64,000 bases of DNA from assembly GCF_022867865.1 (NCBI RefSeq), contig NZ_JALIEC010000002.1, positions 248,001 to 312,000 on the forward strand. Reading direction: 5' to 3'. A program made the position numbers and the translations under genes. This DNA is from Phaeobacter sp. J2-8 (GTDB lineage Bacteria; Pseudomonadota; Alphaproteobacteria; Rhodobacterales; Rhodobacteraceae). The notes below the pieces were generated by a model, which worked only from the letters and a program-made list of their open reading frames with translations, searched no databases and was not told where the DNA came from. Shown piece by piece: positions 1-64,000 of the stretch (positions are counted from its first letter, which is position 1; every line of letters starts with the position of its first letter).

Positions 1-1378
1 GCACTTCTTCATTCGCAAGCTCCTGCACCTGGAACAACAGCTGTTCGCGTGCGGCAGGGTCGACCGTCTGGCGGCTTTCTTCAAGCAGGATGTCCAGTTC
101 GGGAACCACCGCGCCGGAATAAGGCTCGCCTGATTTGAAGATCGCGTAAACCGCGGCATCCGCGTCAAGCGTTTGCGTCGACCCCCAGCCCAACATATAG
201 ATCGGCCCCTCAAACGGCACGGTCTGGGTGTAGACCGACCATTCCATCACTTCCTGATCCACCGTCAGACCGATGTCTTCGAATTGCTGCGCGATCGCCT
301 GTGCAACTTCGGCGTTTTTCATATAGCGATAGGAAGATTGCATCGTGATTTCGAAGCCATCTTCGAAACCGGCCTCGGCCAGAAGCTTGCGTGACAGGTC
401 CGGATCATAGGCCGGCACCGGCAGATCGAGATATCCGAAATCGGCCACGCCCACCTGTGTGCCTGCCGGTGTGGCAAGCCCGCCAAGCAGGTTTTCCGTG
501 ATGCCTTTGCGGTTGATCGCGTGGTTCAGCGCCTTGCGCACCAGTTTGTTGTCCAGCGGCGCTTTGTCCATCCGCAGGCCAAGATACACGATCAGACCGC
601 CGTTTTTCACCTGCACCAGATCGGCATCAGGCGCATTTTGCAGCAAAGGCACCAGATCCACGGGCACATCTTCGATCAGATCGACCTCGCCGGTGATCAG
701 CGATGTGATACGCGCCGTGTTGTCCGGGATCGGACGCCAGATAACGGTGTCGATCTGCGGCGCGCCCCGCCAGTAGGTTTCGTTCGCGGCAAGGGTCACG
801 CGTTCATCCGGGATGAAATCGACGAATTTATAGGCGCCGGTGCCCACCGGATTGTTGGCAAAGTGATCGCGGCCATGGTCCGCAATATACTGTGGCGGCA
901 CGATATAGGCGGGATAGCGGCTCATCCGGGTGGGCAGAAGCGGATCAGCGCCCTGGGTATGAATGCGCACGGTTGTCGCATCGACAACCTCGACGCTGTC
1001 AATCGTGCGGATATAAGAGATGGTCGGCGCTTTGTTGTCGGGGTTCAGAACCCGGTCCAGCGTGAATTTCACCGCATTGGCGTCAAAGGCTTCGCCGTTG
1101 TGGAATGTCACGCCCTCGCGCAGTTTGAATTCCCAAGTCGTGTCATCAACCGATGTCCATTCCGTGGCCAATCCGGGCACAAGGTCCATATTTTCATCAC
1201 GCATCACCAATGTGTCGAAAATATTGTCTACGATGGTCGCCGCTTCGCGCAGAAACCCCGGATCCAGCGCATTGGTAGACGCAGACCGTCCGATCACAAG
1301 GGTTGTATCTTCGGCAAGAACGACAGTGGCAGGTAAGGCCAGCGCAAGGCCAAGAGCAAGTGCAGAGAGGTGCTTCAT
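1..1378 (-). CDS. ABC transporter substrate-binding protein, peptide/nickel type (SBP_bac_5), C-terminus cut by window edge
   Basis: Periplasmic solute-binding protein for a peptide/opine/nickel-type ABC importer. I translated the minus strand from the ATG at 1378: a typical Sec signal peptide (MKHLSALALGLALALPATVV, then cleavage near VLA-ED) is followed by an open frame of about 459 codons without a stop. Family hallmarks include DPGF near the mature N-terminus, WEFKLREGVTFHNGEAF, and NPVGTGAYKFVDF. Family members run to about 500-530 residues, so only some 40-70 residues are missing beyond base 1. The permease and ATPase genes, if present, lie outside the window. It is divergent from the GntR gene at 1532, its likely regulator. 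The substrate cannot be told from sequence. Confidence 0.9.
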   Translation of the reverse strand, partial: MKHLSALALGLALALPATVVLAEDTTLVIGRSASTNALDPGFLREAATIVDNIFDTLVMRDENMDLVPGLATEWTSVDDTTWEFKLREGVTFHNGEAFDANAVKFTLDRVLNPDNKAPTISYIRTIDSVEVVDATTVRIHTQGADPLLPTRMSRYPAYIVPPQYIADHGRDHFANNPVGTGAYKFVDFIPDERVTLAANETYWRGAPQIDTVIWRPIPDNTARITSLITGEVDLIEDVPVDLVPLLQNAPDADLVQVKNGGLIVYLGLRMDKAPLDNKLVRKALNHAINRKGITENLLGGLATPAGTQVGVADFGYLDLPVPAYDPDLSRKLLAEAGFEDGFEITMQSSYRYMKNAEVAQAIAQQFEDIGLTVDQEVMEWSVYTQTVPFEGPIYMLGWGSTQTLDADAAVYAIFKSGEPYSGAVVPELDILLEESRQTVDPAAREQLLFQVQELANEEV

Positions 1379-1454
1379 GATTTTGGTTCCTGTTGGATTG
1401 GTCGCCCCTTTTTGGGGCTTCTTGATGAGAGATCTTTGGTCCGAACTCCGTCAG

Positions 1455-1469
1455 GATATATAATATATC
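1455..1469. promoter_or_regulatory. Perfect AT-rich inverted repeat, candidate GntR operator
   Basis: GATATAT-A-ATATATC is a perfect 15-bp inverted repeat in the 153-base gap between the divergent substrate-binding-protein gene and the GntR gene. FCD-type GntR regulators often bind short AT-rich palindromes of this size in such shared promoter regions. Its role as the GntR operator is inferred from position and symmetry only; it may also overlap a promoter -10 element. Confidence 0.45.
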
Positions 1470-1531
1470 ATACTTTCACAAGTCACATGATTGCGCTATG
1501 GTATCGGAAAGAAGCGGAGGAAATTTATCCC

Positions 1532-2215
1532 ATGTCTAAGTCTTTCATAGCGCCCCCCCGAACCAGCCTTGTGTCCCATGTGGAATCACAGCTTCGCGAT
1601 GCATTGGTCGAAGGGCGGCTTGAACCGGGAACGCGGTTGGTCACCAAGGAGTTGGCCGATTCTCTGGGCATGAGCATCACACCCGTTCGCGAGGCCCTTG
1701 TGCGGTTCGCGGCCTCTGGTGTGTTGACGGCAGAACCGGCCAGTTCGTTCCGCGTGCCCTTGCTTACGGTTGAGCGCTACCGCGAGCTTGCCGCCATCCG
1801 CAAACGGGTTAAATCCCTTGCGGCAGAAACCGCAGCGATCCGCATTACAGCCGTTGAGGTTGATGCGCTGGAACGTCGTGTGACCGCCTATATCGAGGCC
1901 AAACATACCGAAGACCACCATGATGCGCTGAAAGAGAACAAGGCGCTTCGGTTTGCCATTTACGAAGCGGCCCAGATGCCCACCTTGTTGCATATCATCG
2001 AAACACTTTGGATGCGCGCAGGTCCGGGGTTCAATTACCTGTTCCCCGACCCGACTGCCGTTGGCACCACCGATCACGCCAACTATCAGGCCCTGATCGT
2101 TGCATTGCGCGCCCATGACGCCGCCGCCGCAGGCGAGGCGATTTGCCAAGCGATCGACGATGGCGCGGATCAGGTGATCAAGGCGTTGCGCGCACGAGAG
2201 GCCGCTGCGGGCTAG
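1532..2215 (+). CDS. GntR family transcriptional regulator (FCD domain)
   Basis: Transcription factor of 227 residues. A winged helix (about residues 15-78) contains VEGRLEPGTRLVTKELADSL and the recognition helix TPVREALVRF. The C-terminal all-helical region (about 85-215) fits an FCD ligand-binding domain. The ATG at 1532 is chosen because GGAGG sits at 1516-1520, whereas the longer open frame upstream has no ribosome binding site. The gene diverges from the peptide-type binding protein at 1378, which suggests control of that transporter and possibly of the nearby hydantoinase genes. The effector is unknown. The frame is intact, unlike several neighbours. Confidence 0.9.
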   Translation: MSKSFIAPPRTSLVSHVESQLRDALVEGRLEPGTRLVTKELADSLGMSITPVREALVRFAASGVLTAEPASSFRVPLLTVERYRELAAIRKRVKSLAAETAAIRITAVEVDALERRVTAYIEAKHTEDHHDALKENKALRFAIYEAAQMPTLLHIIETLWMRAGPGFNYLFPDPTAVGTTDHANYQALIVALRAHDAAAAGEAICQAIDDGADQVIKALRAREAAAG

Positions 2216-2369
2216 GGTCTGCCGCGCTTCAGTCTGCATAATGTCACGACGTGGCATAGTATCAGAGGTTTGCGGCGCGCCGATCCAATTTCGCGCCGCA
2301 GACCACCGCAAGCCACCGCGAACCACGGGGCATCACCGAAAGACACTTCACCTGATTTCGGGCTTCAAC

Positions 2370-3155
2370 CTACTTCGGCAAATGCCGCGCACATGCCTCC
2401 AACACGCGCGCACGCAGATCCGGCGCAATCTTTTCGCCGGGCGCAAGAACCGAAACCGCAAGCTCTGGAAGACCAACAGACCGCAGAGGAACCGCCAGAC
2501 TGCTGACCTTGGTCTCGCCGCCCAACCCCGAATTGCGGGACACCACAATCCAGCCGTTCCCGGCATATGTCGCAATCTCGGCGCGAATGTCCTCTGGGCG
2601 CATCCCCCATTCGGCAAAACGCGGGGCGTTGATTTCCAGAATGCGATCCCGGCTTGCCGGATCCATACCGCAGAGGATCACCTGCCCGCCGACACCAACG
2701 CCCAGCGGAAGCCGTCCCCCCACACCGTCGAACATTGCCGACACGGTCGCAAAGCCGGTCTGAAAATCCAGACAAACGCTGTCAAATCCGGCCCGCGCCA
2801 TCAGAAACGTCGCCAACCCTGTGTCTGCGGCGATCTGCATCAGGCTGGGGCGCAGAGTTTCAACAAGTGTGGTGATCGGTTGCTGTCGCGCCGCAATGGC
2901 ATGGATCGCCGGGCCAATATGGTACTTTCCGCGCCAGGCCCCGTTGCATGACCAACCCCTCTTCCGCCAAAGCAGACAGGGCGCGGTGCACAGGCGCGCG
3001 CGATGCGGCCATAATTTCGGCCAGCTCAGTGACCGAAAGGCCCTCGGCGCGGCCTCGCCCAATGTCACAAGGATGCGTGCCGCGCGTGCCGCATTTGACG
3101 ATGACTTTGCGCCCTGCCCCGTTTCACCACCCGTATCGCCACCCGTCTCAGCCAT
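2370..3155 (-). CDS. IclR family transcriptional regulator with a frame-scrambled DNA-binding helix
   Basis: The open frame encodes 261 residues. The C-terminal two thirds is a normal IclR effector domain (GKYHIGPAI, LRPSLMQIAADTG, PLGVGVGGQVIL). The segment corresponding to the helix-turn-helix (bases about 2942-3048) reads as unrelated sequence in this frame, but in the -1 frame it gives a textbook IclR helix-turn-helix: LSVTELAEIMAASRAPVHRA, then EEGLVMQRG. One missing base near 3045-3055 and one extra base near 2935-2945 would restore it, so the two lesions compensate each other. The gene follows hyuA-hyuB and is probably cotranscribed, acting as their regulator. As sequenced, the protein should not bind DNA normally. 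A sequencing artefact is the likeliest cause. Confidence 0.8.
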   Translation of the reverse strand: MAETGGDTGGETGQGAKSSSNAARAARILVTLGEAAPRAFRSLSWPKLWPHRARLCTAPCLLWRKRGWSCNGAWRGKYHIGPAIHAIAARQQPITTLVETLRPSLMQIAADTGLATFLMARAGFDSVCLDFQTGFATVSAMFDGVGGRLPLGVGVGGQVILCGMDPASRDRILEINAPRFAEWGMRPEDIRAEIATYAGNGWIVVSRNSGLGGETKVSSLAVPLRSVGLPELAVSVLAPGEKIAPDLRARVLEACARHLPK

Positions 3156-3164
3156 GGTATCCCC

Positions 3165-4777
3165 TTAACGGGCGGGCCTGCGCCCGGCCTTCGCGTCTTG
3201 TGCGCGCGCGGCGGAATCGCGCAACGCGGGGTCACCATAACCGCCGGCACCGGGTGTCACCACCGCAAAGACATCGCCCTTCACCAGGTCGATTGTGCCC
3301 GACAGATCAATTGCCTTTGGGTTGCCATTGACCAGAAACGCCCCGCTTTTGCCCGCTGCCCCGCCATCCAGCCCCCAGGCGCGCGACGACAATCTGGACC
3401 CCATGATCTGGACCCGACAGGGGGCTTCGGCCCGGTACACCCGGCGCACCCCCATTCCGCCCAGAAACCTACCATCGCCGCCGGAATCCTCGGCAAATTC
3501 ATATTGCAACAGCGTGATCGGATATTCCGCCTCCAGCGCCTCAAGCGGGAGGTTCGACGTATTGGTCATATGCACCTGAACGGCATCAAGCCCGTCTTTG
3601 TTGTATCGCGCACCGGACCCGCCAGCGATGGTTTCAAGATACACCCACAGCCCGCCACCCGGTCGCGTGCCGCTGAAACTTGCCACATGGACCGAACCGC
3701 AACTGGCCGCCGTCACCCGATGCGGAACCACCTGAACCAATGCGCCATGCACCAGATCCACAACCCGCTGACAGGCTGAAATCCGACCGTCCACCGCCGC
3801 CGGATGGGCACAATTCAACAAAGTCCCGGGTTCGGCATTGATGGTGATCGGGCGGGCCAGACCCGCGTTCGGCAGGACCGAAGGATCGACCACCGCCTTG
3901 ACCGCGTAATAGACCGTGGCCTGAAGCGCGGTGTAGATGACATTCAACCCCGCCCGCACCTGTGGCGGGCTGACGAAATCAAGCTGCATCGCATCACCGG
4001 CAATCGTCAGCGTGACCCCCAGATCAAGATGCCCTTCCAGCAACTCGCTTTCATAAACGTCTTCAAACACATAGCGACCATCGGGAATGGCCGCGATCCC
4101 GGCCCGCATCTTGCGCTCGGCATAATCCATCAACGCCTTGCCCGCGTCGCGCACAATGTCACCGCCGAATTTCCTGCAAAGCTCCTGCACCCGCACAATG
4201 CCAAGCCGATTGGCGGCCATCTGTGCACGCAGATCCGACACCCGCTCTTTTGGCACCTGACAGTTCAGCAGGAACAGGCGCATCACCTCGTCCTGGCGCA
4301 CGCCCGCGCGGTCCAACCGCAATGGCGGAATGCGCAAGCCTTCCTGATAGATATGGGCATGACCACGATCGGCGAAATCCGAATGATGGGCCGTGTTGAT
4401 CGCCCAGCCAAACAGCGCGCCCTCGACAAAAATCGGGGACGCCATCACGATGTCGGGCAGATGGGTGCCCCCCCGGCATAAGGATCATTGCCAATGAACA
4501 CGTCGCCGGGATGCACATCATCGACGCTATAGACCTCAAGCAACTTGGGCACGAATTGCAAAAAGCTGCCCAGATGCATGGGAATATGCTCTGCCTGACA
4601 CAGGATATCGCCGGTGGCCGTGCATAGCGCCGTGGAACAGTCGCGGCGTTCCTTGATGTTGGTGGAATAACTGGCCCTGACCAATGCCTCGCCCATTTCA
4701 TCAACAGCAGAGGAAAAGGCGCTGCCAATCACTTCGACGGTGACCGGGTTCAGGGTGGTTTCTGTCGGCGCGCGCAT
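3165..4777 (-). CDS. hyuB: Hydantoinase B/oxoprolinase family protein (HyuB), frameshifted
   Basis: Beta subunit of an ATP-dependent N-methylhydantoinase/5-oxoprolinase/acetone-carboxylase-type enzyme. The N-terminal 100 residues (NPVTVEVIGSAF, NIKERRDCSTALC, DVFIGNDPYAGG) are in one frame, starting with the ATG at 4777. The rest (SPIFVEGALFGWAINTAHHSDF to GAGGYGDPALRD) continues in another. The break falls in a run of seven C at 4468-4474, where the expected NDPYAGGTHLPD motif needs five (or eight). Joined, the product is about 537 residues, normal for the family. Its start overlaps the hyuA stop (TGATG), implying translational coupling. Substrate not determinable; hydantoins, oxoproline and ketones are all used by relatives. 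Confidence 0.85.
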
Positions 4778-6829
4778 CAATTATACTCCAATATCAGAGT
4801 CTTGTAGAGATCCACCGTGGCCACCATGTCCGGCGGCACAACGGTTGTTGTGTCCAATTGGTCAATGATCGCCGGCCCTTGAATGACATTGCCGGGCAAC
4901 AAAAGGTCACGGGCAAAAATCGGTGTTTCGACAAACCCACCGGCGTCACGCATCCAAACCGGGCGGCTGCCGGTCAGGGCCGCGCTGGCATCCGGTCCGG
5001 CATGCGGGAATTTCGGGTGATCGGCCTTTGGCACACTGCCCGTGGCCTGAAGCCGATAGGTCACCATCTGGATCGCATCGCCCTCTGCCACAAACCCATA
5101 AAGCCGTTGGTGATGGGCGAGAAAACTGTCTTTCAGGGCAACCAGAACTCTCTACCGTGATCTCTTCGGTCGGAAGATCGGTCGCGATTTCATAGTTCTG
5201 ACCCGCATACCGCATATCCACCCGCAGCGTGACATTGCGGGCCTCTGGCGCGATTGCCTCGGCATTGAACCAGATCTCTGCCTGGGCGCGCAGCCCATCG
5301 AACACGCCACGCAACATGTCCGGCGTTGCATCGTCCAACAGCATGATCTGGGTGGCGGAATAATCTGTCCGTAAATCGGTCATCAACAGACCAAGGGCGC
5401 AAAGAACCCCCGGTGTCCGCGGGATCAGGATACGCGACATGCCCAATTCCCGGGCCAGTCGCGCCGCCTGAACCGGACCGGCGCCACCAAAGGCCACCAT
5501 CGCATAATCACGTGGGTCGTGGCCCCGCTGGACCGAGATCAGGCGGATCGCCTTGGCCGTATTGGCCGTCACAATATCAAGAATGCCGTCCGCCGTTTCC
5601 ATGACCCCCAGACCAAGCTGTTGCGCCAACCGTTCAATTGCGGCGACGGACAAGCCGCGATCAATGGGCATCTGCCCATTCAACAGCGCCGTCGGATTCT
5701 GGGTTTGCAGAACGACATTGGCATCCGTCACCGTGGGTTCCAATGTGCCCAGACCGTAACAGGCCGGTCCCGGATGGGCCCCGGCGCTGCGCGGTCCGAC
5801 CTTCAACAGCCCGCCGTTGTCCACATAGGCAATCGAGCCGCCCCCGGCCCCAACCGTGTGGATATCAAGCATCGGGGTGTTCAGCGGATAGCCGTGCACC
5901 TCTGCTTCTGCCACCATCCGGCAACTGCCATCGGTCAGCAATGCAACATCCGAACTGGTCCCGCCCATGTCAAAAGTGATCAGATTGCCGATCCCGCTCA
6001 TCTTTCCCAGGGCCTGCGCCGCGACAACCCCGGTTGACGGGCCGGACAGTACGGTGCGCACCGGCATTTCCGCAGCAATTTCGAACCCGGTGACCCCGCC
6101 GTTCGATTGGGTCAACTGCGGCGCGACATCAAGGCCGGCATCGGCCAGTTTGCCGCTCAACGCCCGCACATACCCCCGCATCACCGGGCCAAGATAGGCA
6201 TTGACCACGGTGGTGGACAGGCGTTCGAATTCGCGAAATTCCGGCGCCACCTGCGACGACAGCGCCACAAAAGCGTCGGGGAATTCCTCTGCGATGATTT
6301 CTGCTGCGCGGCGTTCATGGGCGTCCGACAGAAACGAATAGAGGAAACAAACCGCAACCGCCTCGACCCCGGCGTCACGCAGATGACGCGCGGCTGTGCG
6401 CACCTCGTCTTCGGCCAGCGGGATTTCCACGCTGCCATCAATGCGCAGACGTTCCGAAACCCCGATGCGCAGATCACGGGACACCAATTCAACCGGTTTG
6501 TCCGCTTGCAGATCATATAGGTCGGGCCGCTTTTGCCGCCCAATGGCCAGCAAATCGCGAAAGCCCTTGGTGGTGACAAGGCCGGTCTTCACACCGCGAT
6601 TCTGGATCAACGCATTTGTCGCCACGGTGGTGCCGTGACCAAAGAAAGACACATCGACAACATCCGCCCCGACCCGTTCGATCCCCGCGGCAAAGGCCTG
6701 CGCGATGCCGCGCGACGGATCATCCGGGGTTGAACTGACCTTCCAGATAGACAGGTCGCCCCTGTCATCGTCGATCAGGCACACATCCGTGAACGTTCCA
6801 CCGGAATCGACCCCAATTCGCCACGCCAT
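4777..6829 (-). CDS. hyuA: Hydantoinase A/oxoprolinase family protein (HyuA), frameshifted near the C-terminus
   Basis: Alpha (ATPase-fold) subunit partner of the adjacent HyuB. From the ATG at 6829 the protein shows the family landmarks GVDSGGTFTDVCL (phosphate-binding loop), HGTTVATNALI, FDMGGTSSDVALL and AFGGAGPVQA. After about residue 560 the frame breaks (bases about 5137-5150). The correct continuation, DSFLAHHQRLYGFVAEGD followed by MVTYRLQATGS, runs in another frame to the TGA at 4777. Joined length is about 684 residues, normal for HyuA. The lesion leaves the catalytic core readable but would remove the C-terminal domain. The upstream gap carries an IclR-type palindrome, so control by the downstream IclR regulator is plausible. 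Confidence 0.85.
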
Positions 6830-6929
6830 CGCACCACATCCCCTAAGTGTTTGCCCATGGGACTGGCATCACAAATCAGGTCAAAGCTGTCAAATTTAAT
6901 CCTATAAATGGCATATGTTTTGCAATTAA

Positions 6930-6944
6930 TTCCGATAATCGGAA
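6930..6944. promoter_or_regulatory. Candidate IclR-type operator upstream of hyuA
   Basis: TTCCGAT-A-ATCGGAA is a perfect 15-bp inverted repeat about 100 bases upstream of the hyuA start. It shares the core CGATAATCG and overall length with the operator described for the IclR-family regulator PcaR (GTTCGATAATCGCAC, from memory). An IclR gene closes the hyuAB operon, so an autoregulated operon-operator pair is a natural reading. The gap 6830-7054 is otherwise AT-rich and without genes. Confidence 0.55.
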
Positions 6945-7054
6945 ATATAATCACCTTCCTGCCCACAAGAGACGCGCGCAAACAGCAAAAAACGCGCCAG
7001 ACAACCGTCGCGGCGCGTTTCAAACTGTGTCATGTCGCGTTGGGTATTAACGTC

Positions 7055-7696
7055 TCAGATGCGCAGCAAGGGCTGCAACAGGCGCGGGATCAGGCTGTTG
7101 AATCGCAGCGGCGCATCGGTTGCCGCCAGACAGATACAGGGCGCACCCAGCTCTGCGACGGGCGTATGTTCCACCGTGTCATCCGCCACTTCCAGATCGC
7201 CAACGCCGAAACGCCCGGTCTCGTCGCGGAACGCGCCCTGCAACACCAGCGTCAATTCTATTCCGTTGTGGCCATGATCGGGCACAGCGCGGCCGGGGGC
7301 GATGTACAGCAACCGCACGCTGCCCGCCGCATCGGCATGCAAAAGCGTCTGCCGCACCCCGCCGCCAACCGATTTCCAGCGTGGCGGCTGGCCTTTCAAC
7401 GCCTGCATGACCGGACCGGGAAACACACCCGACCGCCCATAGGTCACCTCGGGCTCTTGCTTTGGGGCATCGTCCAGCTGCGCAAACAACGCGTCTTTCA
7501 TCCTGGCCGACACGGCCTGTTCAGGGTGCTGTTCCAGCAGCGCCCCGCCGACGGCCTCATGCGCGCCCAAAGCGGAACGGCAATCGTCACACATGGAAAC
7601 ATGCGCAGCAACCAACAGGGCAAAGGAATGCTCAAGCGTTCCCGCCGCATAGGCCATCAACATCGGCTCGGGGATATGGTGATGTATCTGCGACAT
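7055..7696 (-). CDS. chrR: ChrR-type zinc-binding anti-sigma factor
   Basis: Anti-sigma factor of 213 residues that holds the ECF sigma factor RpoE inactive until singlet oxygen or organic hydroperoxide stress. The N-terminal anti-sigma domain has the zinc ligands expected for ChrR: a histidine at 6 or 7, then H32-x3-C36-x2-C39 (AAHVSMCDDC). The C-terminal half is a cupin with a metal-binding pattern (PDHGHNGIELTLVLQG, then VEHTP). The gene begins directly after the rpoE stop, so the two are cotranscribed and probably made in matched amounts. This is the standard arrangement in Rhodobacter relatives. Confidence 0.93.
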   Translation of the reverse strand: MSQIHHHIPEPMLMAYAAGTLEHSFALLVAAHVSMCDDCRSALGAHEAVGGALLEQHPEQAVSARMKDALFAQLDDAPKQEPEVTYGRSGVFPGPVMQALKGQPPRWKSVGGGVRQTLLHADAAGSVRLLYIAPGRAVPDHGHNGIELTLVLQGAFRDETGRFGVGDLEVADDTVEHTPVAELGAPCICLAATDAPLRFNSLIPRLLQPLLRI

Positions 7697-8257
7697 CTAT
7701 CGCAATCCTTTTAAATCATGGCGCAACCGTTCAAGACCCAGCCGGATGCGGGATTTGACGGTTCCCAGCGCAAGGCCGGTCTGGTCGCTGATTTCCTTGT
7801 GGGTCAGATCACCCAGATAGGCCTTTTGGATCAGGTCGCGCTGGGCGGGCTTCAGCCGGTCAAGGGCCTGTTTCAACTGCCCTGCCTCCTGCTCCATCGC
7901 CACGATCTGGCCTGCGTCGTCTTCGACCTCGTCGGCGATCTTGATCTCCTCGGGCACGGGGCGGTTTTCCTTGCGCACCAGATCAATGCGCCGGTTGCGG
8001 GCGATCTGGAAAATCCAGGCCGACACCTGGGCGCGATGCGGATCGAACTGCTCCGCCTTGCGCCAAACTGTCAGCAAGACCTCCTGCGCGACATCCTCGG
8101 CGGCGCCGCTGCCCAGACCGGACCGCATGGCGACCCCTTTCAGACGCGGCGCAAAATAGTCGAACAACTGCCCAAAGGCCGCCCTGTCGCGCTTGTCGCG
8201 CACGGCCAACATCAACACAGTCAGATCAGAGAATGACGGCTCTGGCGGTTTCGGCAC
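7697..8257 (-). CDS. rpoE: ECF sigma factor RpoE (ChrR-controlled, group ECF11)
   Basis: Alternative sigma factor for the photo-oxidative stress response. Region 2 is seen in FDYFAPRLKGVAM, AEDVAQEVLLTVWRKAEQFD and ARNRRIDLVRKE; region 4 in THKEISDQTGLALGTVKSRI. I place the start at the GTG at 8257 because AGGGA lies 10 bases upstream and the length (186 residues) matches Rhodobacter RpoE. An ATG at 8353 and a GTG at 8371 extend the frame, but the predicted -10 box lies at 8360-8365. An 8353 start would therefore be leaderless, and 8371 would precede the transcript. The promoter matches the sigma factor's own consensus, implying autoregulation. Confidence 0.93.
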   Translation of the reverse strand: MPKPPEPSFSDLTVLMLAVRDKRDRAAFGQLFDYFAPRLKGVAMRSGLGSGAAEDVAQEVLLTVWRKAEQFDPHRAQVSAWIFQIARNRRIDLVRKENRPVPEEIKIADEVEDDAGQIVAMEQEAGQLKQALDRLKPAQRDLIQKAYLGDLTHKEISDQTGLALGTVKSRIRLGLERLRHDLKGLR

Positions 8258-8359
8258 GCGGGTCTGTTCCCTGTTTGCACCGATTTGCAAGCCTTGCGCA
8301 GGCGGGCAAAGACGTCGGTTTGGTAAAAGCGTGGACGTTGCTGTGTCATTCATAGCCTG

Positions 8360-8387
8360 ATTACGTGCCACAAGAAAAGTTGGATCA
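8360..8387 (-). promoter_or_regulatory. Sigma-E (RpoE/ECF11) type promoter of rpoE-chrR
   Basis: Read on the minus strand: TGATCC (8387-8382), a 16-base spacer, CGTAAT (8365-8360). This agrees with the RpoE promoter pattern of Rhodobacter (TGATC in the -35, CGTAA/T-like -10) and with the two other copies in this window. It would drive autoregulated rpoE-chrR expression, with a start point close to 8353. Confidence 0.8.
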
Positions 8388-8391
8388 TTTT

Positions 8392-8419
8392 TGATCTGAA
8401 AGTTTTTTCATGCCGTATC
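8392..8419 (+). promoter_or_regulatory. Sigma-E type promoter of the flavoprotein-DUF1365-CFA-SDR operon
   Basis: TGATCT (8392-8397), 16-base spacer, CGTATC (8414-8419) on the plus strand. Its -35 box lies only 4 bases from the -35 box of the divergent rpoE promoter, so the two polymerases would compete for nearly the same site. The start point would be near 8426, leaving a short leader that contains AGGAG at 8434-8438 for the gene at 8444. Confidence 0.8.
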
Positions 8420-8443
8420 GTAATCAAAGAAACAGGAGCGCCC

Positions 8444-9724
8444 ATGTCATTTGATGCCCACCCCATTTGCCCGCAGCGCATCGCCGTGATCGGCGGCGGA
8501 ATTTCCGGTCTTGCTGCGGCCTATCGTTTGGCGCCCCACCACACCGTCACATTGTACGAAGCCGCGCCGGCCCTTGGTGGGCATGCCCGCACCGTCATGG
8601 CGGGCCGCAACGGCGATCAGCCGGTCGATACCGGGTTCATCGTGTTCAACTATGCCAATTATCCCCACCTGACGCGGATGTTCATGGAGCTCGATGTGCC
8701 GGTCAAGCCAAGCGATATGAGCTTTGGCGCCAGCGTCGACAATGGCCGCGTCGAATATGCGCTGCGCAATTTGGCGGGTTTGCTGGGCCAGAAACGCAAT
8801 CTGATGCGGCCCGGATTCCTGCGCATGGTGCGCGACATCGCGAAGTTCAACGCCAAGGCCGAGGCCGCCGCAGCGGACGACGCAATGACGGTGGCGGACC
8901 TGATTGACGATCTGCAACTGGGATCGTGGTTCAGGCAGTATTATCTTCTGCCGATCTGCGGTGCCATCTGGTCGACCCCGCCCGAGGAAATCGCCGGTTT
9001 TCCGGCGCGCACGCTGGTGCAGTTTTTTCGCAATCATGCCCTGCTCAGCGCCGGCGGCCAGCACCAATGGTGGACCGTTGATGGCGGCAGCATCGAGTAC
9101 GTGCGCCGCTTGGAACATCATCTGCGCGGGCGCGGCGTGGCCATTCGGACCGCAACGCCTGTGGCTTCGGTCACGCGCGACGGTTCAAAGAATGTGGTCC
9201 ATGTCGCCGGGCGGCCATCCGAAACCTTTGATCAGGTGATCTTTGCCTGCCATTCCGATCAGGCGCTTCGGCTGCTGGCACAGCCCACGGCACAGGAAAC
9301 CGCAATCCTGTCGGCCATCCGGTATCAGGACAATCATGCGGTGTTGCATTGCGATCCGCGCCTGATGCCTCAGCGCCGGGCGTGTTGGTCCAGCTGGGTC
9401 TACAATGCCGACAGCACGCAAAAGACCACGGCCATGGGCGTGACTTATTGGATGAACCGGTTGCAGGGCATTCCCGACGACGACCCGATGTTCGTGACCC
9501 TGAACCCGGTGCGCGCCGTGGCTGAGGACAAGATTTACGACAGCACGGTTTTCCGCCATCCGGTATTTGACCGCGCCGCGATCCGGGCGCAATCTGCGCT
9601 GCGCGATTTGCAGGGCAGCAACAACACATGGTTTGCCGGCGCCTATACCCGGCATGGATTTCACGAAGACGGATTTGCCAGCGCGGTCCGTATTGCCCGC
9701 CTGATGGACCGGCAAATCGCATGA
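8444..9724 (+). CDS. FAD/NAD(P)-dependent oxidoreductase, amine-oxidase-like, first gene of the sigma-E operon
   Basis: Flavoprotein of 426 residues. The Rossmann dinucleotide motif GGGISGL begins at residue 17 and is followed by LYEAAPALGGHARTV. The FAD-binding C-terminal motif is AGAYTRHGFHEDGFASAVRI. Such proteins next to a CFA-type methyltransferase are predicted to oxidise or desaturate membrane fatty acyl chains. In Rhodobacter sphaeroides the homologous genes beside rpoE-chrR belong to the sigma-E regulon and have been linked to furan fatty acid formation and to a sustained singlet-oxygen response (recalled, not checked). AGGAG precedes the ATG. The stop overlaps the next start (ATGA). 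Confidence 0.88.
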   Translation: MSFDAHPICPQRIAVIGGGISGLAAAYRLAPHHTVTLYEAAPALGGHARTVMAGRNGDQPVDTGFIVFNYANYPHLTRMFMELDVPVKPSDMSFGASVDNGRVEYALRNLAGLLGQKRNLMRPGFLRMVRDIAKFNAKAEAAAADDAMTVADLIDDLQLGSWFRQYYLLPICGAIWSTPPEEIAGFPARTLVQFFRNHALLSAGGQHQWWTVDGGSIEYVRRLEHHLRGRGVAIRTATPVASVTRDGSKNVVHVAGRPSETFDQVIFACHSDQALRLLAQPTAQETAILSAIRYQDNHAVLHCDPRLMPQRRACWSSWVYNADSTQKTTAMGVTYWMNRLQGIPDDDPMFVTLNPVRAVAEDKIYDSTVFRHPVFDRAAIRAQSALRDLQGSNNTWFAGAYTRHGFHEDGFASAVRIARLMDRQIA

Positions 9725-10467
9725 CCCACGCGCCAGAGCATATTGCCGCCACAACCAGCCATGCCCGGCGCGGCGGGACCGGACATGCGTTTCGCTATGG
9801 CGTCGACTACGTGCTGATTGACCCGTTGGCGCGCACAGGCCCCGCCCTGTTTTCGCGCAACCGCTTCAACCTGACCTCGGTACATGACCGCAACCATGGC
9901 GGCGCGCCCGGTCAGGGCACCGGCGTCACCTGGGCCCAAGCGATATTCACAGAGCGCGGCCTGCGCGACATCGACATATTTCTCCTGACCCAGCCCCGGG
10001 TTCTTGGCTATGTCTTCAACCCCGTCAGCTTTTGGCTGGCGATGAAGGGGGACCAGCTGTGTGCCGTGATTGCCGAGGTGAACAACACCTATGGCGACCG
10101 GCACAGCTATTTTTGCGCCAACCCGGATCTGTCGCCGATTGGTCCGAATGACCGGATCACAATCAACAAACAGATGCATGTGTCCCCGTTCCAGGAGGTT
10201 GCCGGCGATTATGCGTTTCATTTTCAGATCCTACCGGAGCGTATCGCGATCCGCATTGATTTTCGCAATGGTGAGGGTGGTCTTGTCGCCACGTTGACCG
10301 GACCACGCGCACCGTTGACCAATGTTTCGATCCTGACCGCCCTGATCCGCCGCCCCATCGGGGCGCTGCGCACGATAGCATTGATCTATTGGCAGGCCCT
10401 ACGCCTGAAACTGAAAGGCGCGGGTTTCCGCGCCCGTCCCACGCCCCCCAAACACGAGGTAAGCTGA
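9721..10467 (+). CDS. DUF1365 domain protein
   Basis: Protein of 248 residues with the DUF1365 pattern: GHAFRYGVDYVLIDP, LTQPRVLGYVFNPVSFWLA, EVNNTYGDRHSYF, MHVSPF. Its biochemical role is not established. It almost always sits between a flavin amine-oxidase-like gene and a cyclopropane-fatty-acid-synthase-like gene, as here, which argues for a part in acyl-chain modification. The start ATG at 9721 overlaps the previous stop, and its own TGA overlaps the next ATG (10465-10469), so all three genes are tightly coupled. Regulation is through the sigma-E promoter at 8392. Confidence 0.88.
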   Translation: MTHAPEHIAATTSHARRGGTGHAFRYGVDYVLIDPLARTGPALFSRNRFNLTSVHDRNHGGAPGQGTGVTWAQAIFTERGLRDIDIFLLTQPRVLGYVFNPVSFWLAMKGDQLCAVIAEVNNTYGDRHSYFCANPDLSPIGPNDRITINKQMHVSPFQEVAGDYAFHFQILPERIAIRIDFRNGEGGLVATLTGPRAPLTNVSILTALIRRPIGALRTIALIYWQALRLKLKGAGFRARPTPPKHEVS

Positions 10468-11624
10468 TGCTGTTTTTGACCAAAAAAGTGAAACGCGATT
10501 TTCTGGACAGTTGTCAGGGCATCCACTCTGGCAGTCTTCGGTTGCGGACACCAGAAGGCGAGATTTATGATTTTGGCAACGGCGGCGTCCAGGCGGAATT
10601 GCAATTGCATGACTGGTCGGTGGTGACGGCCGTGGCCACACGCGGCGATGTCGGTCTGGGGGAAACCTATGTCGCGGGCCTGTGGGACAGCCCGTCGATT
10701 GTCGATCTCAGCACCGTGGCGCTGCACAATTTCGACCATCTCGACACTTATGTGTATGGAAATTTCTGGAACCGGCTGAAAATGCGTCTGGTCGATCAGG
10801 TGCTGCGCGCAAATTCACGGCAAGGATCGTCGCGCAACATTCGCGCCCATTACGATGTCGGCAATGAATTCTACCAACTGTGGCTTGACCCCAGCATGAC
10901 CTATTCCTCGGCATTGTTTCAGGCGGACGACGGCGATCTGTTGCGCGGACAAAATCGCAAATATGACCGCATTCTGGATCGGTTGACTGCGGGTGAACGG
11001 GTGATGGAAATCGGCTGTGGCTGGGGCGGTTTTGCGGAACGCGCCGCTGATGCGGGGCGCCATGTGACCGGGCTGACGATTTCGCCCAGTCAGAAAGGCT
11101 ATGCAGATGCCCGGCTTGACGGGCGCGGCGAGATCCGGTTGCAGGACTATCGCGACTGCGACGGCACATTCGACAATATCGTGTCCATCGAAATGGTCGA
11201 AGCCGTCGGACAGCGGTACTGGCCGACCTATTTTGCCACGCTCAAGAACCGGCTGGCCGAGGGCGGTCGCGCGGTTGTCCAGGCGATCACGGTGCAGGAC
11301 GCCAATTTCGAAACCTACCGCACCAGTTCGGATTTCATCCGCCAGCATACCTTCCCCGGTGGATTGCTGTTGTCGGATGCCATGATCGCCGATCAGGCCC
11401 GCAAGGCCGGTCTGGTGGTGCGCGACAATTTTGCCTTTGGTCAGGATTATGCCCGCACCTGTGCGATCTGGTCGGAACAATTACAGGCGCAAGAGGCACG
11501 TATCCGCAAGCTGGGGCATGGCGATGCCTTCCTGCGCACCTGGCGCTATTATCTCGACATTTGTACCGCCACCTTTGCCACGGGGCGCACGGATGTTGTG
11601 CAGGTCGAATTGGCCCACGCATGA
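10467..11624 (+). CDS. Cyclopropane-fatty-acyl-phospholipid synthase family SAM methyltransferase
   Basis: S-adenosylmethionine-dependent methyltransferase of 385 residues acting on unsaturated acyl chains in membrane phospholipids. CFA-family signatures: NSRQGSSRNIRAHYDVGNEF, PSMTYSSALFQ, the SAM loop EIGCGWGGFAERAA near residue 180, and FPGGLLLSD. The start at 10467 is set by GAGG at 10456-10459 and the TGATG overlap with the DUF1365 gene. In the sigma-E operon context it may make methylated (furan-precursor) rather than simple cyclopropane fatty acids; sequence alone cannot separate these. Confidence 0.9.
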   Translation: MLFLTKKVKRDFLDSCQGIHSGSLRLRTPEGEIYDFGNGGVQAELQLHDWSVVTAVATRGDVGLGETYVAGLWDSPSIVDLSTVALHNFDHLDTYVYGNFWNRLKMRLVDQVLRANSRQGSSRNIRAHYDVGNEFYQLWLDPSMTYSSALFQADDGDLLRGQNRKYDRILDRLTAGERVMEIGCGWGGFAERAADAGRHVTGLTISPSQKGYADARLDGRGEIRLQDYRDCDGTFDNIVSIEMVEAVGQRYWPTYFATLKNRLAEGGRAVVQAITVQDANFETYRTSSDFIRQHTFPGGLLLSDAMIADQARKAGLVVRDNFAFGQDYARTCAIWSEQLQAQEARIRKLGHGDAFLRTWRYYLDICTATFATGRTDVVQVELAHA

Positions 11625-12349
11625 CCAGCCTTGCAGGCAAGACCTATTGGATCATTGGCGCGAGCGAGGGGTTGGGGCGCGCTCTGGCGGAGGCGCTGGA
11701 CCGGGCCGGGGTTCGGTTGGTTCTGTCTGCGCGCAATGGCGACCGGTTGGCGACGCTTGCCGCCGGCCTGCGCCACGCCATCCCGCAAGAATTGGACGTG
11801 ACAGATCCCGACGCCGTTGCCGCGGCGGTGGCCAAGGTCGGCCCAATCGACGGTGTGATTTACTGCGCCGGGCAATACACCCCGCTAAAGGCCCGGAACT
11901 GGGATGCGGCGGCAGTCGCGGCAATGTGCGAGGTCAATTTCATGGGGGCGGTGCGCGTGTTGGGGCATATTGCGCCGCAGTTTGCCCAAGCCAACCGGGG
12001 CCATATCGTGCTGATTGGATCGCTGGCCGGTTTTCGCGGCCTGCCCGGTGCAATTGGCTATGGTGCCAGCAAAGCCGCATTGATGCATCTGGGCGAAAAC
12101 CTCTACGCCGATCTGCGCGACACCGAGGTCAAGGTCCAGGTGGTCAATCCGGGGTTCATCAAAACCCGCCTGAGTGACAAGAATGATTTCGATATGCCCT
12201 TTATCCAAACGCCCGAGGTCGCAGCCGAACAGGTTCTGGCAGCGATGCGTGGCAGGCGGTTTTCAACCAGCTTTCCGGCGCCGTTTTCCTGGCTTTTCCG
12301 CTTTGGTCGGCTGTTGCCGCCTGCCCTGTTCTATCGCATTTTTCGCTGA
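11621..12349 (+). CDS. Short-chain dehydrogenase/reductase, last gene of the sigma-E operon
   Basis: SDR oxidoreductase of 242 residues. The cofactor motif is WIIGASEGLGRALAEAL at the N-terminus, with the catalytic YGASK around residue 145 and the NPGFIKTRLS loop. The ATG at 11621 overlaps the preceding TGA (ATGA). The substrate is unknown; in this operon a lipid or an oxidised lipid fragment is a reasonable guess. It converges on the SDR gene at 12359 with only 9 bases between stops, so both transcription units end here without an obvious strong hairpin. Confidence 0.88.
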   Translation: MTSLAGKTYWIIGASEGLGRALAEALDRAGVRLVLSARNGDRLATLAAGLRHAIPQELDVTDPDAVAAAVAKVGPIDGVIYCAGQYTPLKARNWDAAAVAAMCEVNFMGAVRVLGHIAPQFAQANRGHIVLIGSLAGFRGLPGAIGYGASKAALMHLGENLYADLRDTEVKVQVVNPGFIKTRLSDKNDFDMPFIQTPEVAAEQVLAAMRGRRFSTSFPAPFSWLFRFGRLLPPALFYRIFR

Positions 12350-12358
12350 ACACGCCCG

Positions 12359-13021
12359 TCACCACGGCACCGGCTGGCCCGCCCAGTCAAGAAACTGACC
12401 TGTCTGCGCCACACCCAAGGCGTCGGTGACGTTGATCAGGCGCGCGGCCGCCTGGGCCGGTGTCACGCAATCATGATTGCGGTAGTTGCGGGTGAACGCG
12501 GTGGCAACCGTGCCCGGATGCAAGGCGACGCAAATCGCCTGCCGATGGCTTCGCGCCACTTCGATGGCGGCGGTGTGGATCAATTGGTTCAACGCCGCCT
12601 TGGACGCGCGATAGGAATACCAGCCGCCAAGCCGGTTGTCGCCAATGGACCCGACCCGCGCCGACAGCGCCGCAAAGACCACCCGCCGATCGCGCGGCAT
12701 CAGACGCAGCGCATTTTTCAGCACCAGCAGCGGGCCAGTGGCGTTCAGCGCAAATTGTGCCGCGATCGCCCCCGGATCAAGCGATTTCAACGTCTTTTCC
12801 GGCCCTCGTGCATCGCCGGACAAGGCCCCCGTTGCGACGATGATCCTGTCGTAACTGCCATGCAATTGGCCCATCACCTGCATGACACTTTCTGCGTCAG
12901 TAAGATCCAGCCCATCGGCGCTGCGCGACAATGATGTGACGTCTTCACCACGCGTTTGCAGATGGGTCACCAATGCCCCGCCGATGCCGCCGGATGCCCC
13001 GACAATCAATGTTCTGGTCAT
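12359..13021 (-). CDS. Short-chain dehydrogenase/reductase (C-factor-like)
   Basis: SDR-fold protein of 220 residues. TLIVGASGGIGGALVTHL gives the N-terminal nucleotide-binding loop and WYSYRASKAALNQLI the catalytic Y-x3-K. HPGTVATAFTRNY is typical of the CsgA/C-factor-like branch. It is the last gene of a minus-strand unit that starts with DUF2177 and TspO and is headed by a sigma-E-type promoter at 14121-14148. A stress-related reductase role is likely, substrate unknown. Confidence 0.87.
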   Translation of the reverse strand: MTRTLIVGASGGIGGALVTHLQTRGEDVTSLSRSADGLDLTDAESVMQVMGQLHGSYDRIIVATGALSGDARGPEKTLKSLDPGAIAAQFALNATGPLLVLKNALRLMPRDRRVVFAALSARVGSIGDNRLGGWYSYRASKAALNQLIHTAAIEVARSHRQAICVALHPGTVATAFTRNYRNHDCVTPAQAAARLINVTDALGVAQTGQFLDWAGQPVPW

Positions 13022-13031
13022 CGCGGGGACC

Positions 13032-13589
13032 TCAGTTCAAGACCAGAATGGCGCCGTTCAATGCCGTCGCAAAGCCGACCCAAATCGCATAGGGCGCAAA
13101 CAACAGGGCAGACAGCCGATCCCGCCGCCATGACATCAGGATAAAGGCTAGGATGGTCACCAGAAGAAACAGAATGATCCCAAGGGCCAGATCAATCCGT
13201 TGCAAGGCAAAGAAGGCTGGTGACCAGAGGAAGTTTGCCAGCATTTGCACGAACCACAGCTTCATCGCCGCCCCGGCCCGATCGCGCCGCCATGTCCGCC
13301 AACCAGCGACCGCTATGGCCACATAAAGTCCGGTCCAGACCGGCCCGAAAACCCAGTTTGGCGGGTTGAACGATGGTTTGATCAGACCCTCATACCACTC
13401 TCCCGGCAGGGTCGCGATGCCAATGGCCGACCCGGCACCGACAACCAGCAACAGGAACAGCACAAGCAGGCCAATGGCCCGCAGATTGATCCGCCCATCG
13501 GGTGTTTGCGCGCCGGCATCCCGGTCAGATTTGGTCTGGACGTCATCAGATTTGGCAACTTCTGGGGTCATGGTGTGATACACTTTCAT
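13032..13589 (-). CDS. tspO: TspO/MBR family tryptophan-rich sensory protein
   Basis: Membrane protein of 185 residues with five predicted helices after a polar N-terminal extension of about 35 residues. Family motifs: LPGEWYEGLIKPSFNPPNWV, FGPVWTGLYVAIAVAGW, ANFLWSPAFFALQRIDLALG. TspO proteins bind porphyrins and take part in oxidative and light stress; in Rhodobacter TspO affects pigment gene expression. The second in-frame ATG, seven codons in, is an equally possible start. Placement in a unit with a sigma-E-type promoter fits a photo-oxidative stress role. Confidence 0.9.
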   Translation of the reverse strand: MKVYHTMTPEVAKSDDVQTKSDRDAGAQTPDGRINLRAIGLLVLFLLLVVGAGSAIGIATLPGEWYEGLIKPSFNPPNWVFGPVWTGLYVAIAVAGWRTWRRDRAGAAMKLWFVQMLANFLWSPAFFALQRIDLALGIILFLLVTILAFILMSWRRDRLSALLFAPYAIWVGFATALNGAILVLN

Positions 13590-13653
13590 CGTAACCGGGG
13601 GCTATTGTGAACGCGTCCCGGACCATTGGGTTTTCCGCGACACGGGGCGCAGT

Positions 13654-13680
13654 CACAGGGCACAGGGCACAGGGCACAGA
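13654..13680. repeat. Short tandem repeat (CACAGGG)x3 plus partial copy
   Basis: Three perfect 7-bp CACAGGG units (13654-13674) and a partial fourth lie in the 103-base gap between the tspO and DUF2177 genes. The unit number may vary between strains by slippage. No function is evident. Confidence 0.7.
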
Positions 13681-13692
13681 AACAGGCAAACC

Positions 13693-14091
13693 CTAGGTGA
13701 TGGCCCGCGTCAGCGTCACCCCGGCCCAGGCCGAAAACCCGGTCAACACTGCACCCCAGGTCACATCAGCAACAACCATTTTCACCGACCAATCACGCAA
13801 GGTGGCGTAGTTGGTGAATTCATAGGTGCCATAGGCCATCGCCCCCAGCACCGCGCCACCGACCAACGCATTGATGTGCACCCCATTGCGCAGCGCAGGC
13901 CAAGACACGAACCACAACACACCCGCGACATAAAACAGATAAAACACGATTGCCGGACGCAGCCGGATGTCATCCAAAAGCCAATCCCCGATATGCTGTT
14001 CAAACAGCGGCTTCATGACGGTTTTCAGCATCACCGCATCAAGCAACAGAAACACTGTGGCTGTGCTGAGGTAGAGGAGGACAAGCTGCAT
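13693..14091 (-). CDS. DUF2177 family integral membrane protein
   Basis: Small membrane protein of 132 residues with four predicted helices (LVLLYLSTATVFLLLDAVML, AIVFYLFYVAGVLWFVSW, ALVGGAVLGAMAYGTYEF, VVADVTWGAVLTGFSAWAG). These match DUF2177, whose function is not known. It is the promoter-proximal gene of the DUF2177-TspO-SDR unit, directly behind a sigma-E-type promoter. This suggests membrane protection or remodelling under singlet-oxygen stress. Confidence 0.87.
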   Translation of the reverse strand: MQLVLLYLSTATVFLLLDAVMLKTVMKPLFEQHIGDWLLDDIRLRPAIVFYLFYVAGVLWFVSWPALRNGVHINALVGGAVLGAMAYGTYEFTNYATLRDWSVKMVVADVTWGAVLTGFSAWAGVTLTRAIT

Positions 14092-14395
14092 CTCGATAAG
14101 CTCCGATCTGTGTTGACCTTAATACGGTGCAGGATCGGATATAGATCAAATATTCCGTTGGCTATCGTTCACAAACGCCAACCGGGGGCCGGATCAACAC
14201 GGCCACCACAATTGGTGTTTACCGATGTGCCAACAACCGGAACGCAAGAAAAATTCATTTTACGTCAGAGACATAAAGCGCGCCCGGAATTGCGAATACC
14301 GGGCGCGGATCGCCGGGGATGCCCGGCTTTTTCTGGATCATGTCACAAACCGCGTGGCATGATAGCGGTTGCCATCAGGCCGACACAGGCTTGTT
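14092..14395. other. Gene-free gap with one promoter and two hairpins
   Basis: It holds the sigma-E-type promoter described at 14121-14148 and two adjacent GC-rich hairpins: CGCGCCCGG/CCGGGCGCG at 14279-14307, and GCCGGG/CCCGGC at 14312-14327 followed by five T on the plus strand. The second looks like a plus-strand terminator, although no convincing plus-strand gene ends here. No supported gene was found in the gap. Confidence 0.5.
14121..14148 (-). promoter_or_regulatory. Third sigma-E type promoter, upstream of DUF2177-tspO-SDR
   Basis: On the minus strand TGATCT (14148-14143), 16-base spacer, CGTATT (14126-14121), about 30 bases ahead of the DUF2177 start at 14091. Box sequences and spacer length are the same as in the rpoE and 8392 promoters, so this operon is very likely a member of the same stress regulon. 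Confidence 0.78.
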
Positions 14396-15409
14396 TCAGA
14401 AACCTTCGAGGGTGATTTTACCTTTGGCCTTGCCGCTTTCGATCAATGCATGCGCCCGCTTCAGGTTTTCGGCGTTGATCGTGCCAAAACTTTCGGTCGC
14501 GGTCGAACGGACCTTCCCGGCATCAATCAAACCCGCCACGGTTTCCAGGATCTCGCCCTGACGTGCGATGTCGTCTGTGGTGAACAACGACCGGGTGAAC
14601 ATCAGCTCCCAATGGATCGACACTGCCTTGCCCTTGAACGGCATGATGTCAAAGCTTTGGGGATCATCAATCAGCCCGAACCGGCCCTGCGGCGCGATGA
14701 ATTCGGCGATTTGCGGCACATAAGTGTCGGAATAATTGGTCGAAAACACAAACGCCGGTGCGCCGATACCCAGCGCGGCGATCTGCTCTGGCAAGGGTTT
14801 GGAATGGTCGACAACGTGATGTGCGCCCAGCTCCTTGACCCAGGCTTGGGTTTCCGGGCGGGATGCGGTGGCGATGATCGTCAGGTCCGTCTGCTGCCGC
14901 AACAGTTGAATCGCAATCGAGCCAACGCCGCCCGCGCCGCCGATGATGACAATGGCATTGGCCGCGCCCGGCACCGGATCGGTGACTTTCAGGCGGTCAA
15001 AAATCATCTCTTGCGCGGTCAATGTCGTCAACGGCAAGGCCGCCGCCGCCGATGTGTCGATGGATTTCGGCGCATGGGCGGCGATGCGGGCGTCCACCAG
15101 ATGATATTCGGAATTGGTGCCCGGACGGTTGATCGCGCCCGCGTACCAGACCTTGTCACCAATCTGGAACTGCGTGACCTCGTCGCCGATTTCGACAACC
15201 TCGCCCACCGCATCCCAGCCCAGGATCGCCGGTGCGTCCCCCTCGGCGGGGCGGTTCAGGCGCACTTTGGTGTCGACAGGATTGACCGACACGGCCGCAA
15301 CCTTGACCAGAATGTCGTGACCTGCCGCCGTGGGTTTTGCAACCTCCAGGTCGATCAGGGCATCCGCGCGATCAATGGCGCCGTTTGTGGTATAGCCGAT
15401 GGCTTTCAT
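14396..15409 (-). CDS. Zinc-type alcohol dehydrogenase/quinone oxidoreductase family protein
   Basis: MDR-superfamily NAD(P)H-dependent reductase of 337 residues, close to the group known as adh_fam_1 (TIGR02817). The N-terminal GroES-like domain shows VKVAAVSVNPVDTKVR and GWDAVGEVVEIGDEVTQF; the Rossmann part has IIGGAGGVGSIAIQLLRQ; then DHSKPL and a C-terminal substrate domain. Classical structural-zinc cysteines are not apparent. GGAGA precedes the ATG at 15409. It lies downstream of a small ORF and an antibiotic-biosynthesis-monooxygenase-type gene, all facing away from a LysR regulator. This suggests a quinone- or electrophile-responsive unit. Confidence 0.88.
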   Translation of the reverse strand: MKAIGYTTNGAIDRADALIDLEVAKPTAAGHDILVKVAAVSVNPVDTKVRLNRPAEGDAPAILGWDAVGEVVEIGDEVTQFQIGDKVWYAGAINRPGTNSEYHLVDARIAAHAPKSIDTSAAAALPLTTLTAQEMIFDRLKVTDPVPGAANAIVIIGGAGGVGSIAIQLLRQQTDLTIIATASRPETQAWVKELGAHHVVDHSKPLPEQIAALGIGAPAFVFSTNYSDTYVPQIAEFIAPQGRFGLIDDPQSFDIMPFKGKAVSIHWELMFTRSLFTTDDIARQGEILETVAGLIDAGKVRSTATESFGTINAENLKRAHALIESGKAKGKITLEGF

Positions 15410-15520
15410 TTCATGTCTCCAATTTTGGGGGGCTGTGCGGCGCCGTCACGGCTGCCGCGAAATAGGTGAAAATGTACGAAGGGCGCTGTCACGATGACAT
15501 GCGTCTGGGGGACGTGGTTG

Positions 15521-15691
15521 TTACTTGCGCAAGACCCGCCGCAACCAACCAGCCAGATCAACAGCCGCTGCCGCCGAACCGCTGTTGCGGATACCGGTCA
15601 GATCATGCGGCGACAGCGCCGTCACGGGGCGTTTTGTACCCTGCGATTGGGCCGCCGCATTGATGGGATGCAGAGCTTTGATCTTTTTCAT
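15521..15691 (-). CDS. Small hypothetical protein (56 residues)
   Basis: I do not recognise this protein. From the ATG at 15691, preceded by GGAG about nine bases upstream, it reads MKKIKALHPINAAAQSQGTK, continues with a PVTALSPHDLTGIRNSG stretch and ends WLRRVLRK before TAA at 15521. It is basic at both ends, has no signal peptide, and fills the gap between the monooxygenase-type gene (15744) and the oxidoreductase (15409) on the same strand. The ribosome binding site, codon pattern and operon position support a real gene. Confidence 0.5.
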   Translation of the reverse strand: MKKIKALHPINAAAQSQGTKRPVTALSPHDLTGIRNSGSAAAAVDLAGWLRRVLRK

Positions 15692-15743
15692 GGCTTTATC
15701 TCCGGTGGTTCGTGGTCTCGGGGGGCAAATGCGTCAGCGTCGC

Positions 15744-16034
15744 TCAGGCGATCTGCGACATTTCATTGACGGTAAAATCGGCAATGGCGCCGTCTGTCGC
15801 GGCCATAAAGGCCGCCAGATGCGGGGCGGTCTTATGCGCCTGCCAAACCTCGCGGCTCTCCCAAACCTCAAAGACCATGAAATACGAAAGGTCCGCGTGA
15901 TCCTGATACAGATCATAGGTGATGCAGCCCTGTTCAGTGCGGGTGAGCGGGATCAGCGTCAGCAGTTCGTCTTTCACCAGCTCGGCCTTGTCGGCCTTGG
16001 CGCGGATATGGGCGACAAGTGAAAGATTGGGCAT
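15744..16034 (-). CDS. Antibiotic biosynthesis monooxygenase (ABM) family protein
   Basis: Small ferredoxin-fold enzyme of 96 residues of the ABM/YgiN type, which oxidises or isomerises quinols and related aromatics. Typical features: SLVAHIRAKADKAELVKDEL, TEQGCITYDLYQDHADLSYF, and FEVWESREVWQAHKTAPHLA containing the conserved W-x-H. The ATG at 16034 has AAAGGA about ten bases upstream; longer frames to 16106 lack this. It is divergent from the LysR gene at 16139 and likely its target. Confidence 0.87.
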   Translation of the reverse strand: MPNLSLVAHIRAKADKAELVKDELLTLIPLTRTEQGCITYDLYQDHADLSYFMVFEVWESREVWQAHKTAPHLAAFMAATDGAIADFTVNEMSQIA

Positions 16035-16138
16035 CTCGGTGATCCTTTGAATTTCCGGTGTGTTGATGCGCATATACGGCGCGGGTAAATTCGGATAAAC
16101 GGGCAAAATTCGAAATGATAATTCGGAAATCCCGTATA

Positions 16139-17038
16139 ATGCTGATCGACAATATCCGCCTGTTCCTGACCATTTCCGAGAAAGGCAGCCTTGTGGCCGC
16201 CGCGCGCGAGGCCGGGCTTTCGGCCACCACGGTTTCGGAACGATTGGCCGCGCTTGAGGCGCATTATGGCGTTGTGCTGTTCAACCGCACGACGCGATCC
16301 CTGAGCCTGACCGACGAAGGGCGCACATTGCTTAACGGGGCCAAGGTCGTGTTGGCAGAGCTTGAAGATCTTGAAACGCGCATCCGGCTTGGGGCGGACA
16401 CGCTGTCCGGTCCGATCAGGATCAGCGCCCCCATCGACATCGGCCGCAGCATTCTGTCAAAAGTGATCTCGTCCTTCACCGCGCAACATCCGGCGATTTC
16501 AATCGAATTGTCGCTGTCCGATGGCTATGTGGATATTGTTGGTCAGGGTTTTGATCTGGCCATTCGGTTTGGCACGGTGACGGACAGCAGCCTGCGCACG
16601 CGCAGTCTTGGCCGGTTTCGTCGGATCGTTTGTGCAGCGCCGTCTTATATCGCGCAATATGGTGCGCCCCAAACCCCCGCCGACCTTGCGCAACACAATT
16701 GCATGGTCATGCGTTTTGGCACGACGCTGGACAATGTCTGGCGCTTTGGAACGGACAACAAGACCCGGCAAACCGTCACCGTGCGCGGCAACAAGATCGT
16801 CAACGACGGATCGCTTGTGCGGCAATGGGCGCTTGAGGGGCATGGCATCATTTTGAAATCGGAACTCGATGTGCAGCCAGACCTGACATCAGGTCGGCTG
16901 ATCGCATTGCTTCAGGATCATTCCTGCCCGGCGAATCCGCTTCAGATGATGTTTCCGCCCGGACGCGCGCAACCAAGGCGGGTCCGGGCGCTGGCTGATG
17001 CCTTGGGCGAGGCGATGTCAGCACGGGCGCAACAATAA
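16139..17038 (+). CDS. LysR family transcriptional regulator
   Basis: LysR-type regulator of 299 residues. The N-terminal helix-turn-helix reads IRLFLTISEKGSLVAAAREA followed by GLSATTVSERLAALE, then RTTRSLSLTDEG; the periplasmic-binding-like effector domain follows (GPIRISAPIDIGRS). An in-frame start at 16115 is possible, but 16139 fits the family better. It faces the ABM-small protein-oxidoreductase unit across about 100 bases containing three AATTCG(G)A repeats (16088, 16107, 16120), which may be its binding region. TATAAT (16135-16140) overlaps the start codon and is probably not its own promoter. Confidence 0.88.
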   Translation: MLIDNIRLFLTISEKGSLVAAAREAGLSATTVSERLAALEAHYGVVLFNRTTRSLSLTDEGRTLLNGAKVVLAELEDLETRIRLGADTLSGPIRISAPIDIGRSILSKVISSFTAQHPAISIELSLSDGYVDIVGQGFDLAIRFGTVTDSSLRTRSLGRFRRIVCAAPSYIAQYGAPQTPADLAQHNCMVMRFGTTLDNVWRFGTDNKTRQTVTVRGNKIVNDGSLVRQWALEGHGIILKSELDVQPDLTSGRLIALLQDHSCPANPLQMMFPPGRAQPRRVRALADALGEAMSARAQQ

Positions 17039-17101
17039 GAGCCTGATCAACCGGGATACCGCGCCGCATTTTTGCTGAAACCGGCGGCGCGGCACACAGA
17101 T

Positions 17102-18283
17102 CTATTCAGCAGCAACCGTTTGCCGGATGGGCGCGCCCAGACGCCCGGACAGGCGCACAAGGACAACCCCGACCGCGACAACAGCGGCGGCAATATAGGG
17201 CGCTGCGGCAAGGCCGATACCCTCAACCACAAGCCCGCCTGCCCATGCGCCCCCGGCGATGCCGAGGTTGAACGCACCGATGTTCAGGCCGGAGGCCACA
17301 TCCACCGCGCCGGGCGAAACCTCGCGTGCGATTTGCACGACGTAGGATTGCAGCGGCGGCACATTGGCAAAGGCAAAACCGCCCCAGAAGGCCGCAACCG
17401 CGATGGCTGCAATCGGGTGTGTAAGGAAGGCACCAAGTGCGACCAGTGATATCGCAAGGCCAGCAAAGATCACCGTCAGGGACGCTACTGCACCGATACG
17501 GTCAGCCAGTTTGCCGCCGGCGATATTCCCCACGGCGACAGATGCACCGTAGAGCAATAGCACAAGACTAACCGCGCCAGCAGACAGGCCAGTGACTTCA
17601 TTCAGCATCGGCGCCAGGAAGGTGAAGGCGATGAAGTTGCCGCCATAGCCGACAGCCGTGATCAGATAGACCAGCAGAAGGCGCGGCGAAGTCAGCACCT
17701 GCAACTGTGCCTTGATCCCTGCCGAGGCGGTCTTGGTCAGATTGGCGGGCACCAAAATGGCAGAAGCGACAAAGCCGATCACACCCAACGCGACAACGCC
17801 AAGGAAGGTCGACTGCCAGCCAAAGTTCTGGCCAATGAAGGTCCCCAACGGCACCCCCGTCACCAGCGCGACGGTCAGACCAAGGAACACCAGCGCAATG
17901 GCCGAGCTTTCCTTTTCAGGTTCCACAAGATCGGTGGCAATGGTCGACGCGATGGCGAAGAACACACCGTGCGCCAGACCAGTAATGAAACGCGCAGCGA
18001 CAAGGCTGCCGTAATCCGGCGCAAAGGCGGCGTAGGCATTGCCGAGCGTGAACAGCGCCAGCAAGAGCAGCAGGAGCGTTTTGCGCGGCACACGGTCAGC
18101 CATGGCGGTCAGCACCGGCGCACCGATGGTCACGCCAAGCGCATAGAGGCTGACAAGCAGACCAGCCGAGGGGATAGAAACGCCGAGATCGGCGGCGATG
18201 GTGGGCAACAGGCCGACGATAACGAACTCTGTCGTTCCAACGGCAAAAGCGCTGATGGTCAGCGCCCAAAGGGCAAGTGGCAT
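17102..18283 (-). CDS. MFS transporter, drug/arabinose efflux (AraJ/YdhP-like, DHA1)
   Basis: Proton-coupled exporter of 393 residues with 12 predicted membrane segments. FVIVGLLPTIAADLGVSIPS, the loop-2/3 signature APVLTAMADRVPRKTLLL and LVTGVPLGTFIGQNFGW (antiporter motif C-like) place it in the AraJ/YdhP-type DHA1 group. The ATG at 18283 is preceded by GGAG; an upstream extension to 18352 lacks support. It is transcribed away from the LysR gene starting near 18395, its likely regulator. Substrate unknown. Confidence 0.88.
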   Translation of the reverse strand: MPLALWALTISAFAVGTTEFVIVGLLPTIAADLGVSIPSAGLLVSLYALGVTIGAPVLTAMADRVPRKTLLLLLLALFTLGNAYAAFAPDYGSLVAARFITGLAHGVFFAIASTIATDLVEPEKESSAIALVFLGLTVALVTGVPLGTFIGQNFGWQSTFLGVVALGVIGFVASAILVPANLTKTASAGIKAQLQVLTSPRLLLVYLITAVGYGGNFIAFTFLAPMLNEVTGLSAGAVSLVLLLYGASVAVGNIAGGKLADRIGAVASLTVIFAGLAISLVALGAFLTHPIAAIAVAAFWGGFAFANVPPLQSYVVQIAREVSPGAVDVASGLNIGAFNLGIAGGAWAGGLVVEGIGLAAAPYIAAAVVAVGVVLVRLSGRLGAPIRQTVAAE

Positions 18284-18394
18284 CGGGTTTCTCCAATAAA
18301 TTTGATGTCGACGCCACATATGCATGCCGTTATCTATTGCGGGAACGGACAAGTTTGGAATGGATCATTGCAGAAACTGCACGAATTGCTGCGC

Positions 18395-19260
18395 ATGGGG
18401 GATTTGGCCGCCTTTGTCGGGATCGTCGATGATGGCGGTTTTGCGGAATCCGCGCGGCGGCGTGGCGTGTCGGCCTCGACGCTCAGCCGGTCGGTCACGC
18501 GGCTGGAGGAGCAGTTGAAAGTCACATTGCTCCGCCGCACCACACGATCCATCGAGATCACCCCCGAAGGCGCCGCTGTTCTGGCCGAAGCGCGCGAAAT
18601 TCTGGACCGCAGCGAAGCCCTGCAGGAGATCGCAACCAGCGGACAGGCCCCCGCCGGGCCACTGCGGGTGAACGCGCCGGTTCCTTACGTCCTGCATGTT
18701 CTCGCCCCGCATCTTGCCGAATTTCATGCGACATACCCGGGTATTCAGCTGTCGATTGATATGACGGATACGCTGGTTGACCTAATCGGCAGTCATGCGG
18801 ATGTCGCCATTCGTCTGGGCCGCCTGGGAGATAGCCAGATGTTGCATCGCCCGTTGGGGCAGACGGCCTGGAAATTGGTGGCGACCCCGGAATATCTTGA
18901 TCGCCATGGCTGGCCAGAGCGGCCTGCTGACCTTGGGCGGCTGGAACAAGTCCGCTTTGCCATGCCGGATCATATCAATACGCTGCGCTTTGCCGGTCAC
19001 CCCGACCCGGTGGCCGTGCCCACCGCGCTGACCGCGAGCAATGGCGAAGCGGTGCGGCAATTGGTTTTGGGCGGGCTGGGCATCGCACGGTTTTCCGACT
19101 TCATGATCGCCGAAGACATGCGCGCGGCCGTCTGGTGGAACTTCTGCCCGGTCAATTGGAAGCAGAACCGCTGGAAATCTCTGCGCTCTACCTCACCCGC
19201 GTGTCGGGGCTGCGCCGGCTTGGGGTGTTTCTGGATTGGCTAGCAACGTTGATGGATTGA
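18395..19260 (+). CDS. LysR family transcriptional regulator, C-terminus frameshifted
   Basis: LysR regulator with helix-turn-helix AAFVGIVDDGGFAESARRRG plus VSASTLSRSVTRLEEQL, RRTTRSIEITPEG, and an effector domain (GPLRVNAPVPYVLHVLAPHL). The frame that carries most of the protein ends in unlikely sequence (AVWWNFCPVNWKQNRW). Shifting frame at 19121-19130 (GC-rich CGCGCGGCCG) restores GRLVELLPGQLEAEPLEIS and RRLGVFLDWLATLMD to a TGA at 19260, the normal LysR end. A one-base loss is the simplest explanation. The start is uncertain: 18395 (MGDLAAF) fits the family, but in-frame ATGs exist further upstream. It probably controls the divergent MFS gene. Confidence 0.78.
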
Positions 19261-19394
19261 CGGGCTGCGCCTTGTGGCACGCGCATTTGGTTCATGTCAT
19301 GGGCCATGAAATCATCGACGATAAAGCGCATCATCAGAGAAAGCGGGCCGGTCGTGACAGACGCAAACCCCTCTGTAGCGACAGATGGCCGGAC

Positions 19395-19940
19395 CTATGC
19401 CGCGCCCTTCCAAACCACCGGATTTACGTACACGATGCCGTCGCCGACGCTGACCATCACGTCACCATCCTGAATATTGACCTGAAGCTGCATCGTGCGG
19501 CTTGCCAAATTGGCCAAAGCGGCGGTGTCGCCCTCGGGGAGGTTGATCACCTGAAGATTGTCAAACCGGGTGGTGCTGTTTTTGATCTTGTCCCACCAGA
19601 CATCCGCCGTCCGACCGCCATAGGGATAGACAACCACCCTGCCCGCCTTGCCACAGGATTGGCGCATCACCTTTTCGCTGGGCAGCCCCAGCGCCACCCA
19701 AACATCAAGCTCGCCGCTCAGGCTTTTTTGCCAGATGTCCGGCTCGTCATCGGTGGACAGCCCCTTGGTCATTTCCAGATGCTCATGGGCATTCAACGCA
19801 AAGGCCACAAGGCGCACCATCAACCGTTCATCGGTTTCCGACGGATGTTTGGCCACGGTAAGCTTGTGGGTTTCGTAATAATGCCGATCCATGTCAGAGA
19901 CCGAGAGTTCAACTTTGTAAATGGTAGCTTTTTGCGCCAT
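19395..19940 (-). CDS. yaeQ: YaeQ family protein
   Basis: Cytoplasmic protein of 181 residues of the YaeQ family, a PD-(D/E)XK-nuclease-like fold of uncertain cellular role. Motifs: ATIYKVELSVSDMDRHYYET, RLMVRLVAFALNAHEHLEMT, DEPDIWQKSLSGELDVWVALG, and GRVVVYPYGG. The ATG at 19940 is chosen because the homologous region starts at MAQKATIYK; the open frame continues 36 codons upstream with no family similarity. It stands alone between a LysR gene and the solute-binding-like gene. Confidence 0.87.
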   Translation of the reverse strand: MAQKATIYKVELSVSDMDRHYYETHKLTVAKHPSETDERLMVRLVAFALNAHEHLEMTKGLSTDDEPDIWQKSLSGELDVWVALGLPSEKVMRQSCGKAGRVVVYPYGGRTADVWWDKIKNSTTRFDNLQVINLPEGDTAALANLASRTMQLQVNIQDGDVMVSVGDGIVYVNPVVWKGAA

Positions 19941-20084
19941 GATTTGTCCCAAATCTCCAAGGATTGGGATGCCTACTCTGTCCGGGGGGCTTTTAAAAGC
20001 CGATTGGATGCCGGCATGACCGCGCCGGGCATACAACCGCTGTGGCACCGACGCGCAAGCATGCCAGAGCCATCGAATAACGCC

Positions 20085-21284
20085 TTATATCAAGGCCTTT
20101 GAGGTGATCACATCCCAGAGCCGGACAAGGAAATTATGCTCTTCCATCACCGAATTCCAGATCACGATTTGTCTTTGCCGCGTCTCACAGCTTCCGCCTT
20201 CGCGCAGGTCGCCGGGATGATAGACAACGTTGCCAAAGGCATCGCAAATGTCGGCGGCGGCGGGTTTGCCGTCATACCAGAAATCCCACTCAACCGGTGA
20301 CAAATGCGCACGCGCCGCGCCGGGGGCCGCCATATAGGCGCCGTTCCGGGCCATGATCGCGCCTGCCGGACCGGACAGCCACCAGTTCAGATAGGCATAG
20401 GCCAGCTCTTCGGTACGTGGGTCCAGACTTTGCGACAGGGCCATGCCACCGCACCAGCCGCGATAGCCTTCGGCCGGGGCGCACATCCGAATGGGCATGC
20501 CCCTGGCCTTTTGTGACAGATAGTTCGACCACCACATCGTCGACAGTTTTGCAGACCGGCAGGCGCTGGGGGTCGTGTCGGTCCAGAACCCGGCGAAATG
20601 ACCGGACAGTTGATATTGCTTCACCAACCGGATGAAACTGCCGATTTCACTCAGGCTCAGATTTCCGGGGTTTTCACATTGAAATTCGCCGCGGGCGCGC
20701 AAGGCCAGCAAAAGATCGGGCACGCCGATGGCGGCGTCGGCCTGAATGGCGACCCGCCCGCGCCAGTCTTCGGACAGAAGATCGCCCCAACTGGTGGGGT
20801 CAGGGGCAGAGCTGTCGCCGATAATGGCAAAACTGTCGGCGTTATAGACCGTCGGCAGCATGGAAATCCGCCCGGTGTCTTCGCATCCCAATTCGCCGCT
20901 TTCCTGCACAAACAGCCGATCCAGCGGAGAGCCGCTGAGAACGCCGCCGTTCAGATTGTCCTTGTTTTCACCGGGACGCAGCACCGGCCAGTTGCGCACC
21001 TGATCCCAGCAATTGATGCGGGATACATCAATCGGGCGCAGCGATCTTGCCGGCCAAATCAGATCAAGATCGTGAAACCATTGGTCGTATATGTCGAAAC
21101 TGTCCGGCGCCAGCACGCCACGGCGCTGGGCCTCGATCCCGTCCAGCGCGATGAAATCAAGCCGGATTCCCAAATCGGCCTCGGCCGAGGCCAGAATTGT
21201 GTCAATCAGCGTCACGCCCGTGCCCAGCACGCGCAGCACTGGCGGGTTGATGTGCAAGGACGGCGATTTCAAGTGATCCGGCAA
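20085..21284 (-). CDS. Extracellular solute-binding-like protein without a signal peptide
   Basis: Protein of 399 residues with the fold signature of polyamine-type ABC substrate-binding proteins: LRVLGTGVTLIDTI, SWGDLLSEDWRGRVAI, PAEGYRGWCGGMAL, AYLNWWLSGPAGAIMARNGA. No hydrophobic leader precedes the mature-like start, and no permease or ATPase gene is nearby. It follows the CobW GTPase gene by 15 bases on the same strand. It could be a cytoplasmic binding or sensor protein, or its true start and leader may be lost. I saw no clear frame break, although the 20500-20560 segment is only loosely family-like. Confidence 0.8.
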   Translation of the reverse strand: MPDHLKSPSLHINPPVLRVLGTGVTLIDTILASAEADLGIRLDFIALDGIEAQRRGVLAPDSFDIYDQWFHDLDLIWPARSLRPIDVSRINCWDQVRNWPVLRPGENKDNLNGGVLSGSPLDRLFVQESGELGCEDTGRISMLPTVYNADSFAIIGDSSAPDPTSWGDLLSEDWRGRVAIQADAAIGVPDLLLALRARGEFQCENPGNLSLSEIGSFIRLVKQYQLSGHFAGFWTDTTPSACRSAKLSTMWWSNYLSQKARGMPIRMCAPAEGYRGWCGGMALSQSLDPRTEELAYAYLNWWLSGPAGAIMARNGAYMAAPGAARAHLSPVEWDFWYDGKPAAADICDAFGNVVYHPGDLREGGSCETRQRQIVIWNSVMEEHNFLVRLWDVITSKALI

Positions 21285-21299
21285 TGTGCGCTCTGCCCG

Positions 21300-22265
21300 T
21301 CAGACTGTTTTTACGTTCAAGAACGCCTCGAAAGAGGCGCGCAGCCGCGCCATGTCGAGGTCACGCGCAATGAATACGAGATGGGAGCTTTGATCGGAAG
21401 CGATTGCACTGTCAAGGTGACGCGGGTGGTGCAGCGTATGCCCGACACCATCAATCAGGACAAAACCGGTGTCCGTTTTCAACAGGCATTTGACCCGCAG
21501 CAGATTGGCCCCATGCCGGTGGATCAGCGCCGACAGCCAGACCACGAACCTGGTCCAGTCCAATGATGTCTGAAACGTCAGGCCAAGGGTCGCGGCCCCG
21601 GTGCCATCGCGATGGGCCGACCCGGCAGCCCACGACGCGCCCGGATCAATGGATCCGCCGCCGGCAATATCCGCAAAGGTCGGGTTTTCCCGCGCATCCA
21701 GCAGCTGTGCCGCCGGATTGATCAGCGCCAGCCGCAGCCCCAGATCCTGTAACCGGGTCTGTGGGACCAGATCGGTTTTCGACAGCAAAATCGTGCTGGC
21801 CGCCGCCACCTGGGCAACCCATTCCGGCTGTTTGGCATGCAGGGACGCACCGTTCAGCGCATCGGCAACAGTCACGACATCCTGCAACACCACCTGATTG
21901 TGCAGGACCGGATCAAACGTCAGCGTCGACAGGATCTGCGAAGGATCGGCCAGCCCGGTCGTTTCGATCACGATCCGGTCGAACTGAGGGATCTCGCCGC
22001 TGCGCGCCTGTGCAATCAGGGTCAGGATGGCGTCTTTTAATTCGCCCCGGATCTGACAGCAGACACAGCCGGAATTCAGCAACACCGTGTCCGGCGCGAT
22101 CGTGCCCACCAGCAAATGATCAATCCCGACCGCGCCGAATTCATTCACCAGAACCGCCACCCGATCTGCGGTTTCATCCCGGAGCGCACGTGACAGCCAG
22201 GTTGTCTTGCCCGCGCCCAGAAACCCGGTCAACAACGTGATTGGAACAGGGGGCCGATAGGTCAT
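21300..22265 (-). CDS. CobW/CobW-C family GTP-binding metallochaperone
   Basis: GTPase of 321 residues of the COG0523 group that delivers metal ions to enzymes. Walker A is GFLGAGKTT (residues about 14-22), the metal-binding CxCC is GCVCC, then ETTGLADPSQIL and LSKTDLV as the guanine-specificity loop. A CobW C-terminal domain follows (LLRVKCLLKTDTGFVLIDGV). Its ATG overlaps the stop of the small MCGLCG gene (ATGA). In this operon its client may be the metal-dependent deacetylase/imidase homologue upstream; that is inference. Confidence 0.88.
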   Translation of the reverse strand: MTYRPPVPITLLTGFLGAGKTTWLSRALRDETADRVAVLVNEFGAVGIDHLLVGTIAPDTVLLNSGCVCCQIRGELKDAILTLIAQARSGEIPQFDRIVIETTGLADPSQILSTLTFDPVLHNQVVLQDVVTVADALNGASLHAKQPEWVAQVAAASTILLSKTDLVPQTRLQDLGLRLALINPAAQLLDARENPTFADIAGGGSIDPGASWAAGSAHRDGTGAATLGLTFQTSLDWTRFVVWLSALIHRHGANLLRVKCLLKTDTGFVLIDGVGHTLHHPRHLDSAIASDQSSHLVFIARDLDMARLRASFEAFLNVKTV

Positions 22266-22580
22266 GAAACCGCGCTCCTGTCCGGGAAATTCGCCTCATC
22301 CAAAGGATCAAAGCCGCCGCCGAACTCTTTTTCAAGCGCGGCCCATACCTCGGTCACGTTGCTGACGATGGCCTGCTGGCCGGTCATGCTGCGCAGGACA
22401 TAGCTTTGCCCCTGCCAATCCGACAACTGAATGCGCCTGCGGTCCAGCATCCGGTTCACCGCCGCAATTCGGTTGGCACGGTCCCCGGCGTCGCTGCACC
22501 GGATCCGCCGAAGCCGCTGTGTCCAGCCCGGCGGCGCTCCAATGATCATCCGTGCCAAAAATTCCGCATAATCCGCACAT
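22262..22580 (-). CDS. Small conserved protein starting MCGLCGIFG, frameshifted
   Basis: The ATG at 22580 (AAGGGG upstream) opens MCGLCGIFGTDDHWSAAG. The N-terminus resembles class II glutamine amidotransferases (Met-Cys-Gly), but the protein is only about 105 residues. After a frame break at about 22526-22532 the product continues GWTQRLRRIR, ANRIAAVNRMLDRRRIQLSD, SYVLRSMTGQQAIVSN, FDPLDEANFPD and stops at 22262, overlapping cobW. I recall similar short proteins adjacent to CobW GTPases in other proteobacteria, but no function is known to me. The two cysteines in MCGLCG could bind metal. Confidence 0.6.
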
Positions 22581-22641
22581 TGTTGTTCTGCCCCTTGTGC
22601 AGGCATTGGCGGGACATGATGGCCCCACCTGCCCGATTTGA

Positions 22642-23524
22642 TTACCCCTTGCGCGGCGCGCGAGCGTTATAATCGTCGGCGATTTCGTCGAATGTGGCCC
22701 AACGCACCCCTTCATGGCTGTTGATGTATTCGATCAACCGCTCATGCATCATCAAGACCTGCGGCCAGGCCAGACACGTCGGGGTGAATGGTCATGGTGA
22801 ACACCGCATAATCGTTTTCGCGGTAGACATAGTCGAACTGGTCTTTCCACATCTGCTCGATGTCGCGCGGATTGACGAAACCGTGGCTGTTGGGCGATTT
22901 CTTGACGAACATCATCGGTGGCAGATCGTCGAGATACCAATTGGCCGGGATTTCGATCAGATCGGTTTCTTCGCCCCGCACCAGCGGCTTCATCCAGGCA
23001 TCGGGATGCTGGGTATAGTCGATCTTGGTCCAGCTGTCGCCGACCCGCACCCGGTAGGGATGGAAATCATTATGCATCAGCGAATGGTCGTATTTGATCC
23101 CACGTTCCAGCAGCAACTCGTTGGTGACATTCGAAAATTCCCACCACGGCGCGACATAGCCGGTCGGGCGCTTGCCACTCAGGGCGGTGGCCAGTTCGAT
23201 TGATTTGTCGAGAATGGCCATCTCCTGTTCGCGGGTCATCGCGATGGGATTTTCGTGGGAATAGCCGTGAATGCCGATTTCATGGCCGGCCTTGGCCACG
23301 GCGGCCATTTCATCGGGGAAGGTTTCCACCGAATGCCCGGGAATGAACCACGTGGTCCGCAGATCATATTTCTCGAACAGTTTCAGAAGCCGAAGCGAGC
23401 CGACCTCTCCTGCGAACATGCCGCGCGAAATGTCGTCGGGCGAATCTTCGCCGCCATAAGATCCAAGCCATCCCGCGACGGCATCCACGTCCACGCCATA
23501 AGCGACCAGAATTTCCTTAGTCAT
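22642..23524 (-). CDS. Polysaccharide-deacetylase-fold hydrolase, cyclic imide hydrolase-like, C-terminus frameshifted
   Basis: Metal-dependent hydrolase of the NodB/polysaccharide deacetylase fold. Landmarks: [89 protein letters not shown]. This pattern is that of the cyclic imide hydrolase/PgdA-like branch rather than sugar deacetylases. The ATG at 23524 has GGGAGAA upstream and overlaps the amidase stop. After MTIHPDVSG the frame breaks (about 22765-22773); the family ending ([30 protein letters not shown]) continues in another frame to TAA at 22642. Expected length is about 293 residues. Role inferred: ring opening of cyclic imides. Confidence 0.78.
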
Positions 23525-24899
23525 AACTTTCTCCCTGTGAGATGAAGGTTGCATTGGTAAGTTCGGAAACGATGCGGCCGGTCTGCGCCAGCAGATGATC
23601 ATCGTTGCCAGAGGCCGCCGAAAGCAGGATGGAACCCTGCACGCGGCCGCCGTTTTCGCGCAGCGGCAGCGCCAGACCGGGCCAGTCCAGAAGGCTGCCG
23701 ATCATCGTGGCCCCCAGCAATCTGGAATTGAGATCCTGCGCCGCGTCGAGATTGTCCTGATAGTCAGAAAGCGCATGGCGCAGCGACGGGACCGTTGGAA
23801 AGGCAATCAGCCTTTCGCCAATCTCGGCCTGTGCGTCCCGGACCAGCTGCGCCCGTGTGCGCAGGTAGCTTGCATATTGCGCATCACTCAGAACCGGCGC
23901 CTGTTCGAGCCGCGTTCGGATCATCGGGTCAATCGCAGCGGCCTGATCACTGGCCAACAGATCCGCATATTTTCGCCGCGCCTCGATCGCCACCAGATGG
24001 CCTTGGGCTGTGGTCAGCGCGCGCAGGTCGTCGACGGATTTCAGGCGCGCCGATTTGATGACCCAACCCGCAGCGGACAGATACACCAGGGCCGCATCAT
24101 AGGCCCGGGCAACCTCTTCGCCCCAGACAGGGCCAAGGCTGTCCGACAGATCCCAAATCTCTGCCTTTTCCTTGCGGCCACCCCGAGGGGCGGCTGTGGT
24201 CAAAACCCCATCCGCCGCCCGCAGCACATCGAAGGAATGCGACAGCGTCCCCAGTGTATCAAGTGTCCGGGACAACGGATGCACGCCGGTTTTGTCATAG
24301 CGGGCCGCACTGGGCCGAAAGCCGAAAATGCCATTCAGCGCCGCAGGAAGGCGAATGGAGCCCGAGGTATCCGTGCCGACCCCCAGATCCGCAAGATTGT
24401 GCGCCACCAGCACCGCCGCACCAGAGCTGGAGCCACCGGGCACCAGAGGCACGTCAGTCGACAAAGCCGACGGCGGTGTGCCGAAATGCGGGTTGAGACC
24501 CAATCCAGAAAAGGCAAATTCCGACAGGCCTGTGCGGGCAAGGGACACCGCCCCCGCCGCCTCAATCCGGGCAACGCAATGCGCGTCATGGCGTGCTGGC
24601 GAGGCGGATTTTCGCAAGCCAGATCCGCAGGTTGTCACCTCATCCGCCTGGTCGATGATGTCTTTCCACACCACATGCGCGCCGTCCAGCGGCCCCGGCG
24701 GCTGGCCTTTTGTCATCCGGGCGTCGACCTGTGCGGCAAGCTTCATTGCGCGGTCCGCTGTGATTGCCGTGCAGGCCCCGCACCCGGTCCAGCCTTCAAG
24801 CGCCGCCAAACCCGCCGCCGCCCTGTCCGTCGCCGGACGCCAGTCCGCCCCAGCCCCTGCCACTGCCCCGGACAGTTGGTGTTCACAATTCAATGTCAT
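23517..24899 (-). CDS. Amidase (amidase-signature family)
   Basis: Hydrolase of 460 residues with the Ser-cisSer-Lys triad of the amidase signature family: Lys79 in HVVWKD, the GGSSSG loop at 155-160, and the nucleophile Ser181 in [12 protein letters not shown]. It cleaves an amide to acid plus ammonia. It lies between an NCS1 permease and an imidase-like deacetylase, whose start it overlaps by eight bases. A half-amidase acting on the ring-opened imide is therefore attractive, though other small amides cannot be excluded. The frame is intact. Cytoplasmic, no leader. Confidence 0.85.
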
Positions 24900-24952
24900 G
24901 ATGTCCCCCTGTGGCGGGTGCGATGTGCACCCGCCTGGATGCGTGACCGGGA

Positions 24953-26464
24953 TTACAGGTCTTCGCGCGCGATGGCGTCGTCGGGAATGTCAGCCGTCTT
25001 GACCCGCTGCATGCCCTTGCCGTCCGTATAGACCCAGTTCAGGTTCACCGATGTGGCAAGGTATTTTGCATCGTCCGGGTCTGTGACCTCGGCCTGTTGA
25101 TGCTGCGGCATGACCCAGAGTTTCATCAGCACAAAGTAGACAGCCATCGCGGCCGGGAACCCCACGACATAGGCATATTGGATGAAATACAGTGCCAGCC
25201 CGCCGCCCACGGCCCAGGCGATCAAACCCGCCGGGTTCCATCCGCCAAAGTACCGGAATTGACCGTTCTCCCGATAGAGATCAGGCACATTCAACCGACG
25301 CCCCCGGATCAGGAAATAGTCGCAGACCATGATACCACCGACCGCCGACAAGACGGCACCATACATGCCAAGGTAGGTGAACAGATGGTTCAGGATCAGC
25401 CAGGGCATGGTCAGCGTTCCGATGATGCCGGCGATCACGATACCCATCGCATAGGTGATGCGCGGCGCACCGGCATTCACAAAGGTCAGCGCCGCCGGGA
25501 TCAGGTTTGCGCTGGTGTTGGTGGACCATTGCGCCAGGATCACCATCGCCAGCAACACGACCAGCGTCGCACCCGTGCCCTGTTCCTGAATGACATTGAC
25601 CGGGTTCCAGTCCCCCGTTGCGATAAAGGACACAGCGCCAATCAAGGCAATCCAGCTTTGCGCCACTGGCAGGGCGATGAATTGCGCGACAAAAACATTG
25701 CGGTTGCGCCGAAAGAAGCTCTTCTCGCCGCCTTTGGTTTTCAGAAACCGGGTGATGTTGGGAATGTCCACCGCCAGCGCCGACCAAAAGGCCATGTTGG
25801 CCACAAACAGGGCCACAACGCTGCATATCTCTGCGTCGCCAGCAAAGGTCCAGATATTGTGCCCGCCCGCCGCAGCGACGTTTTCCAAAGTGAAATACAT
25901 CCAGATTGAAATCGCCACGATGGCCGGGGCGGCAATGCTGGCCAGAACCTGAACCGCGCGAATGCCCATGGCGGTATTCACGACCTGGATCAGCCCGAAC
26001 ACCACGTACCAGAACACCCAGCTGTCAAAGCCCCCGAGATAAGACACGATACCGTTCAGCGCCAGCGCGCCAAGATAGGTCTGAATCCCAAACCAGGCCG
26101 CCGCAACGATGCCCCGTGTCACCGATGGCAGATGCGTGCCGATGGTTCCAAACGGCGCCCGAAGATAGACCGCAAAGCTGATGCCATGTTCGGTGCCAAT
26201 GTCGGCCGTCAGGGCCATCACCAGCCCAAGGGCCAGGTTGGCCAGAAAGATCGTGCCAATCACAGTCGCCAGCGGAAGCCCCGCCACACCGCTTGCGCCC
26301 AATTGGAACGTGGCAATGATCACCGCCATGCCGATCCAAATCCACACATAGCCCAAACCGCCAATCGTTCGCTGGTTCAGCCAAACCGGCAAGATCGAAG
26401 CTTCTTGCAAACGTGATTTTTCCCCGACGTCCAGACCCTGCGCCGCCATTTCCGAAAGTGCCAT
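24953..26464 (-). CDS. NCS1 family nucleobase/hydantoin/allantoin-type permease
   Basis: Inner-membrane symporter of 503 residues with about 12 membrane helices. NCS1 features: LNQRTIGGLGYVWIWIGMAV, AWFGIQTYLGALAL, LVVLLAMVILAQWSTNTSAN, GGIMVCDYFLIRGRRLNVP. Members import cytosine, uracil, allantoin, hydantoins or related ring amides. It is the first gene of a minus-strand unit with amidase and cyclic-imide-hydrolase-like genes and is divergent from the two-headed GntR regulator at 26650. The cargo is therefore likely a cyclic imide or ureide. Confidence 0.88.
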   Translation of the reverse strand: MALSEMAAQGLDVGEKSRLQEASILPVWLNQRTIGGLGYVWIWIGMAVIIATFQLGASGVAGLPLATVIGTIFLANLALGLVMALTADIGTEHGISFAVYLRAPFGTIGTHLPSVTRGIVAAAWFGIQTYLGALALNGIVSYLGGFDSWVFWYVVFGLIQVVNTAMGIRAVQVLASIAAPAIVAISIWMYFTLENVAAAGGHNIWTFAGDAEICSVVALFVANMAFWSALAVDIPNITRFLKTKGGEKSFFRRNRNVFVAQFIALPVAQSWIALIGAVSFIATGDWNPVNVIQEQGTGATLVVLLAMVILAQWSTNTSANLIPAALTFVNAGAPRITYAMGIVIAGIIGTLTMPWLILNHLFTYLGMYGAVLSAVGGIMVCDYFLIRGRRLNVPDLYRENGQFRYFGGWNPAGLIAWAVGGGLALYFIQYAYVVGFPAAMAVYFVLMKLWVMPQHQQAEVTDPDDAKYLATSVNLNWVYTDGKGMQRVKTADIPDDAIAREDL

Positions 26465-26649
26465 CTTACCCCTCCTGTCAATTATTGATCTTTTGCATTC
26501 TTAAGATCATTTTTGGAAAAAGAGAAGACTTTTGTTTCCTCGCCCGCCCCCCTGGGGTACACATCACCATGGCGCTGGGCGTGCCGCACGCACCGCGTAT
26601 TGGCCGCCCGCCGCGATCGAAACCCAAAGGAAGACCCTGAAATTTGTCG

Positions 26650-27660
26650 ATGATTCCCAGATACATATCGATTTCAGAAGCGATCAGAACCGCCGTGGAA
26701 AACGGCCGTCTGGAGGTCGGTCAGGTTTTGACCGAAGACCCTTTGGCCCGGCATTTCAACACCAGCAGAACGACCATTCGCAAAGCGCTTGCCGAGCTTC
26801 ACAATGCCAAGATCATCACCCGTTTCGACGGTCGGGGGTTCCTTGTCGGGACTGATTCTTCGGCGCCGCCGCGCCGTCATTCGATTGAACAAGCCTTGTT
26901 TGATTCAATGGCCAGCGGCACGGTGCCGCGCGCGGTGTCCAACCCCGACCAGATCCTGCCGGTCCTGCGCGAGGAGCTGATCCGCGCCCTGCCCTTTGGG
27001 CCATTGCAGATCAACGAAGCCAAACTGACCGAACGGTTTTCCGTCAGCCGGTCAGTCGTGCGCGACATGCTCTCGCAGCTTCGCAGTTCGGGGATCGTCG
27101 AAAAGAACGAACGGTCCAAATGGGTGTTGCCGGTTTTGACGGTTTCGGACGTGCGCAATCACTATCAATTGCGTATCCTTCTTGAACCCGTTGCCCTTGC
27201 GGAATCCGCGCCCCGTATCGCCAGACAGGACATCGAACGGGCCTTGAAGTCGGCGAAAGAGCTCAGCAGTCAAAGCACGGAACCCACCGCGGCGGCGCTG
27301 TCGGACATGGAGGGGGTTTTGCACATCTGGGCGCTGTCGGGCTGCACCAACGACCATCTGCTCAAGACGTTACAGAAATCGCGTCTTGTCCTGGCAATCA
27401 ATGAAATGTTCCGCCTTTTGCTGGGCCGATCCCCGGCTGGTGGCGGGCTAATCCGGGAACATATCGCCGTGCTTGAGGCTTTGTCCCGCAACGACATCGC
27501 GGCGGCCGCATCACTGTTGGAACTGCATCTCATCGAGGCACGGGAACGCACCTGCAAAAGACTGCAAACGCTTTCGGTTCTGCTGCCGCCCAAATTGCCG
27601 GATTATCTGGCCCAGGGCACGATCTCGATGAACCAAACCGCGTTGCTGAACGAGAAGTAG
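26650..27660 (+). CDS. GntR/FCD regulator with two tandem winged-helix domains
   Basis: Regulator of 336 residues. Two GntR-type DNA-binding domains occur in series: residues about 5-65 (VENGRLEVGQVLTEDPLARH, TSRTTIRKALAELH, GRGFLVG) and about 95-160 (LREELIRALPFGPLQ, TERFSVSRSVVRDMLSQLRS, SGIVEK). An FCD effector domain follows (VSDVRNHYQLRILLEPVALA, LLELHLIEARERT). Most GntR proteins have one head and about 230 residues. The start at ATG 26650 is preferred over TTG 26644. It diverges from the permease at 26464 and most likely controls the imide/ureide cluster. Twin heads may allow a monomer to bind a full operator. Confidence 0.82.
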   Translation: MIPRYISISEAIRTAVENGRLEVGQVLTEDPLARHFNTSRTTIRKALAELHNAKIITRFDGRGFLVGTDSSAPPRRHSIEQALFDSMASGTVPRAVSNPDQILPVLREELIRALPFGPLQINEAKLTERFSVSRSVVRDMLSQLRSSGIVEKNERSKWVLPVLTVSDVRNHYQLRILLEPVALAESAPRIARQDIERALKSAKELSSQSTEPTAAALSDMEGVLHIWALSGCTNDHLLKTLQKSRLVLAINEMFRLLLGRSPAGGGLIREHIAVLEALSRNDIAAAASLLELHLIEARERTCKRLQTLSVLLPPKLPDYLAQGTISMNQTALLNEK

Positions 27661-27742
27661 GATGTTTTGCCGTCAAAGCCCCCCGCAACGACCGGTCATA
27701 TGATCGCGTTGACAGGAGGCTTTCACGCCGCATTCAGGCGCG

Positions 27743-28300
27743 TTACGCGGCCAGCGGAATTTTGAACAACAGCGTTTCCCGCGCGCCAAGAGACTGGTCC
27801 CCAACATAGGTTTTCACCAATGTGCCGCCGGCCTTTTCGATGACCCGCGCCGACGCGCGATTGTCCGAATTGGTGGTGATTTCAACGTATTTCAACCCGA
27901 CGGCCCGCGCCTCGGGAAGAAAGGCCACAAGCGCCGCAGTGGCCAGCCCCTCGCCCCTGCGCCAAGGCACAATTGTATAGCCGATGTGACCCGAACAGGT
28001 GGGCGGCAGCGCCTCGGTGCCCGGTTTCCATCGCAACCCTATGTGGCCACAGAATTCATCATCCCAAATCCATCGCCGGAAACTGGGCAAGCGCGGCACC
28101 TTGGACCCATCCGGCAGTGTGATTCGGCAGGCCTTCGCCGTTGGATCATCCAGATTTGCAACAAAGGTCTCGGCGTCTTTTGCAATGCTGGCGATCTGCT
28201 CTTGCGCGGCCTCCGGTCGGACATTGTCCGGCAACCAGCCGCGGTGCAACGCCGACAGATAAGCCGGAAGATTATGAATGTCTGGCTTGAGCAGTTTCAT
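27743..28300 (-). CDS. GNAT family N-acetyltransferase
   Basis: Acetyl-CoA-dependent acyltransferase of 185 residues. The acetyl-CoA-binding motif A region is HIGYTIVPWRRGEGLATAAL and motif B is VEITTNSDNRASARVIEKAG, typical of RimJ/RimL-like GNAT proteins. Its N-terminal 60 residues are less typical. Acceptor unknown. It stands alone, convergent with the GntR gene, with no operon partners. Confidence 0.82.
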   Translation of the reverse strand: MKLLKPDIHNLPAYLSALHRGWLPDNVRPEAAQEQIASIAKDAETFVANLDDPTAKACRITLPDGSKVPRLPSFRRWIWDDEFCGHIGLRWKPGTEALPPTCSGHIGYTIVPWRRGEGLATAALVAFLPEARAVGLKYVEITTNSDNRASARVIEKAGGTLVKTYVGDQSLGARETLLFKIPLAA

Positions 28301-28448
28301 TTAATCGGTTCCGTGACATTTGACCTTACGGAACGGACATTCATACATGGCGCCGCATTTGGCAACAAAGGGATCTGACCGCCCCTGGGGATTGTCCGGT
28401 TCCCCAAAGACGGCCAGGCTTTTCAAGTGCCGCATTCTTGCTGTGCGG

Positions 28449-29090
28449 TTATCCCATGTCGAAATAATCTTCCAATACCAGCGGGATATTGGTGTCGACC
28501 ATCATGTCCGGCATTTCCGATTTCAGGATCGGCTGCGGATCTGCAAAGATCAGATCGTTTGACACCATATCCTGCGTGACGATGAATTCTTCGTCGACGG
28601 ACCGGTCAATTTCCGACGTTTTATGGAAAATAAAACTGTCTTCGGAGTCCTTTTCGTCCGGGGCACTCAGAAGGATATGTTCCCGGCTATCAAGCTCCAT
28701 CGGATCATCCGAAACACTGATGGTCGTCGTGCCATCCTTTTTGCTGCTCACAACGTCGAGCTCGTAGCCGATGTAATTTTTCAAGACGAGATCAACATCG
28801 GCCTTTCCATCGCCATTGGTGTCGATTTGAAGTGTAACTTCCTGTTTTGTCTTGCTTTCCACAAGGGTTACGTCACTCGAATTCAGCAGAATACCATCAA
28901 TCTTGATGTCTTCGCCGTGCTGGTACCCTTTGATTGCGTCGCCAGTGTCGAGCGTGTCATCCTTGGAAATCTTGTTGTCGGTGAATTTGAAATGAAAACT
29001 GTCAACGTCCGTGGTGCCGGTCAGAACGTCCTGACCGGTTTTGGCGTCAATCTGGTTGATCAGCTTTGGCGGAATAGTTTTACCGGGCAT
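28449..29090 (-). CDS. Secreted RTX/serralysin-C-like acidic protein, function unknown
   Basis: Acidic protein of 213 residues, not assigned to a named family. The N-terminal third resembles the peptidase-M10/serralysin C-terminal fold seen in type I secreted proteins (DVLTGTTDVDSFHFKFTD, LDTGDAIKGYQHGEDIKIDG). It is followed by an EF-hand-like calcium loop (DTNGDGKADVDLVL) and a long acidic tail (PDEKDSEDSF, FIVTQDMVSND). No Sec signal peptide, which fits type I export. The lower GC starts about here. It may be related to the RTX/Hint proteins at 48-55 kb. Confidence 0.6.
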   Translation of the reverse strand: MPGKTIPPKLINQIDAKTGQDVLTGTTDVDSFHFKFTDNKISKDDTLDTGDAIKGYQHGEDIKIDGILLNSSDVTLVESKTKQEVTLQIDTNGDGKADVDLVLKNYIGYELDVVSSKKDGTTTISVSDDPMELDSREHILLSAPDEKDSEDSFIFHKTSEIDRSVDEEFIVTQDMVSNDLIFADPQPILKSEMPDMMVDTNIPLVLEDYFDMG

Positions 29091-29253
29091 TTGAAATCTC
29101 CTGCTTTTCTAATGTAGACGCCCAAAGCTACGGTCCCCCGCGTGCAAAAGTTTCAGTTGATGCGCATAATTTCGAATTGGGGGCGAAAATTGCGGATCGA
29201 CCTGCCCCGGGGAAATTCCAAGGATCGACCGCCAAACGCCCAGAATACCCAGA

Positions 29254-30168
29254 TTAGGCCAAAGCCAGATGCTGCCGAACCAATCGACTGATTTCATTCG
29301 CCAATTCCTCGGAGAAATCTTCTGTAATGGCTGAAATATGTGGTGCAAGAATTGTGTTGTTCAGAGATGAAAAACGGCGATCCGGCGTAGGTTCATTTTC
29401 GAATACATCAAGCGCAGCCCCGCCGATTACGCCTTCTTGCAAAGCGGAAATCAAAGCCTCTTCATCAATCACCGACCCGCGCGAGACGTTAATCAGAAAC
29501 GACTGCGGCCCAAGCGCACGCAGAATACCCGCATCAACAAGCCCATTCGTGGCCTCACCGCCCGGCACCGCTAAAACCAAAAAATCCGCGCGGCGCGCCA
29601 TGGATTTAAGATCCGCGACATAGGGCCAAGGCACATTCAAACGCGGCGTTCGCGTGTGATAAATCGGCTTCAGCCCCGCACCGGCAAGCCGCTCTGCGAT
29701 CAGATAGCCGATGCGCCCCAGGCCTACGACACCGACAGTTTTGCCAGTCACGCGGGTGCGGTGTCCGAAATGCGCGGATGCCCATGTCCCTGATCGCACA
29801 TGGGCATCCGCCCGCACAATATCGCGCGAAATTGCATACAGCAGAGCGATGGCCATTTCCGCTGTATCAGAAGACACAAGCGCGCCAGTGTCGCACAGCT
29901 CTATGCCGCGCCGGGCCAGTTCGGCATCATCAAAAATGTCCCGCCCGGCCCCGGCCGAAACAATCCGCTCCAAGTTCGGCAAAAGATCCAGCAGCTCAAC
30001 CGGCGCGCCATTCACCGCAGACGTGACCGCACAGGTAATCGCCGCGCGACGCGAAAGTGGCAGGTCAGCGATCTCTTCCTTCGCAATCAACGTGCCAATT
30101 TTCCAAAGCTCGCTACAGACAGACTCCATCATGTAGCCCAGCAAAGCGACATCAGGGGCATTGCTCAT
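29254..30168 (-). CDS. D-isomer-specific 2-hydroxyacid dehydrogenase
   Basis: NAD(P)-dependent dehydrogenase of 304 residues. The Rossmann motif is VGVVGLGRIGYLIAERLAGAG; catalytic arginine in INVSRGSVIDEEAL, acid in ALDVFENEP, and histidine in APHIS, as in glyoxylate/hydroxypyruvate reductases. The ATG at 30168 overlaps the GntR stop (ATGA), so it is the last gene of the regulator-transporter unit. It probably reduces or oxidises a hydroxyacid formed from the imported substrate. GC content is lower than in the core genes. Confidence 0.88.
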   Translation of the reverse strand: MSNAPDVALLGYMMESVCSELWKIGTLIAKEEIADLPLSRRAAITCAVTSAVNGAPVELLDLLPNLERIVSAGAGRDIFDDAELARRGIELCDTGALVSSDTAEMAIALLYAISRDIVRADAHVRSGTWASAHFGHRTRVTGKTVGVVGLGRIGYLIAERLAGAGLKPIYHTRTPRLNVPWPYVADLKSMARRADFLVLAVPGGEATNGLVDAGILRALGPQSFLINVSRGSVIDEEALISALQEGVIGGAALDVFENEPTPDRRFSSLNNTILAPHISAITEDFSEELANEISRLVRQHLALA

Positions 30169-30866
30169 TCTGTGTCTTCTTTTGTCTCTTTGAGAAATGG
30201 CAACCGCATTTTTTCCCACGCAGTCCAAACCAGTTTTTCCGTGCTATCGCGCGCTGCATCGACGTTGCCTTCGCGGATTTGACCGATGGTTATCTCGTTG
30301 TTTTCAATCATGGATAACAGCATCTCGGGCATGCGCCGGTAGGCATGATACCGATACCGCAAGGCCGACACATCAAGCTGGTTCAATGTACGAATGAGCA
30401 CCGAATTCTCGCATCTTTCATGCGAAACTCTTGTCAGGCGCACATTGGCCTCAAATCCCGCTAGCAGATCACCACAGCGTTGCGCCGACCGCATCGCATC
30501 CAGCTCACCCTCCAAAACGTCAGCGATTTCCTTGTGATGCGCCAAACCGGCCAAGAGCCCCGCGCATGCGGCCTCAAGCGGCGCGCGGCAAACCGTTATC
30601 TCGTTCAAATTCTGCTCAGTCATTTCGGTAACCCGGGTTCCTACCCGCGGGCGCCGCTCAACCAGGCCCCGGTTTTCAAGAACCTGAAACGCCTCTCGCA
30701 AGGGCGAGCGCGACACGCCGAACTGCATGCAAATCGCTTCTTCGCGTAGCTTTTCGCCCGGCGCAAATTTCTCGCGCACAATTGCGGCCTCCAACCGATC
30801 CGCAAGTTCAAGCCCAATGGGGCGGAGCTGCAATTGTGCGTCGAGATGTGGAATGTTCTTCGTCAT
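30165..30866 (-). CDS. GntR family transcriptional regulator (FCD)
   Basis: Regulator of 233 residues: winged helix (LEAAIVREKFAPGEKLREEA, VSRSPLREAFQVLENRGLVE, RVGTRVTEM) and FCD effector domain (LNEITVCRAPLEAACAGLLA). It overlaps the permease stop upstream (30863-30866) and the dehydrogenase start downstream, so it is embedded in the ABC transporter operon and is most likely its local repressor. A TGTATACA palindrome in the 35.7-kb divergent promoter region is a candidate operator. Confidence 0.9.
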   Translation of the reverse strand: MTKNIPHLDAQLQLRPIGLELADRLEAAIVREKFAPGEKLREEAICMQFGVSRSPLREAFQVLENRGLVERRPRVGTRVTEMTEQNLNEITVCRAPLEAACAGLLAGLAHHKEIADVLEGELDAMRSAQRCGDLLAGFEANVRLTRVSHERCENSVLIRTLNQLDVSALRYRYHAYRRMPEMLLSMIENNEITIGQIREGNVDAARDSTEKLVWTAWEKMRLPFLKETKEDTE

Positions 30867-31645
30867 ATGCGACGGCCAAACAAAAGATCCGAAACAACGA
30901 CCAGAAACAAGGTCAGCAAAATGGAAACAGTCGACACAGCAGCGGCCTCTGGGGTGAAGTTGAAGCGAAGATAGTCAAAAAGCTGGATTGGCAATGGCGC
31001 CGACCCCGTGCCCTTCAGAATGAAGGAAATGCCAAAAGTATCAAAGCTGATTATGAAAGCAAAGACCGCCCCGGTCGACACACCCGGCGCAATCAACGGC
31101 AGGGTTATCCGGCGAAACGCCGTATAGCGCGACGCACCCAACGTGCGCGCGGCCAGTTCGACCGACCCGTCGCGCCCTTGCAAAGACGTATTCACGTTCA
31201 GGAAAATGAACGGTAGCGTCATCAGCACATGCCCGGTAAACAGTGCGATTTTATGTTCGGTGCCGACGCCGATTTCATAAAAGAAAAACAGCAGCGCAAT
31301 CGCCGTCAGAATTTCGGGCAAAATCAACGGCAAGAGAACACCAATCCGCACCCATTCGGCGTCACGCCCCGCATGCCGCACATAATAAAGCGCAGCCATC
31401 GTCCCAAGTACCAGCGACACCGACGTCGCGCTGGCCGCAAGGAGCGCAGAGTAGAGGATCGCATTGATAAAGATGTCGTTGTCCAAAAAGGTCCAGAACC
31501 AACGCAGGCTGAGCCCCTGTGGCGGGAACGTCAGAAAATTGCCAGCGTTCAGAGACGCCAGCACAACAACAGCGATCGGCGCAAGCAGGAAGACGTAGAC
31601 CATGATGCGAAACGTGTTGAGACAGAGCGAGGCAAAATTCATCAA
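30863..31645 (-). CDS. ABC transporter permease, spermidine/putrescine type (PotC-like)
   Basis: Inner-membrane permease of 260 residues with six predicted helices. The BPD-type EAA loop is ELAARTLGASRYTAFRRITL followed by PLIAPG, which contacts the ATPase. It pairs with the permease at 31646 (adjacent, no gap) and the ATPase at 32482. Late FIISFDTFGISF matches PotC-type subunits. Lower GC than the genome average. Confidence 0.9.
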   Translation of the reverse strand: MMNFASLCLNTFRIMVYVFLLAPIAVVVLASLNAGNFLTFPPQGLSLRWFWTFLDNDIFINAILYSALLAASATSVSLVLGTMAALYYVRHAGRDAEWVRIGVLLPLILPEILTAIALLFFFYEIGVGTEHKIALFTGHVLMTLPFIFLNVNTSLQGRDGSVELAARTLGASRYTAFRRITLPLIAPGVSTGAVFAFIISFDTFGISFILKGTGSAPLPIQLFDYLRFNFTPEAAAVSTVSILLTLFLVVVSDLLFGRRI

Positions 31646-32485
31646 TCAGTTCCACTTCATCCGTGTAAGACGCGCAAACACCAACACGACAATTCCTGCC
31701 GACACCGCAAGAATTAACGCCATCGCCGAACCAAAGGGCCATTGGAATTGATCAATCAACGCATCGATCACCAACAATGTGGTTGTTTTCACCCGCATCC
31801 CGCCCACAAGCGACGGCGTCACATAAGATGAGATTGCCAGCACAAAGACAAGAATGCACCCTGCCTGGACCCCCGGCATCGACACCGGAAATGTAATGCG
31901 CCGAAAGATCGTCAACCGCTTTGCCCCCAATGACCGCGCGGCCTGGGCAATGGCGGGGTCCATGGATTGCAAGGACGACAGCAAAGGCAACACCATAAAG
32001 GGCAAAAAGACATGGGTCAGCGCCAGGATCACACCAAAGTTGTTATACATAAGCGGCAAGGGCCGCGTTATGATCCCCAGATCACGAAGCGTCGAATTGA
32101 TCACGCCGGAATTACCAAGCAAGATCGTCCACCCATAGCTGCGGACCACAATCCCGACCAAAAGCGGCGACAGCACAATTCCGTACAACAACCCGCGCCA
32201 TTTTCGCGAGGCCGTGGCAATATGCAATGCAATTGGATAACCTAACAGAAGACAGAAAAAAGTGGTCGCCATTCCAAGCGCAAGCGTTTGTGGCAGTGAA
32301 ATGGCATAATAGCTTTCGCGAAAGAACTGAGTATATCCCCCAATGCTAAACCCCTGGCCATAAGGCTGACCATCTGCGGGGGCGCGAAAGCTCATGACAA
32401 GCACGGTAACGTAAGGCAAGATCACGAATAGAAACAACAATGCCGCTGTTGGTGCGATCAGGAAATAGGCACGAAACCGTTTCAT
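31646..32485 (-). CDS. ABC transporter permease, spermidine/putrescine type (PotB-like)
   Basis: Inner-membrane permease of 279 residues. It starts at [18 protein letters not shown] (ATG at 32485, overlapping the ATPase stop as ATGA). The EAA loop is AQAARSLGAKRLTIFRRITF and the PotB-like SSYVTPSLVGG is present. Six predicted helices. Forms the heterodimeric channel with the 30863 permease. The substrate is inferred only as polyamine-like or other organic cation/acid. Confidence 0.9.
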   Translation of the reverse strand: MKRFRAYFLIAPTAALLFLFVILPYVTVLVMSFRAPADGQPYGQGFSIGGYTQFFRESYYAISLPQTLALGMATTFFCLLLGYPIALHIATASRKWRGLLYGIVLSPLLVGIVVRSYGWTILLGNSGVINSTLRDLGIITRPLPLMYNNFGVILALTHVFLPFMVLPLLSSLQSMDPAIAQAARSLGAKRLTIFRRITFPVSMPGVQAGCILVFVLAISSYVTPSLVGGMRVKTTTLLVIDALIDQFQWPFGSAMALILAVSAGIVVLVFARLTRMKWN

Positions 32486-33555
32486 GGCGCAGCCCCATCC
32501 CGGTCGTCCGGCATTGGCCAAAGGCGCGCTGGATCGAAACAAAGACCAACAGTGTCGCCCTCTTTGAGGTTTTGGGTTGTTGGGCCGACAACGGCAATCT
32601 CGTCGCAATCGGTGTCGATCGAGTATTCCACATGGCCGCCGCTGAAATACCGTTTGGCGATCCGCCCGCCAAGCTGACCGTGTTCCGGTGCGGTCAGCAT
32701 AATTTGTTCAGGTCGCGCCATTATACGCAATCTTTCACCTGCCCAATCCGCCGAAGCCGTCACATGCAATGTTGTGCCGCCCGGCAGCCTGGTCTCGATC
32801 CCGCCGCCCTCGGGTCTGGCGGAAATCGCCAGATCAAGGATATTGGCGTTGCCCACAAACCGGGCGATACGTTCCGATGCCGGGGCATTATATACGTCCT
32901 CAGGGGCGGCGGCCTGGGCAATTTCGCCGTCAAACATCACCACCACCCGGTCCGACATGGTCATGGCTTCGTCTTGGTCATGCGTGACATAGATCGTGGT
33001 GATACCCACACGTTTTTGCAGATCGCGAATAAAACCCCGCATTTCATCGCGCAACTTGGCGTCGAGATTGGCCAAGGGTTCATCAAGCAATAGAATTGCA
33101 GGCTCAATCACCAGAGCGCGCGCCAGCGCAACCCGTTGTTGTTGCCCCCCGGACAGCGCTTTGGGATATCGATCCGCATAGGGGGTGAGTTGCACCATAT
33201 CCATGGCGCGCATCACACGCTCTTTGATTTCGGATTTGGACACGCGGCGCATTTCCAGCCCGAAGGCCAAATTTTGCGCCACCGTCATATGCGGAAAAAG
33301 CGCATAGGATTGAAACACCATCCCGATATCGCGATTTTCCGGCAGCTTATGCGATATATCCTGATTATCGAAAAAGATGCCACCTTGGGTGATTTCTTCG
33401 AAACCCGCAATGCATTTCAACGTGGTGGATTTGCCGCACCCTGACGGACCAAGCAGGGAAATGAATTCACCGTGGTTCACATCAAGGGAAATCCCCTTGA
33501 GCGCGGCAGTCTTGCCGTAATATTTCTTGAGCGCGCGTAGCGAAACTTCGGTCAT
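32482..33555 (-). CDS. ABC transporter ATP-binding protein, PotA-like
   Basis: ATPase of 357 residues. Walker [17 protein letters not shown]-loop [19 protein letters not shown], signature [15 protein letters not shown], Walker [13 protein letters not shown], and H-loop [14 protein letters not shown], followed by a C-terminal TOBE-like domain ([15 protein letters not shown]). It energises the two adjacent permeases. The gene sits between the binding protein and the permeases, with a 74-base gap upstream. Confidence 0.92.
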
Positions 33556-33629
33556 GTTTTTGCAGCCGGTTCTTGAATTATTGACCCGCTCTGTAAAGGC
33601 ACAGAGCGGGAAGTTTCTGGAATCTAGGA

Positions 33630-34676
33630 TCAGGCGCCAAAAATCTCATTCCAGCGGCGGGAAATCTCTTCTGCGTTGTCATTCATGAGTTCCCAATCCC
33701 ATTTGATGAACTGGCCCATGGCCTCGCCCGAGACAGGCACATCAATGGTCAAATCTTCGGGAACGACCACCTTCTTGTTGACCGGAGAAACAAAGAATTC
33801 CCGCATCAAGAGATCCTGGCCCACGGGCCCAAGAACGAAATCAAGATAGGCATAGGCTTCATCGCGGACGGGCGAGTCTTTGGCGATGTTGAAGGTTTGA
33901 TCCCACATCATAAGCCCCTCTTCGGGCATGATACAATTGACCGGCAAACCCTGGTTGCGCAAACGTGCAATTTCGCCAAAATCAAACGGGGCAACAGCAA
34001 TTTCGCCCGTGGCCATTGCCGTGCTCATATTGAAGTCGGTTTGATACACCGGGCCCAATTCCTTGAGCATTTCAAAACCAACGTCCAAATCATCAATGCC
34101 CTTGCCATAGATCATCGACGTCAACATCAGGAACATTTTACCGGCGGAGTTCTTGATATTGTACAGGCCAAGACGGCCTTTCAGCTCGGGATCTTCCCAC
34201 AAATCTTTCCAGGACGTTGGTGCCTTGGACAACATATCGGTACGATAGCCCAGGCCAATCGGCGAAATAAGCCCGACAGCGGCCCAGCCCTCTGACGCCT
34301 CGGTCGCGACCTCATAGAGGTCGGCGTAATTTGGAAGTTTGGCAAGATCGAGCTTTTCGAAATAGCCCTCCGAGCGCAAGACTGTTGAATAAATTTCATT
34401 TGTCATCAAGCAACTATAAGGCGACTTTCCGACACCCGCAGCGCGGATATTGGTGGTGTATGTACGGCCAAGCCCGATGTCCAAGGTCGGATCAATTCCG
34501 GTTTCCTCGGTAAATCCGGGGATCAAAACGTCGCGCCAGAACTTCTCCCACGAACCGCCATAGGTGGTGATTACCAGGCTTTGAGCTTGGGCGTGGACGG
34601 CCGGGACATTCAGGACGGACGCTCCACCAAGCGCGATGAGCGCCTTGAGCATGTGGCGACGGTTTAACTCTGTCAT
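33630..34676 (-). CDS. ABC transporter substrate-binding protein, PotD/PotF type
   Basis: Periplasmic binding protein of 348 residues. The leader NRRHMLKALIALGGASVLNV has a twin-arginine-like start and a signal cleavage near VHA-QA. The mature part shows LVITTYGGSWEKFWRDVLIP, GLGYRTDMLSKAPTSWKDLW, PFDFGEIARLRNQGLP and AYAYLDFVLGPVGQDLLM, typical of the polyamine-type class. It is upstream of the ATPase and permeases and downstream of the oxygenase in the same direction. The ligand is not predictable. Confidence 0.9.
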   Translation of the reverse strand: MTELNRRHMLKALIALGGASVLNVPAVHAQAQSLVITTYGGSWEKFWRDVLIPGFTEETGIDPTLDIGLGRTYTTNIRAAGVGKSPYSCLMTNEIYSTVLRSEGYFEKLDLAKLPNYADLYEVATEASEGWAAVGLISPIGLGYRTDMLSKAPTSWKDLWEDPELKGRLGLYNIKNSAGKMFLMLTSMIYGKGIDDLDVGFEMLKELGPVYQTDFNMSTAMATGEIAVAPFDFGEIARLRNQGLPVNCIMPEEGLMMWDQTFNIAKDSPVRDEAYAYLDFVLGPVGQDLLMREFFVSPVNKKVVVPEDLTIDVPVSGEAMGQFIKWDWELMNDNAEEISRRWNEIFGA

Positions 34677-34739
34677 ACTTCTGTTTCCCTGTTGTTTTGG
34701 TGCCTTGTTGGGTGCCGACTGCAGCGAGACAGCAGCCCC

Positions 34740-35714
34740 TCAGGATGCTTTTTTGCGGTAGTCGTAGTTCTTGTTGAGCCGTTCCAGCAGGTAGTCCCCG
34801 TAAAGAACCGGCTCCATTTGCGCAGTTTCGCCGGCCTCAAGCATGGCTGGCGGACATTCCACCAGTGCGCTCATCGATGGATCGTAAAAGAACGGCTGTG
34901 AATATCGCCCGCGGCGGCTAAGATTCTTTACCCGGTGCGGCGTCGAAACAAACCGGCCGTTGGACCATTTCGCCAGAATGTCGCCGACATTCATGACAAA
35001 GGTGTTTTCGATGGGCGGCGCGGCAATCCATGTGCCGTGTGTGTTCCGAACCTCCAGCCCGCCAACGTTGTCCTGCTTGAGCAGTGTCACAAACCCATAG
35101 TCTGTATGGGGGGCAGAGCCGAAAAGCTCTTCTTCTTCGGGCTGCTCCGGATAATGCAAAAGCCGCAGGAACAATGTGGGATCCTGAAAATACTTTACAA
35201 ACCAATCGCGCGGCAAGCCCAAAGCCTCGGCCAGGCCACCGGCTATGCGCTCACCTAGCTTGGTCATCTCGGCCATATAGGCCAGCGCCGTTGTCTTTGC
35301 CTCTGGCAGGCTGTCGGGGAATTGGTTCGGACCTTGCAGCGGTTCACCCGCCTGAGGCGCGCCTTCGGGAACCTCGTGCATCACCATCAAGCTTTCGGAT
35401 CGATTGGGCTTCGTCACCTTGGCCACGGAGGACGTCACGATCGTCGAGGATGACATCGGCATGTAACCGCGATGAAAGGCATTGATTTTGATCGCTTGCT
35501 TTTCCTCATCGGAAATCTTGTGGATCGCCACGTTCATTTCCCGCATGCGGTCCACAAGATCTTCCGGCACCCCATGATGGGACAGATAGGCAAAGCCCGA
35601 TGTTTCCAGCGCTTTTTTCAGATTTGCAACTGAACTTGCCCGCGCCTGATCGCCTGCTCCGTCCAACAGCCCCGAAATATCCACGATCGGAATATTGTCA
35701 AATTCACCCTTCAC
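34740..35714 (-). CDS. Isopenicillin-N-synthase-like 2-oxoglutarate/Fe(II) oxygenase
   Basis: Non-haem iron oxygenase of 324 residues. N-terminal DIOX_N region (IPIVDISGLLDGAG, SGFAYLSHHGVP). Iron ligands are HTD in SAPHTDYGFVTLL and the distal His in STPHRVKN; the 2-oxoglutarate arginine is in RYSQPFFYDP. The GTG at 35714 is chosen because GGAGG lies seven bases upstream; a longer frame to 35765 covers the promoter palindrome. It is the first gene of the transporter unit and probably hydroxylates the imported compound or a derived base. Confidence 0.87.
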   Translation of the reverse strand: MKGEFDNIPIVDISGLLDGAGDQARASSVANLKKALETSGFAYLSHHGVPEDLVDRMREMNVAIHKISDEEKQAIKINAFHRGYMPMSSSTIVTSSVAKVTKPNRSESLMVMHEVPEGAPQAGEPLQGPNQFPDSLPEAKTTALAYMAEMTKLGERIAGGLAEALGLPRDWFVKYFQDPTLFLRLLHYPEQPEEEELFGSAPHTDYGFVTLLKQDNVGGLEVRNTHGTWIAAPPIENTFVMNVGDILAKWSNGRFVSTPHRVKNLSRRGRYSQPFFYDPSMSALVECPPAMLEAGETAQMEPVLYGDYLLERLNKNYDYRKKAS

Positions 35715-35736
35715 AGCGCACCTCCATTTTGAATAC

Positions 35737-35744
35737 TGTATACA
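35737..35744. promoter_or_regulatory. TGTATACA palindrome, candidate GntR operator
   Basis: The 8-bp palindrome TGTATACA, within CTGTATACAAA, lies just upstream of the oxygenase GTG start, in the region shared with the divergent nucleoside hydrolase. FCD GntR regulators commonly recognise TNGTNNNACNA-type sites, which this fits. The GntR at 30165 is the obvious partner; this is inference. Confidence 0.45.
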
Positions 35745-35879
35745 AAATATCGAAAAGCATCGCATGGGAAGCCCTGCAATCCATCAACAAAACAAAAATC
35801 GGCCTTGGCGCAACGCATGCTTAGAAAACGTGCAAAACCCGTCGAAATGGCCGCAAATAACAAGCAACAGGAGACGAAA

Positions 35880-36830
35880 TTGGCCGCCATCCCCGTGATT
35901 ATCGACACTGACCCCGGACAGGACGACGCATTTGCCATCTTGCTGGCGCTTGGTGCGCCCGACCTCGATGTTCTTGGCCTAACAACGGTTGCAGGCAATA
36001 TGGGGCTGGAACAAACAACGGATAACGCCCGTCGCATTGTTGAGCTGGCCGGGCATGCAGATCTGCCGGTCCATGCCGGGTGCCCGCGCCCGTTGCTGCG
36101 TGCGCCGCGGCCTGTGCCGGAAATTCACGGGGACACCGGGATTGATGGCTGGAATTGGGCCCCGGCCAAAACCGGCCCCAAAGAAGGACATGCCGTTGAC
36201 TTCATCATCAACACGGTCCTGCAAAGCGACCGCCCCGTCACCCTGATTGCCCTTGGCCCGCAGACGAATATCGCGATGGCCCTGCGCCGCGCGCCGCACA
36301 TCGCCCCGCGTATCGCCCGCATTGTGTTTATGGGCGGCGGATTTTTCGAAGGCGGCAACATGACGCCAGCGGCGGAATACAACATTCTGGTAGACCCAGA
36401 GGCCGCGCGCATCGTCCTTGGGTCCGGGATTCCCGTGACAGCAGTACCTCTGGATTGCACCCATGCGACCCCTGCCCCGGTGAACTGGTCCAGCAAGCTG
36501 GCGAAGTATGACACCGATGTCATGCTGGCCTGTGCCGGTATGATGGAATTCTTTGAACGCTACGGAAACGCCAAATATGGCACGAAATCGCGCCCATTGC
36601 ATGACGCGGTTGCGGTGTCTGCCCTTCTGTGGCCGGAGCTGTTCGAAGGTCGATTGTGTCCAGTGGATATTGAATGTTCCGGTGAGCTCACTACTGGAAT
36701 GACAGTCGTCGATTGGTTGCGCCAAACAGGGAAGACCGACAATTGCCTTTGGCTGAACGCCTGCAAGAACATCAATGAAGTGTATGATCGCATGGAACAC
36801 GTTCTGAGAAACCTGCCTTACGCGCACTGA
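35880..36830 (+). CDS. Inosine-uridine-preferring-type nucleoside hydrolase
   Basis: N-ribohydrolase of 316 residues that splits nucleosides into base and ribose. The calcium/ribose site DTDPGQDDAFAILLAL is at the N-terminus; also LTTVAGNMGLEQTTDNA, IVFMGGGFFEGGNMTPAAEY, NILVDPEAA, and the active-site His in PLHDAVAVSALL. I choose the TTG at 35880 because AGGAG precedes it by six bases; ATGs at 35847 and 35805 are in frame but lack a good ribosome binding site. It is divergent from the oxygenase-ABC operon, suggesting that the imported compound is nucleoside-like. Confidence 0.87.
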   Translation: MAAIPVIIDTDPGQDDAFAILLALGAPDLDVLGLTTVAGNMGLEQTTDNARRIVELAGHADLPVHAGCPRPLLRAPRPVPEIHGDTGIDGWNWAPAKTGPKEGHAVDFIINTVLQSDRPVTLIALGPQTNIAMALRRAPHIAPRIARIVFMGGGFFEGGNMTPAAEYNILVDPEAARIVLGSGIPVTAVPLDCTHATPAPVNWSSKLAKYDTDVMLACAGMMEFFERYGNAKYGTKSRPLHDAVAVSALLWPELFEGRLCPVDIECSGELTTGMTVVDWLRQTGKTDNCLWLNACKNINEVYDRMEHVLRNLPYAH

Positions 36831-37003
36831 CCTGCCACGGGATTTTTCCTCCAACGTCGATTTGAGTCCGCTCCAACTTGGGGCCGGACCATGAATCCAA
36901 CAAGATTAATGTGGTGGACAGCCCCCCCCGTGTTTTCCACTTCCCGGCCTGTCCGGTCGGCACCCGAATTACCCTACCAAAGAGCGCCTGAGAGGAGGCC
37001 AAC

Positions 37004-38044
37004 ATGACCAAGCGACCAAATGAGAAAAACGAACGGCTCAAGCGCCGGTTCGCTGATTGCCTCAAGTACGCACGCCAGCTTTCCGACAAGACACTCGACC
37101 GGTAGCTTGCCGCCCTGGAACGCTTCGATGTGTGGAATGCGAGCAAGGGCTTTGCCAAGTTTCACATCGAAAAGGTCATAGGATTCCGGTCTCACCTGGA
37201 GCAGGCCAAAAGTGCGAGCGGCAAACCCTTTGGCAAGTCCACCACCCGCGCAATTCCGGCAACCCTGCGCGAATTCACGCTTTGGCTTTCTCAGCAAGAT
37301 GGCTTTCGCAGCCGGATCAGGGCAGCAGACGCGGACTACTTCAGCCTGTCGCGCCGTGATAAGGCCGAAGCGCGCGCCGCTCCAAGTCGCCCTGCCCCAA
37401 GCATCAAACAGGCCAAGCGAGCACTGGCGATGATGCCCGCAGCCACACCGCGCGAGATGCGCGACAAGGCGATTTTCGCGCTGATTTGTCTGACGGGCAT
37501 TCGTGTGGGCGCATTGATCACCTTGCGGATCAAGCACGTCAATCTCGACGAGAAATCCGTCACACAGAACCCGCGAGAGGTGGCAACCAAGTTTGGCAAG
37601 CGTATCGACACCTTCTTTGCACAAGGCTTCCCCGAGGCCGAAACTGCCTTGGCCACCTGAATGGCGTATCTCGACGCAGACGCATTCTATGGCCCGGACG
37701 ACCCCTTGTTCCCGGCGACCGCTATCGTGCCGCAATCCAACACCGGGTTCTCAGTCGACGGATTTGAGCGCCGTTCCTGGAAAAGCACCGAACCCGTTCG
37801 AAAGATCGTCAACGAGGCCTTCGCCGCTGCAAATCTGGATGCCTTCGGCCCGCACGCCTTTCGCCATATGTTGGCGCGCCACGTTGCCAAGAATTGCACC
37901 TCGGTCGCAGAATTGGTCGCCGCTTCGCAAAACCTCGGTCATACCGACGTCTTGACGACACTGCGCAGCTACGGCCAGATCAGCCGTGAGCGGCAACGGG
38001 CGCTGATTACCGGCGAGTCAGGGGATGATTTGTTGGAGGATTGA
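37004..38044 (+). pseudogene. Tyrosine recombinase/integrase interrupted by two nonsense codons
   Basis: One continuous frame of 346 codons encodes a phage-type integrase but is broken by TAG at 37103 and TGA at 37658. Both replace positions where TGG (Trp) would fit (LDR-stop-LAALERF and ALAT-stop-MAYLDAD). The catalytic set is otherwise present: Arg in TGIRVGALITLRIKHV, Lys in VATKFGKRID, HAFRH, and the LGH...Tyr box NLGHTDVLTTLRSYGQI. AGGAGG precedes the ATG. Its 3' end is about 110 bases from the 3' end of tRNA-Ser, the usual position of an island integrase. Probably dead as sequenced. Confidence 0.85.
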
Positions 38045-38153
38045 GCCAAACCGCTCTGCCGTCAAAGGCGCAGCAAGTGTGGGAACATGTGTGGGAACAA
38101 AGACATTCGCATCCCGATTTCCCAATAAACATCAGCTACTTAAAGGTTTTGCG

Positions 38154-38243
38154 TGGCGGACAGTGAGGGATTCGAACCCTCGAGACGGTCTCCCGCCTAC
38201 ACACTTTCCAGGCGTGCGCCTTCGACCACTCGGCCAACTGTCC
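38154..38243 (-). tRNA. tRNA-Ser (GGA)
   Basis: On the minus strand GGACAGTTGGCCGAGTGG begins the acceptor and D arms. The anticodon arm CACGC-CTGGAAA-GTGTG has a GGA anticodon; a long variable arm (class II) and the T arm GGGTTCGAATCCC follow, ending with encoded CCA. It reads UCC/UCU serine codons. The flanking dead integrase suggests the 3' end served as an attachment site. Confidence 0.95.
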
Positions 38244-38322
38244 GTGGACGGGTGTTTAGCCCCGACTGACACTGACATTCAAGTGCTAATACGGCCACTT
38301 ACCCGGAATGTTCAAAGTTTTC

Positions 38323-39045
38323 TCATGCATCGAACAGAATATTCATCCGGCGGTTCTGGCGGCCCTTTTTTTCGATCTTGCCAAGCCGGATCGCGCCGAT
38401 TTCGCCGGTGCGGGCGACATGTGTGCCGCCGCAGGGTTGCAGGTCAACCTGATCCCCGCCCTTGCCGATCCGCACCAGCCGCACGCGGCCCTGCCCGCGC
38501 GGTGGTTTGACAGACATGGTCTTGACCAACTCCGGGGTTGCGGCCAGCACTTCGTCGGTCACCCAGGTTTCAGAGACCGGCAGGTCCCGTTCGATCAACA
38601 GGTGCAGCGACTCCTCGATCACGTCGCGGTCGGCTGGCGCGTCGGGCATGTTGAAATCCAACCGCCCCTTTTCCGATGTGATCGCCCCGCCGGTCACCGG
38701 CAGCGGCACCACGACCGACAACAGATGCAGCGCCGTATGCACCCGCATATGCCGGTGGCGGCGTTCCCAATCCAGGTATTGCACCAGATGTGTGCCAACT
38801 TCGGGCAAGGGCTGAGGCTCGGACGGGACAAGCACCACCTCCCTGCCCGGCCCCAGCACCGTGGTGGCAATTGGCATTTCAATACCGTCCCAGACCAGAA
38901 ATCCACTGTCGCCCGGTTGGCCGCCGCCGGTTGGATAAAACACCGAGGCATCCAGGATTATGCCGCCTTCTGGCGTATGGGCGATCACGCGGGCCGGTGC
39001 ATCGCGCAAATAGGGGTCTTCGCGGAACAGCAAGCGGGTCGTCAT
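38323..39045 (-). CDS. Alanyl-tRNA editing protein (AlaX-like)
   Basis: Trans-editing hydrolase of 240 residues that removes serine or glycine from mischarged tRNA-Ala. N-terminal ASVFYPTGGGQPGDSG, zinc ligands in RVHTALHLL (HxxxH) and QPCGGTHVA (CxxxH), and the C-terminal TGEIGAIRLGKIEKKG are standard AlaX. Its start overlaps the mscS stop (39042-39045), so it is the last gene of the trgA-trgB-cysK-mscS-alaX run. No functional tie to its operon partners is obvious. Confidence 0.9.
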   Translation of the reverse strand: MTTRLLFREDPYLRDAPARVIAHTPEGGIILDASVFYPTGGGQPGDSGFLVWDGIEMPIATTVLGPGREVVLVPSEPQPLPEVGTHLVQYLDWERRHRHMRVHTALHLLSVVVPLPVTGGAITSEKGRLDFNMPDAPADRDVIEESLHLLIERDLPVSETWVTDEVLAATPELVKTMSVKPPRGQGRVRLVRIGKGGDQVDLQPCGGTHVARTGEIGAIRLGKIEKKGRQNRRMNILFDA

Positions 39046-41564
39046 CGCGTCACATCTCCATCTCCGTCACTCATCCCGTCCCCATAAGACGGCAGGTTGT
39101 CGCCCGTGTCCGGCGCCGCTTTTGGCGCAACGGGCTGTTGCACCGTCTGGGGGCTGTTCGGGGTGGTCTGGGGATTGGCGTCTGCCGCAGGTGGCGGCGT
39201 GTGCAGCACTTCGGGGTTACGCAACCAGACATCGCGTTGCGCAAAGGGAATCTCGATCCCTTCTTCGGCAAAGGCCTCGACGATCTGGTGGCGCATTTCG
39301 GTCCGCACCCCCATGCCCTGGGTAATGTCGCGCAACACCGCGCGGATCTGAAAATCCAGCGAATCCGCACCAAAGCCGATAAAATCGACCCCGGGTTCCG
39401 GGTTCATCAGCACCTGATCATGATGGCGCGCAATGTTCAGCAGGATCTTTTGGACTTTGCGGGTATCCGTGCCATAGGCCACGCCAATCGGAATGATGAT
39501 CCGGCCAAGCGCGCTGCCACGGGTATAGTTCGACACCTGCCCCGATACGAAATCGGCGTTGGGAATGATCACGTCATAGCGGTCAAAGGTCTCTAACCGG
39601 GTGGAGCGCACGGAAATCCGCCGCACGGTGCCGTGAATGCCGCCCACCTCGATCCAGTCGCCCTCGGCAATCGGGCGTTCAATCAACAGGATGATGCCAG
39701 AGACGAAGTTGGACACGATATTCTGAAGGCCGAAACCGATCCCGACCGACAGGGCCCCGGCAACAATCGCCAGCGACGACAGATCCAGTCCGGCAGAGGT
39801 GATCGCCACCAGCGCCGCCACAAAGATCCCGACATAGCCAACGCCGGACACAATGGCGTTCTGGCCGCCGGTGTCGATGCCGGTTTTCGGCAGGATCGAA
39901 TTTTTCAGCGCGCCCTGCATCAGGCGGGTTGCCATATAGCCAATGACAAACACCACCAGAAGCACAAGGAAATCGGTGGGGGAAATGCGGCTGTCTCCGA
40001 CGGCAAACCCCTCGCCGATACGGGTGGACAGCTCTGTCAGATCGGCCACCCGCGCGCCCCAGATCAACGCCAGGAACGGCAGCGCCATGATGCCGAGAAT
40101 AAAGCCGATCAATACCGTGATCAGGCTGTCGGCCTCTTCTTCGGACTGGCCCATCAAGAACCTGTACAGATCATTGGTGAACCGTTGCAGGATCACGATC
40201 AGCCCCAGAAGCGCCAGCGTGGTCACCGCTGGAAAGAGCAATGTTTCCGCGGCGGTGCGATATCCCGTGGCCGCCAGAACCGGCGCAACAATCGACACCA
40301 GAATGGCAATGCGGCCCAGGAATCCGACCACACGGGCGCGCACCGCACGCTCGGCATTTTCGCTGTCAAAGCGGATGTGATGGATCATCAACTGTCCCAA
40401 ACGGAACAGGATCAGCGCGGTCAGAACAATGACCGGAAAATCAACAACCGCAAGCGTCGCGACCGAAAACCCTTCGACACCGGAAAATTGTGTGATTGCG
40501 TCGCGCGCCACCAGCAATATCGCCAGCAGGCTGGCATAGGTGCGCGCTTCGGTGCGTTGCTGGCGCGCCATTGGCAACATACGGTCGCCGTCGTGCTGGG
40601 AAAACAGCCGCTCTGTCATCCAGCGCAGTCCGAGGATCACAATCCCCCAGACCGGCAGTTTTTCCAACAGCAACGTCAGCCGCACGCCGGGAATGCCGGT
40701 GGCAAAAATCGCCTCTGTCAGCGCATAAAGCCCGATCAACGGCAGGATGATTTGACCGGCTGACACCAGAAACGCAAAGACCGCGCCGCCCCGTTTGGAT
40801 TTTCGCCGCATCCAGGAGCCGACATTGCGGGCCCAGCTGCGCCCGCGCATCAAAAGAATCAGCGCCACAAGCAGCAGCATCAACACCAAGGGCAGATTGG
40901 TGCGGATTTCGGCCTGACGCACATCCGAGCCCCAGGATTTCCGCACTTCGTTGGCGGCCCCGCGCCAGGCATCCACCAATTCGCCATAGGCGATTTGCCA
41001 GTTTTCCGGCAGAACGGGCAGCGGGCCCACCTCGAACAATTTGTCTGCCTGACGCGCCCGTATCAGACTGTCGATTTCGCCAATAATGCCGTTGGCCCGG
41101 TTATAGGCCTCTTCCGCATTCAGGATCGGTGCCCGCAATTGGGCCAATTGCTCATTCAGCGCTGCCCTGCGGCGTGCCACATCCTCAGGTTCGCTTTCGC
41201 CCTCTGCCGGTGCCGCGCCCAAGGCGGCGACCTGGGATTCCAGGGTGCGAATGCGCGATTGGTTCACATCCTGCGCGGCCAGAAACCTTGCCCGCCAGGA
41301 TACGATTTCGGCGCGCAGGGATTCAAACGCGCTGTCCGAGGCACGGCCGTTTTCCAGGGCGGCCTCGGCACGGCTGGCCAGGATGTTCCAGGCGTCATAA
41401 TCCGGCAGGCTCTGACCGTCCGGCAACGAGGTTCCGGCCTGCGACATCACATCCGGCACTTCGACCGAAAGCTCCTGTGCCGCAACCGGATGGCTGCCAA
41501 ACGACATGAAAATGACTGTGACCAGCGCCAACAGGACCGCAGGCCTAAACCGGATAAAAGACAT
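39042..41564 (-). CDS. Large mechanosensitive channel, MscS family with DUF3772-type N-terminus
   Basis: Inner-membrane channel of 840 residues. Signal peptide (PAVLLALVTVIFMSF to VAA-QE) and a periplasmic coiled-coil/DUF3772 region (to about 200) precede many membrane helices. The MscS core has SLAIVAGALSVGIGFGLQNI (pore helix), NFVSGIILLIERPIAEGDWI and GTVRRISVRSTRLETFDRYD. The Pro/Gln-rich tail (TPPPAADANPQ) is cytosolic. It protects against osmotic downshock. The ATG at 41564 overlaps the cysK stop (TGATG). Confidence 0.9.
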   Translation of the reverse strand: MSFIRFRPAVLLALVTVIFMSFGSHPVAAQELSVEVPDVMSQAGTSLPDGQSLPDYDAWNILASRAEAALENGRASDSAFESLRAEIVSWRARFLAAQDVNQSRIRTLESQVAALGAAPAEGESEPEDVARRRAALNEQLAQLRAPILNAEEAYNRANGIIGEIDSLIRARQADKLFEVGPLPVLPENWQIAYGELVDAWRGAANEVRKSWGSDVRQAEIRTNLPLVLMLLLVALILLMRGRSWARNVGSWMRRKSKRGGAVFAFLVSAGQIILPLIGLYALTEAIFATGIPGVRLTLLLEKLPVWGIVILGLRWMTERLFSQHDGDRMLPMARQQRTEARTYASLLAILLVARDAITQFSGVEGFSVATLAVVDFPVIVLTALILFRLGQLMIHHIRFDSENAERAVRARVVGFLGRIAILVSIVAPVLAATGYRTAAETLLFPAVTTLALLGLIVILQRFTNDLYRFLMGQSEEEADSLITVLIGFILGIMALPFLALIWGARVADLTELSTRIGEGFAVGDSRISPTDFLVLLVVFVIGYMATRLMQGALKNSILPKTGIDTGGQNAIVSGVGYVGIFVAALVAITSAGLDLSSLAIVAGALSVGIGFGLQNIVSNFVSGIILLIERPIAEGDWIEVGGIHGTVRRISVRSTRLETFDRYDVIIPNADFVSGQVSNYTRGSALGRIIIPIGVAYGTDTRKVQKILLNIARHHDQVLMNPEPGVDFIGFGADSLDFQIRAVLRDITQGMGVRTEMRHQIVEAFAEEGIEIPFAQRDVWLRNPEVLHTPPPAADANPQTTPNSPQTVQQPVAPKAAPDTGDNLPSYGDGMSDGDGDVTR

Positions 41565-42598
41565 CAGACGTCCTCGAATACACCAGGGATCGAGGCCGGC
41601 GACCGGGTCAGCCAATCCGGCGTTGGCAGGCCTTTGGACTTCAGGAAGTCCGGGTTGAACAATTTGGACTGATAGCGCGTGCCATAGTCACACAGAATGG
41701 TCACGATGGTGTGGCCCGGTCCCAGCTCGCGCGCCAAACGGATCGCGCCCGCGACGTTGACGCCGGTTGATCCGCCCATGCAAAGCCCCTCGTCCTTGAG
41801 CAGGTCAAACACGATGGGCAGCGCTTCGGCATCGGGAATATTATAGCTGAAATCCGGGGTGAACCCGTCAAGATTGGCGGTGATCCGTCCCTGACCGATC
41901 CCCTCGGTGATCGAGCCACCTTCGGATTTATGCACTCCGGTGGTGTAGAACCGGTGCAGCGTCGCACCATCGGGATCAGCAAGGGCGATTTTCACCCCCT
42001 TGGGCTGCAAGGCCATGCCAACACCGGCCAGCGTGCCGCCGGAACCAACCGCCGCCACAAAACCATCCACCTTGCCCCCGGTCTGTTCCCAGATTTCGGG
42101 GCCGGTGGTTTCAATATGGGCCTGCCGGTTGGCGGTATTGTCGAACTGATTGGCCCAGATCACGCCTTCGTTGCTGCGACGTGCCATTTCTTCGGCCAGA
42201 CGCCCGGAATAGCGCACATAGTTGTTGGGGTTGCGATACGGGGCCGCCGGCACCTGCACCAGTTCCGCCCCGGCCAGACGGATCATGTCCTTCTTTTCCT
42301 GGCTCTGGGTTTCGGGGATCACGATCACGGTCTTGAATCCCATCGACGCGCCAACCAGCGCCAGCCCGATGCCGGTATTGCCGGCCGTACCTTCGACAAT
42401 GGTGCCGCCGGGTTTCAACAGCCCCTTTTGTACCGCGTCCCGGATGATGAACAGGGCGGCGCGGTCCTTGACCGATTGGCCGGGGTTCATGAATTCGGCC
42501 TTGCCCAGAATGGTGCAGCCCGTCATCTCGCTGGCTTTGTTCAGCTTGATCAGCGGGGTGTTGCCAACGGCGTCGGCCAGATCGGATGCGGTGCGCAT
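41564..42598 (-). CDS. cysK: Cysteine synthase A (O-acetylserine sulfhydrylase)
   Basis: PLP enzyme of 344 residues making cysteine from O-acetylserine and sulfide. PLP lysine in NPGQSVKDRAALFI, substrate loop GTAGNTGIGLA (TAGNTG rather than the common TSGNTG), phosphate-binding GSGGTLAGVG, and EGIGQG. AAGGAGG precedes the ATG at 42598. In Rhodobacter sphaeroides cysK is linked to trgAB and contributes to tellurite resistance (recalled); the same order is seen here. The stop overlaps mscS. Confidence 0.92.
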   Translation of the reverse strand: MRTASDLADAVGNTPLIKLNKASEMTGCTILGKAEFMNPGQSVKDRAALFIIRDAVQKGLLKPGGTIVEGTAGNTGIGLALVGASMGFKTVIVIPETQSQEKKDMIRLAGAELVQVPAAPYRNPNNYVRYSGRLAEEMARRSNEGVIWANQFDNTANRQAHIETTGPEIWEQTGGKVDGFVAAVGSGGTLAGVGMALQPKGVKIALADPDGATLHRFYTTGVHKSEGGSITEGIGQGRITANLDGFTPDFSYNIPDAEALPIVFDLLKDEGLCMGGSTGVNVAGAIRLARELGPGHTIVTILCDYGTRYQSKLFNPDFLKSKGLPTPDWLTRSPASIPGVFEDV

Positions 42599-42654
42599 GG
42601 GGGTGACCCTCCTTGAAAAATGTTGTGTTTGTGTAGGCCCCGTGGCCCGTGAAC

Positions 42655-43799
42655 TCAAGTGTGCCTGACGCCGGCAGCACCGCGCAGTTCCTCACGATGG
42701 CGTGCAAGCCAAAGCAGCATCATCGCCAAAGGCCCGACATTGACCTCGCCACTGGTCACCAGATCCATCGCATGATCAAAGCTGATGACATGGCTGCGGA
42801 TATCTTCGGCTTCATGCGCCAGCCCCGCAACCCCGCCGGTGTGATCCGACAGATCACAAAGCCCCAGATAACAATGGAAAAATTCGGTGGAATAACCGGG
42901 CGAGGCATAGATCCGGCTGATCAGGCGCAGATCACCCAGCGTGAGGCCGGCCTCTTCGACCGCTTCGCGACGGGCACAATCCGCCGGGTCTTCGCGGCAT
43001 CCACCAGCCCGGCAATCGGTTCCAGCACCCAAGGGGCCGGGTCCTTGCGCCAGATCGGGCCGAAGCGCAGCTGTTCGATCACCATCACCTTGTCGGTCAC
43101 CGGATCATAGGGCAGCACCTGTGCCGCATCATAAGCTACAAAGGTTTCCCGCGAGATTTCCGGGCTTTCGGCGCCATCGAATTGACGATAGCGGATGTCG
43201 AAATCCTTGATCCGGAAAAAGCCGTCATACCCGGCACGTTGCGTGCCAATTTCCACCGCAGACGCATCCGGCGCACGGCGCAACGTGCTGGGCGCAGGCC
43301 TGCGTCCCAGACACCGGGCCCAACCGCGCGCCCGAATCCACGGGAAAAGCCGATCTATATCCCGGGCCGAGGTCACGCCGAAACGCTCCATCACTTCTTC
43401 GGCGGCTTCCAACGTCACATCGCCAAATTGGGCCACCCAATCCGGCAGATGCCAGGGCGCGCCAGCAGTCCAGCGATTGGCCGCAGGCAAGAACACCAAA
43501 GCCGACCGTTCTGCGCCATCTTCGGTGCGGATTGTCATCGGCTCCAGGCTATAGTCAAATCCGCCTTCATAATGATCGAGCCGCGCCAGATCTTCGGCGC
43601 TCAAATTCGCGACCCATTGCCCCGGGGTCAGGGCACCGTCCTGTTGCTGGATCATCGGGAACCCCTGCCCCGCCACCCAATGCACCGACCATCCCGGCAA
43701 TTGCGCGGGCATCAGGTCAATCGCGGCCGCAGACCGTCCCAGGACGCGCTCCAGCAACGGCACATGACACAGGGTGCCGTAGAAAAACAAATCGGGCAT
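42655..43799 (-). CDS. trgB: TrgB-like fusion of gamma-glutamylcyclotransferase-fold and Nudix domains, frameshifted
   Basis: Two-domain protein of about 380 residues. The N-terminal GGCT/AIG2 fold is DLFFYGTLCHVPLLERVLGR to GWSVHWVAGQGFPM. The C-terminal ADP-ribose-pyrophosphatase-type Nudix region has WVLEPIAGLVDA, then the Nudix box (EDPADCARREAVEEAGL) and SRIYASPGYSTEFFHCYLG. The frame breaks inside the Nudix box (about 42994-43002), so the open frame ends in unrelated residues and the rest lies in another frame to 42655. Followed by cysK and preceded by trgA with a 3-base gap, as in the tellurite-resistance locus of Rhodobacter. Confidence 0.82.
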
Positions 43800-43802
43800 G
43801 GT

Positions 43803-44243
43803 TTATTTCCAACGTTTCGAAGCAAGCAAGGTCAGCACGCCCGCGACAATGCCGCCAACCGCCAATGTCACCACCATATCGGTGGTAAACACCTCGGCGG
43901 CAAAGTCGACGCCGATCTGAAACACCGCGGCGACCGCTTCGACCGGGCCGCCATACCGGTGGCGCATGGCCAGACGCATCATTTCATTGGACGATTGGGT
44001 GAACAACGCCAGAAAGGTCATCACCGCCGCCCCGGTCAGACCATAGCTGACCGCCTCGGCCAGTCGCGTGGTGGCCAAACGGCCGGTGTAGAACCAGCCG
44101 GTCAAAAAGCCGATGACCATGTTCAGCGGCAGGAAGATCCCGAAATTGGTACTTTCCGGCATGACCTGCATGACCATTTTGGACACCAGATAGGCCGTGA
44201 TCGACAAACATATCGCGGCGACAAGCTTGGGTATGGTTGGCAT
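43803..44243 (-). CDS. trgA: TrgA family membrane protein
   Basis: Integral membrane protein of 146 residues with four predicted helices (KLVAAICLSITAYLVSKMVM, GIFLPLNMVIGFLTGWFYTG, GLTGAAVMTFLALFTQS, MVVTLAVGGIVAGVLTLLAS). Together with the downstream GGCT-Nudix gene and cysK it forms the trgAB-cysK arrangement described for tellurite resistance in Rhodobacter sphaeroides. The biochemical function is not known. The ATG at 44243 lies about 130 bases after the photolyase stop. Confidence 0.85.
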   Translation of the reverse strand: MPTIPKLVAAICLSITAYLVSKMVMQVMPESTNFGIFLPLNMVIGFLTGWFYTGRLATTRLAEAVSYGLTGAAVMTFLALFTQSSNEMMRLAMRHRYGGPVEAVAAVFQIGVDFAAEVFTTDMVVTLAVGGIVAGVLTLLASKRWK

Positions 44244-44376
44244 CTGCTCGCGGGCCTCCTTGGGGACTCTGGCGTTAACGTCCAGTTATCGTTGCCCGCG
44301 CTTCCGGCGCAAGGCCGCGACGGCACTTCCCCCACACCAGATGCGAAGCGGCAACGCCATGCCGCAAATCCGACCC

Positions 44377-45784
44377 TTAGAACCCGCGATTTTCATAGGC
44401 CAGAAGCGCGCGTTTGCGTCCCGCATCAAGCCCAACCACAGGCGCCGGATAAAGATCACCGGGCGTGATGTTCCAGCTTTTCGGGATCGCGTCAAAATAG
44501 GCCCGCGCAGTGGCGGGCGGATTGGCCTGCCCCTCGGCAATCCAGCGGCGGACATAGGCACCTTTGGGATCGAATTTCTTGGCCTGAGACTTCTGGGTTG
44601 AACACCCGAAAATACGGCGCAGCGTCCGGCCCGGACCCGGCCACCCATTGCCAGCCCATGGCATTTGATGCCGCATCCCAGTCGGTCAGACATTCGCCAA
44701 ACCAGCGTTGACCAATGCGCCAATGCATCAGCATGTGTTTGGTCAAATAGGATGCCACAACCATACGCACCCGGTTGTGCATCCGCCCGGTGACATACAT
44801 TTCGCGCAGACCGGCATCGACCAGCGGCACCCCGGTGCGCGCCTGTTGCCATGCGACCACTTCAGGCAGGCTCTTATCCTCGCGCCAGGCGAAATTGTCC
44901 CATCCCGCGCGCCAATTGTTGTCCAGCATGTCCGGCCAATACACCATCAGATGGGTGGCAAAATCGCGCCAGGCCAATTCGCGCAGAAAGGCCTCTGCGC
45001 CTTGGCTGTGCTCTTCGCGGGCGCGCAGACCGGCGTGCCAGCATTGATGTGGCGAAACCTCTCCGTAGGTCAGATATTCGGACAGACCAGAAGTGCCATC
45101 CACCGCCGGAAGGTCACGGCGCTGGTGGTACAAGGCGATACTGTCACCGGCAAATTCCGCCAACCGGTTCTGTGCGGCGGTTTCGCCGGGATGCAGATAC
45201 GCGCGCACCACATCGCCACCACGCCGCATCCGCGCGCCAAGCGCCCAATCCGCCAGATTTGCGCTTTCGGGCCATGTCTCCGGCGGCGGGATCTTGCCCG
45301 GCTCTGGCAGCGGCGCGTCAACGTCGCGGGTCTTTACCGTTTTCCAATAGGGCGAAAACACCTTGTACGGCCCGCCGGTCTTGGTCTCGACGGTGGTGGG
45401 TTCGAACAAGACGGTGCCGCCAAAACTGCGGACGTCGATCCCTTTTGCGCGGAACCGGGACTTGATCTCTGTGTCGCGTTCGCGGCTCTGGGGATCGTAA
45501 CAGCGCGTCCAATAGATCCGTTTGGCGTCAACCTCGGCGACCAGTTCGGCCAGAACCTGCTCGGCGCGCCCGGATCGCAGGATCAACCGTTGACCGCGTG
45601 CCTCCAGCGCCTGTGCCAAATGTTCCAATGCAAGACCCAGCCGCCAGGCCGGGGCTGCGCCCAGTTGATCGACCGTTGCGTCGCGAATGAAAACCGCAAC
45701 CACCGGCCCGGCAGCACAGGCCGCCGTCAGCGCGGCATGATCGCTCAGACGCAGGTCGCGCCGAAACCACAGGATCGTTGTCAA
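44377..45784 (-). CDS. phrB: Deoxyribodipyrimidine photolyase (CPD photolyase, class I), frameshifted
   Basis: Light-driven DNA repair flavoprotein. The N-terminal antenna domain starts TTILWFRRDLRLSDHAAL; the FAD domain has AEAFLRELAWRDFATHLMVY, GVPLVDAGLREMYVTGRMHN, RVRMVVASYLTKHML and NAMGWQWVAGSGPDAAPYFR. After FNPEV the frame breaks (about 44585-44592); the family ending QAKKFDPKGAYVRRW and the final ENRGF are in another frame to 44377. Joined length is about 470 residues. The start is TTG at 45784 with AAGGAGA seven bases upstream. No sigma-E-type promoter was seen upstream, although phrA is under RpoE control in Rhodobacter. Confidence 0.87.
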
Positions 45785-45870
45785 TTCCGTCTCCTTTACC
45801 CAACCGGTTCAATCGAGCGGATGTAGGACAATGGCAGGCAAAGTACATGCCGACAGCAAGGCCCAAAACG

Positions 45871-45909
45871 AAAAAAGCGCCCGAGGGGGCAAATCGCTCC
45901 CTCGGACGC
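45871..45909 (-). terminator. Rho-independent terminator after the BCCT gene
   Basis: On the minus strand an 11-bp GC-rich stem (bases 45909-45899 pairing with 45887-45877, one G-T pair) with an 11-base loop is followed by six T (45876-45871). It lies about 25 bases past the BCCT stop at 45933 and separates it from the photolyase. Confidence 0.85.
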
Positions 45910-45932
45910 CAGATCATGCACAGGATGCAAGG

Positions 45933-47573
45933 TTATTTGCGTTCTGCCAGCAAGCCTTTGAAGATCGCCCAGCACATCAGCAACAGGACAATGGTGAACG
46001 GCAAGCCGGTCGAAATCACCATCGCCTGAAGCGATGCCAATCCGCCACCGATCAACAGCACGACCGCCACCGCGCCTTCGAACACACACCAGAACACCCG
46101 CTGGGGCACCGGCGCATCCACTTTGCCACCCGCCGTGATCGTGTCGATCACAAGCGAGCCACTGTCAGAGGAGGTCACGAAAAACACGATCACCAACACA
46201 ATCGCAATCACCGAGGTGATGCTGGACAGGGGCAGACCGTCCAACATGGCGAACAGGGACATTGGCGGGTTATAGGCGTCGATCACCTGGGCCTTGACCG
46301 CGCTGGTGGTCGGGTCGCTCAGGACCTGATCAATTGCCGCGCCACCAAATGTCGCCATCCACAGGACACAGACCATTGACGGGATGATCAAAACGCAGAT
46401 CACGAATTCCCGTACCGTGCGGCCCCGGCTGACGCGGGCGATGAACATGCCGACAAAAGGTGACCAGGAAATCCACCACGCCCAATAGAAGGTGGTCCAG
46501 CCATGCATGAACCCGGTGTCTTCGCGTCCGATCGGATTGGACAAGGCAAAGATCTCTTTGCCGTATTCCGAAATACCGCCGATGAAATCCGACAGAATGC
46601 CGCCCGGCCCCGCCGCAAAGAACACGAACAACAGCAACAGCGCCGCAATCACCATGTTGACTTCGGACAGCAGTTTCACACCGCCATCCAGCCCGCGCAG
46701 CACCGACACCAGTGCAATTGCGGTGATCGCTGTGATCAACAGAACCTGAACCGTGATCGACACCTCGATGCCAAACACATGGCTCAGACCGGCATTGGCC
46801 TGTTGTGCGCCAAACCCCAAAGAGGTCGCCAGACCAAACAGCGTGGCAAAAACCGCCAATGTGTCAATGACATGGCCCCACCAGCCCCAGACACGTTCGC
46901 CCAGGATCGGGTAAAACGCCGACCGGATCGTCAGCGGCAAGCCTTTGTTATAGGTGAACAAAGCAAGGGCCAGCGCCACAACCGCATAAATCGCCCAAGG
47001 GTGCAGACCCCAGTGATAGATCGTGGCCGCCAACCCCATGCGCCGCGCCGCATCGACGTTTTCGGCAATGATGGCACCGTCTTCACCAATCGGGCTGGCC
47101 ACGCCGAGCGGTTCGGAAATCGCCATGTGATAGACCGGTTCCAACACGCCAAAGAACATCAGGCCAATGCCCATACCGGCCGCAAACAGCATCGCGAACC
47201 AGCCGATATAGGAATAATCCGGCACCGCATCTTCGCCGCCCAGCCGGACCTTGCCAATCGGCAGGACGATCAGAACAAGGCAAAACACCACAAAGAAATT
47301 GGCCGCGCCCAGAAAGAACCAGTCAAAGGTGCTGGTCAGCCAGGGGCGAAGCCAGCCAAAAACCGCGCTGGCCTGTTCGGGCAGCGCCAAAGCGTAAAAT
47401 ACGAATGCAACAATCGACAGCCCAGAGATCAGAAACACCGGGTTGTGAATATCCACACCCAACGGCCCGATCCGGGTCTCCAGATTGTCTTGACCGATTT
47501 CATAATCGGTCTCGATGATTTCGGAATGCCCCTCGGGATCGGGTATCCCTTGGGTATTGCTGGTGTCGGTCAT
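45933..47573 (-). CDS. BCCT family transporter (betaine/choline/carnitine type)
   Basis: Sodium- or proton-coupled osmolyte carrier of 546 residues with 12 membrane helices. Family signature: WTTFYWAWWISWSPFVGMFI, then ARVSRGRTVREF; also GMGIGLMFFGVLEPVYHM and ATIYHWGLHPWAIYAVV. AGGAGG precedes the ATG at 47573. Substrates of relatives are glycine betaine, choline or DMSP; no long C-terminal osmosensing tail is present, so regulation by osmotic sensing is not evident. Monocistronic, with its own terminator. Confidence 0.9.
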   Translation of the reverse strand: MTDTSNTQGIPDPEGHSEIIETDYEIGQDNLETRIGPLGVDIHNPVFLISGLSIVAFVFYALALPEQASAVFGWLRPWLTSTFDWFFLGAANFFVVFCLVLIVLPIGKVRLGGEDAVPDYSYIGWFAMLFAAGMGIGLMFFGVLEPVYHMAISEPLGVASPIGEDGAIIAENVDAARRMGLAATIYHWGLHPWAIYAVVALALALFTYNKGLPLTIRSAFYPILGERVWGWWGHVIDTLAVFATLFGLATSLGFGAQQANAGLSHVFGIEVSITVQVLLITAITAIALVSVLRGLDGGVKLLSEVNMVIAALLLLFVFFAAGPGGILSDFIGGISEYGKEIFALSNPIGREDTGFMHGWTTFYWAWWISWSPFVGMFIARVSRGRTVREFVICVLIIPSMVCVLWMATFGGAAIDQVLSDPTTSAVKAQVIDAYNPPMSLFAMLDGLPLSSITSVIAIVLVIVFFVTSSDSGSLVIDTITAGGKVDAPVPQRVFWCVFEGAVAVVLLIGGGLASLQAMVISTGLPFTIVLLLMCWAIFKGLLAERK

Positions 47574-48022
47574 TGGTGACCTCCTGTTTCCATTTTCTCT
47601 GGTCGCTTTGATCGGCGTGCTGGCGCAAATCGGCTGGCAAATGCGCCATGTCGACCGCACATTCCGGCGGTCGGGTATCCGTGTCGATGCCTGAAACCAT
47701 GGCTTGGCAGACAGCCCAATTGCGGATCAGCACCCGCCGTCACCCCAATTGGCACCCATATGGCCAAGCTATCGGAATTTTTCAGGCTCTCGCCAAGGGA
47801 TACGGCGCTACTGGCATCAAAAGCGACATACGATAGGTCGCTTTTGTCATAGGGATGAGCCCACCGCAACACGCCAGAGCAAGTATTTTTGCGCCCCACC
47901 ATTGTAATGTCCGCCCCCTGCCCGTGCGGGTGTCGCGGCCAATATTTGCCTGTCCAAAGGCCGAGGCTGACAGAGCAGACAATCCATTCTAGTCTGAGGT
48001 CGAACCGTCGAAAGGACCGCAC
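47574..48022. other. Gene-free gap of about 450 bases between divergent BCCT and MobA-like genes
   Basis: No supported gene. It contains the BCCT ribosome binding site near 47580 and a 10-bp hairpin at 47818-47846. No known riboswitch class could be recognised by eye. The upstream controls of both flanking genes must lie here. Confidence 0.5.
47818..47846. repeat. Perfect 10-bp hairpin CAAAAGCGAC / GTCGCTTTTG
   Basis: CAAAAGCGAC (47818-47827) is perfectly complementary to GTCGCTTTTG (47837-47846) around a 9-base loop. The T-run inside the stem could give weak bidirectional termination, or the palindrome could bind a regulator of the BCCT gene, about 250 bases downstream on the minus strand. 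Confidence 0.6.
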
Positions 48023-48634
48023 ATGCTGACCGCTCTGATCCTGCCCGCTGCCGGGCAATCCAGCCGGATGCGCGGACGGGACAAATTGCTAGAGGATGTC
48101 GGTGGCCAGCCCTGTTTGCGCGCCATGGCGCTTCGCGGGCTGGCGGCGGGGCTTTCGGTCATTGTCACGCTGCCGGACGAAAACCACCCGCGTGCACGCG
48201 CCCTGGCCGAGGTGCCGGTGCGCCGGTTGGTGGTGCGGGATGCCGCGCGCGGCATGTCAGAGAGCCTGCGCACCGCGATGGCCGCCCTGCCCGCGGCCAC
48301 CGATGCCGCGATAGTCCTGCCGCCGGATATGCCGGATATCAACCGCGACGACCTTACCGCGCTGATTGCGATGGCGGGCGAGTTGCCGGGCGCATTGGTG
48401 GTGCAGGCAAGCTGCGCCGATGGCACGCCGGGTCATCCGGTGCTGTTCCGCAGGGCGCTTTTTGGTGAATTTTCGACGCTCACGGGCGATTTTGGCGCGC
48501 GTGACATCATCGCGCGCCATGCCCAATCGCGGGTCTTGGTGCCCTTGGCCGGTCAAAAGGCCCGCACCGATCTGGATACGCCCGAAGATTGGGCGGTCTG
48601 GCGAGCAGCACAGACCGCCCAGGGCGGGGGCTGA
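48023..48634 (+). CDS. MobA/MocA-like nucleotidyltransferase (molybdenum cofactor family)
   Basis: NTP transferase of 203 residues. The N-terminal LILPAAGQSSRMRGRDKLL is the nucleotide-binding LxAGxSxRMG...K motif; VLPPDMPDINRDDL carries the metal-binding acidic residues and DGTPGHPVLF is typical of MocA cytidylyltransferases. It may attach CMP or GMP to molybdopterin for xanthine-dehydrogenase-type enzymes. No molybdoenzyme genes are nearby, so the assignment within the family is tentative. A GAAAGGA sequence precedes the ATG. Confidence 0.83.
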   Translation: MLTALILPAAGQSSRMRGRDKLLEDVGGQPCLRAMALRGLAAGLSVIVTLPDENHPRARALAEVPVRRLVVRDAARGMSESLRTAMAALPAATDAAIVLPPDMPDINRDDLTALIAMAGELPGALVVQASCADGTPGHPVLFRRALFGEFSTLTGDFGARDIIARHAQSRVLVPLAGQKARTDLDTPEDWAVWRAAQTAQGGG

Positions 48635-48686
48635 GAGGCAGCGCTCAGCCCGTCCAGCCGATTGTTCGGCGCGATCGCCGGAACCG

Positions 48687-51600
48687 TCAGCTCATCAACA
48701 TGACCCGCGCCTGATGCGACTTCAGCGCGGGGCGCGCAGCCGGATAGACCGCATGCAGATCCACCTGTGCCGCAAGCTCCGGGAACAATGCCAGAAGTTC
48801 GTCGCGTTGATCACCGTCCAGTGCCGCCAGCGTCATGTCGCCGGGTTGGAAACTTTCCGACCACAGACCATCGCTGAGCACCACTTCGTGTTGATCAAAC
48901 AGGATATGAATATAGGTGACCCCGTCGCGATCATCGGCCCGTGACACCCCATCCAGACAGGTCATGTGACTGGCTGCGACCAACACCTCTTCTTCGCCGA
49001 ACCACATCTGCGCCGCCGCACTGTTGATTAAGACCCGGTGTTGCGGCGACACCATCATGTCCCGCATCGGCATGCCCGGCCCCAGCGCATCTTGCGAGAT
49101 CCGAATGGGGCGCAGCGCCGCGCGCGCGGCCAACTGTGTCGCATTCAAGCTGCGCGAGCCAACCCAGCGGATCATCTGATAGCCATTGTCGCGGGTCAAA
49201 ACCCGGTCCCCGACCCGAAGATGTTCCACAGGCACCTCGCCGCGCATGGTCTTGATCACGGTTCCGGGCGTAAAGCACGGAATATATTCGACATTTTCAA
49301 TATCGCGAAAGACCAGCGTTTCGCCGTCGTCCCAGGTGACAGTGCCGCGTTCGGAATCAAGTGGATCAAAGGTGATCACCGCCGGACCGTTCACAATCAA
49401 CGTGTCGTTGTCATCCCCGCCCGCGCCGCCATCCACGGTATCATTGCGCCCGGCAATGATCGTGTCGGCATCATCGCCGCCGCGAATACGGTCTGCACCG
49501 GTCCCGCCGCTCAGCCTGTCGGCGCCAGCGCCGCCGTCGATGGACATGCCGGTGCTGTCACCAGCCCCATCCAGCGTATCATCGCCCGCCCCGAGGTGCA
49601 GCGCCTCGATCTCGGTGAATTCTGCGCTGCCGGTGCCGGTGGTCACGGTGCCGGCCTCGTCCCCGGTCAGCACGACATTGGCCCCCAGCGTGTCGGTCAA
49701 GGCAAGCGTATCCTGATCGACCCCGCCAGCGCCGCCATCAATTGTATCACTGCCCTGGTCCGCGGCCAGCGTGATCAGATCCTGATCGTCGCCGCCGGAC
49801 AGGCTGTCATCGCCCAGGCCACCGTCGATTGTATCGCGGCCTTCGTCACCTTGTATGGTGTCGTCGCCGGCCCCGCCGCGAAGACTATCCTCGAACTCGC
49901 CACCAGAGATGAAATCGCGGCCGGCCCCGCCCGTGATGACATCAGCCAAGTCCTGGCCCGACAATGTATCGTCGCCGCTGCCGCCGGTGATGACATCCTC
50001 GCCACTGCCGCCGAGGATACTGTCATCGCCCGCGCCGCCATCCAGCGTGTCATCGCCAAAGCTGCCTTCGATATCGTCGTTGCCCGCGCCTGCATGGACC
50101 GAGTCATTGCCGCCACCGGCCTTGATGATGTCGTCCTGCGGGCCTTCGCCGGGCAGATGACCGTCATTGTTGTCAACCTGGTCAAGATCCTCGTCGACCC
50201 AAGTGTCGGCGACAATGGTGTCGTCGGCCCCGGTGCCGGTCAGAATGCCATCCGACGGAATGCCAATCGCGCTAAGCCAGGCCGGGTTGTTGGCCACAGC
50301 GGGCGAAATGCCGACCAATGTCAGGTTTTCACCGCCGGTAAAGGTCAGCACCGCATTGCCCGACCCGTCGTCGGTGACACCCACATCCCCCAGATGCACC
50401 GGCGTTGTCCCGCCGTCCGAGGTCAGTTCTGATACATCCAGCACATCGACGCCGGTAAAGGTGCCATCGCCGTTGTCGATTGGTCCGGCAAAGCCCTGAA
50501 CACTGTCGGTTCCGCTGAAATCGCCCAGGGCAATGGTGTCATTGCCGCCCCCCAGAACGAGGTTTTCGATTTCGATAAAGGCGGCGGTGTCAGTGCCGTC
50601 GCTGAAACTGCCGTCTTCCGGGTTCAAACCGGTCAGATCAACCCTCAGCCCGGTGGTGGTGGCCGACAGATCCAGCGTGTCGCCGTGAATTTCGTCAAAG
50701 GCGTCACCGTCGAAAGTGTCGTTACCGAAATTGTCTTCGACAATGAAAACATCATCGTTGAATCCGCCCCAGACGTAATCGTCGCCCAGACCGCCGTGCA
50801 GTTCGTCCTCGCCATAGGAGCCGCGCACATAATCATCGCCGTCATCGCCATACAGCGTGTCATTGCCGGTATTGCCATAAACCGTATCGTCGCCGCTGCC
50901 GCCGTGTTGCAGGTCGTCCTGATACCCGCCGTCCAGCGTATCGGAACCCGATCCGCCCAAAAGCGTATCATTGCCTTCGTCGCCATAGAGGCTGTCATTG
51001 CCGCTGCCGCCGCCGACAACGTCATTTTCAAAGCCGCCATAAACCGTATCGCTGCCCTCGCCACCGTCGATCGTATCATTGGCGGTTCCGCCATAGATCA
51101 GATCGTTGTCTTCGCCGCCCAAAAGGCTGTCGCGGCCGTCGCCGCCTTCGATGGAATCATCGCCTGCGCCGCCGTCGATGGTGTCATCGCCCGCCCCGCC
51201 CAACACGGTGTCATCGCCCAGCCCGGAAAGGACGCTGTCCGCCCCGCCCTCGGCATGTACCATGTCATCATTCGACGCATCGGAATGGTCGAAATTGTCG
51301 ATCATGTCGCCTTGGGGATCGCCCACATAGCTGGTGTCGATCAGATCGGCATCTCCGGTGCCTTTGACAATGAAATCCGGCGGATTATTGGTGGTGGTGA
51401 TGGTGGCAAATCCGGTGGCCGGTGTGCCCTCGTCATCGACGGTGGAATAGGTGAATGTCGAGTCACCAATGTCACCATCGGTCAGGATCGACACCGTGCC
51501 ATCAGGGTTAAGCGTGATCTCTTCGCCGGTGTTCAGGGTCACGGTATCCCCGGGGTTCACCGCCTGATTGTTGATATGGGTGATCGTCAGATCGCGATCT

Positions 51601-52415
51601 TCGGTATTGTCATCATTGGACAGAATGTCATGCACCTGGGTGGTGTTCGGCCCCTGCGCCAGATCATCATTCACCGCAACAGATTGCGCCTGTACGGAAT
51701 TGCCCATGATCAACAGGTTGGAATCATACACCTTGTCCCCGCCGTCGCCGATACCGATGCGAATGTCGTTTTCTTCGCCCTTGTTCACCGGCGCGGTGAT
51801 CGACAGCACCACGGTCGCGCCGTCCATTTCGGTGTTATAGTTATCTTCGGCCTCTGGATTGTCGACATAGAGGTTGGGGTTGGCGGTGGTGTTGATCGTG
51901 TCGATGGCAATCGCGGTCGCCGCGCCGTTGCCGGTATCCAATGGCACATAGGTGCCGTTGACCCAGATCCCGACCGCGTCATTCACGCTGCTGCTGACAT
52001 ATTCCAGATATTCCTCGGACGAGAACACAAGCTGCATGGTCAGCATGTCGCCCTCAGGAACGAACACCGCAGACAGGAACGCGCCGTCAAATGTGCTTTG
52101 CCCCGAAACCGCATCCAGATCGGCATCGCCGTCGACGCCATCGGCCATTTTCGTGCCGGTGTTGGCGGCGGTGTTGGTGTCGGCAGAGCCGTCACTGTTG
52201 GTAATGTCGCGGGCCTTGCCCGTGGACAGGATCACACCCGTGTCAGAGGGGCTCAATTCCCCCAGGGTCGCTTTGCCGCCCGTATAGGTTCCGGACGCGG
52301 CCGCATCGCCATTATAGCTGGCTGAAACCACGCTGACCCCTTCACCGAACATGGTGTTCGCCATCGTCAGTGCATCGGCGTCTGTGCTGATATTCAGCTC
52401 ACTTGCTATTGGCAT
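48687..52415 (-). CDS. Giant secreted RTX protein with choice-of-anchor L, RTX arrays and C-terminal Hint domain
   Basis: Protein of 1242 residues, no Sec leader, very acidic. Domains in order: choice-of-anchor-L-like region (about 15-245; GVILSTGKARD, LVFSSEEYLEYVSSSVNDAV), a cadherin/Ig-like repeat (about 250-345), RTX nonapeptide arrays in two blocks (about 365-560 and 770-1000; many GGxGxDxL/I units) binding calcium, and a Hint-type module (from about 1060: CFTPGTVIKTMRG, VGDRVLTRDNGYQMIRWVGS, MVSPQHRVLI). Probably exported by a type I system, whose genes are not in the window. The Hint module could self-cleave or anchor. It is a paralogue of the gene at 52864. Confidence 0.88.
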   Translation of the reverse strand: MPIASELNISTDADALTMANTMFGEGVSVVSASYNGDAAASGTYTGGKATLGELSPSDTGVILSTGKARDITNSDGSADTNTAANTGTKMADGVDGDADLDAVSGQSTFDGAFLSAVFVPEGDMLTMQLVFSSEEYLEYVSSSVNDAVGIWVNGTYVPLDTGNGAATAIAIDTINTTANPNLYVDNPEAEDNYNTEMDGATVVLSITAPVNKGEENDIRIGIGDGGDKVYDSNLLIMGNSVQAQSVAVNDDLAQGPNTTQVHDILSNDDNTEDRDLTITHINNQAVNPGDTVTLNTGEEITLNPDGTVSILTDGDIGDSTFTYSTVDDEGTPATGFATITTTNNPPDFIVKGTGDADLIDTSYVGDPQGDMIDNFDHSDASNDDMVHAEGGADSVLSGLGDDTVLGGAGDDTIDGGAGDDSIEGGDGRDSLLGGEDNDLIYGGTANDTIDGGEGSDTVYGGFENDVVGGGSGNDSLYGDEGNDTLLGGSGSDTLDGGYQDDLQHGGSGDDTVYGNTGNDTLYGDDGDDYVRGSYGEDELHGGLGDDYVWGGFNDDVFIVEDNFGNDTFDGDAFDEIHGDTLDLSATTTGLRVDLTGLNPEDGSFSDGTDTAAFIEIENLVLGGGNDTIALGDFSGTDSVQGFAGPIDNGDGTFTGVDVLDVSELTSDGGTTPVHLGDVGVTDDGSGNAVLTFTGGENLTLVGISPAVANNPAWLSAIGIPSDGILTGTGADDTIVADTWVDEDLDQVDNNDGHLPGEGPQDDIIKAGGGNDSVHAGAGNDDIEGSFGDDTLDGGAGDDSILGGSGEDVITGGSGDDTLSGQDLADVITGGAGRDFISGGEFEDSLRGGAGDDTIQGDEGRDTIDGGLGDDSLSGGDDQDLITLAADQGSDTIDGGAGGVDQDTLALTDTLGANVVLTGDEAGTVTTGTGSAEFTEIEALHLGAGDDTLDGAGDSTGMSIDGGAGADRLSGGTGADRIRGGDDADTIIAGRNDTVDGGAGGDDNDTLIVNGPAVITFDPLDSERGTVTWDDGETLVFRDIENVEYIPCFTPGTVIKTMRGEVPVEHLRVGDRVLTRDNGYQMIRWVGSRSLNATQLAARAALRPIRISQDALGPGMPMRDMMVSPQHRVLINSAAAQMWFGEEEVLVAASHMTCLDGVSRADDRDGVTYIHILFDQHEVVLSDGLWSESFQPGDMTLAALDGDQRDELLALFPELAAQVDLHAVYPAARPALKSHQARVMLMS

Positions 52416-52863
52416 TATTGTGCCCCCACAAAGTAATCCGGTTCAATGACCAGTCGGTCCCGACCCGGTAAGATCAAGTCCTGCCTTTTTGACCGTTAAA
52501 TTGGCCCTAAATTTGAGGTACTAAGGGCGAATTGCGGCTATTGTTGCCGAAGGCGGCAAAAAATATTGCGCCATGTCAAAACCGCCTGGCCGGGGCGTGA
52601 CCGCATCCCGCGGTACAGATTAAAATAAACAAATTCAAATTGTTATAAGGGAATCGCACAATCCATGAGAGGATTGCGGCGCAACAGCCTCTCCTGCGGA
52701 GTGTGATGGACAACGGCCAATTGGGCCGAATTGCGGCAAATTCGACCAGCTTTGGTCGCAAAATGAAAAAACCAGAGGCGGTTTCCCGCCTCTGGCCTTT
52801 CGCGTCCCCCGCCGACGGATCGGCAAAGGAGTGCTGCATATTCCGTGATCGAATGTCTGGCGC
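52416..52863. other. Intergenic region between the two RTX/Hint genes
   Basis: About 450 bases without a supported gene. It holds the terminator for the upstream gene at 52766-52795 and the promoter region of the 48687-52415 gene, which is AT-rich around 52500-52650. No ribosome binding site-backed ORF was seen. Confidence 0.5.
52766..52795 (-). terminator. Rho-independent terminator after the second RTX/Hint gene
   Basis: On the minus strand CCAGAGGCGG-GAAA-CCGCCTCTGG forms a perfect 10-bp stem with a tetraloop, followed by six T (52771-52766). It lies 69 bases beyond the stop at 52864, so the two RTX genes are separate transcription units. Confidence 0.9.
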
Positions 52864-54897
52864 TTAGCGCGCCAGAAGTCTTGCTTCGTGCTTTTTCAGC
52901 GACCGGCGTGCGGCGGTGTAATCTTCCAGACCTTCGACTGTGTCCAGCTCTGGGAAGAGTTCCAGAATTTCCGAACGCTGTGCATCGCCCAGACCGTCCA
53001 GTGTCTGAATGCCGGGCTGGAAGCTTTCGGTCCAGACACCGTTCGACAGGACAACTTCGTGCTGGTCGAACATGAAGTGGATATAGGTCACACCCAGGGT
53101 GCCCACTTCGTCAACGCCAGCCAGATCGGTCAGGTGCTTGGCCGGGGCCAGAACCTCACGCTCTTCGAAGTAGAGCTGCGCCTTGTCGCTGTTCATCAGA
53201 ACCCGGTGCTGCGGGCTGACCAGGATGTCCTGTTCCGGCAGGTTCGGCCCGAGGCTTCCGGCCTGGATCAGGATCGGACGCATATGCGGCGACCGTGCCA
53301 GTTGGTGTCCGGTCAGCTCGGTTGTGCCAATCCAGCGGATTTCCTGCAGGCCATTGTCCCGGGTGATGATCCGGTCACCTTCGCGCAGATCCTCGATCAG
53401 ACGTTCGCCGGTTGGGGTGGCGATTGTCGTGCCGGGGGTAAAGCACGGCGGTGTCGGGTCGATGATGACTTCGATATCTTCGAAGGTCGACGTGCCAAGC
53501 GATGTGCCGGTGTCATCGAAGTATTCGACAGTACCGTCTTCCTGATCCGCCGAAGTATAGGTGATTGAGATCGACCCGCCCGTCGGAACCGAACCGGTCA
53601 GATCCAGCGTATCCCAGTCATTGGGAAGACCATCCGCCGCATCACCGGCCGGACCGTCACCACCATCGATGCTGTCGCCGACATCGCTGCCGAGGATCAT
53701 GTCGCGCCCGTCGCCACCGAGGATCGTATCGGCATCTGCACCACCGATCAGCGTGTCGAAACCGTCGCCACCGATCAGCGTATCGGACCCGGCGCCGCCT
53801 TCCAGAACGTCATCATCGATGCCCGCATCAAGCAAGTCGTCGCCGTCGCCGCCCAGCAGCGTATCGTCGTCGTCGCCGCCAAGGATCGTGTCATTGCCCG
53901 CGCCACCATCAACATAGTCGAGATCGTTGTACGGAACCGGATCAGTGGCATCGGGCTCGTTGTTGAACAGCGTTGCGCTGGTCTGCGCGCTTGCGTCGAT
54001 ATAATCGTCGCCCGCATCGCCAAAGATTTCATCCGAGCCGTGACCGCCAATAATGCTGTCGTCACCTTCGCCGCCGTCGACGGTATCGTCATCAATGCCG
54101 GCATTGATCGTGTCGTTGCCGGTGCCACCGTCGATGGTGTCCGCGTCGTCGCCGGTCATGATGGAATCGTTGCCGTCACCACCAAAGACCAGATCGCGAC
54201 CATCGTCGATGTTCGGGTCCGAAGCCACGCCACCGATCGGCAGGTTGGGATCGTCGCCTACGTAATCAGAGAAGGTGTCGATTCCGGCAATAATGGTATC
54301 ATCGCCTGCGCCGCCGTCGATTGTGTCGGCACCTTGGAGATCGGTAATGGAATCATTGCCCGCACCACCATCGACGCTGTCGTCGTCGATGCCGCCTTCT
54401 ATGACGTCATTTCCTTCGCCGCCGAAGATCGTGTCGCGGTCGTCGCCGGTTGTGATCGTGTCATCGCCGGCACCGCCGTCAACCAGATCGCGGTCGTTTT
54501 CCGGGTCGTCGTCGACCGGCACGGTTGGAAAGGTCACTGCGTCAATGGCAGGATCTTCGTTGTCGGTCTGAATCTCGTCGTTGCCTTCGCCACCATTAAT
54601 GGTGTCGCTGCCATCGCCACTTTTCAGGGTGTCGCCACCTTCGCCGCCCTCGACCGAGTTATCGCCGTCACCGGCAAGAACGGAATCATCGCCGTCGCCG
54701 GCCTGGATGATGTCGTCTTCGGAATCTTCCGGGTCGGTCGAAAAGATATTGTCGCTGTTGTCGACCATATCGCCCTGGGGGTCGCCGGTGTAGCTGACGT
54801 CAATTGTATCGTCGCCCGTTGTGCCCTGTACGATTCCGTCCAGGCCATCCGTGTTGGGGCCACCATTTTCTTCATTGTTTTTAATGTTATCGGACAC
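52864..54897 (-). CDS. Secreted RTX protein with C-terminal Hint domain
   Basis: Protein of 677 residues made of an RTX nonapeptide region (about 25-480; GGAGNDTI, GGDGNDSI and similar units), a short linker, and a Hint module (CFTPGTTIATPTGERLIEDL, EGDRIITRDNGLQEIRWIG, ILVSPQHRVLM) with the same C-terminal tail type (SFQPGIQTLDGLGDAQRSEI) as the larger neighbour. The GTG at 54897 is preferred (AGGGGGG upstream, giving MSDNIKNNEEN); a TTG at 54936 is in frame. No Sec leader, so type I export is likely. It shares the phrase DPQGDM-DN with its neighbour, indicating duplication. Confidence 0.87.
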   Translation of the reverse strand: MSDNIKNNEENGGPNTDGLDGIVQGTTGDDTIDVSYTGDPQGDMVDNSDNIFSTDPEDSEDDIIQAGDGDDSVLAGDGDNSVEGGEGGDTLKSGDGSDTINGGEGNDEIQTDNEDPAIDAVTFPTVPVDDDPENDRDLVDGGAGDDTITTGDDRDTIFGGEGNDVIEGGIDDDSVDGGAGNDSITDLQGADTIDGGAGDDTIIAGIDTFSDYVGDDPNLPIGGVASDPNIDDGRDLVFGGDGNDSIMTGDDADTIDGGTGNDTINAGIDDDTVDGGEGDDSIIGGHGSDEIFGDAGDDYIDASAQTSATLFNNEPDATDPVPYNDLDYVDGGAGNDTILGGDDDDTLLGGDGDDLLDAGIDDDVLEGGAGSDTLIGGDGFDTLIGGADADTILGGDGRDMILGSDVGDSIDGGDGPAGDAADGLPNDWDTLDLTGSVPTGGSISITYTSADQEDGTVEYFDDTGTSLGTSTFEDIEVIIDPTPPCFTPGTTIATPTGERLIEDLREGDRIITRDNGLQEIRWIGTTELTGHQLARSPHMRPILIQAGSLGPNLPEQDILVSPQHRVLMNSDKAQLYFEEREVLAPAKHLTDLAGVDEVGTLGVTYIHFMFDQHEVVLSNGVWTESFQPGIQTLDGLGDAQRSEILELFPELDTVEGLEDYTAARRSLKKHEARLLAR

Positions 54898-56069
54898 GTT
54901 AACAACGCCCCCCTTCGCATGTACTGTTAAAATCAAACGTGGTTGCCGTCACAGCAGTGTGACCCGCAACCTGGTTACCGGAACTGTTGACCTGCGCTTC
55001 TGCGCTTTGATCTTTCCGCGCCGCATACAAAAGACGTGTCACAATTGCGCCCTTCGATGGAGCAATCCCGTCGGCGCACGTCATCGGGTTGTGGACCCCG
55101 TGCATTCCCCTGTTATCGGAGAGCCCCCGGGCGCCCCGGATTTGATACAGATCAGGCATCATAGACCCCATCACCTTCCACTTTAGGACAGCTTCCCAGA
55201 CGTTCAAAAAACGTTCGGGTCGCATACCGCCAATCATTGTGTCACACGTCTGACGAAAGCTGGACGGGCATGTCATCAGGCAATTCTCGCCTGTTTGCGC
55301 CAAGCAAAGCACCTACGCACTTTGTCCTGACACATCCCATCCGTCCTTCGACGCATAACGGTTCAGCGGCCGCCCCCGTGGCCAACAAATTTTTCGCCCC
55401 CCAGCGAGCAATGCAACATTATGGTCTGGCTTAACTCAAACAAAGGAGAAATTGTCTGAAAAATAGACCGTGTTCATTCGGGAAACAGTTGATAACGGTC
55501 GCGAATCTGTCGCCCACACCCGTTTTAATTGATCTCAATGGAACTGAAAGTGTCTCTTAAGGATATGAAATATATACACAATACTGGTGCACACTCTCGA
55601 AAGTATAGCTGGCCGCAGATCCTGGCCTGATGAGGACACACAACCCTATAGCGTCACGTTCCTGTCGCTGAAAAAAAGACTATCGCACAATGCGCTGTTT
55701 GCGAAATGGAACCAATTGCGTGCAAGGCAGGTGATTGGGCTCAATTATGAGACGTGTAATCCGAAGGGTCCGATTCGAATTCGCTTAAAATTCGACGGGT
55801 TACAGACAGCGCTTTGCGGTTTCATCTACCGCCGCGCGCGCGCCCCACAGGGCAAGCACAATGAGATTGGCCCAAGGGTTTGGTCGATGGGCTCAGCCCT
55901 GTTCCATTGAAGCGAAAGCCCGTCAAATCCGAAGCGGCCCGATACATCGGGGGGCCATCCCACGCGATCCTGTCGAATCGCAACATTCAGAAAAGCAGCA
56001 TTCGCCCTACACCCACGGTCGGAAAATTGTCTGTAAAGACAACCACCTGACACAATTGTTCTGAAAAAT
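54898..56069. other. 1.2-kb region without a supportable gene
   Basis: Several open frames exist (for example 54899-55312 minus and 55587-55910 plus), but none has a ribosome binding site, family-like composition or recognisable motif. The part 55430-55780 is AT-richer than its surroundings. It may contain the promoter of the RTX/Hint gene and degraded sequence; I see no clear repeats, tRNA fragment or insertion-sequence ends. Confidence 0.4.
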
Positions 56070-56155
56070 TGGTGCGGTCGGAGAGACTCGAACTCTCACG
56101 GGTGTTACCCCACAGCGACCTCAACGCTGCGCGTCTACCATTCCGCCACGACCGC
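56070..56155 (-). tRNA. tRNA-Leu (GAG)
   Basis: Minus strand: GCGGTCGTGGCGGAATGG starts the acceptor and D arms; anticodon arm CAGCG-TTGAGGT-CGCTG with GAG anticodon; long variable arm; T arm GAGAGTTCGAGTCTCTC; acceptor end CGACCGCA with encoded CCA. It reads CUC/CUU leucine codons. Confidence 0.95.
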
Positions 56156-56369
56156 ACACTTTGAATGGTTTGCGGGGTTTAGCCAATTGCCAAAGCATTG
56201 CCAAGGGCAAAGTCCTGCACCATCGCGAATTTTTCTCAACCACCCTAATTTCCGTTCACGTCGCTGCGCGGGATCGGAGCAAACGGCGTATCAGGTGCCA
56301 CATGTATGCATGGCCGAATGACCGAAAATCGGGTTTTCCCCGCCCCGGTGGCGGTGTAGATCCGACAAC

Positions 56370-57026
56370 ATGGTAGACTGGATAATCTCTGACGGGCTGA
56401 CCGAATACGACGACGCGGTCCAATTCATGGAAACCCGCGCCGCGGCCATTGCCGAGGGCCGTGCGCAGGAAGCGATCTGGCTGGTGGAACATCCACCGCT
56501 TTATACTGCGGGGACATCCGCAAGGATCGAGGATCTGACCGATCCAGACCGTTTTCCGGTGCATACGTCAAAACGCGGCGGGCAATATACCTATCATGGC
56601 CCCGGCCAGCGGGTGGCCTATGTCATGTTGGACGTCGGCAAACGCGGTCGCGATGTGCGCCGCTTTGTCCAGCAGCTGGAACATTGGGTGATTGCAACGC
56701 TGGATGCCTTCAACGTCAAGGGCGAGATTCGCGAAGGCCGGGTTGGCGTCTGGGTCCAGCGCAATGACAAACCGCTGACCGCAACCGGCGCCCCACAGGA
56801 AGACAAGATTGCCGCAATCGGCATTCGCCTGCGCAAATGGGTCAGCTTTCACGGGGTGTCGATCAACGTAGAGCCGAATCTGGAGCATTTCACCGGGATC
56901 GTGCCCTGTGGCATCACCGAACATGGGGTCACCAGTCTGGTGGACCTGGGGTTGCCGGTAAACATGGACGATCTGGATGTGGCCTTGCGCGCCAAATTCG
57001 ATGAGATCTTTGGCGAGATCGCCTGA
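56370..57026 (+). CDS. lipB: Lipoyl(octanoyl) transferase
   Basis: Enzyme of 218 residues that moves octanoate from acyl carrier protein to lipoyl domains of 2-oxoacid dehydrogenases. Signature [17 protein letters not shown]; catalytic Lys in [18 protein letters not shown] and catalytic Cys in [15 protein letters not shown]. Full length for the family, intact, standing alone between tRNA-Leu and the AhpD-like gene. Confidence 0.95.
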
Positions 57027-57075
57027 AATATACCAGCCTGACGCAAATCAACCGGTCACAACTAGCCTGACACAA

Positions 57076-57106
57076 AACAAAAGGCCCCCGCCCGAGGGCG
57101 AGAGCC
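57076..57106 (-). terminator. Rho-independent terminator after the AhpD-like gene
   Basis: On the minus strand GGCTCTCGCCC-TCG-GGGCGGGGGCC forms a GC-rich stem with two mismatched or wobble positions, followed by TTTTGTTTTG. It is about 40 bases past the stop at 57146 and may also limit read-through from lipB. Confidence 0.75.
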
Positions 57107-57145
57107 AGACATTAATACGGCAAACGCCGCACCACTATCCCTGGG

Positions 57146-57715
57146 TCATGCGACCAAAGGTTTGTCCGAACGGGTCCAGGCCAGCGGCTTGAACACATCA
57201 TCAATCGGCGTTTGCGCAAGGTGGTTGGTGTAGTTCGACATTGTCTTCTGCGCGATGCCGAGAATCACGTCCAGAACCGCGCGATGGCCGAAGCCGGCAT
57301 CAAAGAATGTCTGCAGCTCTTCTTCGCTGACATTCCCGCGCGAGCGCACCATTTTCAATGTAAAGGTCCGCAGCGTTTCGAGCTTTGCGGTCGGCAGCGG
57401 TGTTTCATCGCGCAGCGCATTCGAAATCTCGTCCGAGACCTTCATCATCTTGGCAATACCGGTGTGGGCCGGGACGCAGTAGTGGCATTCGTTCTCGACG
57501 TTGATCGCCTGCCAGACCACGGTCATCTCATCCGCGTCGAATTCGGTTTCGGTGAACAGCTTGTGCAGCACCTGATAGCCTTCATAGGCCTGCGGGCTTT
57601 CTGCCAGCACCTTGTGCAGGCCCGGCAGACGGCCAAACGCCTTTTGCGAGTTTTCCAGCAGCGGCTTGGAGGCTTCGGGGGCGGAATCGAGATCATGCGA
57701 GGGGAACTGAGCCAT
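57146..57715 (-). CDS. Carboxymuconolactone decarboxylase/AhpD-like protein
   Basis: Protein of 189 residues with the AhpD redox motif ENECHYCVPAHTGIAK (C-x2-C-x3-H), placing it with peroxidase-associated disulfide reductases rather than true decarboxylases. Likely helps detoxify peroxides or electrophiles. The ATG at 57715 is used (AAAGGA upstream); a frame to 57772 would run into the operators. It is divergent from a TetR gene across twin palindromes, so TetR repression and inducer release are expected. A terminator follows. Confidence 0.87.
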   Translation of the reverse strand: MAQFPSHDLDSAPEASKPLLENSQKAFGRLPGLHKVLAESPQAYEGYQVLHKLFTETEFDADEMTVVWQAINVENECHYCVPAHTGIAKMMKVSDEISNALRDETPLPTAKLETLRTFTLKMVRSRGNVSEEELQTFFDAGFGHRAVLDVILGIAQKTMSNYTNHLAQTPIDDVFKPLAWTRSDKPLVA

Positions 57716-57761
57716 GGGATGTCCTTTTGGGTTGATGTTCGAGATGACATTTAGGCTTTCT

Positions 57762-57777
57762 TGAGCGATCACTCAAG
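57762..57777. promoter_or_regulatory. TetR operator half of a tandem pair (site 1)
   Basis: TTGAGCGATCACTCAA is an imperfect 16-bp palindrome (with flanks CTTGAG...CTCAAG) in the divergent AhpD-like/TetR promoter region. It is nearly identical to site 2, centre to centre 24 bases, and typical of TetR-family operators. Confidence 0.75.
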
Positions 57778-57785
57778 TATATAAT

Positions 57786-57801
57786 TGAGCGATCGTTCAA
57801 G
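57786..57801. promoter_or_regulatory. TetR operator half of a tandem pair (site 2)
   Basis: TTGAGCGATCGTTCAA lies 12 bases upstream of the TetR start, next to TATAAT at 57781-57786, so binding would block the regulator's own promoter. Same consensus TTGAGCGATCRYTCAA as site 1. Confidence 0.75.
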
Positions 57802-57813
57802 AATTGGTGACCC

Positions 57814-58386
57814 ATGCCCCGCAAACCCTCCTATGACCGTGATGATCTGATCAACCGCGCCCGTGATCTGTTTTGGAAACGGGGCTGGGCAGGCACATCG
57901 CTCAAGGATCTGGAGGCGGAATTGAAAATGAAGCCGGGCAGCTTCTATGCCGCGTTCGGGTCAAAGGATGCGCTTTTTGCACTGGCGCTGGATCGTTATG
58001 CCGCCGACGGTCAGGATCGGTTGAAGGCCCTGGCAGAGGCCAAGGGCCCGCTCGGCGCCTTGCAGGCCTTTCCGATGCAGGTCTTGCAAAACACCCAGGC
58101 CGCCGCGAAGGCCTGTATGTTGTCCAAGACATTGCTGGAACTTCAGGCCCATGCGCACCCTCTTGCCGATCAGGCCGACGCACATCTGCGCCGGATGGAG
58201 GCCTCTTTTGCCGATCTCTTTCGCGCGGCACAGGCTCAGGGGCTGATCACATCCGACCAGTCGCCAGCCGCCCTCGCCCGTCGGTATCAATCCGATCTGC
58301 TGGGGTTGCGGGTGTCGGCCCAGCGCCCCGGCATAGATGCAACAGCGATCGCACAAGAAATGTCCCAGGAACTCGCCCGTTTGTAA
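57814..58386 (+). CDS. TetR family transcriptional regulator
   Basis: Repressor of 190 residues. The N-terminal helix-turn-helix spans YDRDDLINRARDLFWKRGWA and SLKDLEAELKMKPGSFYAAF, then GSKDALFALALDRY. The C-terminal domain resembles the COG1309/TetR_C group with KACMLSKTLLELQAHAHPLA (a cysteine is present that could sense electrophiles; this is conjecture). It is divergent from the AhpD-like gene with two operators between, so it most likely represses both genes. Confidence 0.9.
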   Translation: MPRKPSYDRDDLINRARDLFWKRGWAGTSLKDLEAELKMKPGSFYAAFGSKDALFALALDRYAADGQDRLKALAEAKGPLGALQAFPMQVLQNTQAAAKACMLSKTLLELQAHAHPLADQADAHLRRMEASFADLFRAAQAQGLITSDQSPAALARRYQSDLLGLRVSAQRPGIDATAIAQEMSQELARL

Positions 58387-58532
58387 TCGGCGCGCGATCA
58401 GAGCGGATTTGCCGGTGAACCCAACCGGACAGGCCCGCCCCGAAACATCCCACCACGACAAATCGCGCCCGGCAAAATACCGCTGCATCCATTTGCCGGT
58501 TCTTGATTTTCAACCGACTGCGACAAAAATAC

Positions 58533-58546
58533 TTGATCTGCGTCAA
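58533..58546. promoter_or_regulatory. FNR/FnrL-type box upstream of ctaD
   Basis: TTGATCTGCGTCAA matches the FNR consensus TTGAT-N4-ATCAA with a single deviation and lies about 100 bases upstream of the ctaD start. In Rhodobacter and relatives FnrL sites regulate terminal oxidases by oxygen. Repression of the aa3 oxidase at low oxygen is the likely effect. Confidence 0.7.
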
Positions 58547-58646
58547 ACTCCCCCGTTGCCGTCACCGCCGCCACATTCTAGAACCGGATTAGATTCCAGG
58601 TGTACGCACATGCGTATGCCCCAGATTTGTCTACAGGAGGCACGAC

Positions 58647-60317
58647 ATGGCTGACGCCGCCATTCACGGCCACGAGCATGAAGATCAGCGTGGGTTCTTT
58701 ACCCGCTGGTTCATGTCCACCAACCACAAGGATATCGGGATTCTCTACCTGATCACCTCGGCTTTGGCGGGTTTCATCTCGGTGGCATTTACCGTTTACA
58801 TGCGACTGGAGCTTATGGAGCCGGGCGTACAATACATGTGTATGGAAGGCGCTCGCATGATCGCCTCGGATGCGACATGTACGCCCAATGGCCATCTGTG
58901 GAACGTGCTGATCACCGGTCACGGCATCCTGATGATGTTCTTTGTCGTCATTCCGGCATTGTTCGGCGGTTTCGGCAACTATTTCATGCCGCTGCAAATC
59001 GGCGCGCCGGACATGGCCTTCCCGCGGATGAACAACCTGTCCTACTGGCTGTATTTTGCCGGCACCATGCTGGCGGTCTGTTCGGTTGTTTCGCCGGGCG
59101 GTAACGGCCAATTGGGTTCTGGTGTGGGTTGGGTTCTGTATCCGCCGCTCTCCGTCAAAGAAGGCGGGTTGTCGATGGATTTGGCGATCTTTGCCGTGCA
59201 CGTTTCGGGCGCAAGCTCGATCCTGGGCGCGATCAACATGATCACCACCTTCCTCAACATGCGCGCACCGGGCATGACCCTGTTCAAGGTGCCGCTGTTT
59301 TCCTGGGCGATCTTTGTCACAGCCTGGCTGATCCTTCTGTCCCTGCCGGTTCTGGCGGGCGCGATCACCATGTTGCTGACCGACCGCAACTTCGGCACGA
59401 CCTTCTTTGATCCTGCTGGCGGTGGCGACCCGATCCTCTATCAGCACATCCTGTGGTTCTTTGGCCACCCGGAAGTGTACATCGTGATCGTTCCCGGTTT
59501 CGGCATCATTTCCCACGTGATCTCGACCTTCTCGCGCAAGCCGGTGTTCGGCTATCTGCCGATGGTCTGGGCGATCATCGCGATTGGCGCGCTGGGTTTT
59601 GTTGTCTGGGCACACCACATGTACACCGTTGGCATGTCGCTGACCCAGCAGAGCTATTTCATGATGGCCACCATGGTCATTGCGGTTCCGACCGGCGTGA
59701 AGATCTTTAGCTGGATCGCGACCATGTGGGGCGGATCGATCGAGTTCAAGGCACCGATGATGTTCGCCATGGGCTTCTTGTTCCTGTTCACCGTGGGCGG
59801 CGTGACCGGCATCGTTCTGTCGCAGGCTGGCGTCGACCGGGCCTATCACGACACATATTATGTCGTGGCGCACTTCCACTATGTGATGAGCTTGGGCGCG
59901 GTCTTCTCGATCTTCTCGGGGATCTATTTCTACTTCGCCAAGATGACCGGCCGTCAGTATTCCGAGCCGCTCGCGCATCTGCACTTCTGGATGTTCTTCA
60001 TCGGCGCGAACCTGACGTTCTTCCCGCAACACTTCCTGGGCCGTCAGGGCATGCCGCGCCGCTACATCGACTATCCAGAGGCCTTTGCCACCTGGAACTA
60101 CTGGTCGTCGGTTGGTGCATTCATCTCCTTCGCTTCGTTCCTGTTGTTCTTCTACATTGTTGCCCATGCTCTGCTGAAAGGCGCAAAAGAGACCCGCAAC
60201 AACTATTGGAACGAATATGCCGACACGCTGGAGTGGACACTGCCCACACCGCCGCCAGAGCATACTTTCGAAATCCTGCCCAAGCAGGAAGACTGGGACA
60301 AAGGTCACGCGCATTAA
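58647..60317 (+). CDS. ctaD: Cytochrome c oxidase subunit I (aa3 type)
   Basis: Catalytic haem-copper subunit of 556 residues with 12 membrane helices. [20 protein letters not shown] carries the cross-linked His-Tyr pair, HHMYTVGM the CuB histidines, and [20 protein letters not shown] the haem ligands; [20 protein letters not shown] is the D-channel region. AGGAGG precedes the ATG. Other oxidase subunits are not in the window, common in Rhodobacterales where ctaD is separate. Strong terminator downstream; FNR box upstream. Confidence 0.97.
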
Positions 60318-60343
60318 GCTGCTGACACCCTGTTGAAAAGACC

Positions 60344-60375
60344 AAGGCCCGCGAATTTCGCGGGCCTTTTCTTTT
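60344..60375 (+). terminator. Rho-independent terminator after ctaD
   Basis: AAGGCCCGCGAA-T-TTCGCGGGCCTT (60344-60368) is a long GC-rich stem followed by TTTTCTTTT-like sequence, about 27 bases past the ctaD stop. It may act in both directions because the stem ends in A and T runs. Confidence 0.9.
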
Positions 60376-60502
60376 GCCCGCGTGAGCGAACGCAACTGGC
60401 CGACACAACGGGCAGAAACGTCAACAAATGTGACCCACCGCACGCCAGTGGTGGGTGGCCCATGCGATAGGTCCCCATGCATTGCAGTCCCGGACCAATC
60501 CC

Positions 60503-60670
60503 ATGTTTCAAAAAATCGCCATTCCCGCTTTGACCGGCCTTTTGATCACCGTCGCCGCCGCGCCGGTTCTGGCCTTTACCATGCCGAACCTGCCCAACCT
60601 GACCTTTCCGACCGATACGGTGGCAGACGACACCGAATGCACGGCCCACTGCCCCACGACGTCTGGGTAA
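60503..60670 (+). CDS. Small exported hypothetical protein (55 residues)
   Basis: I do not recognise it. From the ATG at 60503 it has a good signal peptide (MFQKIAIPALTGLLITVAAA, cleavage near VLA-FT) and a short mature part (TMPNLPNLTFPTDTV, ADDTECTAHCPTTSG) with two cysteines. The ribosome binding site is weak. It lies between the ctaD terminator and DUF2244. Composition and leader support a genuine periplasmic peptide, with moderate certainty. Confidence 0.5.
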   Translation: MFQKIAIPALTGLLITVAAAPVLAFTMPNLPNLTFPTDTVADDTECTAHCPTTSG

Positions 60671-60736
60671 TCGCGGCCCAATTCATATTGATCGGCCCAT
60701 TTTCCCATCGACGCGGCAATCGCGGATACCTATATC

Positions 60737-61234
60737 TTGGCCATGCCCTATTGCTGGTTAAACAATTCCGCATCTGACGAGGCCGAGTTGCGCCTCTGGC
60801 CGCATCAATCGCTGCCTGCGCGCGGCTATGCTGCGTTTCTTCTGGCAACTTTTGTTTTCGCCACCATGCCGCTCTATGGGCTGCTGGGCACAAAACTGCT
60901 TTGGGGGTTGTTGCCGTTTCTGTTGTTGGCCTTGGCCGGGGTCTGGTTCGCGCTGGACCGCAATCGCCGCAACAGCCAGATCCTGGAGGTGCTGCGCCTG
61001 ACCCCGTCCGAGGTATCCTTGACCCGCCAGAATCCAAAGGGCCCGGATCAGAGCTGGTCTTGCAATCCGTTCTGGGCCAAGGCACATTTGCACACCTCGG
61101 AAGGTCCAGTGCCAAATTACGTCACCCTGAGCGGCGCGGGACGTGAAGTCGAGATTGGCACATTTCTGTCAGAAGATGAGCGGAAGGCGCTTTACCGCGA
61201 TCTGCTGCGCCATCTGCCCTATCGGATGGCCTAG
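60737..61234 (+). CDS. DUF2244 family membrane protein
   Basis: Protein of 165 residues with two central membrane helices (AAFLLATFVFATMPLYGLLG, WGLLPFLLLALAGVWFAL) and a cytosolic tail carrying VLRLTPSEVSLTRQNP and VEIGTFLSEDERKALYRDL, the DUF2244 pattern. The function is unknown; the family is frequent near cytochrome oxidase genes in alphaproteobacteria, as here. A start two codons later (60743) is equally good. Confidence 0.85.
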   Translation: MAMPYCWLNNSASDEAELRLWPHQSLPARGYAAFLLATFVFATMPLYGLLGTKLLWGLLPFLLLALAGVWFALDRNRRNSQILEVLRLTPSEVSLTRQNPKGPDQSWSCNPFWAKAHLHTSEGPVPNYVTLSGAGREVEIGTFLSEDERKALYRDLLRHLPYRMA

Positions 61235-61239
61235 GCTGG

Positions 61240-62139
61240 ATGGCCCAAATCCCCGCAACATCAAAATCCGCCCGGTTCAGGCGACGGACCTGCGCCACAG
61301 TCCTGGGGGCCGAATGGCTTTTGCGTCATGACCGCACGCTGCAATCATCGGAACGCGCAGCGCTGAAGGCACGCCAGACGCCGCCGAAACAACCGGCACA
61401 GCAAGTTGTCTTTTTGATCCCGCTGGTGGGCCGCCATCATGTGCAGGACTGGCAGGGCACCTGCACCAGACTGACCGCCACGCTGACCGCCCTCTTGCGA
61501 CAGTCAAATCCGAACTGGCAGGCGGTGGTTTGTGGACAGGACCGCCCAACCTCCCTGCCCGACGATCACCGCATCACGTTTCTGCCGTTTGAGACACCGG
61601 TCGCGGGCAATGACAAATGGCACAAGCTGGCGCAGCTGACCACCTATCTGCCGCATCTTGGGGTTGCGGCGGGCTATGCCATGACCTTTGATGCGGATGA
61701 TATTGCCCATCCCGATCTGGTTAAGGAAATGCTGGGCAATCAGGCCGCCGGAGGCTACCTCGCCGAAACCGGATATGTGTGGGATCAGGGCGCGGCGACA
61801 CTTGCCTTGGCCGGACCACGCAGATGGTCAATGCCGCTGCGCAAACCATTTTGGAAACTCTGTGGGTCTTGCGCCGCCGTCCGGTTCGATCTGGCGAATG
61901 GCCCCGTCGAGATCGACTATCTGCGCGAGATGAGCCAACATGAACACCGCATGTTCCCTTACCTCGCCCAATTGGCGGGCCGACCGCTGACACCGCTGCA
62001 ATCACCCAAGGTGCTATACCTGTTGAATCACGGTGAGAATTTTGGTGCACGCCGGGGCCGTGTCAGCTTCAAGACACGCTTCGTGCAACGCTACCGCGTC
62101 ACGGATGACGCGGCAGTGCGTGCAGATTTTGATGTTTGA
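61240..62139 (+). CDS. Putative glycosyltransferase (GT-A-like)
   Basis: Protein of 299 residues. FLIPLVGRHHVQDW, LRQSNPNWQAVVCGQDRP and MTFDADDIAHPDLV (a DxDD-like metal motif) fit a family-2-type GT-A fold, although sequence similarity to well-known members is weak. The C-terminal part (LLNHGENFGARRGRV) is basic. No leader or membrane segment. The acceptor is unknown. It follows DUF2244 by 5 bases and may be cotranscribed. Confidence 0.62.
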   Translation: MAQIPATSKSARFRRRTCATVLGAEWLLRHDRTLQSSERAALKARQTPPKQPAQQVVFLIPLVGRHHVQDWQGTCTRLTATLTALLRQSNPNWQAVVCGQDRPTSLPDDHRITFLPFETPVAGNDKWHKLAQLTTYLPHLGVAAGYAMTFDADDIAHPDLVKEMLGNQAAGGYLAETGYVWDQGAATLALAGPRRWSMPLRKPFWKLCGSCAAVRFDLANGPVEIDYLREMSQHEHRMFPYLAQLAGRPLTPLQSPKVLYLLNHGENFGARRGRVSFKTRFVQRYRVTDDAAVRADFDV

Positions 62140-62226
62140 CACCGTTTGGTGTTTGGCCCGGCTTGATCTCTGACTCAGCATGACCTTGCAGTCATACCAA
62201 GTCGGAAAACCATCCATCGCGGCCCA

Positions 62227-62240
62227 AATCAGGCCTGATT
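62227..62240. repeat. 14-bp perfect palindrome with nearby partial copies
   Basis: AATCAGGCCTGATT is a perfect palindrome; ATCAGG / AGGCCTG elements recur at about 62241-62273, up to the yqeY stop. They could pair as a hairpin at the end of yqeY and the glycosyltransferase gene, but no T-run follows, so termination is uncertain. Confidence 0.45.
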
Positions 62241-62264
62241 CAGGCCCGATCAGGTCACGCGCGA

Positions 62265-62729
62265 TCAGGCCTGCGCCAAGCGGTCTTTGACCATCGGGCC
62301 GACGGCACCGAAATCCATCTGACCGGTGTAACGGGATTTCAACTCTCCCATCACCTTGCCCATGTCGCGGATCGAGGTCGCCCCGACCTCGCTCACGGCG
62401 CCGTCGATTGCTTTGGCCACTTCATCGTCGCCAAGCTTGCGCGGCAGGAATTCTTCGATCACGGTGATTTCAGACAATTCCCGCTCTGCCAGATCCAGCC
62501 GACCACCCTCTTCATAGGTGCGTGCGCTTTCCTGGCGCTGTTTGACCATTTTGCCAAGGATGGCCAAAACATCGGTCTCTTCGACCGTCTGTTCCTCGCC
62601 TTCCCCTCTCAGGGCAATTTCGCGATCCTTGATGGCAGCACTAATCAGACGCAACGTTGACAGCCGCTGAGCGGCCTTGTCACGCATGGCCTGTTTGAGC
62701 GCTGAATTGATGTCTGCGCGTAAACTCAT
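62265..62729 (-). CDS. yqeY: GatB/YqeY domain protein
   Basis: Cytosolic protein of 154 residues, all YqeY: LRADINSALKQAMRDKAAQR, LSTLRLISAAIKDREI, LGKMVKQRQESARTYEEGGR, EITVIEEFLPRKLGDDEV, and DMGKVMGELKSRYTGQMDFG. It resembles the tRNA-binding tail of GatB; the function is unproven. The ATG at 62729 is the family start; the longer frame to 62792 is untypical. Divergent from carA, the conserved arrangement in alphaproteobacteria. Confidence 0.92.
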   Translation of the reverse strand: MSLRADINSALKQAMRDKAAQRLSTLRLISAAIKDREIALRGEGEEQTVEETDVLAILGKMVKQRQESARTYEEGGRLDLAERELSEITVIEEFLPRKLGDDEVAKAIDGAVSEVGATSIRDMGKVMGELKSRYTGQMDFGAVGPMVKDRLAQA

Positions 62730-62910
62730 GTTGTCCCATCCCCATGGGTTAATCGAAGTCACCACAATATGCCATGCAACGATTGCTGGCAACCGTCAGA
62801 TTATTTTGATAACCCACTGTAAAGAATAGGAAACTCTATTTGGCGTCAGAACGCCCAATGGCCTTGACCCGGCTGGCGCCAGACCTTAGGTTCCGGCAAA
62901 TTTACCCGAC

Positions 62911-64000
62911 ATGATGGATGGAATCGCCGAAATGACCGTGCGCGCCGATCAAACCCCAACAGCCTGTCTCGCGCTTGCCGATGGCACGGTTTTCTATGGC
63001 ACAGGTTTTGGCGCAACCGGCACCAAGGTGGCGGAATTGTGCTTCAACACCGCCATGACCGGCTATCAGGAAATCATGACAGATCCGTCTTATGCCGGCC
63101 AGGTCGTGACCTTCACCTTCCCCCATATCGGCAATACCGGCGTCAATCCCGAGGATGACGAAACCGGCGATCCGGTGGCCGAAGGTATGGTGGTCAAATG
63201 GATGCCGACCGATGCCTCGAACTGGCGCGCGGCACAGGAATTGGGCGATTGGCTGGCGGCACGCGGCCGCATTGCCATTGGTGGCATCGACACCCGTCGG
63301 TTGACCCGCGCAATCCGTCAACAGGGTGCCCCGCATGTGGCGCTGGCCCATGATCCCGACGGGAATTTCGATCTCGAAGCGCTGATCGCCCAGGCCCGCG
63401 CCTTTCAGGGGCTGGAGGGGCTTGACCTCGCGCTGGATGTAACCTGTTCGCAAAGTTATCGTTGGAATGAAATGCGGTGGGCCTGGCCGGATGGCTATGC
63501 TCAACAGGAAAGCCCCAAACACAAGGTTGTCGCGCTGGATTTCGGCGCAAAGCGCAATATCCTGCGCTGCCTCGCCTCGGCGGGATGTGATGTCACGGTG
63601 CTGCCCGCCACGGCCACAGCGGCAGAGGTGCTGGCACATCAACCGGACGGGGTGTTCCTGTCCAACGGGCCCGGGGATCCGGCGGCCACCGGCAGCTATG
63701 CGGTGCCGATGATTCAAACGCTGATCTCGGAAACCAACCTGCCGATTTTCGGGATTTGCCTTGGGCATCAGATGCTTGCCCTGGCGCTTGGTGGACGGAC
63801 CATCAAGATGAACCACGGCCACCACGGCGCCAACCATCCGGTCAAGGACATGGCATCCGGCAAGGTTGAAATCACCTCGATGAACCACGGTTTTGCCGTC
63901 GACGCCGCCAGCCTGCCGGACAATGTGATGCAAACGCATGTCTCGTTGTTTGACGGATCGAACTGCGGCATTGCGCTGAAATCCGAGGGCCGCGCGGTGT
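62911..64000 (+). CDS. carA: Carbamoyl-phosphate synthase small subunit, 3' end cut by window
   Basis: Glutamine amidotransferase subunit that feeds ammonia to CarB for arginine and pyrimidine synthesis. N-terminal domain: FNTAMTGYQEIMTDPSYAGQ and GGIDTRRLTRAIRQQG. The class I amidotransferase domain has DFGAKRNILRCLASAGCDV, LSNGPGDPAAT and the nucleophile in FGICLGHQMLALALGG. The window ends after about 363 codons of an expected 385 or so. Start at 62911 or the adjacent ATG at 62914. Intact frame. Confidence 0.95.
   Translation, partial: MMDGIAEMTVRADQTPTACLALADGTVFYGTGFGATGTKVAELCFNTAMTGYQEIMTDPSYAGQVVTFTFPHIGNTGVNPEDDETGDPVAEGMVVKWMPTDASNWRAAQELGDWLAARGRIAIGGIDTRRLTRAIRQQGAPHVALAHDPDGNFDLEALIAQARAFQGLEGLDLALDVTCSQSYRWNEMRWAWPDGYAQQESPKHKVVALDFGAKRNILRCLASAGCDVTVLPATATAAEVLAHQPDGVFLSNGPGDPAATGSYAVPMIQTLISETNLPIFGICLGHQMLALALGGRTIKMNHGHHGANHPVKDMASGKVEITSMNHGFAVDAASLPDNVMQTHVSLFDGSNCGIALKSEGRAV

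Follow-up and report, generated by a model that had tools for sequence, protein, structure and literature searches.

A putative cyclic-imide utilisation cluster with an imidase-type hydrolase and a leaderless binding protein in Phaeobacter sp. J2-8

HP0310 (HpPgdA; PDB 3qbu) has neither a polysaccharide-binding groove nor a signal peptide and was inactive towards GlcNAc, chitotriose, acetyl-polyamines, acetyl-dipeptides and allantoin (PMC3084791). The same source cites earlier work on deacetylation of crude peptidoglycan by HP0310, and compares its gene neighbourhoods, with polyamine importers noted among them. HP0310, reported to be related to imidases, is also the closest structural homologue of HxnM, a protein of nicotinate breakdown in Aspergillus nidulans. 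HxnM shares 64.2% identity with an imidase homologue from P. putida and is positioned between HxnW, an SDR, and HxnN, a FAAH-like amidase (PMC9304392). Among other families relevant here, Mhp1 is a hydantoin permease (PMC4195764), COG0523/CobW metallochaperones have targets that are mostly not obvious (PMC2770081), and some binding proteins feed histidine kinases (PMC11113362).

Layout and recurrence of the cluster

We examined positions 20085-27660 of a 64,000-nucleotide stretch of Phaeobacter sp. J2-8 DNA (the window), for which an earlier note had proposed a cyclic-imide or ureide utilisation cluster. Gene calls with Pfam and NCBIfam searches recovered every gene named in that proposal, in the order given, and they are listed here together with a candidate operator:

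26644-27660, plus strand: regulator of the GntR/FCD family, with a pair of winged-helix (GntR) segments (Pfam GntR in two stretches, plus FCD)
26486-26509, no strand: perfect inverted repeat TGATCTT-N10-AAGATCA as candidate operator; the permease start codon follows 21 bases downstream
24953-26464, minus strand: NCS1 permease, Mhp1-like (Pfam Transp_cyt_pur, 177 bits)
23517-24899, minus strand: amidase-signature hydrolase (Pfam Amidase, 167 bits; GGSSSG, TSGSIR and WKD motifs)
22642-23524, minus strand: HP0310/imidase-type hydrolase, polysaccharide deacetylase fold (open frame 22742-23524; 3qbu homology)
22262-22580, minus strand: MCGLCG small protein, with a disrupted frame here and a length of about 100 aa in relatives (family alignment)
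21300-22265, minus strand: CobW/COG0523 GTPase (Pfam cobW and CobW_C; P-loop; CXCC, as CVCC)
20085-21284, minus strand: leaderless PotD-like binding protein, expected to be cytosolic (SBP_bac_6, 29 bits)

The permease, amidase and deacetylase-fold genes are indeed consecutive with two overlapping, as the end of the amidase gene overlaps the start of the hydrolase gene (ATG, 23524) by 8 bases; the end of the MCGLCG gene likewise overlaps the start of CobW, by 4 bases. As in HxnW-HxnM-HxnN, an HP0310-related imidase is followed by a FAAH-like amide hydrolase, and an SDR such as HxnW is matched in the MFS and ABC variants of the cluster found in relatives. However, SDR and pyridine-ring genes are absent between 20085 and 27660, while an NCS1 permease, MCGLCG protein, CobW, binding protein and GntR are not named for Hxn in the partial text of PMC9304392.

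The gene combination is not unique to Phaeobacter sp. J2-8 but was found in other genomes too, and its recurrence among alpha-, beta- and gammaproteobacteria puts it far above chance. The relative loci, all retrieved through the imidase, are mostly from Pseudomonas. Their smallest recurrent unit comprises the imidase, MCGLCG and CobW, with one exception that lacks CobW in its 20 kb (L030). The earlier suggestion that this exact combination had not been described held in our literature searches, which gave no description, but needs qualifying in that HP0310 neighbourhoods had already been compared (PMC3084791).

The hydrolase and its probable metal helpers

The hydrolase scored 59 bits against Polysacc_deac_1 (Pfam) and is identical to HP0310 (3qbu) at 193 of 253 aligned residues (76%). 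Five active-site residues with roles taken from HP0310 (D12, D14, H86, H90 and H247; PMC3084791) are the same in both proteins, are kept in the open frame 22742-23524 and are invariant in 17 relatives, which supports placing the hydrolase in the HP0310/cyclic imidase family; its link to HxnM and the P. putida YZ-26 imidase runs through PMC9304392. Assignment as a PuuE allantoinase was rejected on a TIGR03212 score of 57.5 bits against the required 424.6, as was assignment as a secreted peptidoglycan deacetylase, because no signal peptide was found. The start methionine of relatives aligns with a ten-residue segment of the window hydrolase (letters not reproduced here), and the frame could begin 26 residues earlier, within the amidase gene.

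In the window, the reading frames of the hydrolase gene and the MCGLCG gene are both disrupted, with intact copies of both in relatives; Leisingera methylohalidivorans, for example, has an intact hydrolase. The last ~40 residues of the hydrolase, present in relatives, lie directly downstream in another frame with no internal stop, and the MCGLCG N-terminal motif is in a different frame from the remainder of that protein. The downstream pieces of both genes are still conserved. These disruptions reflect either assembly error or recent decay, and with two genes affected the window copy of the cluster may be non-functional.

The MCGLCG protein had no matches to Pfam or NCBIfam models, and a fold search with its model (pLDDT 75) gave a best E of 0.14 and no relative. 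Its distribution nonetheless follows the imidase: among 398 Pseudomonadota genomes the two occupy the same 10, and among 347 genomes of the window's class MCGLCG occurs in 18 of 18 with a strong imidase, and in two without one. The adjoining CobW protein carries the P-loop, CXCC and CobW_C features of the COG0523/CobW metallochaperones and is thus a COG0523 GTPase, although neither an MCGLCG-like partner nor an imidase client is mentioned in the partial texts of PMC2770081 and PMC9164220. Given the recurrence of the three-gene core, MCGLCG and CobW are most likely a helper pair that would supply the metal of the hydrolase.

The leaderless binding protein and the GntR regulator

The binding-protein model (pLDDT 79) matches PotD/YdcS folds. 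A credible leader is absent in all binding proteins of this cluster type that we examined, in the window and in relatives, while 31 of 31 other relatives examined are exported. Exported relatives of the subfamily adjoin kinase genes, resembling the binding proteins that feed histidine kinases (PMC11113362), and in an unrooted tree these kinase-linked proteins group with the leaderless ones; an AU test did not firmly reject placing the leaderless proteins with transport proteins (p 0.054). Unlike the kinase-feeding proteins, that of the window has no leader and no kinase and is accompanied by a GntR regulator. A GntR relative was found in all 76 countable loci holding a leaderless binding protein, a count obtained after raising the score threshold, as a lower one gave three loci without GntR (L116, L124 and L127), in which the binding proteins have Tat leaders. 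The pairing persists when GntR is encoded at a different location.

We considered whether the leaderless protein serves transport, as part of a lost or neighbouring importer. Within 20085-27660 there is neither a leader nor any ABC gene of the kind expected for an ABC-transporter binding protein. The neighbouring ABC set (30863-33555) has its own binding protein (33630-34676) with a Tat-like leader, and the ABC variants of the cluster hold a second, exported binding protein besides the leaderless one. As both kinds occur together and the adjoining set is already served, the transport reading was rejected.

We infer a ligand-sensing role in the cytosol for the leaderless protein; our literature searches on leaderless binding proteins found no description. 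The protein would act with the two-headed GntR, and together they may control the cluster through the palindrome that precedes the permease gene, a proposal based on the absence of a leader, the co-occurrence, the tree and the palindrome itself. With spacers of 8-12 this inverted repeat is a single site in the 4.8 Mb genome (reversed-pattern control, 0), while with as many as 2 mismatches allowed such a repeat also arose in 14 of 100 window shuffles. It is exact in Leisingera (L113), and the Zongyanglinia and Ruegeria versions each differ from it at two positions. That the protein is instead an enzyme or cytosolic carrier is less likely: cytosolic single-domain proteins of other function do match binding-protein profiles (PMC9602780), but the grouping with kinase-linked relatives and the strict pairing with GntR, even when encoded apart, argue for the sensor.

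Second-step enzymes and the probable substrate

The window amidase has both an Amidase domain and the Lys-cisSer-Ser motifs of the amidase-signature family. We searched for a second hydrolase, of five second-step enzyme kinds, within 9 kb of the imidase in 107 relative loci. An amidase was the only second hydrolase in 80 of these, with an asparaginase in five (L072, L115, L128, L154, L156), an isochorismatase-family enzyme in four (L120, L125, L126, L166) and a nitrilase-type enzyme in one (L127); examples were examined with Pfam. All four kinds were missing within 9 kb in 17 loci. Since L116, among these 17, carries a dihydropyrimidinase match, 16 of 107 have none of the five kinds searched. 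Dihydropyrimidinase-like genes occur in four loci, with TIGR02033 scores that pass the curated threshold in L127, L128 and L156 and a BLAST match in L116, and HyuA/HyuB-like genes lie near L126 and L166. When only hydrolases of 78% identity or more were counted, 89 loci remained: 76 with an amidase, two with an asparaginase, one with a dihydropyrimidinase-like gene and none with a nitrilase-type enzyme.

We consider the cluster, with a probability of about 0.64, to be a regulated pathway that scavenges nitrogen from a small cyclic imide. The NCS1 permease, judging from its family, would bring in the ring compound, the hydrolase would by homology open the ring to a half-amide, and the amidase would convert this to a dicarboxylate and ammonia. 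This sequence of steps, as first suggested in the earlier note, fits both the homology (including PMC9304392) and the amide hydrolases of relatives. Among relatives the importer is interchangeable (NCS1, MFS or ABC; Rhizobium johnstonii 3841 carries an ABC variant on pRL12). In the MFS and ABC variants, which have SDRs where the cluster of the window has imidase and amidase without one, a hydroxylactam may be turned into the imide by two SDR dehydrogenases, similar to the role proposed for HxnW in Aspergillus.

Use of ureides or hydantoins is unlikely. In this reading the ring opened by the hydrolase would be that of a hydantoin, a dihydropyrimidine or an allantoin-like compound, and the carbamoyl product would be hydrolysed by the amidase. 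The hydrolase fold is kin to PuuE allantoinase and NCS1 members carry hydantoin, allantoin and nucleobases, but the TIGR03212 score, the failure of HP0310 to use allantoin and the predominance of amidases beside close hydrolases all speak against it. The permease is clearly of the NCS1 family (177 bits against a Transp_cyt_pur cut-off of 23.5; E 2e-56 with Mhp1), although it falls below every curated cut-off of the specific NCBIfam models (ncs1 subfamily, allantoin, cytosine, CytX). Mhp1 residues W117, Q121, W220 and N318 are conserved as W124, Q128, W227 and N320, whereas Q42 and G219 are replaced by I49 and F226. This evidence is weaker than it appears because the conserved residues are common among NCS1 proteins, which, with the fourth dihydropyrimidinase-like locus, slightly lowers the odds of an imide and raises those of a ureide. 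The dihydropyrimidinase-like and HyuA/HyuB-like genes favour ureides, the former pointing to them in part of the family. Removal of acetyl groups from peptidoglycan or sugars is very improbable, as despite the name of HP0310 and the crude-peptidoglycan work, HP0310 was inactive on the substrates tested and lacks a groove and signal peptide, and the window hydrolase sits with an NCS1 permease and amidase.

For the cyclic-imide route, two points are new: MCGLCG travels with the imidase, and the binding protein is leaderless in this cluster type. Tentatively, a periplasmic protein of two-component lineage may have lost its Tat leader once and now report imide or half-amide from the cytosol to the two-headed regulator, with a new CxxC family and a COG0523 GTPase forming a dedicated metal-loading pair for imidases across Pseudomonadota and also in at least one actinobacterium. 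With this cluster, bacterial cyclic-imide hydrolases gain a genomic home, in a context which argues that HP0310 is misnamed. The cluster also puts forward a possible client and a possible partner of a COG0523 GTPase, and suggests how a sensor protein that was once exported may become a cytosolic one.

Cluster organisation and identity of the hydrolase

All seven genes that the earlier note had named within positions 20085-27660 of the window were present where it placed them, with support from Pfam and NCBIfam. The minus strand carries, in order, genes for an NCS1 permease, an amidase, a deacetylase-fold hydrolase, MCGLCG (a small CxxC protein named after its N-terminal motif), a CobW GTPase and a binding protein, with the GntR gene divergent from these six. 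The amidase gene shares 8 bases with the hydrolase gene, and the MCGLCG gene 4 bases with the CobW gene. The frame is disrupted in the hydrolase gene (near the C-terminus) and the MCGLCG gene (near the N-terminus), reflecting either assembly error or recent decay; the hydrolase tail, translated separately, has no internal stop. By eye only, a LysR-type regulator at 17969-19243 also shows an apparent frame change near its C-terminus, a hint of assembly errors in that stretch. A neighbouring cluster at 29254-34676, again by eye, encodes a 2-hydroxyacid dehydrogenase-like protein, GntR, two ABC permeases, an ABC ATPase and a binding protein, and is apparently separate.

The closest solved structure to the hydrolase was HP0310 (3qbu), with 193 of 253 aligned residues identical. 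In the HP0310 study, D14, H86 and H90 hold the metal, with D12 and H247 alongside; the enzyme is described there as having neither polysaccharide groove nor signal peptide, and as inactive on GlcNAc, chitotriose, acetyl-polyamines, acetyl-dipeptides and allantoin (PMC3084791). All five residues are kept in the window hydrolase and are invariant in 17 relatives. HP0310 is also reported, in a second study, as the closest structural homologue of the fungal imidase HxnM, which shares 64.2% identity with an imidase homologue from P. putida and is positioned between HxnW (SDR) and HxnN (FAAH-like amide hydrolase) (PMC9304392). Kinship of the window hydrolase with HxnM and the P. putida imidase is indirect, running through these published comparisons. 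Membership of PuuE was rejected by NCBIfam score. Among 61 genomes (its own and 60 relatives), no close hydrolase was found in the three others of the genus (best E 1e-6, 1e-23 and 3e-5), so the cluster is sporadic in the genus.

Gene neighbourhoods and the MCGLCG family

A contig scan using the hydrolase as query returned 277 relatives, and neighbours were counted for the best 80, which are mostly Pseudomonas and include records ending at contig edges. Among these 80 loci we detected MCGLCG in 77, CobW in 74, GntR in 72, the binding protein in 69, MFS and SDR2 in 68 each, amidase in 67, SDR1 in 66 and NCS1 in 3. The NCS1 variant occurred in Zongyanglinia, Ruegeria and Grimontia within this set, and on a Leisingera plasmid; a variant with MFS and two SDRs in Pseudomonas, Burkholderiaceae, enterobacteria, Acinetobacter and on a Klebsiella plasmid (one examined among five listed); and a variant with a polyamine-type ABC transporter and two SDRs in Rhizobium, Agrobacterium and Thioclava. 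A TRAP binding-protein gene adjoins the cluster at one locus (L164), while another (L029) holds imidase, MCGLCG and CobW with no further cluster gene recognised within its 20 kb. A few kb from the cluster on the Leisingera plasmid (L113), 15438-16768 covers another polysaccharide deacetylase as well as a urea carboxylase-associated protein.

In 398 evenly drawn Pseudomonadota genomes, MCGLCG (E <=1e-6) and the imidase (E <=1e-60) were each found in 10, the identical set, spanning 7 genera, and the two genes are never more than about 3.2 kb apart. Of 347 genomes from the window's class, 20 had MCGLCG (E <=1e-4) and 21 the imidase (E <=1e-60), which exceeded 350 bits in 18; all 18 had MCGLCG, and three (G502, G604, G690) carried two of each. 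Three genomes whose hydrolase reached only ~220 bits (G456, G512, G539) had no MCGLCG. Two class genomes with MCGLCG lacked a strong imidase: the G581 gene is next to a deacetylase of 29% identity, and that of G713 is flanked by amidase and CobW on a contig of 10.5 kb. Across 111 loci (some records repeat), 107 had an imidase of at least 350 bits and 104 of these had MCGLCG no more than 7 kb away; in the other three (L037, L066, L092) the record ends 1.3-2.2 kb beyond the imidase. MCGLCG stands alongside a weaker or split hydrolase in L129 and L159, and without a hydrolase in L160. A weak, 39% identical hydrolase at L163 8925-9788 has neither MCGLCG nor CobW nearby and may mark where their partnership with the hydrolase begins.

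CobW lies directly downstream of MCGLCG in 71 of 74 loci; it was not found in the 20 kb searched of L030, a full-flank locus with MCGLCG. This locus, from Neisseria wadsworthii, has two MCGLCG genes (11746-12108 and 18959-19279) near a single imidase. Residues C2, C5, W14, G67 and D91 are invariant across 103 distinct sequences, and the motif is missing at the start of one of 109 hits (L028). MCGLCG matched nothing in Pfam or NCBIfam, and its predicted model (pLDDT 75) returned no PDB relative at E <0.1. We take MCGLCG to partner both CobW and the imidase, and infer a metal role for it.

The amide step and the substrate

The enzymes that may serve the amide step in imidase loci have different folds. 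Searching for five enzyme kinds within 9 kb of the 107 strong imidases, we found amidase alone in 80, asparaginase in three (L072, L115, L154), asparaginase with dihydropyrimidinase in two (L128, L156), the isochorismatase family in four (L120, L125, L126, L166), a nitrilase-type protein with dihydropyrimidinase in one (L127) and dihydropyrimidinase alone in one (L116). Pfam confirmed the asparaginases, the nitrilase-type protein and the isochorismatase-family members in L120, L126 and L166; three dihydropyrimidinases scored above the curated cut-off. The L120 genome also has an amidase ~7 kb away, in L119. Different folds in one role suggest that the conserved second step is hydrolysis of the amide formed by ring opening. 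Against this, 16 of the 107 loci, some of them lying at contig ends, had none of the five kinds within 9 kb, and the dihydropyrimidinases suggest that part of the family acts on ureides.

The nearest solved structure to the window permease was Mhp1, whose hydantoin contacts W117, Q121, W220 and N318 are all kept, whereas Q42 and G219 differ. Since the Mhp1 study calls its hydantoin-contact residues conserved among NCS1 transporters (PMC4195764), they support a small ring compound as the probable substrate without favouring imides in particular. Every specific NCBIfam model for NCS1 scored below its cut-off. The route proposed in the earlier note, from cyclic imide through half-amide to dicarboxylate and ammonia, is the best supported reading, with a probability of a little under two in three.

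The leaderless binding protein and its regulator

The binding protein has a predicted PotD/YdcS-like fold. Its core motif was found in 68 of 69 in-cluster copies (all except L082): 43 have fewer than 14 residues ahead of it, even when the longest frame is taken, 23 have a longer N-terminus yet no hydrophobic stretch, and for two (L069, L097) the hydrophobicity threshold is reached only if a long upstream frame is included. All 31 relatives examined outside the leaderless group (20 chosen for the leader check plus 11 others; the survey matched 71 genomes) have an N-terminal extension, with a twin-arginine pattern in 30, of which 28 also pass the hydrophobicity test. Rhizobial-type clusters carry one exported and one leaderless protein together, and the ABC set adjoining the window cluster comes with a separate binding protein, which bears a Tat-like leader.

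Exported relatives adjoin a protein with a common kinase sensor domain, and no ABC permease match, in 18 loci (one place counted twice, as L133 and L184), and adjoin ABC permeases in seven others. Kinase domains were Pfam-confirmed in three of the kinase-linked loci, with weak kinase-core matches only in L174 and L177. L122, L130, L133 and L170-L183 show a Tat-exported binding-protein family beside hybrid histidine kinases with a common N-terminal sensor domain. In an unrooted tree of 64 proteins (27 leaderless, 17 kinase-linked, 20 transport), branch supports were 95/82 for the leaderless group, 100/99 for the kinase-linked group and 98/93 for the branch setting both apart from the transport proteins. 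For the two to be sisters, the root must fall among the transport proteins, where the midpoint would place it. AU tests gave p 0.054 for grouping the leaderless and p 0.036 for grouping the kinase-linked proteins with 16 transport proteins, so their grouping together is favoured but not proven.

GntR and FCD both matched in 12 of 12 GntR proteins of one family alignment, with two GntR segments in the window and L101 proteins and only one in that of L024. With 14 of the 107 loci cut off and left out, the leaderless protein and GntR occurred together in 76, GntR alone in one (L128), the leaderless protein alone in none and neither in 16. Uncounted loci showed the leaderless protein with no GntR in view (L083, L132) or GntR without the leaderless protein (L037, L066, L092, L096). 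The score threshold was fixed once a first count had scored three exported transport proteins as breaking the pair; a Fisher p overstates the pairing because the loci are related and some repeated. The pairing nonetheless persists across differing gene orders. Upstream of the permease gene, 21 bases from its start, stands the palindrome TGATCTT-N10-AAGATCA, found nowhere else in the genome. The versions in Zongyanglinia and Ruegeria each carry two mismatches, and 14 of 100 window shuffles also held such a palindrome when two mismatches were allowed.

What is new here is a recurrent MCGLCG-CobW-imidase core, together with a leaderless, sensor-related binding protein that is paired with a two-headed GntR and has a putative role in sensing.
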